Positions 1 to 28,508 of a stretch of 28,508 nucleotides of DNA are shown piece by piece; position 1 is the first letter of the stretch; each line of letters opens with the position of its first letter. The DNA is from a virus. Where the stretch lies: IMG/VR virus record IMGVR_UViG_3300035162_001484, positions 1-28,508 of that record, one strand, 5' to 3'. The position numbers were made by a program, and so were the translations under genes. The notes beneath the pieces are model-generated. The model worked only from the letters and a program-made list of their open reading frames with translations, did no database searches and was not told the origin of the DNA.

Positions 1-1
1 T

Positions 2-1612
2 GAACTTAACATTGTTGATGGTGATACTTCAGCTAGTGCAGTTACAGTAGTTGATGCTGATAGAGTTGTTCTTAATGATGGTGGAACAATGAAGCAGGTA
101 GCTGTTACAGATTTAGCAGCTTACTTAGACGATGAAATAACTGCAATGCCTAACCTTGTAACTACAGCAGCTACAACAGTAGGTGCATTGAACAGTGGTT
201 CTATTACAAGTGGCTTTGGTGCTATTGATACAGGGTCATCTACAATAACAACTACAGGTTTAATTACAGGTGGTTCTTTAGATATAGATGATGTTGTTAT
301 AAATGGTAGCACAATAGGTCACACAGATGACACAGATTTAATGACATTGACAAGTGGTGTCTTAACTGTAGCAGGTGAAGTAGATGCAGTATCCCTTGAC
401 ATATCAGGAGATGCTGACATTGATGGTACACTTGAAGCTGATGCTATTACCATAGGTGGTGTCACTTTATCTGAAACTATTGCTGATACTGTAGGTGCAA
501 TGGTAACATCTAATACTGAATCAGGTATTACAGTAGCTTATGATGATACAGACAACACTTTAGATTTTACAGTTGGTACGCTTAACCAAGATACTACAGG
601 TAATGCAGCCACAGCTACAATACTAGAAACTGCTAGAACTATTGGTGGTACAAGTTTTAATGGCTCTGCTAACATAGCAGTAGCTTTAGCTTCTGTTGGT
701 ACTGCTGTTACCGTAGCTGATGAGTCAACTGACACAACTTGTTTCCCATTATTTACAACAGCTGCAACTGGTGACTTACCACCTAAGAGTGGCACTAACT
801 TAACATTTAATGCAAGTAGTGGTTTATTAACTGCCACATTATTAGCTGGTGATTTAACTGGCGATGTAACAGGTAATGCTGACACTGCAACTCTTGCAAC
901 CACTGTTACTGCAACTGCCAACAACACTACTGCTGAAACAGTTTATCTTGCATTTGTAGATGGTGCAACAGGCACACAAGGAATTGAAACAGACACAGGA
1001 TTAACTTGGAATCCAAACACAAACGTACTAACTGCTGCAAATGTTGCAGGTACAGTAACCACAGCAACACAAAATTCAATAACGACTGCTACAGGTTTGA
1101 CATCAACAGGTGCATTAAATGCAGGTAGTATTACATCTGGATTTGGTGCAATTGATAATGGTGCAAGTGCAATAACTACAACAGGTGCAGTTGGAACAGG
1201 TGCTTTAACTGCTGGTGGCAATATTATTATACCTAACGCTGGCAACATTGGTTCTGTAGGTGACACTGATTCAATTGCTATTGCTTCAAATGGTGTTGTA
1301 ACATTTAGTCAGATACCAGTTTTACCTGCAAACTCTATTGATAGTGATGTTTATATAGACGGAAGTATTGATACTGCACACATATCAGCAGATGCTATAA
1401 CAGAAGCTAAGATAGCAGACAATGCAGTTGAGAGTGAACATATAAATGATAACGTAATATCAGGGCAAACTGAACTAGCTTCAGGTATTGCAGATGCAGA
1501 TGAGTTATTAATAAGTGATGCAGGAACAATAAAGAGAGTGGATGCAAGTGTATTTAAAACGTACATTGGTGCTGCAGACGATGCCACAGCATTGGCTATC
1601 GCCCTTGGGTGA
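2..1612 (+). CDS. Tail fibre-like protein, 5' partial (runs off left edge)
   Basis: The reading frame is open from base 2 with no stop, so the gene starts outside the window; the ATG at 89 is internal. The visible 536 residues are Thr/Ser/Ala/Gly-rich, low in charge and made of short beta-type repeats, as in phage fibres. Numbering from the ATG at 89, a 16-residue block GALN(S/A)GSITSGFGAID occurs at 32-47 and 341-356. A second repeat, DAD-x5-D-x-GT-x-K-x-V, occurs just upstream of residue 1 and again near 469-484. Around residues 380-412 is NAGNIGSVGDTD...GVVTFSQ, a module shared with the protein at 5177-6190. The region near 210-250 resembles fibre sequence common in marine phages. The likely role is receptor binding or adhesin scaffold on the virion surface. 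Family assignment is by composition, repeats and context; no catalytic motif is seen. Confidence 0.75.
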   Translation, partial: ELNIVDGDTSASAVTVVDADRVVLNDGGTMKQVAVTDLAAYLDDEITAMPNLVTTAATTVGALNSGSITSGFGAIDTGSSTITTTGLITGGSLDIDDVVINGSTIGHTDDTDLMTLTSGVLTVAGEVDAVSLDISGDADIDGTLEADAITIGGVTLSETIADTVGAMVTSNTESGITVAYDDTDNTLDFTVGTLNQDTTGNAATATILETARTIGGTSFNGSANIAVALASVGTAVTVADESTDTTCFPLFTTAATGDLPPKSGTNLTFNASSGLLTATLLAGDLTGDVTGNADTATLATTVTATANNTTAETVYLAFVDGATGTQGIETDTGLTWNPNTNVLTAANVAGTVTTATQNSITTATGLTSTGALNAGSITSGFGAIDNGASAITTTGAVGTGALTAGGNIIIPNAGNIGSVGDTDSIAIASNGVVTFSQIPVLPANSIDSDVYIDGSIDTAHISADAITEAKIADNAVESEHINDNVISGQTELASGIADADELLISDAGTIKRVDASVFKTYIGAADDATALAIALG

Positions 1613-1624
1613 TGTAGATTTTAC

Positions 1625-1653
1625 TTGATAAAATAAGTAAAAACGAGTATAAT
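1625..1653 (+). promoter_or_regulatory. Sigma70-like promoter upstream of structural genes
   Basis: TTGATA at 1625-1630 and TATAAT at 1648-1653 are separated by exactly 17 bases. That is 11 of 12 matches to the bacterial housekeeping consensus, and it lies in a 60-bp gap, the largest on the plus strand. The next gene begins 19 bases after the -10 box, with AAAAGGAAAAAG as its ribosome-binding region. It would give host-polymerase transcription of the tail-appendage genes that follow. Function is inferred from sequence only. Confidence 0.6.
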
Positions 1654-1672
1654 TAATTAAAAGGAAAAAGAA

Positions 1673-2038
1673 ATGGCTAATACATTTAAAGTTGTAAACT
1701 TCGCAGCTGAACCAGCATCAAGTGGTACACCTTACGTGATATACACTGCAGCAAGTAGTACAACAACAGTAGTACTAGGGTTGATACTTACTAACCTAAA
1801 TACATCTCAAGTAACAACGACTGTAAGATTAGTTAGTGATACTGCAAATAGAGCAGTTACAAACAACACAGCAAACGGAACAAGCATACTAGTTAAAGAT
1901 GCACCAATACCTGTAGGTTCATCACTAGAGATACTAACAGGTAGTAAGGTTGTACTAGAGACTACAGACCAACTTACAGTAGATTGTAGTGTGGCAGACA
2001 TGCTTTCAGGCACGTTGAGTATAATGGAGATAACATAA
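1673..2038 (+). CDS. Small beta-rich probable virion protein
   Basis: This is a 121-residue protein of alternating Thr/Val/Ser stretches with almost no helix-forming segments, no signal peptide and no membrane segment. It looks like a small beta-sandwich of the kind found in phage tail and head decoration proteins. It follows the promoter at 1625-1653 and a purine-rich Shine-Dalgarno (AAGGAAAAAG). Its TAA is separated by a single base from the ATG of the next gene, so translation is probably coupled. I do not recognise a named family. The virion role is inferred from its place between a fibre-like gene and a MAYIG-type tail protein. Confidence 0.6.
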   Translation: MANTFKVVNFAAEPASSGTPYVIYTAASSTTTVVLGLILTNLNTSQVTTTVRLVSDTANRAVTNNTANGTSILVKDAPIPVGSSLEILTGSKVVLETTDQLTVDCSVADMLSGTLSIMEIT

Positions 2039-2039
2039 T

Positions 2040-2489
2040 ATGGCATACATTGGTAATAGTGTACCTGCAATATTTCAAAGCAGACCTTCCGTTGTAAGAT
2101 TCAATGGAGATGCTTCTGATACTACCTTTGCTTTAGGTAGACAAATAAGCACCGTACAAGATATAATAGTAAGTGTGGATGGTGTTGTCCAAGATACAGC
2201 AGCTTACACAGTACCTGATGGTATAACATTAACATTCTCGGCTGCACCTTCAAGTGGAACAGGTAACATATTTGTATACTTCCTTGACTTAGCAGGTGGC
2301 AACATAACTCCTGCTGAAGAGTTCAAGGGTAACTTTAAGAGTGGTGGATTGTTTAGAATAAATGCACAAAGCCTAGAAGAAAACATTACAATACTAGCCA
2401 CAGAAAATGCACAAATTACAGGTACAGTTACAGTAAGCAGTGGTGTAACATTGACCATTAATGATGGTGGAAGGTTGGTGGTGACATGA
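2040..2489 (+). CDS. Tail fibre protein with MAYIG-type N-terminal domain
   Basis: This 149-residue protein starts with MAYIG, followed by a beta-rich domain with the pattern D-I-x-V-x-V-D-G-V-x-Q-D...Y-T-V near residues 40-60 and ITLTFSAAP at about 61-69. The domain is recurrent at the N terminus of marine phage tail fibre and tail-associated proteins, and it is also present in the larger protein at 5177-6190. Residues from about 95 on (NITPAEEFKG onward) form a short Thr/Val ladder resembling a beta-helix tip. The N-terminal domain probably attaches the protein to the tail and the short C-terminal part forms a spike. The gene ends in an ATGA overlap with the next gene. Function is inferred from domain similarity and neighbourhood. 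Confidence 0.7.
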   Translation: MAYIGNSVPAIFQSRPSVVRFNGDASDTTFALGRQISTVQDIIVSVDGVVQDTAAYTVPDGITLTFSAAPSSGTGNIFVYFLDLAGGNITPAEEFKGNFKSGGLFRINAQSLEENITILATENAQITGTVTVSSGVTLTINDGGRLVVT

Positions 2490-2932
2490 GTACATTAAAA
2501 GTAGATACATATTTAACTCGTGGTGGTGCATCAGAGATAGCCATAGATAAACTAAAGGGTGTAACTGCTGCAGGTTCAATGCTTGTGGTAGCAGAAGGTG
2601 GAACAGTTACTACTAACTTACAGCAAGGGTTGTCTAAATCTTGGATTAACTTTGATGGCACAGGAACTATAGCAAGTCGTGACACATTTAACGTAAGTTC
2701 TCTTGCTGATAATGGAACTGGTTTGTATACAGTAACTTTTGCTAGTAATATGTCTAATGCTGATTACGCTACTGGTGGAGGAAGTGGTGAAAACACCCAA
2801 GATGGGGGTAATAGAATGTTAGGATTGAGATTAAGGTCAACTTCAGTACGAGAACTAAGGTCTTTTTCTGTTGCTAGTGGTGCTACAGATAATGCAGAAG
2901 TTACCTGTATAATAGCAGGAGACTTAGCATGA
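2486..2932 (+). CDS. Tail-appendage paralogue 1 (GDLA family)
   Basis: This 148-residue protein is the first of four local paralogues. The shared core spans residues 46-94: QQGLSKSW, then GTGTIASRDTFN, DNGTGLYTVTF and NMSNADY. The protein ends in GDLA, as do the others (one has GELA). The N terminus MSTLKVDTYL is a form often seen at the start of marine phage tail proteins. The ATG overlaps the upstream stop as ATGA. No enzymatic motif is visible; the low-charge, Gly/Thr/Asn-rich make-up suggests a beta-structured virion surface protein. The last codons GGA GAC also supply the Shine-Dalgarno of the next gene. Role in host binding is inference from location and duplication. Confidence 0.7.
   Translation: MSTLKVDTYLTRGGASEIAIDKLKGVTAAGSMLVVAEGGTVTTNLQQGLSKSWINFDGTGTIASRDTFNVSSLADNGTGLYTVTFASNMSNADYATGGGSGENTQDGGNRMLGLRLRSTSVRELRSFSVASGATDNAEVTCIIAGDLA
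2917..2922 (+). promoter_or_regulatory. Shine-Dalgarno embedded in the GDLA codons of paralogue 1
   Basis: AGGAGA overlaps the Gly-Asp codons of the terminal GDLA motif and sits 7 bases before the ATG at 2929. Equivalent sites are at 3414-3419, 3801-3806 and 5163-5167. Confidence 0.7.
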
Positions 2933-3429
2933 GTACAGTAGTATTAGACACAATCACAGGTAAGTCCACTGCAACAACCATAACCATTGGCTCAACACCT
3001 GTAGTTAGTGCAAGTGCAAACTCTATGACTATTAGAGGTGAGGGTTCAGCACAGACAAGTATTCAGCAAGGGTTGGCTAAACACTGGTCTGTTATTCAAG
3101 GAGTTGATACATTCGGCACATACGACAGTTTTAATCAAGGTTCAGCAACAGACCACGGAACTGGAGACCATACTGTAACTTACACGACTAATTTTAGTGA
3201 TGCTGATGGTTCACCAAGAACTGTTTATACGCATAACACAGCAGATGCAGGGTCAGGTATACTTGTTAGTAATAATAGACAAGGAACAGCCTCTAGTGCA
3301 AAAGGAGACCAAGCTCCACAAACATCTGCATTGAGGTTTACTACTGGAGAAGGAGCAGATTCAAATTCAAATGGTGCTTTATTAGATATATCTTACGCAT
3401 ATGTTTCAGGATTAGGAGATTTAGCATAA
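2929..3429 (+). CDS. Tail-appendage paralogue 2 (GDLA family)
   Basis: This 166-residue paralogue has its core at residues 46-93: IQQGLAKHW, TYDSFNQGSATDHGTG, HTVTYTTNF and SDAD. It ends in GDLA. N-terminal MSTVVLDTITGKST resembles that of paralogue 1. The stretch coding QQGLAK contains 16 bases (3066-3081) that are identical in paralogue 4 and differ at one base in paralogue 1. The region after the core, residues 95-150, is unlike the others and longer, which suggests the C-terminal half varies. The start overlaps the previous stop as ATGA. Probable virion surface protein; no enzymatic motif found. Confidence 0.7.
   Translation: MSTVVLDTITGKSTATTITIGSTPVVSASANSMTIRGEGSAQTSIQQGLAKHWSVIQGVDTFGTYDSFNQGSATDHGTGDHTVTYTTNFSDADGSPRTVYTHNTADAGSGILVSNNRQGTASSAKGDQAPQTSALRFTTGEGADSNSNGALLDISYAYVSGLGDLA
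3414..3419 (+). promoter_or_regulatory. Shine-Dalgarno embedded in the GDLA codons of paralogue 2
   Basis: AGGAGA within the Gly-Asp codons of the terminal motif lies 10 bases before the ATG at 3429, which shares one base with the preceding TAA. Confidence 0.65.
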
Positions 3430-3815
3430 TGGCAAACGGAACAATAGCATTTGATACATTATCAACAAGTGGACAGATAAGTGGAACAGCAGTATCTGTA
3501 GATACAGATTACTTAGCATATGGTAGTGCTAAAGTTTGGTGTGATTTGGATGGTACTGGAACTATAGCACTAGATAACAGCCTAAACTGTGCTTCTGCAA
3601 CTGACAATGGCACAGGAAACTATACTATTGCATATACAAACAATATGGGAAATGCAAATTATTCATTAGTTGGAACAGGTATGAATAGGGCTGTTGTCGT
3701 TATTATATCAAGAGCTGCAGGAAACACAAATTTTTATACCCAAGACCATAATGACGGTACAAATGAAAAAGATTCTGACCCTACATGTTTGCAAATTATG
3801 GGAGAACTAGCATGA
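3429..3815 (+). CDS. Tail-appendage paralogue 3 (GELA variant)
   Basis: This 128-residue protein is the shortest and most diverged of the four paralogues. The QGL part is replaced by AYGSAKVW (residues 30-37), but the rest of the core is clear: DLDGTGTIALDNSLN, TDNGTGNYTIAYTNNM and NANYSL to residue 80. It ends in GELA. The start overlaps the preceding stop as TAATG, and the terminal Gly-Glu codons (GGAGAA, 3801-3806) form the ribosome-binding site of the next gene. No membrane segment or enzyme motif is seen. Probable beta-rich virion surface protein; the role is inferred from its paralogues and context. Confidence 0.65.
   Translation: MANGTIAFDTLSTSGQISGTAVSVDTDYLAYGSAKVWCDLDGTGTIALDNSLNCASATDNGTGNYTIAYTNNMGNANYSLVGTGMNRAVVVIISRAAGNTNFYTQDHNDGTNEKDSDPTCLQIMGELA
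3801..3806 (+). promoter_or_regulatory. Shine-Dalgarno that decides the start of the gene at 3812
   Basis: GGAGAA lies 5 bases upstream of ATG 3812 and is read as Gly-Glu of the terminal GELA motif of paralogue 3. It favours 3812 over the in-frame ATG at 3785, which would overlap the upstream gene by 31 bases. Confidence 0.7.
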
Positions 3816-4300
3816 CAATAGAAACACCACAATTTCAAGGCACACATCTTTGGGATAGACTGTGTTGGGCAAAAGATAAACTTGAGATGGTTCGTTCAGA
3901 ATACTGTGTTGTATGGGAAGACCCAGAGACACCAGATGAACCTGCAAAGATTACACATCCTGACCCTAATTGGATGGCTTGTGCATTACAAGGTGGCATA
4001 CTTCCTCCTGTAGAAGCCTATTGGGAACTAAAGAAAGATGAATCAGAGCCTAGTTTTACTAAGCACACTAGAGGTTATTTGTTACACAACACTAAACCTA
4101 TAGATGCAATGACAGAAGAACAGGCAATAGAATACTTAATTATGAAGGACCTACCGATGCACGTTTGGCAGAATTGGGATAAAGCCAACAAGCCACGAAT
4201 GGTTATCTGCACTAAATCACAACTTCCTAGCAAGAGAGTATGGCGAAATGCGTGGAAGATATCAGAAGAACTAACCATACATAATGAAATAGCTGCTTAA
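3812..4300 (+). CDS. Conserved-looking hypothetical protein of the tail module
   Basis: This 162-residue protein starts at ATG 3812, chosen because it overlaps the upstream stop as ATGA and has GGAGAA 5 bases before it. Unlike its neighbours it is Trp- and charge-rich and probably alpha/beta rather than fibrous. It has several Trp residues (W14, W19, W35, W54, W71, W119, W122) and a Pro-rich acidic stretch near 36-52. The C-terminal segment, residues 138-148 (LPSKRVWRNAW), matches residues 21-31 of the next protein (VPSDRLFRNAW), so the two share a small motif. I do not recognise a family. A tail assembly or structural accessory role is only a guess from position. Confidence 0.6.
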   Translation: MTIETPQFQGTHLWDRLCWAKDKLEMVRSEYCVVWEDPETPDEPAKITHPDPNWMACALQGGILPPVEAYWELKKDESEPSFTKHTRGYLLHNTKPIDAMTEEQAIEYLIMKDLPMHVWQNWDKANKPRMVICTKSQLPSKRVWRNAWKISEELTIHNEIAA

Positions 4301-4312
4301 AAGGAGATACCA

Positions 4313-4684
4313 ATGGCAACAACTAATATCGTAGATAAAGATGGGAATAGCATTGGAGCTTCTGATGCTACTGTTCCTTCAGATAGACTATTCAGAAATG
4401 CTTGGTCATTATCTGGTTCAACAATAACTGAAGACTTAACTGCTGCAAAAGTTATATTCAAGGATAAGATTAGAGAAGTGAGAACTCCTCTGCTTGCCGC
4501 TGAAGATGTGGTTTATATGAAAGCATTAGAAGGTGCAGACACAGATGCACAGGCTGCAAGTGTTACTAAGAAGAACGCACTAAGAGATGCTCCTGCAGCT
4601 TCAGCTATTGCAAATGCTGCTAACATAGGTGCATTAAAATCAGCTTGGGATGCAGACGTTCTAGGTGACAGTCCATACGCATAG
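4313..4684 (+). CDS. VPSDRxFRNAW-motif protein of tail module
   Basis: This 123-residue protein has AAGGAGAT ideally placed before its ATG. Residues 21-31 are VPSDRLFRNAW, followed by a hydrophilic stretch, then a helical Ala/Lys-rich half. That half includes AAKVIFKDKIREVR (44-57) and repeated Ala-rich segments that look like short helices (72-115). This motif, followed by DKIR and a LLA-x-D type helix, recurs in small proteins encoded beside phage tail fibre genes. I do not know its biochemical role; a fibre assembly or attachment role is plausible from location. It has no membrane segment and no catalytic motif. Confidence 0.6.
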   Translation: MATTNIVDKDGNSIGASDATVPSDRLFRNAWSLSGSTITEDLTAAKVIFKDKIREVRTPLLAAEDVVYMKALEGADTDAQAASVTKKNALRDAPAASAIANAANIGALKSAWDADVLGDSPYA

Positions 4685-4694
4685 GGAGAAGTAG

Positions 4695-5177
4695 ATGGCT
4701 CTAACTAAAGTAACAGGAAGTGGTGTTGAGGGTATAACTAACCTATCCAATGCTACCTTTCTAAGTGTAGATGCTTCAGAGGTAGCAACGCTTTTGACTA
4801 CTGCTGTGATTAATTCTGAAGGTGGAGCAGCCACTACTAGTATTGTGCAAGGGTTGGCTAAAATGTTTTGTACTTTTAATGGTACTAGTACTATTGCCAT
4901 AGCTGACAGTTTTAATGCAAGTGGTATTACAGATAGAGGTACAGGCTTATATACTGTTACAATAGGTAATGACATGGCAAGTGGTAATCATACACCTTCA
5001 ACAAGTTGTAAAAAAGAAGATGGAACAGATGATGGTAATTTAATGTCTGTGGCAGGTAGTGGTACTGGTTACACAAACGTAGCAACAGAAGTTCGTGTTT
5101 TAACAAGACGAGTTGAAGATACAGCTTCGCTTGATTCTCCTGCTGTATATGTATTAACACACGGAGACCTAGCATAA
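4695..5177 (+). CDS. Tail-appendage paralogue 4 (GDLA family)
   Basis: This 160-residue paralogue is separated from the other three by two unrelated genes. Its core is residues 52-99: VQGLAKMF, FNGTSTIAIADSFN, TDRGTGLYTVTI and NDMASGNH. It ends in GDLA. Bases 4847-4862, coding QGLAK, are identical to 3066-3081 of paralogue 2. The first 45 residues (VTGSGVEGITNLSN...) differ from the other paralogues and resemble the start of other fibre-type proteins, so this looks like a mosaic. GGAGAAGTAG precedes the ATG. Probable virion surface protein; no enzyme motif. Confidence 0.7.
   Translation: MALTKVTGSGVEGITNLSNATFLSVDASEVATLLTTAVINSEGGAATTSIVQGLAKMFCTFNGTSTIAIADSFNASGITDRGTGLYTVTIGNDMASGNHTPSTSCKKEDGTDDGNLMSVAGSGTGYTNVATEVRVLTRRVEDTASLDSPAVYVLTHGDLA
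5163..5167 (+). promoter_or_regulatory. Shine-Dalgarno embedded in the GDLA codons of paralogue 4
   Basis: GGAGA within the Gly-Asp codons of the terminal GDLA lies 10 bases before ATG 5177, which shares a base with the preceding TAA. Confidence 0.6.
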
Positions 5178-6190
5178 TGGCATACATAGGAACATCTCCT
5201 AGCAATGGAGTAAGACGAAGATTTGTATACGAAGCTACTGCAAGTCAGACTAGCTTTAGTGGCAGTGACGAGAATGGTGTCACACTAACTTATGTGGATA
5301 GCTTGTACCTTGATGTATTTCAGAATGGTATCAAACTAAAAGCAGGTGATGACTACACAGCAACTACAGGAACGACTGTGGTATTAGCTGTTGGTGCTTC
5401 TGCTGATGACGTAGTTGAGATGGTAGCATTTGATGTGTTCTCAGTTAATGATTCAGTTAGTGCTAAAGATGGTGGTAGCTTTGCAGGTAACGTAGGTATG
5501 GGTGGTACTCTTGCAGTTACAGGTGTACCTACATTCACAGGAAGAAGTGTTCATAGTGGTGGCATAACAATAGCTAATGCAGGGCAGATAGGTTCTGTAG
5601 GTGATGCAGATGCTATGGCTATCTCCAGTAGTGGTGTTGTAACATTTAGCCAAGCTCCTGTGTTTAGTGCAGGTGGTGCAGGAGGATTACAATTATTATT
5701 TTCTCAAGCTACGGCAGTTAACGCGGCTTCTATAGATATTGATGATACTTATATTAACTCAACTTATGATTCTTATTATGTTGTTGGTAATATGAGACCA
5801 GTAGACGATGCAATTCAATGTTATCTAAAGTTAAAATCAAGTGGTTCTATAGTCACAGGAAGTAAACATGGATATGATTTAACCAATCTTGGAGATGGTA
5901 TCGCACTTGATGCAGGTGACTTTATAAAACTTAATAGGTCTACTGTTGGAAATGCAATAGGAGAAGGCGTACAATTTAACTTTTTTATGCACAATGTAAA
6001 CAGTACAATATACCCCTGTCATATATCTGCATTTTGGAGGCAAGCTTATACAAGTGGAGTTCCAGAAGGTGGTATTACATCAGGTGGTTTTATTTCAACA
6101 GAATACGCATTAGTGTGTAATGGGTTTAACATATCGGCATCTGCTGGTGATATAGATACACACAGCATTAAAGTTTATGGAGTTGTATAA
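5177..6190 (+). CDS. Tail fibre protein, MAYIG N-terminal domain plus variable tip
   Basis: This 337-residue protein has three visible parts. Residues 1-95 are a MAYIG-type tail-attachment domain (VDSLYLDVFQNGIKLKAGDDYT), the same type as in the protein at 2040-2489. Residues 96-165 are a Gly-rich linker with NAGQIGSVGDADAMAI and GVVTFSQAPV, the module also found in the first fibre. Residues 166-337 are a unique, more aromatic C-terminal domain with Tyr/Trp/His residues, a candidate receptor-binding tip. The start overlaps the preceding TAA (TAATG) and the stop overlaps the next ATG in the same way. Bases 5632-5649 are identical to 1291-1308, marking the shared module. Assignment rests on domain resemblance and context. 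Confidence 0.75.
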   Translation: MAYIGTSPSNGVRRRFVYEATASQTSFSGSDENGVTLTYVDSLYLDVFQNGIKLKAGDDYTATTGTTVVLAVGASADDVVEMVAFDVFSVNDSVSAKDGGSFAGNVGMGGTLAVTGVPTFTGRSVHSGGITIANAGQIGSVGDADAMAISSSGVVTFSQAPVFSAGGAGGLQLLFSQATAVNAASIDIDDTYINSTYDSYYVVGNMRPVDDAIQCYLKLKSSGSIVTGSKHGYDLTNLGDGIALDAGDFIKLNRSTVGNAIGEGVQFNFFMHNVNSTIYPCHISAFWRQAYTSGVPEGGITSGGFISTEYALVCNGFNISASAGDIDTHSIKVYGVV

Positions 6191-6483
6191 TGCCAAATTA
6201 TAATAAATTTGTTAATGGCAATTTAGTTGCTCTTACAGATGCAGAACAAACAGCAAGAGAAGCAGAAGAAAAAACATGGTCAGATGAAGCTCCTGCTAGA
6301 CGTATGGTAGACCTACGACAGAAAAGAGATGCGTTACTAGCTGAAACAGATTACATGGCATTAGGTGACGTAACATTATCAGATGCTTGGAAGACATACA
6401 GACAAGCCTTGAGAGACATTACAGATACTACACCATCAGATGATGCGTTGAGTAACATTACGTTTCCAACAAAGCCAAGTTAA
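6190..6483 (+). CDS. Phage tail assembly chaperone-like protein (Phage_tail_APC type)
   Basis: This 97-residue protein carries the hallmark order of the Phage_tail_APC family (Pfam PF16778, from memory). LRQKRDALLAETDYMALGDV lies at residues 42-61, then AWKTYRQALRDI (66-77) and a terminal FPTKP. Such small proteins are encoded directly after tail fibre or tail tip genes and are thought to help tail assembly; the mechanism is not well defined. The N-terminal third is hydrophilic, with Ala/Glu-rich helix residues 18-35. The start shares a base with the stop of the fibre gene, implying translational coupling and supporting a joint role with that fibre. Confidence 0.75.
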   Translation: MPNYNKFVNGNLVALTDAEQTAREAEEKTWSDEAPARRMVDLRQKRDALLAETDYMALGDVTLSDAWKTYRQALRDITDTTPSDDALSNITFPTKPS

Positions 6484-6493
6484 GGAGTAACAG

Positions 6494-7042
6494 ATGACTA
6501 GAGCAGCAGACTTAGCAAGAACAGGTGGCAAGGGTACTATATGGGTTCCAGCAGGAGCTATGTACGCAAGCACAACTAATGGCTGTAGTGCATTAACACA
6601 AGTTGAAACAACAGCACTAAGACCTGATTTAAAAGTATTAGACTTTGCAGCAGATGCAGATGACTTTGCACAATTTAGTGTAGCATTTCCTAAATCATGG
6701 AATGAAGGAACTATAACATATCAACCTTTTTGGACTGTCACAGGAACAAACACAGGCACAATGGTATGGCAGTTAGGTGGTATTGCAGTAACAAGTGATG
6801 CTACTCTTAACACAGCCTTTGGAACATTAGTTGCTACAACTGCTTTGGCTCATAGTGGCACATCAAATGATTTAATGGTTAGTGCAGAAAGTGGTGCTGT
6901 AACAATAGCAGGAAGTCCAACAGTAGATGATATATGTTTCTTCCAAATAAATAATGATGCAGGTGCTTCAGGACAAACAGGAGTAGCTCGTCTACTAGGT
7001 ATAAAGATATTCTTTACTACCGATGAAACTAGTGATGCTTAG
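6494..7042 (+). CDS. Conserved phage tail-associated hypothetical protein
   Basis: This 182-residue beta-rich protein is preceded by AAGGAGTAACAG. Landmarks are WVPAGAM (residues 17-23), LDFAADADDFAQF (49-61), FPKSWNEGTITYQPFWT (65-81), VSAESGAVTIAGSP and, near the C terminus, ARLLGIKIFFTTDETSDA. This arrangement is familiar from hypothetical proteins next to tail fibre genes in marine and alphaproteobacterial phages and prophages. No biochemical function is known to me. The beta-strand pattern and location suggest a virion or carbohydrate-binding role, which is inference. There are no membrane or catalytic motifs. Confidence 0.65.
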   Translation: MTRAADLARTGGKGTIWVPAGAMYASTTNGCSALTQVETTALRPDLKVLDFAADADDFAQFSVAFPKSWNEGTITYQPFWTVTGTNTGTMVWQLGGIAVTSDATLNTAFGTLVATTALAHSGTSNDLMVSAESGAVTIAGSPTVDDICFFQINNDAGASGQTGVARLLGIKIFFTTDETSDA

Positions 7043-7054
7043 GAACTATTAACT

Positions 7055-7933
7055 ATGACTATGACTATACCATCATTTAACTACACACTAGGATTTGGTG
7101 TCAACATTATTCTCCCCACTGTTCTTTTTAAAATCTGGGGTGCTGGTGGAGGTGGTGCTGGTGCACCAGATGGTGCTGGTGGTGGAAGTGGTGGCTTTGT
7201 TTCAGGTACAACTGCTCAAGCGTCAGGAACAACTCTATATATAAATGTTGGTGGTGGTGGTGGTATTTCTGGTCGCTTGGGAGGTGGAGGTGGAGGTTAT
7301 TCTGGTGTTTTTACTGGCTCTACACCATCTCAAGCTAATGCCTTATTAATTGCTTCTGCTGGTTCTGGAGGTTCTCGTAATAGTTCTATGGTTGGAAAAG
7401 GTGGTGGTGGTGAAAATGGTGTTGCTGGTGCCGGTGCAGGTGGAGGTGCTGGTGGTGGTGCTGGAACTCAACTTGCTGGAGGTGCTGCTGGAGGAAATGG
7501 TGCTGCTGGTGCTGCTTTAACTGGTGGTAGAAGTGGTGATGGTGGTGCTGGTGCTGGTGGATTTGGTGGTGGTGGTGAAGGTGATGGTGATAATGCAGTA
7601 TTTACTGCTGGTGGAGGTGGTAGTGGATATTTTGGAGGTGGTGGTGCTTCTGGTGCAGGTGGAGGTGGTGGAGGTACTGGTGGCTCTGGTTCAGGATTTA
7701 TAAAAGATGATGCTTCAGTAACAAGTGGTTCTTTTACTGCTGGTAATGATGCAAGTACAACAACTGGTGGTGCTGCTCCTGAAGATGGTGATGCCCAATA
7801 TCCTGCTGGAATTGGAAAAGGTGGAAATAATGCAACTGCTGGTGGTAATGGTGCAGTAGTATATAGTGTAGATGGTGGTAATAATTGGACAACTGTATCA
7901 TTTTCAGGAGGTGTTGTTAGTTTTACAACATAA
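7055..7933 (+). CDS. Glycine-rich putative adhesin
   Basis: This 292-residue protein has a 30-residue normal N terminus (MTMTIPSFNY, FGVNIILPTVLFKIWGAG). From residue 30 to about 250 it consists largely of glycine in runs of two to seven, broken by Ala, Ser and occasional aromatic residues, with several GGGG blocks. The C-terminal 40 residues (AVVYSVDGGNNWTTVSF...) are ordinary beta sequence. It resembles in kind the polyglycine-helix adhesins such as T-even gp38, but I cannot show homology; poly-Gly proteins are also frequent in marine phages. AGGA is 10 bases before the first ATG; a second ATG at 7061 is possible. Glycine codons are almost all GGT or GGA, leaving a GC-skewed low-complexity stretch. 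Likely role: receptor contact at a fibre tip. Confidence 0.65.
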   Translation: MTMTIPSFNYTLGFGVNIILPTVLFKIWGAGGGGAGAPDGAGGGSGGFVSGTTAQASGTTLYINVGGGGGISGRLGGGGGGYSGVFTGSTPSQANALLIASAGSGGSRNSSMVGKGGGGENGVAGAGAGGGAGGGAGTQLAGGAAGGNGAAGAALTGGRSGDGGAGAGGFGGGGEGDGDNAVFTAGGGGSGYFGGGGASGAGGGGGGTGGSGSGFIKDDASVTSGSFTAGNDASTTTGGAAPEDGDAQYPAGIGKGGNNATAGGNGAVVYSVDGGNNWTTVSFSGGVVSFTT

Positions 7934-7956
7934 TTATAAAAAATGGGAACTTTGAT

Positions 7957-8382
7957 ATGAGTCATTTCGCAGAAATTAAAAATGGAATAGTTACAAACTG
8001 TGTATACGTTCCTAATGTAAGTGATGTTGAAGAAGAAATTGTGGCTGCTGAACAATCTTTTATTGATGCTCTAGTGGGTACATGGGTGCAGACCTCGTGT
8101 AATACATATGGTGGAAAACACCGTCTTGGTGGCACACCCTTACGCAAAAACTATGCTGTAGTTGGTTCTGTATATGACAGCACACGAGATGCTTTCTATC
8201 TTCCTCAACCTTACACAAGTTGGGCATTTGACGAAACAACTTGCTTTTGGGTCTCACCTGTTGAATATCCAGATGATAACAATATGTATCGTTGGAGTGA
8301 AGATGCTTATCAAGAAGATAATAGTAAAGGCTGGATTAGTATATCTAAGGGTTGGGAAAATGGAATTATTTTAAATGGTTAA
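7957..8382 (+). CDS. Conserved marine-phage protein with WVQTS/LRKNYA/DAF-PQPY motifs
   Basis: This 141-residue protein has a recognisable motif order. It opens with MSHFAEIKNGIVTNCVYV, followed by GTWVQTSCNTYGGKH (residues 41-55), PLRKNYAVVGSVYD (61-74), RDAFYLPQPYTSW (77-89) and CFWVSPVEYPDD. Proteins with this pattern are abundant next to tail genes of marine phages, and some are probably virion components, but no activity is established. It is rich in Trp and Tyr, soluble and without membrane segments. Nearby upstream bases GGGAACTTTGAT form the ribosome-binding region. Its last codons overlap the micro-ORF at 8375. Confidence 0.65.
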   Translation: MSHFAEIKNGIVTNCVYVPNVSDVEEEIVAAEQSFIDALVGTWVQTSCNTYGGKHRLGGTPLRKNYAVVGSVYDSTRDAFYLPQPYTSWAFDETTCFWVSPVEYPDDNNMYRWSEDAYQEDNSKGWISISKGWENGIILNG

Positions 8383-8446
8383 AGCATCAGAAGGTAAGGC
8401 ACAAATAGGCACACATGAAGCAGTATGTAAAGGTTGGATACAATGA
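8375..8446 (+). CDS. 23-codon micro-ORF coupled to holin-like gene
   Basis: ATG 8375 lies inside the end of the preceding gene, and the 23-residue frame ends in a TGA that overlaps ATG 8443 as ATGA. The peptide reads MVKASEGKAQ then IGTHEAVCKGWIQ. The THEAVC part resembles the HEKEC segment of the following protein (HExxC type), so it could be a remnant of a duplicated or frameshifted N terminus, or simply a leader that couples translation. There is no structural prediction for so short a peptide. Support is only the double overlap and the motif resemblance. Confidence 0.35.
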   Translation: MVKASEGKAQIGTHEAVCKGWIQ

Positions 8447-8637
8447 AGATGGATTTACGACCTGAATTAAAAGTACAACTAGAGTTAGATGCTCACGAGA
8501 AAGAATGTGCTATTCGTTATCAATCAGTCAATGATAAACTAGAAGCACTAGACAAAAGAATGTGGCGAATAGAAGCTATGTCTATGGTAGGAACTTTAGG
8601 TGTGGTAGCTTTAGTAGTCGCAATAGTAATGAAATAG
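8443..8637 (+). CDS. Holin/XhlA-like small membrane protein
   Basis: The start ATG 8443 is preferred to an in-frame TTG at 8434 because it forms an ATGA overlap with the micro-ORF. The 64-residue protein has a charged, helical N-terminal part with heptad-like spacing (VNDKLEALDKRMWRIEAM). It ends in one hydrophobic segment (TLGVVALVVAIVM) at the extreme C terminus. This layout, coiled coil plus C-terminal membrane anchor, is that of XhlA-type haemolysin/holin-associated proteins and several short phage holins. It would sit in the host inner membrane and help time lysis. No endolysin is visible in the window, so the lysis assignment remains tentative. Confidence 0.55.
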   Translation: MKMDLRPELKVQLELDAHEKECAIRYQSVNDKLEALDKRMWRIEAMSMVGTLGVVALVVAIVMK

Positions 8638-8646
8638 GAAACAGAT

Positions 8647-10404
8647 ATGGCAGAAGAAGATACAAATACTCAGAATGTAGATGCTTATATGGGAGGACAA
8701 GTTACTAACCCCCTAATGCCTGCTCAAGGACAGTATACGCCTAAGACACAGACTATTGTACCAGGAGAAGAAATATCTCCAGAAGCATACGCCTTACAAG
8801 GAGAGCCTGCTCTCCCTATTTCTCAAGCTCAGACAGCATTAACTAATGCCCCTACTATCAGTCCCGCAGCTACAGTAGACCCAAGTCTACTTGGCACAAC
8901 TACGCCTGCTGCAACAGCACAAACTGGAACATTATCTACTGATGCACAAGTAACTGCAGCTCAGGGTACTTTATCTAATCAGGCACAAGCAGCAGCAGCT
9001 CAGGGAACTGCCCAAGGCCAAATTACACAGGCTGACACAGCATTAAGGGCAGTAACTGCACCAGAGGTTGTATCAGGAGCCGTAGCAGACACTGCTTTCT
9101 TAGGTGATACCGCAGCACAAACATCAGACTTTGTAAGTAATGTACAGGGTGCTTCAATGGAAGTCACCTCGGATATGACTGTGCAAGGACAATTAACTAG
9201 AATTGGGCAACAATTTGAAAATGGGCAAGTACCTCCATGGGCTGCAGGAATAATACGTAATGCTACTGCACAGATGGCACAAAGAGGTTTATCAGCGTCT
9301 TCAATGGCAGGTGCCGCAATAACACAAGCAGCGTTAGAAGCCTCTGTACCTATAGCAACTGCAGATGCTCAAACATATTATAATACAGCCATTAAAATAA
9401 TGGACAATCAACAGCAAGCTAACTTAACAAATACTCAGAATAATATGAATGTTTCATTAGCTAATACTTCTAATAGACAACAAACTGCTCTTGCAAAAAT
9501 GCAAGTTCAAGCCGCTCTAGCTGGACAGACACTCTCCAACCAACAGCAAGCAAATATCCTCAACGCTGAAAAGTACGCTGAAGCCGCTAACATGAACTTT
9601 ACCCAAGAGCAACAACGTGTGTTTGCCAATTCAAAGGCAGTAGAAACAATTAATCTACAAAATTTAAATAACACACAGGCTACTGCACTGAGTAATGCAG
9701 CAACTTTTGCTCAAATGGACATGTCAAACCTTAATAATAGGCAACAAGCCACGGTTTTAAATGCTCAGAACTTCTTACAGTTAGATATGGCTAATTTATC
9801 TAACTCTCAACAAACTGAAGTACTAAACCAACAATCCAAATTACAATCGTTGTTATCGGACCAAGCAGCACAAAATGCGGCACAAAACTTTAATGCCACT
9901 AGCCAAAATCAAGTAAATCAATTCTTTGAATCTTTGTCTGCTGACATTAATAAGTTTAACTCTGGGCAGTATAATGCACAGCAACAGTTTAATTCAGGAC
10001 AATCAAATGCACTTAATCAGTTTCGTGCCACAATGCAAAATTCAAGAGAGCAATTTAATACAACAAATGCAGTAGCTATAGCACAATCCAACGCTACATG
10101 GAGAAGGAATGTAAATACAGCTAATACTGCCTCTGTTAATGCGGCAAACCAATTAAATGCGGCAAACTATTTAAATATATCAAACACTGCACTAAACAAT
10201 GTTTGGCAACAGTATAGAGATGAAGCAGATTATGCATACACCTCTGCTGAAAATTCACAAGATAGGGCATTTAACTATGCCATGGCAATACTAGATGCAG
10301 ATGTAACCTCAGATTTGTACAATCAATACTTAGATGAAAAGTCATCTAATGCTATTGGGGGATTTATAGCATCACTAGGTATTGCAGCAATTAACGCATC
10401 ATAG
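8647..10404 (+). CDS. Large Gln/Asn/Ala-rich repeat virion protein
   Basis: This 585-residue protein has very few charged residues. Residues 1-160 are a low-complexity Ala/Thr/Gln region. Residues about 177-250 are a more ordinary helical domain (GQLTRIGQQFENGQVPPWAAGIIRNATAQM in two halves). Residues 254-407 are seven consecutive 22-residue repeats of the form N-x-Q-Q-x-x-x-L-N-A, ending N-L-S/N. Residues 413-522 are about ten 11-residue repeats with Q-F-N near the start. The last 60 residues are a helical, more acidic tail. The 11/22 period is typical of long helices with a continuous apolar face. By position ahead of the three giant proteins it is likely a virion or ejection-apparatus protein; no named homologue is recognised. 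Confidence 0.65.
   Translation: MAEEDTNTQNVDAYMGGQVTNPLMPAQGQYTPKTQTIVPGEEISPEAYALQGEPALPISQAQTALTNAPTISPAATVDPSLLGTTTPAATAQTGTLSTDAQVTAAQGTLSNQAQAAAAQGTAQGQITQADTALRAVTAPEVVSGAVADTAFLGDTAAQTSDFVSNVQGASMEVTSDMTVQGQLTRIGQQFENGQVPPWAAGIIRNATAQMAQRGLSASSMAGAAITQAALEASVPIATADAQTYYNTAIKIMDNQQQANLTNTQNNMNVSLANTSNRQQTALAKMQVQAALAGQTLSNQQQANILNAEKYAEAANMNFTQEQQRVFANSKAVETINLQNLNNTQATALSNAATFAQMDMSNLNNRQQATVLNAQNFLQLDMANLSNSQQTEVLNQQSKLQSLLSDQAAQNAAQNFNATSQNQVNQFFESLSADINKFNSGQYNAQQQFNSGQSNALNQFRATMQNSREQFNTTNAVAIAQSNATWRRNVNTANTASVNAANQLNAANYLNISNTALNNVWQQYRDEADYAYTSAENSQDRAFNYAMAILDADVTSDLYNQYLDEKSSNAIGGFIASLGIAAINAS
9406..9867 (+). repeat. Seven tandem 66-bp units coding 22-residue repeats
   Basis: Codons 254-407 divide without gaps into seven units of 22 residues starting NQQQ, NRQQ, NQQQ, QEQQ, NTQA, NRQQ and NSQQ. 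Most have N or A at position 9 and end in L-S or L-N. The DNA copies have diverged, so this is a protein-level repeat, not a recent DNA duplication. Confidence 0.85.
9883..10212 (+). repeat. Ten 11-residue repeats in the same protein
   Basis: Codons 413-522 fall into 11-residue units: QNFN..., NQFF..., NKFN..., QQFN..., NQFR..., EQFN..., then degenerate units AQSN, NTAN, NQLN and SNTA. Phe occurs at 415, 426, 437, 448, 459 and 470, exactly 11 apart. Confidence 0.8.
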
Positions 10405-10414
10405 GAGTTACGAA

Positions 10415-10681
10415 ATGTTAAGTATGATGGCAAGCATAGCTGCACCAATGATACTAAGTAAATTTGGCGGACAGAATCAACTTCCAAAACAACAAGCACT
10501 TAAGGCCCCACCTGACGTAAATATATATGAAAAATTTGCGAGACCCCAAAAGAGAAGGGCTAAATATTATGGACAAAAGTCTAAGCCTGCTTCTGTAGAG
10601 ACAGGTGCGTACGGACCTCAGAGTATATATAACTCTATTCTCAGAAAACAACTAGGTCTATTAACTTCGACGAAGGCATAA
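10415..10681 (+). CDS. Small basic hypothetical protein
   Basis: ATG 10415 is chosen over an in-frame TTG at 10382 because AGGAG lies 7 bases upstream and it avoids overlap with the previous gene. The 88-residue product has a hydrophobic Met/Ala/Ile-rich N terminus (MLSMMASIAAPMILS), possibly a membrane-active helix. A Lys/Arg-rich middle (RPQKRRAKYYGQKSK) and a Tyr/Gln-containing tail follow. I do not recognise it. It sits between two probable virion proteins in the same transcription unit, so a minor structural role is possible. Confidence 0.55.
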   Translation: MLSMMASIAAPMILSKFGGQNQLPKQQALKAPPDVNIYEKFARPQKRRAKYYGQKSKPASVETGAYGPQSIYNSILRKQLGLLTSTKA

Positions 10682-10683
10682 AA

Positions 10684-11226
10684 ATGGATATTGAATTAAA
10701 TGATACTATGAATCTTCCTAGTGGTAAGGAACGCTCTGCGTTCGATACGGCTATTCCAGGACAATCATTAACTAAGACTCCCGGGCAGTATCCGTGGGAT
10801 AAACCCTCTATGTTAAATACTCCTGATGAAGTTATGGACTATTTCATGGATAAGTTTGAAGATGATGCCACAGCAGATAAATTATTAAGTTTAATAGATG
10901 CACAAATACCTATTGCTACTATTGTAGATTCTTTATTATTAGCGGGCTTTTCTGAGGGGTTATTAACTCCAGACACTGCAATATTAGTAGGAGAAGATTT
11001 AACTATGTTACTGATGCACTTGGCTGAACAGGCAGGAGTAGAGTACACGGTTATAAAGAATCAAGATTCTATGATTGATAAAGGTTTACAACAAATAGCA
11101 GATATGAAGAAAACAAAAAAAGAATTTGATACATCATCTGTACAAGATGACATGGATATAGAAGAAGAAGAACCTATGCCACCCCCTGCACCTCAAGGGC
11201 TGATGGCTAAACAGGAGATGATGTAA
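10684..11226 (+). CDS. Conserved acidic hypothetical protein of the virion block
   Basis: This 180-residue acidic protein has PGQSLTKTPGQYPWDKP at residues 26-42, followed by a helical domain. That domain has the apolar segments IPIATIVDSLLLAGFSEGLLTP and AILVGEDLTMLLMHLAEQAG. A Lys/Asp/Glu-rich linker and a Pro-rich tail (EEEEPMPPPAPQG) complete it. The PGQSLT...PGxxPW arrangement followed by a helical core recurs in marine phage genomes in this position, between small and giant virion genes. Function is unknown. Its stop overlaps the next ATG as TAATG, so it is probably made in step with the 538-residue protein, perhaps as an assembly partner or scaffold; that is inference. Confidence 0.6.
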   Translation: MDIELNDTMNLPSGKERSAFDTAIPGQSLTKTPGQYPWDKPSMLNTPDEVMDYFMDKFEDDATADKLLSLIDAQIPIATIVDSLLLAGFSEGLLTPDTAILVGEDLTMLLMHLAEQAGVEYTVIKNQDSMIDKGLQQIADMKKTKKEFDTSSVQDDMDIEEEEPMPPPAPQGLMAKQEMM

Positions 11227-12842
11227 TGGGAATAACTTTTGGTGGATTGATGAGAGGGGCATTACCTGTATTACAACAGGGATTAGAAGCCCCGATGCAG
11301 AATGCAACAGAACGTATGGATACTCTTAGTAAGCAATATAATGCCAAGGCTGGTGCATGGCAGAAACAAGAAGCGGCTGCTTTGGGAGATTTAGATAAAG
11401 TTAAAACTCTTGCTGACTCAATGGGAGTTGATATAGGAATAGCAGAAGCTGCTTATAAGATGGGTGGCAAAAATATTGATAAGGCAAGTAAGATAGTCAA
11501 TAATATGGTTAAGGCTTATAAAGGAAATATACCTACATCTAAGCTTGCCGTTAATGAAATGCCTGCAGTTCCTAGTGCTATATCCCTAGACAAGACAGAA
11601 ACAATAGATGTAGGCTCTAAGGATGCGTCATCTGATACTATGTTTAAATCATTTTCTAACTTATTTAAAATGTATTCTCCAGATAGAGTAAAAGAGATGT
11701 TGGCTGACAGGTCAGGAGTGCCTTTACAACAGATAGATAAAGTATTAAATAATACCTTTAATTTACCTACTTCCGGTGCCACTGTTAGACCAACAGTAGA
11801 AGCAATGAGAAAAGGTATGGACAGTCCCGACGGTAAGGCTAGCCAGTCCAGTATTGATGTAGGTTTTATTAAAGAATTTTACATAAATAGGGGATATAGT
11901 GATACAGAGGCAAGTACCGCGGCAAATCTTCATGTGAGTGGTAAAATTCCACTTAAATCAATATCTAATAATGGAGAATCTGTTAATAATATAATAAGTA
12001 AGGATGGAGAAATCCAACAACAGGTTACAAAAAGATTTGATGGTAATAGAGAATTGAATCCTAATTTTAAAGATAGAACAGCCACAGAAAAATTAATAAA
12101 CAATAGTGTAGATTCTATAAGAACTATATCTACTGTTAAAGGTCTGTTGTTTAAGAATCCTCAAGTGTTCACAGCATTTGGAAGATTACAAGAGATGACT
12201 ACAAATGTGTTAGACTTAGTAGGGGCAACCGGTTTAGCCGATGCTGCTGGTGGTGCGGATGTTAAGAAAGCTATACAAGCTGCTAGACAATTCATTAAAA
12301 CTGCCAAAGAAAGTATCTTTGATGACCCTAGAATTTCTGACAGAGATTTGGCAATTATTAATCAATACATAGGTATCATTATGGATGATAGTTTTCTTGG
12401 TGTTGGTCAAACTAATGCTCTTGCAGCCTTAATTGGTTTAGAAAGAGCTGCTGCAACACAGATGGCAACTAACGTAGCGAGAAACAATCCAGGACTAGAA
12501 GGAAAATTCGTAGAGTTAACATCTGATGGCTTCTTAGATGTTAATAAAGAATCTGTATCAAATAGAGTATTTGGTAGAATGATGGAAGCATACGGAATTA
12601 CTAAAAATAAGGTAGTCCAAGCATACAAAGATAGAAGTAGTACTGATGAGCAAACTAAAAATAACGCTAACTACATTATAACACAAGTTGATAATTTAAT
12701 GGTACTTGCTGTTAATTCTGTAGAAGGGCTAAAAGCAAGAACCTCATATTCAAGTGAAGCAGAATATAAGAGAAACTACAAAAATGTGTACCTCAGTACT
12801 CTCGGTGATAAATCTAATGACGAGCTAAGAGCTAATATTTAA
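11226..12842 (+). CDS. Probable internal virion (ejection) protein, 538 aa
   Basis: This 538-residue, mostly helical protein begins with a short Gly/Leu-rich segment (MGITFGGLMRGALPVLQQG). A long Lys/Ala/Gln-rich helical region follows. Around residues 212-236 is DVGFIKEFYINRGYSDTEAS, which resembles a small helix-turn element of the type found in phage peptidoglycan-related or structural proteins, but no catalytic pair is evident. Later sections include FDDPRISDRDLAIINQYIG (about 360-380) and an Ala-rich stretch. It is the first of three large plus-strand genes in a row. By analogy with the gp14-gp15-gp16 set of T7 they may be proteins injected with the DNA. No sequence homology to T7 proteins is claimed. 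Confidence 0.55.
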   Translation: MGITFGGLMRGALPVLQQGLEAPMQNATERMDTLSKQYNAKAGAWQKQEAAALGDLDKVKTLADSMGVDIGIAEAAYKMGGKNIDKASKIVNNMVKAYKGNIPTSKLAVNEMPAVPSAISLDKTETIDVGSKDASSDTMFKSFSNLFKMYSPDRVKEMLADRSGVPLQQIDKVLNNTFNLPTSGATVRPTVEAMRKGMDSPDGKASQSSIDVGFIKEFYINRGYSDTEASTAANLHVSGKIPLKSISNNGESVNNIISKDGEIQQQVTKRFDGNRELNPNFKDRTATEKLINNSVDSIRTISTVKGLLFKNPQVFTAFGRLQEMTTNVLDLVGATGLADAAGGADVKKAIQAARQFIKTAKESIFDDPRISDRDLAIINQYIGIIMDDSFLGVGQTNALAALIGLERAAATQMATNVARNNPGLEGKFVELTSDGFLDVNKESVSNRVFGRMMEAYGITKNKVVQAYKDRSSTDEQTKNNANYIITQVDNLMVLAVNSVEGLKARTSYSSEAEYKRNYKNVYLSTLGDKSNDELRANI

Positions 12843-12859
12843 CTAAAAGGAAATAATTA

Positions 12860-15800
12860 ATGTCTGGTTCACAGTCTTATTTAAAACAATTAGGGATAGA
12901 TGTCAATGAAGAAGAAACAGCCGAATCTAATAATGCTGTTGCTTACGTACCTTCTAAGCAAGCTGTAGATACTGCCGCTGAAGCAGACTTCACAACAGGC
13001 CCCGAACTTATAGAAAGCCCTATTGAAAAAGGAGTAGGCGACCCTGCGATTGCCGAACAGGCTGCAATGGTAAAAGCTGAAGCAGTTGCCGCTATGAGAG
13101 CGGATGCGGATGTATCCCTAGGTGAAGCATCAATTGCTAAACCCCCTAAAGACTCCTCTTTACAAAGTGAGCCATACATATTGCCACTTTCTGAAACAGG
13201 TGGTTTTGACTCTTCCAGATTTAAAAGAATAAATGAATTAGCAGCAGAACAGGATGGGACTTTTGATTATTTTAATAAGGCAGCCTCTGACAAAATAGGA
13301 TATGAGGGACAGCTTCTGCTTGGCTTTTCTGATAATTTAAGTCAAGTGTCCAGCGGTATAGAAAAAATAGTCGGTGCCGGAAACTATAAAGTATTTGAAG
13401 ACAAAAAAGCTGATTTTTTAGTAAATAGATTCTATGTCAGTGTAAAAGATGAAGAAGGTAACTGGAGTCCTTTTGCCAATCCTACACAAGATGCATTAGA
13501 CATGGCAGCAAAATACTTTCCTATGGTGGGATATGAACTTGTCAGTGATGTGGCAGCAGTTGGTGCTTCTTTCTTGACTTCCGCTGTTGTATCAACTCTT
13601 ACTCCCTTTCTTAGTTATATTACTGGGCCTGTTTCTCTTGGTTATAGTTTATATGCATACAATAAAGGTGCAGAGAGAGGGCGACAATACATACAAGAAG
13701 CACTGGGCCTAAATGAAAAAGATGCCAAAGAATTTGGAACTCTGTTTGAGGAAGTGTATAAACTTGCATTAGACCCTAAAGCATACTCTGCCATAAAGAA
13801 ATTATTTGGCGGAGACTCAAAGATATCCAGTGATGAACTTAAACAAGAAATAAGGGGGATAGCAGGAGGTGCTTTTGCTTTTATTCCTGCCCTATTTGAT
13901 AAACTAGCTATTATGAGCTCCCGTATACGTGAGTCAGCAAGCATAAAAGATACTGAGATTTTTGAATCCTCCCTGAAAGCAGAGAGATTTGTGGATAAGG
14001 CACCTGGTTTAGGGGGCAAAGACGCTAATTTAGTAAGCACTATGTTACCACAGAGAACTATGAATAAGAAAATTCAGAGACTGGCAGGTATTATAGACCA
14101 AACTTCTGGAAAGATATCCGCAGTATTACGTGACCAGATGATTAGTGTACGTAATTACAGTGAAAGATTCAAAGGCCAATTCGGAAAAGGCGACTTTAAT
14201 TCTTTTAAATCTGCTATGGGAGGCATTTATAAAACTATTGCTGGTATAAAGTCAGGTAAAGTAACTATAAATCCTGAAAAATTAGGTATTAACTTAAGGG
14301 AAGTAGAAGATTTATTCTTTAGCTTTCGTATGGACGAATCTCGTGGAATGTATAATAATATATTTACGAAGTTAGGCGACAGTTCTTTTAATTTAGAAAA
14401 CTTACGTAAAATTATAGTTAAACGAGAAGTAAATACTATTGAGCCGGGGAGTAAACAGACAGCAGGAGTTGCTATTGAGCCTAAAGTAGGTCCAGCAGTT
14501 ACGGGAGAGCCTCGTGTTGACTCTATAATAAGTAATTTGTATCAGTTAGGGGTTCAAAGTGGGGGAACAAGAGTTCTATCTAAGGACAGCATAGCTAAAG
14601 CCGTTGAGCAATTAAAAGCAAACCACCCTGACTATGCAAAATATATGGATGGAAATAAGATTGTAATTAGAACTCCTGCAGAATTATTGCATAATTATGC
14701 TACACTATTAGGGGGTATGTCTAAGGGAATATTTGCTAGGGACACTGGAACAGCAGTTAATCCTCAATTAGCTAGTTTTACTCAAAGTTTAAGAAATATA
14801 TTACTGGATACTATAGCTAATCCAATACCTAATAAAAAAGTAGGGAAGTTAAATCTAACTAAAGAACTTAATGATGCTAAAGCATTTTATAAACAAACTT
14901 TTGATACAATGGGGTCCTTACCACAAGTAGAGGCTCGTATAGCTTCTAAAACTGGTGGAGAAGAGGCCTTACTACCTGACTTTTTAGGAATAACAGAAGC
15001 ATCTAAGGGGGCAAAAGGTAGAACAAAAGTACTACTAGATAACATAAGGTTTCAAGAAAACTATCTACGGGAAAACCTAAAAGGCGGTGCTTTGAAGTCA
15101 GCACCATTAGGAAAACTTCAACAAGCATTTGCTGATGTAATATCCTTTAAAATGTCTGGTGCAGGAAGTGCATCTTTAACTAAAACTCAGTCAGCATCAG
15201 ATGTAAAAGCGTATATTGGTAGTTACACAAAGGAAGAAAGACTAAGATTAGGAATTACCCCAGAAATAGAAAAACGTATATATAAAGATTTAGATTTAAT
15301 ATCAAAAGTAGATGAGATACAAGTATTCCAAAGGTACAAACTTGGTGACAGAATTGATAATGCAGAATTAAAAGATGTCTTTGCTAGTGCAATACTAAAA
15401 GCTGATGATTTAGGATTTAAACAAGACATAGACGTTATGCTAAAAGTTATAAATAGATTGCCTAGTAAGGCAAAAAAAGAAGGACTTAGAAACTTACAAG
15501 GCGGCTTAGTGGATTATATTTTTTCCAAAGAGAGTGGCGTTCTTGTACAAATCACAGAAAAAAATGCAGCCTTCGCTCAAATAGGGGATATAACTATTGA
15601 CCCAACTGCTTTATCTAAAGTAATAGATAAGTTTGAAAAAGCAGGAGTATTTAAAAATATTCTAACAGATAAAGTAAAAAATTCTGCAGGTAAAGAATTT
15701 ACACAGCTTGAAATACTAAGAGGTATGGAAAATTATACAGGTGTAATAAAACAAGCTGGGGCTGATGCAGGAAGTGCATTATCTGGTGCACAACTTATAG

Positions 15801-16156
15801 GGCAGTTATTTACACTAGACCCTACTAAATTTGTAAGTGCGATGGCTAGAATAAGTGCACAGGGCAGAGTAGCAAAATTATTTGCTAATAAAGCATTTGC
15901 TGATGCTCTAACTGGAATGGCAACGCCTAAAAGCACAACTACATTAGGCAGAATAGCAGAAAGACAGAAACAATATTTCTTTGGTAAAGCCTCTCTTGCT
16001 AATATTGTTGCACAATTTGCTGTAAGCACCGCCTCAGAGTATAATAGGTCTGTTGATGCTGCCAGTAATCAAACACAAGAGATGTTAAATATGGATAATA
16101 GTAATAGTGGTGCCGCATCATACCTAAGGCAGATGGAACAGTTACAGGTACAATAA
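12860..16156 (+). CDS. Giant probable internal virion protein, 1098 aa
   Basis: This 1098-residue protein has AAAAGGAAA before the ATG. The N-terminal 110 residues are acidic and look disordered. Residues about 222-267 form a strongly hydrophobic stretch (LVSDVAAVGASFLTSAVVST and the following ITGPVSLGYSLYAY), long enough for one or two membrane spans. A basic helix with YIQEALGLNEKDAKEFGTL comes next. The remainder is helical and Lys/Glu/Ala-rich with no recognised domain. A hydrophobic hairpin within a giant virion protein fits a channel-forming ejection protein that crosses the cell envelope. This is inference from size, position and hydropathy. No lysozyme or transglycosylase motif was found. 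Confidence 0.55.
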   Translation: MSGSQSYLKQLGIDVNEEETAESNNAVAYVPSKQAVDTAAEADFTTGPELIESPIEKGVGDPAIAEQAAMVKAEAVAAMRADADVSLGEASIAKPPKDSSLQSEPYILPLSETGGFDSSRFKRINELAAEQDGTFDYFNKAASDKIGYEGQLLLGFSDNLSQVSSGIEKIVGAGNYKVFEDKKADFLVNRFYVSVKDEEGNWSPFANPTQDALDMAAKYFPMVGYELVSDVAAVGASFLTSAVVSTLTPFLSYITGPVSLGYSLYAYNKGAERGRQYIQEALGLNEKDAKEFGTLFEEVYKLALDPKAYSAIKKLFGGDSKISSDELKQEIRGIAGGAFAFIPALFDKLAIMSSRIRESASIKDTEIFESSLKAERFVDKAPGLGGKDANLVSTMLPQRTMNKKIQRLAGIIDQTSGKISAVLRDQMISVRNYSERFKGQFGKGDFNSFKSAMGGIYKTIAGIKSGKVTINPEKLGINLREVEDLFFSFRMDESRGMYNNIFTKLGDSSFNLENLRKIIVKREVNTIEPGSKQTAGVAIEPKVGPAVTGEPRVDSIISNLYQLGVQSGGTRVLSKDSIAKAVEQLKANHPDYAKYMDGNKIVIRTPAELLHNYATLLGGMSKGIFARDTGTAVNPQLASFTQSLRNILLDTIANPIPNKKVGKLNLTKELNDAKAFYKQTFDTMGSLPQVEARIASKTGGEEALLPDFLGITEASKGAKGRTKVLLDNIRFQENYLRENLKGGALKSAPLGKLQQAFADVISFKMSGAGSASLTKTQSASDVKAYIGSYTKEERLRLGITPEIEKRIYKDLDLISKVDEIQVFQRYKLGDRIDNAELKDVFASAILKADDLGFKQDIDVMLKVINRLPSKAKKEGLRNLQGGLVDYIFSKESGVLVQITEKNAAFAQIGDITIDPTALSKVIDKFEKAGVFKNILTDKVKNSAGKEFTQLEILRGMENYTGVIKQAGADAGSALSGAQLIGQLFTLDPTKFVSAMARISAQGRVAKLFANKAFADALTGMATPKSTTTLGRIAERQKQYFFGKASLANIVAQFAVSTASEYNRSVDAASNQTQEMLNMDNSNSGAASYLRQMEQLQVQ

Positions 16157-19100
16157 TGGCAAAGGCAAATAAGTCGGGAGACTTTAAACCCATAAATACA
16201 CAAACATATGGACAAAGAACTGATTTAGATGAGCTTATTCCTGAAGTAGAGACAGAAAAATTAAGAGGTTTAGCACTTTTACAAGATAGAGGATACGCTA
16301 GAGGTGTACGAAAGGATAATCGTACTGCAGATGAACTAAAACTAACTGAAAAGGACGTAAAAGGCTTTGTTAAACGACAGAAAAAACTACAGGAAGAAAA
16401 TAAAAAGTTAAATTCTGGTCTACTAAACCTTACAATGACAAAAGCTATAATAGATGATATATACAGTCCGGTAATTTCCACAGATTATAAAGAGCCTCTT
16501 CCTATATTTCCTGGGATATATCGCCAAAGCACCACAGCCATAAAAGATAAATTAATAGCTGAAAAATTAGACATAGCACAGCAACAAGAAAGATACGATA
16601 AGTCCCTATCTAAGAATCCCGCCCGAAATTTAGGAATGATGAGTCCCCGGGTAGTTATAGACAATGCAGATATTATGGGAGACTTCAAACCTATAGAGAT
16701 ATCAGGATTGTCTGGCCCTGTTGTACCCGTACCCGATAAGCCCACAGATATAAACAAGTTACCTAGCTTTAGTTTTACAGGAGCCAGTGAGATGGGGCCC
16801 TCTTCAGGAGGTCTTCTTCGTTGGATGGGGCTAGTGGGCATGACAAGTCCTCTCCTAGCTCCTAAGAACGCCCTAGGCTCGGGATTTAGCCTCAAAAGTC
16901 TTATGGGTAAGGCTGATGAGTATGTAACTCAAGAATTATTAACTAGCATAAAGAAAAACTCTTCTTCTGATTCTCGAAAAGTTCTTGATGCAGTTATAGA
17001 AGAGTCTAGCATAAACATAGATAATCTGCCTGTAAACCAATCACAGGTTGATGCTTCCCTAGCTAATAAAACTATTACTGGTACAAACTTAATAAAAGTT
17101 AAAGATTTAAAAGTTTCTAAATCGCTACAAGATATGGCAATAACTGAAACTTCGGGAGCTAAAGACAGTGAAAACGTCTACTATAATTTGGATAGAGTTA
17201 ATGTAGGTGATGGATATGAAGGTAGCATCACTGGTACGGCACGTGATAAACTTCCGTACAATAAAGACGGCACAACTAGTTTTACGGTCACTGATTCTAT
17301 AGAGGGAATTGGATTAGAAGCTAAAGGAGTTACTTCTCCCTACTCAAAAAAACACTATCTGCATTCGGACGTACTAACAGACAGACCCGAAGAACTTAAT
17401 AATATGGGAGCTTTGTATGGTCATAAAAGACAGTTCATAAAAAAAGAAATTCCTGCCGGGCACCCCACTCTTGAGCAGGGGCCTGCTATAGTAAAAGAGT
17501 TATTTGCAGATATGAAACTCCCATCTCCCTTTAGACCTGGGTATTCGTATGAGGAAAGGACTGCTGAAATACTTGCAAATAACACCTCAGTTATCCGAGA
17601 CGGTAACCCTCTTGTTATACATACATCTAATATATATAACAATATAACAGAGGCAAAGAATACAGGTATGCTTTCTCCTGGAGGACCTGTAACTCTGCAA
17701 AGATACACTATTAATGATATAGAAGATAAAAGTAGGTCTGTATATGACACAAGCGGACAATTAAATAATTACAATAGTGATAATATTATTACAGAATTTC
17801 CTATGGAGTTATTTAGCTCGGAAAAATTTACCCCAGAACAGTTATTAAACAAAGCAGGCCCCGGGTGGAGAAAATGGGATAAAAATAATGTTACTACCGC
17901 TGATAAAGATTTAGCAATAGAATTTATGAATAAACGTACTCAATATAATAAGTATACCGCTATGCTAGATTTTAAAATAGAGATGCAAAAAATAGATGCA
18001 TTATTAAAATTAGTAGAAGTTCCAAATATACTCAAGACTATTCAATCTGAAGGCCCCTTAAAAGGAAAAATAAATATACTTGATAAAAGTAATAGAATGA
18101 CTATTGATGATGTTGTTGAGCATTTTGACAACACCCCCGTAGTAAGAGATGTTAACAAACCTGGGGGGATGTTAATGGATGGTAAACACGCTCAATTATC
18201 AGAATATATTAGAATATATGCAAATACAGCGATAGAGAATAGCTTTTCTTATGATGCCACCACTATAAGAGAGGCACTAGGAGATGCATCATACTTTTCT
18301 CTATCAAAAGTTGATGAGACCACAGGGGATTGGAATAATAATTTTATTGAACCCTTTGATTCATCCACAGTACCTCACACAACGTATAATGGTCTGCATA
18401 GTCTTGCTGATGAACTTGACCCAAATTATAAAAATAAGTATGGTGCCCCCATTACAGTGGCCGCTCTAAAAAAATACGTTACAACAATAGCAAGAATTAA
18501 TAAGCAAAAAGAAATAGTAGCTTTTGTGCCATCGGGACCAGCAGGTCCGGGTACAATGTCAACATACTTCCGTAATCTTGAGGACATACGAAATATAGAT
18601 GAGGGGGTTGGCACGTTCTTTGACCAACTAAGCATTACACCCGGAGTTTTTGAAGCATTACAAAAATGGGAAGATGGGGGAGGCCAAAGACATGCACAAT
18701 GGAAATCCAACTCAGTTAGATTCAAAAGCGATAAAGAATTAAATGAGTTAAAAGAAATAGAATTGGGGTTTGGTCCGGGAAGAAGAATATTAACAATAAG
18801 TGAAGAGCAGTATGATACTTTTAAAAATACAGCGTTTTCTTCCGTGGAAGACATGGAACTTGGAATGCAGTTACGTAGAGAGGGAGAAGTCCCTGGAGCT
18901 GGAGAAAGGGAAGAACTTGACCCGGAGCTTAGTGATGCAATTGGATATAACCTCGAAGAGGGGGAGGATTTTTTTATATCTCCCTTACTAAGACCAATAG
19001 GTACAAATATTCAGTCTGCATCAGAGAAAGCATTTACGTATCTTAGAAGACACCCTGCAACATTAGTAGAAATGACAACAGTTCACAATATAAAACAAGC

Positions 19101-20379
19101 ATTACAAAATTCTAATTTAGATGCTATACGTTTTAATACTTTTGCCACCAGTGTAAAAGCCCAAGACTGGGCCCAGGGCCTCAGAGGTTCCGAATATTAT
19201 AACATGATGAATAGGCATGTTAACGACGCCCCGGTAGAAGTTAAGTCCTTAGTAAATTTGTTGTTTAATCCTGAGGGACCTATGCATACACAGTTTTACA
19301 AGTTTGATACCGGGCGTGAGTTTAAGTTAGTAAGAGACGATAAGAAAAAGGATATAGATGATGAAATAGCAGATTTGATTGATAATGAGTTTATAGAGGA
19401 ACAGACGTATGATAAAAGTTCTAGTAATCTGATTACATTATTACAGGAATCAACAGGTAGCCCCTCATATAATGAAATGTTTAATCAAGGTTCATCAGGG
19501 ATGTCACAACCTCAGGTGTATGGGGCTATAGTAAACCGGGAGACTTCAAACCTTCCAGACTTTGCACCGACTCCTTCCATACAATACGGTGTGTATAAAT
19601 ACACTAAGGTGCTTAGAAGACGATTAATGGATATTATGGAGAATGAACTTAAAGCTTTTGAATTTGGTGCTAGTGATACTACTCCATTCTTAACTGCCTT
19701 AAAAGGCTATAGTAATACACCTGTTTCTACTAGAGAAGATTACACTAGGATAATGTATGAAAATGGACTTTCTGCAGATGCCCATAAATTTATTACCTCT
19801 TTTGAAGATAGGATTACTAAAATAGGTAAACCCATTAACATAAATATAATGAAAAAGGCAGAAACAGTAGAAGCACTAGAGATGATGAATAATGCTATGA
19901 TGTTTATGAGAAAGTTTTATGTACGTAGTATAGAAGCTGGCATGACTACAGAAGCTTTAACTGATTATGGATATAGTGTGCAGAATAAGACTAGTCCATT
20001 ATTTTTAGGGCATTTTGGACCTTTAAAAGATGAAAATTTAACCGAGACTATTAAAACGAGAAAAACCTCAGATAAACCAGATGCAAAAATGTATAATATG
20101 GCATTTGCTAATCAATATGATAAGTACAAACTTGAGGCGTTTAAGAAATTAGGTCTTAACTATAAAATAGTTAATGATTTTAAAGATAGGCCTGCGAATA
20201 CAGCTGATAATGTATCTTTTTATGAAGTAGAACTACCAAAGAACCCAAAAGAAAGGGAGGCATTACTCAATAAAATAAAGAAGCATGAAGTGCAACTATT
20301 TTCTCAAATAATGCCTGTACCTAAGTTCAATCAAGTGAATGAAGAAGAAGATAACACAAGAGCAATGGGTGCAACCTAA
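16156..20379 (+). CDS. Giant probable internal virion protein, 1407 aa
   Basis: This 1407-residue protein is the largest in the window and last in the plus-strand unit; its ATG shares a base with the preceding TAA. Residues about 60-95 are a Lys/Glu coiled-coil-like helix (GFVKRQKKLQEENKKLN). Residues about 215-240 contain Gly/Leu/Met-rich hydrophobic sequence (LLRWMGLVGMTSPLLAP). The middle is mixed alpha/beta with many aromatic residues. The C terminus is helical and charged, ending EEEDNTRAMGAT. No family is recognised and no catalytic motif is seen. Size and position parallel the largest ejected protein of T7-type phages (gp16, about 1300 residues). Its TAA overlaps by 4 bases the TAG of the opposing gene. 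Confidence 0.55.
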   Translation: MAKANKSGDFKPINTQTYGQRTDLDELIPEVETEKLRGLALLQDRGYARGVRKDNRTADELKLTEKDVKGFVKRQKKLQEENKKLNSGLLNLTMTKAIIDDIYSPVISTDYKEPLPIFPGIYRQSTTAIKDKLIAEKLDIAQQQERYDKSLSKNPARNLGMMSPRVVIDNADIMGDFKPIEISGLSGPVVPVPDKPTDINKLPSFSFTGASEMGPSSGGLLRWMGLVGMTSPLLAPKNALGSGFSLKSLMGKADEYVTQELLTSIKKNSSSDSRKVLDAVIEESSINIDNLPVNQSQVDASLANKTITGTNLIKVKDLKVSKSLQDMAITETSGAKDSENVYYNLDRVNVGDGYEGSITGTARDKLPYNKDGTTSFTVTDSIEGIGLEAKGVTSPYSKKHYLHSDVLTDRPEELNNMGALYGHKRQFIKKEIPAGHPTLEQGPAIVKELFADMKLPSPFRPGYSYEERTAEILANNTSVIRDGNPLVIHTSNIYNNITEAKNTGMLSPGGPVTLQRYTINDIEDKSRSVYDTSGQLNNYNSDNIITEFPMELFSSEKFTPEQLLNKAGPGWRKWDKNNVTTADKDLAIEFMNKRTQYNKYTAMLDFKIEMQKIDALLKLVEVPNILKTIQSEGPLKGKINILDKSNRMTIDDVVEHFDNTPVVRDVNKPGGMLMDGKHAQLSEYIRIYANTAIENSFSYDATTIREALGDASYFSLSKVDETTGDWNNNFIEPFDSSTVPHTTYNGLHSLADELDPNYKNKYGAPITVAALKKYVTTIARINKQKEIVAFVPSGPAGPGTMSTYFRNLEDIRNIDEGVGTFFDQLSITPGVFEALQKWEDGGGQRHAQWKSNSVRFKSDKELNELKEIELGFGPGRRILTISEEQYDTFKNTAFSSVEDMELGMQLRREGEVPGAGEREELDPELSDAIGYNLEEGEDFFISPLLRPIGTNIQSASEKAFTYLRRHPATLVEMTTVHNIKQALQNSNLDAIRFNTFATSVKAQDWAQGLRGSEYYNMMNRHVNDAPVEVKSLVNLLFNPEGPMHTQFYKFDTGREFKLVRDDKKKDIDDEIADLIDNEFIEEQTYDKSSSNLITLLQESTGSPSYNEMFNQGSSGMSQPQVYGAIVNRETSNLPDFAPTPSIQYGVYKYTKVLRRRLMDIMENELKAFEFGASDTTPFLTALKGYSNTPVSTREDYTRIMYENGLSADAHKFITSFEDRITKIGKPININIMKKAETVEALEMMNNAMMFMRKFYVRSIEAGMTTEALTDYGYSVQNKTSPLFLGHFGPLKDENLTETIKTRKTSDKPDAKMYNMAFANQYDKYKLEAFKKLGLNYKIVNDFKDRPANTADNVSFYEVELPKNPKEREALLNKIKKHEVQLFSQIMPVPKFNQVNEEEDNTRAMGAT

Positions 20380-20678
20380 GTTCTATCGATTACTTCCATT
20401 TCACCAATTTTATGGTCTATCTTAAGAGCTTGTCTTCTCAACTCCTTGGCAACTCGCACTAAAAATTGTTTACTGCTGCCACTGATACGTATATCTTTTT
20501 TATGTAGCACGGCTATAGTGTGACTATCTATGAGAGTGTCAGTAACTTCATCCCATGGATATTCACAAAAAGAGGGTGCATCCTCATTATCAGGGGTTAT
20601 AACTGCTCCTATACCATGTAGGGTTAAAGAGAGTTCCAAATCTATATCGCTAACTATTTCAATTGTTTTATTTGACAT
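20376..20678 (-). CDS. Hypothetical protein at end of replication-side unit
   Basis: This 100-residue soluble protein has the beta/alpha pattern expected of a small single domain. It has an N-terminal hydrophobic-alternating part (IEIVSDIDLELSLTLHGIGAVI), an acidic middle (PDNEDAPSFCEYPWDEVTD) and a basic C-terminal helix (VRVAKELRRQALKIDHK). AAAGGAAG lies about 11 bases before the ATG, inside the 35-codon gene upstream. It is the last gene of the minus-strand unit and its stop overlaps that of the plus-strand unit. I do not recognise a family; a phage-early accessory role is possible. Confidence 0.55.
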   Translation of the reverse strand: MSNKTIEIVSDIDLELSLTLHGIGAVITPDNEDAPSFCEYPWDEVTDTLIDSHTIAVLHKKDIRISGSSKQFLVRVAKELRRQALKIDHKIGEMEVIDRT

Positions 20679-20775
20679 CTTTAATCTTTCTTCCTTTAAA
20701 GAATACTATTAAATTTATTAAGGTGTTGATGGTCACTGCTCCCAGTAACCACCATTGCCAGAGTTCTATTTCCAT
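20668..20775 (-). CDS. 35-residue single-span membrane protein
   Basis: The frame starts at ATG 20775, one base after the stop of the upstream nuclease gene (TAA C ATG), and ends inside the start of the next gene. It fills the only gap there. The 35-residue product starts MEIELWQWW, has an uncharged hydrophobic stretch (LLGAVTINTLINLIVFF) and ends with a positively charged tail (KGRKIKDVK). By the positive-inside rule this would be a single membrane span with cytoplasmic C terminus. It could be a small holin, a spanin-like partner or a host-membrane modifier; nothing in sequence decides this. Confidence 0.55.
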   Translation of the reverse strand: MEIELWQWWLLGAVTINTLINLIVFFKGRKIKDVK

Positions 20776-20776
20776 G

Positions 20777-21193
20777 TTACTTACTTTTTTCCTCGTCCAC
20801 AAAAGTCTTAATTACATCAGTAGAGAATAATTTTTGTAAATTTAACAAATACATTCTTGATGCGTTATTATCTCCGCCAGACACAGACTTTTTTGAATCC
20901 AGATTTCTTATTATTTTCTTTAGGCTATTTGTATCAAATACCAATGTACAGAATGTTTCTTCTCCCACACACAAGTTATGAAACCAGTAGTCTGATTCAG
21001 TGGCTTCAATACCACTAGGTTTTCCATAACTTTGGTACTCAATGGCAATATTGCCTGACTTCTGCCATAAACCTCTCTCTGATTTAACTTCAATTTTTTT
21101 ATCCTGCAGCATATCAGCTACAAGTTTCTCTCGTACTTTCCCATATTGTAAATCTAAATCAAATTTCTTGCGGTCTTTTACAGAAGGCTCCAT
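20777..21193 (-). CDS. PD-(D/E)XK-like endonuclease
   Basis: This 138-residue protein carries a compact nuclease signature. FDLDLQYGKVREKL (residues 11-24) supplies an acidic-Glu helix, then KIEVKSE (33-39) gives the E-x-K catalytic pair E35/K37. SGNIAIEYQSYGKPSGI (46-62) gives a further Glu (E52), followed by TESDYW (65-70). Proteins with this order of motifs are common in marine phages and are assigned to the PD-(D/E)XK fold. It may resolve DNA branches or degrade host DNA; the substrate cannot be read from sequence. Residues 100-138 are a Lys/Ser-rich tail. It directly follows the 83-residue gene (TAA then ATG) with a clear AAAGGAAAG site. Confidence 0.65.
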   Translation of the reverse strand: MEPSVKDRKKFDLDLQYGKVREKLVADMLQDKKIEVKSERGLWQKSGNIAIEYQSYGKPSGIEATESDYWFHNLCVGEETFCTLVFDTNSLKKIIRNLDSKKSVSGGDNNASRMYLLNLQKLFSTDVIKTFVDEEKSK

Positions 21194-21445
21194 TTATCTT
21201 TCCTTTTTATTAGTTTGTGAAGCATCTATAGCAGGTTGGTCGCTCTTCTCAAAAAACTTAACTAGTACATTAAGTCTACCAGTGACACATTCCAGTGCAA
21301 GTATCTCTTTACTTACTGTATCAATTATACTTGCGTGGTCGCCAACCCCAACAGGGTTAGTCAGCATAACTTCTACATTAGCTATATGACTATTCATCTC
21401 ACCGATATACTTAGTTTTTAGTGCGTTTATTATCATCTGTCGCAT
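21194..21445 (-). CDS. Conserved small helical phage protein
   Basis: This 83-residue protein begins MRQMIINALKTKYIGEMNSH. It continues with NVEVMLTNPVGVGDHASIID (residues 23-42) and ends in a helical segment followed by a Lys-rich tail. The motif N-V-E-V-x-L-x-N-P-x-G-x-G-x-H in an otherwise helical small protein is seen in many marine phages and T4-like genomes, always of unknown function. The ATG has AAAGGAAAAG upstream. It overlaps the preceding 68-residue gene by 35 bases in another frame, and both have their own ribosome-binding site. Confidence 0.6.
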   Translation of the reverse strand: MRQMIINALKTKYIGEMNSHIANVEVMLTNPVGVGDHASIIDTVSKEILALECVTGRLNVLVKFFEKSDQPAIDASQTNKKER

Positions 21446-21617
21446 TTACTTTTCCTTTATTGTTAAAGTAGCTTTTGTTAAATCCTCGTTGCCATTCTTT
21501 TCCCCTAAAGGAAGAGAAAGAGAATGGGTTAGTGGATTCGTGTATAGTAGATTTAGTTTTCTTAGTTCTGTAAAAGTCCTTTTGACCTTGTACATAAAAT
21601 CTGTCAACGGTAGCCAT
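21411..21617 (-). CDS. Small basic hypothetical protein downstream of RNR
   Basis: This 68-residue, Lys/Asn/Phe-rich protein has an AGGAGA site overlapping the RNR stop codon and 5 bases from its ATG. Sequence landmarks are MATVDRFYVQGQKDFYR, NPFSFSSF (29-36) and GKEWQRGFNKSYF (39-51). The N-P-F...W-x-x-G-F arrangement is faintly like ribosome modulation factor-type small phage proteins, but the match is weak. The last 35 bases overlap the next gene. The RBS quality and tight spacing argue that it is real. Confidence 0.5.
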   Translation of the reverse strand: MATVDRFYVQGQKDFYRTKKTKSTIHESTNPFSFSSFRGKEWQRGFNKSYFNNKGKVNATDDNKRTKN

Positions 21618-21625
21618 AGTATCTC

Positions 21626-23560
21626 CTAGTTAACCATATCAACTATTTCACAGCTGTCTGCTGTACAAGCCAAAGTTTGATTACCAATAGTATTATCTTC
21701 TTGTTCATACTCTGTGAGCTTATCCCAATCAATAAACTGTGGCATCTTAGCTAAGAACTCTTCGTATTCCCCTTTATTACAATCTTGGTAAGGGGCCTGC
21801 TCGTAGACCATATCACTTCTAGGTAGAAAAGACAAGCCCGAAGCGATATTAAAGTTCTTATATATCCATGCCCCTGCCTCTAACCATTCATCTTTACCAA
21901 CTGAAATAGTTACACTTGGTTTATGCTCACACCAATGCATAGCATATATTTTCCAGAACTCTAATTGCTCAATAGCAGACATATCATCTCTAGTGATACA
22001 CTTGCTGGGAGCTCTTACAGGAAAACTAAATACGGCATTCTGTGCATTCCATCCATCACTTTCCCAAGGGATATTCTGGTCCATCATAAATTGTGTGAGT
22101 GGGTCTTTTTTATCACAGCGAACAGTACGTATATAGTATTTACTGTGTCTAGCATGGATACCTGATGCAGAATCTGTGAGTTGTGAAACTGTACCACTTG
22201 GTTTAACACACGTAATAGCAGTAGACTGTGGAATGCCAATAGCTTCAGCAAACTCTTTATTTGTGTCCACGGCAATTTGCCTCAATCCTTGAAGTACACT
22301 TTCTAATCCCAATTTACTATTAGTGCCATTAGTAATTGCATTATCCATAATACCTGTCATAGACACACCTAGCAATCTTTCATCAGAAGTATTAGTACTC
22401 CATATCTTACGGAGATATGGAAAGTGTGTGAGTGTGGATTGAAATGTTCCTATTATAGTTGCAACACGTACTTTTCTACCTAAATCTTGTACTGTGTCTT
22501 TTCCTCGAACAATTATCTCAGATAGATTACAAAATTGATAAGGTCTTAGTATTATTTCACTGCACGGATTAGTACCAAAGTTATAGTTAGCATCTCTTCT
22601 ACCGTTCTCTGCTGCTTTGTCTTGTGCAGCACCACGGTAAAACATACCTCTTTCTCCTGTACCAGACTCAGCCAATGAAAGCCACTCTCTCATAAACGTG
22701 TAAGGGTCGGGCTTCTCTGTATAAGCAACTGAGTTATTAGACATCTGTCTCTGTGGCTCAGTCTTATAGAACTCGCCAGTTTTGGCATGTCTCATTCTGT
22801 CATCAGACAAGTTAGATAAACTAATCATTGCAGAACGTCGTACACCACCAGAGACAACTACTTCTCCAACCTTGCACATAATGTCATGGCACTCTAGGCT
22901 AGATAACTTTCTACCTTTAGCTTCTTTAAACACTTTTACTGTGAACCTAAACAGATTATCTAAGGGGCCGGGACCTGATGCCCTACCACCAAATATCTTT
23001 AGCTTTGCTCCTGCAGGTCTAAGTAAGGACAAATCCCAATTGGGCACTTCTCCAGCCCATAATAATGCTAATAACTTACGGAATGCTTTTGCCCAGCCTT
23101 CTTTACTGTCTTTGGCAATAATAGTCTCTTCTGTATCAAACATTAATCCAGGAACTTCCGGCAGTTTATTTATAGAGTCTCTCTCTACAGAAAATCCTAC
23201 ACCAGTTCCACACATTAATATGTACATAGCCTCATCAAATGCTTTAGGGTCATCAACTGGAACGTACGAGCAGTTATACCCTGCTGTATTATCTCTGTCT
23301 AAGGCTGGCCCTGCTGTCATCATAGCTCTCATAGATGGCATCACTTCAGAATGAAGTATAGAGTAATGTAAATCTTCTCTTACTTGAATAGGGATAGTGT
23401 AGTTATGTTTTTTAAGAAGATGTGAACTCATAAAGTCTACATATCTTCCTACTGTCTCATTCCACTCTTCTCTTCTTTTATCATCATCTCTCCAACGAGC
23501 ATATCTGGACTTGTGAATAAATTGTTGATAATACGTGGGTAGGGTTACGTTACTTTTCAT
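21626..23560 (-). CDS. nrdJ: Class II (adenosylcobalamin-dependent) ribonucleotide reductase, monomeric type
   Basis: This enzyme reduces ribonucleotides to deoxyribonucleotides in the cytoplasm, using adenosylcobalamin to make the thiyl radical. It has 644 residues, somewhat shorter than the 739 of the Lactobacillus leichmannii enzyme. Visible residues line up with that family. C97 (NCSY) and C344 (FCNLSE) are the redox pair; N331, C333 and E335 (NPCSEI) are the radical and acid/base residues. C632/C637 in the C-terminal CTADSC are the shuttle pair. C333 to C344 (11 residues) and C632 to C637 (5) keep the exact spacing known for C408-C419 and C731-C736. GGVRRSA lies at 238-244. No separate small subunit is present or needed. 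ATGA overlap with the 55-residue gene upstream; AAAGG precedes the start. The triphosphate substrate is inferred from the monomeric type. Confidence 0.93.
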   Translation of the reverse strand: MKSNVTLPTYYQQFIHKSRYARWRDDDKRREEWNETVGRYVDFMSSHLLKKHNYTIPIQVREDLHYSILHSEVMPSMRAMMTAGPALDRDNTAGYNCSYVPVDDPKAFDEAMYILMCGTGVGFSVERDSINKLPEVPGLMFDTEETIIAKDSKEGWAKAFRKLLALLWAGEVPNWDLSLLRPAGAKLKIFGGRASGPGPLDNLFRFTVKVFKEAKGRKLSSLECHDIMCKVGEVVVSGGVRRSAMISLSNLSDDRMRHAKTGEFYKTEPQRQMSNNSVAYTEKPDPYTFMREWLSLAESGTGERGMFYRGAAQDKAAENGRRDANYNFGTNPCSEIILRPYQFCNLSEIIVRGKDTVQDLGRKVRVATIIGTFQSTLTHFPYLRKIWSTNTSDERLLGVSMTGIMDNAITNGTNSKLGLESVLQGLRQIAVDTNKEFAEAIGIPQSTAITCVKPSGTVSQLTDSASGIHARHSKYYIRTVRCDKKDPLTQFMMDQNIPWESDGWNAQNAVFSFPVRAPSKCITRDDMSAIEQLEFWKIYAMHWCEHKPSVTISVGKDEWLEAGAWIYKNFNIASGLSFLPRSDMVYEQAPYQDCNKGEYEEFLAKMPQFIDWDKLTEYEQEDNTIGNQTLACTADSCEIVDMVN

Positions 23561-23724
23561 CTTATTACCTTTACTGTTACGTCTTTAGTTTCCATGCCTA
23601 TTATCTCATGAAATAGGTCCTGTAGCATCTCTTCCATAATAAATGGAAGCTCTTCCTTATCTAATGTGAACTCTTGTGAATCCACTTCTGCAGATACGTT
23701 AATTCTTATTTTTGACTTTGCCAT
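23557..23724 (-). CDS. 55-residue conserved-looking protein upstream of RNR
   Basis: ATG 23724 opens a 55-codon frame whose TGA overlaps the RNR start as ATGA. It fills the 138-bp interval between the DUF3310 gene and RNR and overlaps the former by 26 bases. The product begins MAKSKIRINVSAEVDSQEF, continues acidic (LDKEELPFIMEEMLQDLF) and ends in KDVTVKVIR. The beta-helix-beta pattern with a basic start and central acidic helix resembles small phage proteins of unknown role found near nucleotide genes. GGTGA is about 6 bases upstream of the ATG. Confidence 0.6.
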   Translation of the reverse strand: MAKSKIRINVSAEVDSQEFTLDKEELPFIMEEMLQDLFHEIIGMETKDVTVKVIR

Positions 23725-24085
23725 TTTTCACCGTTTTAATCAAGCGGTTTAAATACCACTCCGCTTTCTGCAAATCCTCAAGAGGCTTGCTTTTGTATTT
23801 ATATCTCCACAAATACTTTAGTATATTTCCTTGTAGGTATGCTTCAAACCCTGCTCCAGTGGCAGCTTCAATAGCATCAATACATTCAATACCAAATTCA
23901 TTATAATGTAAAGGATGATTAACCATATCTACTTTTGTAGACATATCCTTAGCAAGCTTCTGTCGCTCTGCCTGTTCTAAATCTGCTACTGAATGCACCT
24001 TAGTATTGAGGGTGCCTATAATCTTCCTTACCGGTTTATCATTTTCTTGCTCTTGTCTCATTCTCATATACTCCATATGTTTCAT
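23699..24085 (-). CDS. DUF3310 protein
   Basis: This 128-residue protein has a hydrophilic N-terminal 50 residues (probably a flexible extension) followed by a clear DUF3310 domain. MVNHPLHYNEFGIECIDAIE starts at about residue 54, then comes FEAYLQGNILKYLWRYKYKS, and the domain closes with EDLQKAEWYLNRLIK. DUF3310 proteins are widespread in phages, sometimes labelled nucleotide kinase-like, but no activity is established. The position just ahead of RNR fits a link to nucleotide metabolism, which is inference. The start shares bases with the preceding stop (TAATG). Alternative in-frame Met codons exist at residues 4, 7 and 9, so the exact start is uncertain. Confidence 0.85.
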   Translation of the reverse strand: MKHMEYMRMRQEQENDKPVRKIIGTLNTKVHSVADLEQAERQKLAKDMSTKVDMVNHPLHYNEFGIECIDAIEAATGAGFEAYLQGNILKYLWRYKYKSKPLEDLQKAEWYLNRLIKTVKNGKVKNKN

Positions 24086-24336
24086 TAGTGTATTGTTGCT
24101 TGGGTTAATAAAGAATCTTCATTAAGACTTAATCTGCCTTCTTCTAGTATTTGGTCGGTATCATTAATAGCAGTGGATACAAGGCCGCGAGTTAGTAGAG
24201 TGTAGAACATAGTGTCTTCTTCTGTGAGTAACTTTCTATCATGCTTATGATAAATTTCAAGGTCAAATCCTCTGTCAAGGTGCCGAACAATAATAGCTGA
24301 GTCCCCAGCGTACAATGTTATTTTATTTTTTGGCAT
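24085..24336 (-). CDS. Hypothetical 83-residue protein
   Basis: This small soluble protein has beta-rich N-terminal sequence (ITLYAGDSAIIVRHL, FDLEIYHKHD) and an acidic helical C-terminal half (LTEEDTMFYTLLTRGLVSTA). GGAGAAG stands 9 bases before the ATG. Its start overlaps the end of the upstream nuclease by 19 bases and its stop overlaps the DUF3310 start, so it is embedded in a tightly coupled string. I do not recognise a family. The role is unknown; the operon context is nucleotide and DNA metabolism. Confidence 0.55.
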   Translation of the reverse strand: MPKNKITLYAGDSAIIVRHLDRGFDLEIYHKHDRKLLTEEDTMFYTLLTRGLVSTAINDTDQILEEGRLSLNEDSLLTQATIH

Positions 24337-24668
24337 GTGAGCTTCTCCATGAAATGTTCTGCATCTACTATAATTAGGGGCTTCTGCCTATTCATTTTTA
24401 TAACTACAAGAGGCTCTCCTACATTATTATGGCTGATTGCTTGCTCATAATAATTATAAATAGTGGTCATTCTTTCAGTATTTTTACATTCAATATTGTA
24501 AGGAAATTGTTTATATGCGGCCGTTGATAATTGGACATCTGCCCCATTGACTCCCATAGGGGTAGATTTAATATCCAATTCAGTTACATTTTTAAGTAGA
24601 CTTAATAGTTTAGTTGCTACCCAAGTTTGCAACTTCCTTCCTTTTGCTTTGGCTGACCGTGTTGACAT
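24318..24668 (-). CDS. PD-(D/E)XK nuclease, SKAKGR-type
   Basis: The start at ATG 24668 is chosen because the conserved N terminus MSTRSAKAKGRKLQTWV begins there. The longer frame to 24788 would add 40 low-complexity residues antagonistic to the neighbouring gene. The 116-residue product has the catalytic order MGVNGADVQLS (D44), FPYNIECKN (E60 and K62, the E-x-K pair) and YYEQA (E75/Q76). It ends in EPLVVIKMNRQKPLIIVDAEHF. This is a pattern I know from marine phage nucleases of the PD-(D/E)XK superfamily, possibly a Holliday-junction or nicking endonuclease. The first 59 bases are also read in another frame as the end of the 81-residue protein. Confidence 0.7.
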   Translation of the reverse strand: MSTRSAKAKGRKLQTWVATKLLSLLKNVTELDIKSTPMGVNGADVQLSTAAYKQFPYNIECKNTERMTTIYNYYEQAISHNNVGEPLVVIKMNRQKPLIIVDAEHFMEKLTCQKIK

Positions 24669-24855
24669 CTTCTTCTTCAATACGGATTTCTGTGATGTTG
24701 CCGATGGGGAGGGTGAGAGTTTGCCCTTCTGTTTTGAGAGTCGCGAATCTGACCTCTTCGTTAAGTTCTTGGATAAAGTCATAAGCACTCTCTTTCTTAA
24801 GTTTAAATATTTTTACTGCTGGCCCATTTTTAGCAATGCTATATTGAATTGTCAT
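24610..24855 (-). CDS. Hypothetical 81-residue protein overlapping the nuclease
   Basis: Start ATG 24855 lies 17 bases inside the exonuclease gene end. Longer in-frame starts would run through the exonuclease coding sequence and are unlikely. The product opens MTIQYSIAKNGPAVKIFKLK and then has a helical ESAYDFIQELNEEVRFATL. It continues with beta TLPIGNITEIRIEEED and ends in a basic tail encoded in the 59-base overlap with the nuclease. The alternating pattern suggests a small alpha/beta domain. No family is recognised. Codon-level support is the tight fit between neighbours and a hydrophilic, well-balanced composition. Confidence 0.5.
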   Translation of the reverse strand: MTIQYSIAKNGPAVKIFKLKKESAYDFIQELNEEVRFATLKTEGQTLTLPIGNITEIRIEEEDVNTVSQSKRKEVANLGSN

Positions 24856-25726
24856 TGTCACGCCACTCGTCTGTGATGTGAGTGTACCAGAACCATCTTG
24901 GGTTGCGGCTTTTACTAGGGAGTTGTTTTCTAAATTCGAGGTCTTTCCAGCAGTCCTTTTTAAAAGAGCAATAGCTGCATTCAATCCCAAGGGTTTTGTT
25001 TCCTGTGGGCTTTTTGTAGAAAACTTCCTCGACATCCGTAAAGCATCTCTTAAAAGGCTTTCCATTAGATAATGATTTAAAAGTGTTGAGTATCTTAGCA
25101 TGAACTTCCTCCTTTTCCTTATCACTGTTTCGGGCTTCTGCTACTGCAATTTCTCCAGTAGACTTATTTAAAGCAATCCAGCCTTTGAATGGTTTTTTAC
25201 TAGCCATACCATAGCCATGTCCTTGTGTAACATATCCAAAAGCGTCTTGTTCTTTTATCTTATCGTAAGCATCGTCGGGCTTAAACTTATTTTCAAAAGC
25301 ATAAGGTGAGGCAGTTTTTATATCATATATGCCATCATCTAATTCAATGTCAAATTCGCCATGTATAGAAGTTTCTTTACTTATAGGCAAGGAAACTTTT
25401 CCGTGTGTCTGCTTTATATCAATACCCGATGCTCGTATAACAGCAATCATAAGAGCTTCTAATACATCTCCCATTGCCATACGCATTTTAAAATCATAAG
25501 TTGGGGTTTCTTCTTTGGCTCCCATTGCTTGCATTTGTAATTGGCATAAAGGCTTACCTGCATTACTCATACGTAATCTAAACTCTCCTCGATTTTCATT
25601 GAATTGTTTATTTAATGCTTGTTTACAATTATCTGCAAACTCGTTCAGAATGTGAGGAGGCATTTCTGCCTCCCCCTTAACCGCTCTTGAAAGGAACGAA
25701 ACTATAGCGGCTTGTTTTGTATTCAT
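24839..25726 (-). CDS. Fe-S PD-(D/E)XK exonuclease (Cas4/AddB-like)
   Basis: This 295-residue nuclease probably degrades host DNA or processes replication ends, the role of the gp6 exonuclease in T7. Motif I is in MGDVLEALM (D87, E90). The metal residues are D126 (GEFDIEL) and D135-x-K137 (YDIKTAS), and Q168-x3-Y172 (TQGHGY) is the third motif. Cysteines flank the nuclease core as in AddB and Cas4: C61 upstream, and C250, C253 and C259 downstream with spacing C-x2-C-x5-C. This is the arrangement that holds a 4Fe-4S cluster. Start overlaps the SSB gene stop as ATGA. The exonuclease direction cannot be read from sequence. Confidence 0.8.
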   Translation of the reverse strand: MNTKQAAIVSFLSRAVKGEAEMPPHILNEFADNCKQALNKQFNENRGEFRLRMSNAGKPLCQLQMQAMGAKEETPTYDFKMRMAMGDVLEALMIAVIRASGIDIKQTHGKVSLPISKETSIHGEFDIELDDGIYDIKTASPYAFENKFKPDDAYDKIKEQDAFGYVTQGHGYGMASKKPFKGWIALNKSTGEIAVAEARNSDKEKEEVHAKILNTFKSLSNGKPFKRCFTDVEEVFYKKPTGNKTLGIECSYCSFKKDCWKDLEFRKQLPSKSRNPRWFWYTHITDEWRDNDNSI

Positions 25727-26583
25727 CCTACTAATGACTCCGGTAAGTCGTCATTTAGAAGGTCGTTAGCAGTCACAGTGATAGGCTCTTGGTCAACTAT
25801 TTTTCCTTGAGTACGTAAGGAATTGTCGTATTTCTTAATAACCGCACCGTTCTCATCATTTATGTAATCCATAAAGTAAGCCAAAGTATCTTGGTCTCCA
25901 GGCGTAAAATCAACTAACTCGGGAGAGTTATTAAATTTACCTACATAATAGACGAGTCCACCATTCTTCTTCTTATCCAAAGAAGCTCTTAATTTATAAA
26001 AGATAAAGGGCTTTTTCTGTGCAGAAAGTGAATCAATTGGAACAGAGATAGGCATAAAATTACTACCTCTTGCTCTCCACAGAATAGGTACGTCCACCGC
26101 ATCTTCTACTTTAGCACCCTTCTCATCAACTGCGTCAATGAAAGTGGCTTTGCCAAACAACATACGGAAACATTTAATGTTCTTCTGTTGAAGGGCTTTC
26201 TCAGTTGACAGTGCTTCTCTTTGACTGGCAGGAACAGAACCACATCTAAAAGTACCTAGTATATCAGGTATTTCTGTCTGTGGGTACAGGTTCTTAGCCA
26301 TAACAGATTTATTGACCATCTCATTTACTTCAGCATCATAATGCAAATATTGATACCTTTGTACAAAGACTTGAAAGTCAATTTCTTTTGCATACACCAT
26401 CTTATCGGGTAGTGATACAGACCAAGAACCAGCAGGCAAAGTATTACCTGAATCATCTTCATGGTCTCTATTTATTTTTAGATAGAACATATTATTAGCT
26501 GACCCTTGTGGCTCATCTTGTCCTATTATTTTAGCGATGTCTTCAAAGTTCGTTGTTGAATTTACAACTGGTAATGATTCCAT
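25723..26583 (-). CDS. Probable single-stranded DNA-binding protein
   Basis: This 286-residue protein lies between exonuclease and DNA polymerase, where marine podoviruses often carry their ssDNA-binding protein. It is beta-rich in the middle, with aromatic residues suited to base stacking (FQVFVQRYQYLHY, IFYKLRASL, GLVYYVGKF). It ends in an acidic hydrophilic tail (ANDLLNDDLPESLVG), as SSB proteins and T7 gp2.5 do for partner contacts. It is larger than T7 gp2.5 (232 residues) and I see no clear sequence match, so the call rests on order, composition and tail. AAGGAG stands 10 bases before the ATG and a sigma70-like promoter is just upstream. Confidence 0.5.
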   Translation of the reverse strand: MESLPVVNSTTNFEDIAKIIGQDEPQGSANNMFYLKINRDHEDDSGNTLPAGSWSVSLPDKMVYAKEIDFQVFVQRYQYLHYDAEVNEMVNKSVMAKNLYPQTEIPDILGTFRCGSVPASQREALSTEKALQQKNIKCFRMLFGKATFIDAVDEKGAKVEDAVDVPILWRARGSNFMPISVPIDSLSAQKKPFIFYKLRASLDKKKNGGLVYYVGKFNNSPELVDFTPGDQDTLAYFMDYINDENGAVIKKYDNSLRTQGKIVDQEPITVTANDLLNDDLPESLVG

Positions 26584-26617
26584 TTAGTACACTCCTTGTT
26601 GTCGTTGTTGAACACAA

Positions 26618-26646
26618 TTTATATTACATTAGGAAAGGTTAGTCAA
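26618..26646 (-). promoter_or_regulatory. Sigma70-like promoter between polymerase and SSB genes
   Basis: On the minus strand TTGACT (complement of 26641-26646) and TATAAA (complement of 26618-26623) are 17 bases apart, 10 of 12 matches to consensus. The -35 box lies inside the last codons of the polymerase gene and the -10 box in the 45-bp gap. It would add transcription of SSB, exonuclease, RNR and the remaining genes. Sequence-only inference. Confidence 0.55.
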
Positions 26647-28508
26647 GTGATATTCTTGCATATTTAACCAATCTTTTCCTATCTCTAAGTCCACAGCCAA
26701 AGGAACTTTCCAACTAACATTGTATTGCTCCTCAAACTGCTTATCTACTTTAGTCATAGCATCATATGTCATACGTGCTACCTCTTCTTCTTCCCCAGGA
26801 AATACATCTAGCACTATTGAGTCATGGACTGTATTAATAATCTTAGATGTAATTCCCTTACGCACAATTTCATTTTGAAGATGAATAAGTGCGAGCGGGA
26901 CAACGCAACCACCCGCCAAACCTTGAACAGGGTAGTTTTTAATGGACGGTGCTCCTGATGCATTCCCATTGGCAAGTCTTCTAGTATCCGGAAAAGCAAA
27001 CTGCTGACCAGTATACAAGGTAACAACGCCAGTCGAAATAGCCTCAACTTGTAAAGCTTCATGCCATTCTCCTAGTCTTGGGTACTTTTCAACAAAAGCC
27101 TTATAATATTCCATTTCATTTGGTGTACCTGTTGTACCACCATATAAGGGTTTGAATGTGTGTGCTTTTGCTTCAGTACGTTCTTCTTTAGTTATATCTG
27201 CTTCCGGCTTGTTAAATATAATTGAAGCAGTATATTTGTGAACATCACTTCCACTTAAGATGTCCTTAATCATAGTCTCGTCACCACACAACTGTGCAGC
27301 AATTCTAAATTCTAACTGACTATAATCTGCTTGTAAGATACAGCCATTATCAAACCTAGATACAACTACAGCTCTCACAGGAAACGTGGAACCTCTCGGC
27401 TGATTCTGAAAGTTAGGGTCAGAAGAAGACAGACGAGTAGTTCTGGTAACACATTGATTGAACCGTGGATGTAGTACTCCATTATTTCTTGTATTGCGGG
27501 AGATACCACCGACAAAGCTAGATAAATACACATCGACTGCATTTAATCTAATAGTAGACTTGAGGAACTCTTGTGCTTTGGTATTACCATTATATGTTGC
27601 AATTCCTTGTAGTCTTACTAATGTAGCTTTGTCAGTAGCAAATCCGTTAGCAGACACATCCATAACATCACGAGGATTTAGGGTGAGCCCACCAATCTTA
27701 GGAAGAGGTATATAAATGTAGCCTGCACCAAAACATGCAGGGCATTTGCTAGACTTCTTCCACTTGTTTCCGTCCTTCTTAGTTTTGAAGAACTCTCCGC
27801 GACCATGGCATTTATGACAATGTTGTGCTTGAGTCTTGTGAACACGAGTTGTCATTGATTTGACCAGTGACGCAAATTTAGAGACAGACATATAAGGTCT
27901 TCTTAAAGGTTTACCCTTTTCGTTAAGACCTGTGTTAAATGTTTCTGCCCAATTCTTTTTATTAATAATCTTACGAGAGTAAATCAATTGACTTACTTGC
28001 TCGGGAGATGCAAAGTTTACATGTGTATCCCCCATAACATCACGGCATGTCTCCTCCATTTTTATACGAAGTTGTGCCTGCTCTATCTCATACTCTTTAC
28101 GAACTTTCTCTAAAGTTACAAAGTCAATCTTAATTCCGTTACGCTCAATTACAGCCAAGGTAGGCAGAAACTTATTCATCAATTCTAAATGTTTACGCAT
28201 CGGTGAATTATGTGAATTACGGAAAATCTCTTCTTGTGCTTGGTGCAACTGCCTAGTGGATTCAATGTCAGCTATACCATACTCTTCTACAGTTTCCATA
28301 GGCATAGCATCAAAACCTGTTCCTGCCTTAAGATAATCGTGAGTTAAGTCAGACTTCTTCATAGCTACGTTTCTACGTATGCATGAATCTGCCAAACTAA
28401 GGCCCCACTTCTGTTCTCTAAGTAATACGTATTCTCCAATCATTGTGTCATACACACCACCAGTATAGTCAAACCCACTTTCCCATAACCACATTAAGTC
28501 AAACTTTA
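26629..28508 (-). CDS. Family A DNA polymerase with zinc-finger-like thumb insertion, 5' partial
   Basis: This is the replicative polymerase; the frame stays open to the right edge (KFDL precedes the first in-window Met), so the N terminus is missing. Numbering from ATG 28494, the 3'-5' exonuclease domain shows FDLMWL (Exo II, Asp two residues before M1) and Y72-x3-D76 (Exo III). Polymerase motifs are RLSSSDPNFQNQP (354-366), motif A with D390-YSQLEFR, motif B with R439, K443, F447 and Y451, and motif C VHDS (H557, D558). F447 corresponds to E. coli Phe762. Between VNFASPEQ (159-166) and the FATDKATL segment (285-292) sits CHKCHGRG...CPACFGAG (C226, C229, C251, C254), a likely zinc site. The T7 thioredoxin-binding loop is at a different place and not seen. 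Stop lies 45 bp before the SSB gene. Confidence 0.93.
   Translation of the reverse strand, partial: KFDLMWLWESGFDYTGGVYDTMIGEYVLLREQKWGLSLADSCIRRNVAMKKSDLTHDYLKAGTGFDAMPMETVEEYGIADIESTRQLHQAQEEIFRNSHNSPMRKHLELMNKFLPTLAVIERNGIKIDFVTLEKVRKEYEIEQAQLRIKMEETCRDVMGDTHVNFASPEQVSQLIYSRKIINKKNWAETFNTGLNEKGKPLRRPYMSVSKFASLVKSMTTRVHKTQAQHCHKCHGRGEFFKTKKDGNKWKKSSKCPACFGAGYIYIPLPKIGGLTLNPRDVMDVSANGFATDKATLVRLQGIATYNGNTKAQEFLKSTIRLNAVDVYLSSFVGGISRNTRNNGVLHPRFNQCVTRTTRLSSSDPNFQNQPRGSTFPVRAVVVSRFDNGCILQADYSQLEFRIAAQLCGDETMIKDILSGSDVHKYTASIIFNKPEADITKEERTEAKAHTFKPLYGGTTGTPNEMEYYKAFVEKYPRLGEWHEALQVEAISTGVVTLYTGQQFAFPDTRRLANGNASGAPSIKNYPVQGLAGGCVVPLALIHLQNEIVRKGITSKIINTVHDSIVLDVFPGEEEEVARMTYDAMTKVDKQFEEQYNVSWKVPLAVDLEIGKDWLNMQEYHLTNLS
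27721..27819 (-). other. DnaJ-type CXXCXGXG pair inside the polymerase
   Basis: Two CXXCXGXG elements (polymerase residues 226-233 and 251-258) are separated by 17 mostly Lys/Phe/Trp residues. The four cysteines would coordinate one zinc ion, as the DnaJ repeats do. It is unusual in a DNA polymerase thumb and is predicted from spacing alone. Confidence 0.75.

Follow-up and report, generated by a model that had tools for sequence, protein, structure and literature searches.

HMO-2011-type phages are dominant and widespread in the ocean (PMC9038755), and more than 2000 sequences of the type have been collected (PMC9038755, PMC6918029, PMC8528129). Their signature is a partial DnaJ central domain, comprising two CXXCXGXG motifs, at the junction of the exonuclease and polymerase parts of the DNA polymerase (PMC9038755, PMC8528129), and the gene in the RefSeq HMO-2011 record already bears PF00684 (DnaJ_CXXCXGXG). 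The module described here is already a published hallmark of HMO-2011-type DNA polymerases; the details we add are its site at the tip of the thumb, the size of the insert and its basic surface. The original prediction had mentioned similar inserts in marine viral polymerases, which was right, but it underrated how well known they are. In the HMO-2011-type literature that we searched, the motifs owe their zinc-binding label to analogy, and functional tests of the module were not found.

The T7 gene 5 polymerase (gp5) is likewise a replicative phage enzyme of family A with a large basic insertion in its thumb, and this thumb-tip insertion binds host thioredoxin. Thumb insertions contribute to processivity in the polymerases of T7 and human mitochondria, and those of plant organellar and other eukaryotic family A polymerases have likewise been proposed to contact the duplex or to support processivity (PMC7699545). 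No zinc knuckle is reported for the plant organellar and other eukaryotic insertions, which are unrelated in lineage to the one studied here.

A family A DNA polymerase of the HMO-2011 type

We analysed IMG/VR record IMGVR_UViG_3300035162_001484 over a stretch of 28,508 bases, hereafter the window, in which a minus-strand reading frame encodes the following protein:

26629..28506, minus strand: family A DNA polymerase with 3'-5' exonuclease and polymerase domains (PF00476, E = 3.8e-57; phrog_17, E = 4.9e-82)

The PF00476 match was well over its cut-off, while the exonuclease family PF01612 matched at E = 8.5e-4, under its cut-off, with the window copy and its missing N-terminus as the query; together the two domains make this a family A polymerase with a 3'-5' exonuclease domain. 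The 5' end of polA lies beyond the window edge, leaving ~84 N-terminal residues outside. A complete polymerase of 709 aa from the first Met (L002:1732-3858) is 100% identical to the window copy across their overlap, and its numbering is used below as full-protein numbering. A predicted model of the whole enzyme matched Bst Pol I with a Z of 34.8 (rmsd 2.8 over 546 residues). In the O helix (full-protein 527-541; approximately 26890-26940 in the window, numbered on L002), the R-x3-K-x3-F-G-x2-Y motif reads RTEAKAHTFKPLYGG; across the HMO-2011-type group Phe762 is retained and the next Gly is replaced by Lys or Ala.

The best phage matches to the window polymerase were all HMO-2011-type isolates, at 38–46% identity over almost the full length, and relatives of the window subgroup in IMG/VR reached 67–88% identity. 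HMO-2011 (a Puniceispirillum phage), Roseobacter phages CRP-1, CRP-2 and CRP-3 and Pelagibacter phage HTVC033P have the same domain order and the same motif site as the window enzyme, from which the isolates differ in sequence divergence only. As in that group, the window protein carries two CXXCXGXG motifs between its exonuclease and polymerase domains. In a palm-domain tree, it grouped with the HMO-2011-type isolates and all module-bearing enzymes fell into one group, with weak branch support (0.26); a single gain of the module is the simplest reading of this tree, not a proven one. Elsewhere in the window, a protein of the structural region (8647-10404) has matches in HMO-2011-type genomes and in those of other pelagiphages and roseophages.

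An insertion placed at the tip of the thumb

We collected 120 full-length homologues, of which 74 diverse rows were aligned. When the 74-homologue profile was compared with three other phage PolAs, the alignment stopped at residues 260-262 and restarted at 368-377 (GFxTDKxT), and against E. coli Pol I the same profile broke at 262. In these alignments the Pol I segment LSSTKQLQTILFEK directly precedes the insert, and the next thumb segment directly follows it:

27652..27978, minus strand: thumb-tip insertion of ~109 residues (full-protein ~261-369), from the SPEQ helix to GFATDKATL, placed by profile alignment

The region spans 96–125 residues in the 74 homologues. Its equivalent has ~12 residues in E. 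coli Pol I (GIKPLKKTPGG, from 595; site ~594-606); in the three other phage PolAs the profile alignment leaves ~19–26, or at most ~45 with the poorly aligned stretch of MEP401 included. In Klenow nomenclature, thumb helices H1 and H2 flank this site; as judged from the alignments, the insertion occupies the H1-H2 turn at the thumb tip.

Direct alignment to T7 (HHalign, MAFFT) was ambiguous in the thumb, and E. coli Pol I therefore served as the intermediate through which the two insertions were placed relative to one another. In T7 gp5 the loop, which is devoid of a zinc knuckle, precedes the FNPSSR helix, whereas the window insert lies after the equivalent SPEQ helix. Conversely, T7 gp5 has no insert at the H1-H2 turn, and the window polymerase has none between thumb helices H and H1, before its FNPSSR-like segment, where the T7 loop is found. 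The original prediction had located the module between the SPEQ helix and the FATDKATL segment, had described the corresponding turn of cellular Pol I as short, and had held the site to be distinct from that of the thioredoxin-binding loop; the alignments agree with it on each point.

Several other phages show a different arrangement of PolA. In MEP401, an Alcaligenes phage and a Manatee Spring podovirus, the enzyme is encoded by two genes, split between the thumb and motif A; MEP401 and the Manatee Spring podovirus have a small gene between the halves, annotated as R67 dihydrofolate reductase in the latter.

Conservation of the paired cysteine motifs

The core of the insertion is formed by two short motifs:

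27721..27819, minus strand: two CXXCXGXG motifs (CHKCHGRG and CPACFGAG), predicted to form a single zinc site (Cys in 74/74 homologues; PF00684; DnaJ-type folds)

The first Cys codon of CHKCHGRG is at 27819-27817 and CPACFGAG terminates at 27723-27721, so that the motif coordinates proposed earlier are exact. Counted from the first in-window codon the cysteines are C230/C233 and C255/C258, and in the 709-aa protein they are C314, C317, C339 and C342; the C226, C229, C251 and C254 of the original prediction are the same residues, numbered from the first in-window Met. The interval it gave for the insertion holds as the Cys core but is too small for the whole.

All four motif cysteines were invariant (74/74 aligned homologues), whereas the other cysteines of the polymerase were unconserved, and both CXXC pairs were kept in 120/120 collected full-length homologues. 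Close homologues without the cysteines had been named beforehand as a result that would tell against the module; every close homologue has all four. PF00684 matched at E = 1.4e-4 with the whole protein and at 3e-6 with the insert alone, both under the Pfam curated cut-off, and was matched by 74/74 of the diverse homologues at E ≤ 0.01; these E-values, together with the matches in every homologue, exclude a chance origin of the motifs. Among the remaining positions, G330 and G346 were invariant, G319 and G321 showed almost no variation (74-row alignment), K/R308 was conserved, and K325, K327 and K338 were basic in 91–96% of homologues. The rest of the insert was largely variable, leaving Cys and Gly as its best conserved positions.

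Such a pattern, with Cys and Gly held and much of the surrounding sequence free to vary, is what one might see if the zinc site were a mere structural staple of a long loop, having no DNA-binding or partner-binding role of its own. Yet the hairpin lysines are conserved too, and a functionless insert of 109 residues should be lost, which has happened in 0/120 homologues; we consider a pure staple unlikely.

Predicted fold and relation to DnaJ

The whole enzyme was modelled with AlphaFold2 from the 74-row alignment, which contains IMG/VR rows only. Mean pLDDT was 92 (87–91 in the module), and the strands at 307-313 and 347-355 bound the following element:

27694..27840, minus strand: predicted beta ribbon with a pair of zinc knuckles (full-protein 307-355; AlphaFold2)

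Folded alone, the insert reached a pLDDT of 89 overall and of 93–96 in its zinc part, with four predicted strands (43-49, 58-62, 68-74 and 83-91) and the CXXC pairs at 50-53 and 75-78 (insert numbering). Both pairs are placed at the two turns of one predicted ribbon, an arrangement that gives no sign of the wide separation of cysteines named in advance as counting against the module. The closest solved folds to the insert were those of DNAJA2, Anti-TRAP, BSD2, DnaJ, lambda Q and the UvrA zinc knuckles. Scores were weak (Foldseek E 0.1; Z 2.5–4.1) because the module is short, a ~45-residue element, and the set of matches was homogeneous. By sequence profile, the best PDB match was 1exk (E. coli DnaJ; E = 0.0033). 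With DnaJ cysteine-rich domains, Anti-TRAP, BSD2 and lambda Q as its best profile and fold matches, the description of the module as DnaJ-like and zinc-binding in type is supported, and from the model we infer that the four cysteines bind one zinc, as half of a DnaJ cysteine-rich domain would.

The cysteine-rich domain of DnaJ/Hsp40 proteins (E. coli DnaJ 1exk, Ydj1, DNAJA2) presents the same CXXCXGXG knuckles on antiparallel ribbons, but those proteins have four repeats, two zinc sites and a J domain, whereas the window module has two repeats and one predicted site and lies inside a polymerase. Only two repeats were present in all homologues. The 625 in-window residues of the polymerase matched no J-domain family at E ≤ 10, and NCBIfam, searched with the complete 709-aa protein, returned the DnaJ zinc region only, with no J domain. 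The sequence match to DnaJ cysteine-rich domains, and the role of DnaJ in lambda replication that HMO-2011-type papers bring up (PMC9038755), could suggest that the module acts as DnaJ does, by binding unfolded protein or recruiting the host Hsp70 machinery. Chaperone activity is nonetheless most improbable with 2/4 repeats and no J domain found, and this small fold also serves unrelated roles in Anti-TRAP, BSD2, UvrA and lambda Q. The lambda antiterminator Q (7ubj/7ubl), matched by both profile and fold, is likewise a phage protein with a small DnaJ-like zinc knuckle inside another domain, although it is a transcription antiterminator and the domain hosting its knuckle is unrelated to polymerase.

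Matches to the insert model in BFVD included many free-standing phage proteins of 46–100 aa, of unassigned function, with a DnaJ-like knuckle fold. Such proteins are a possible source of the polymerase module.

Distribution of the module

A tblastn search of 50,697 phage records with the 111-aa insert matched HMO-2011-type isolates only, and therefore no transfer into another polymerase lineage was seen; a search of IMG/VR with a single module sequence likewise returned close polA relatives only. In cellular genome bins, PolAs ~40% identical to the window protein carried the module wherever the region was present, and the remaining PolAs (≤37% identity, mostly short matches) lacked the cysteines. 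In the relatives examined outside the HMO-2011-type group the cysteines were absent, as was most of the insert. Within these collections, the module is restricted to the HMO-2011-type group. A portion of the published account of the Thermus phage G20c polymerase describes a new motif and does not mention a thumb zinc insert.

Identical HMO-type contigs were found in two different MAGs (L158/L159 and L162/L163; Flavobacteriales and Neomarinimicrobiota), with a further HMO-type copy (L160) in a MAG named Euryarchaeota. Binning contamination is likely.

The phages of this group infect hosts of the SAR11, SAR116 and Roseobacter lineages, which bears on whether the module could bind a host processivity factor in place of thioredoxin, by analogy with the T7 insertion. 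We regard this as improbable: site and sequence are unlike the thioredoxin loop, no candidate partner was found in this analysis, and the cysteines are invariant over a wide host range, so that a self-contained function fits better.

A basic surface and its possible role at the thumb tip

Among all 19-residue stretches of the polymerase (mean over 74 homologues), a hairpin of the insert is the most basic, and another segment of the insert comes second:

27745..27801, minus strand: basic hairpin linking one motif to the other (RGEFFKTKKDGNKWKKSSK, full-protein 320-338), net +5.35
27865..27921, minus strand: second basic stretch, preceding the ribbon (EKGKPLRRPYMSVSKFASL, full-protein 280-298), net +4.86

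These stretches are, at the level of sequence, the main evidence for contact with either DNA phosphates or an acidic partner. In one subclade (L111, L116, L121, L131, L134 and L043, the last being CRP-738), the inter-motif hairpin carries a 12-residue basic extension (e.g. KQVTRQKNGKKYRIQG).

We give about an even chance to the reading that the module is a zinc-stiffened, lysine-rich extension of the thumb that holds duplex DNA and raises processivity. Truncation of the E. coli thumb lowers processivity (Minnick et al. 1996, cited by PMC10061031). This effect, the site, the conserved basic surface and the thumb insertions of the T7 and mitochondrial polymerases are the grounds for a clamp. The E. 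coli thumb deletion reportedly covers residues ~590-613, spanning the H1-H2 turn site. In the polymerase of this HMO-2011-type marine podovirus, the pair of CXXCXGXG knuckles in the ~109-residue insertion at the H1-H2 turn would bind one zinc and so stiffen a four-strand, lysine-rich beta ribbon. As the turn is the thumb tip beside the new duplex, the ribbon likely lies over the DNA; it would extend across the newly made duplex and grip its phosphates, and the enzyme would stay on DNA longer, with higher processivity. We infer zinc binding, DNA contact and the processivity effect alike. The site adjoins the one at which T7 recruits a host protein, and from this neighbouring position the ribbon alone would take over part of the role that the thioredoxin loop has in T7. 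With the module located at the thumb tip, the catalogue label 'partial DnaJ domain' becomes a testable statement on how HMO-2011-type phages stay on DNA, and polymerase engineers may find in it a model for a compact processivity element.

An acidic-tailed neighbour of polA

A ribbon of this charge at the thumb tip would be as well suited to an acidic protein as to DNA, and the gene adjoining polA encodes a candidate partner:

25723..26583, minus strand: 286-aa protein whose C terminus forms an acidic tail; candidate single-strand binding protein (SSB) and candidate partner (polA-adjacent homologues with negative tails)

An acidic C-terminal tail is a feature of single-strand binding proteins. 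Across HMO-2011-type loci (L018-L166) the family has ~290 aa and a tail that is variable but nearly always acidic, with a mean net charge of -6.0 in the last 25 residues as against -0.26 per 25 in the body (n = 109 homologues). The protein had no match to a known SSB or any other family among Pfam, PHROG, NCBIfam and PDB profiles, and we treat it as a candidate new SSB family. Its HMO-2011 homologue is annotated FliD_C from a weak hit.

The module may accordingly be a docking platform for a phage replication protein, most likely this acidic-tailed neighbour, in the manner of the T7 thumb loop, to which the acidic tails of gp2.5 and gp4 dock; we hold this to be the main alternative to the clamp, though a doubtful one. 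Precedents are at hand in T7, where the C-terminal tail of the SSB (gp2.5) binds the thumb loop (PMC7699545) and the helicase (gp4) tails bind basic patches (PMC12593628), and in a mobile-element PolA-SSB pair whose model seats the SSB at the tip of the thumb (PMC10061031); the acidity of the tail in nearly all 109 neighbours points the same way. Against docking stand the neighbour's lack of homology to known SSBs and the DnaB-like helicases of the group, in which an acidic tail was absent, so that the T7 helicase-tail contact is not reproduced. A combined reading, in which a zinc-stabilised, DnaJ-derived clamp replaced the host-thioredoxin strategy, gripping the duplex and also docking the acidic tail of the adjacent new SSB, is rather unlikely.

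Covariation of module and tail charge was also considered. The raw anticorrelation (rho = -0.51) was not significant after correction for kinship by independent contrasts (p = 0.08); this too weighs against docking, and the correlation was dropped as evidence.

Beyond these replication genes, a 1407-aa protein encoded at 16156-20379 on the plus strand had no tblastn match in the 50,697 phage records, whereas the structural-region genes that flank it have relatives. The structural (plus-strand) and replication (minus-strand) genes converge at 20376-20379, where their stop codons overlap by ~4 bases.
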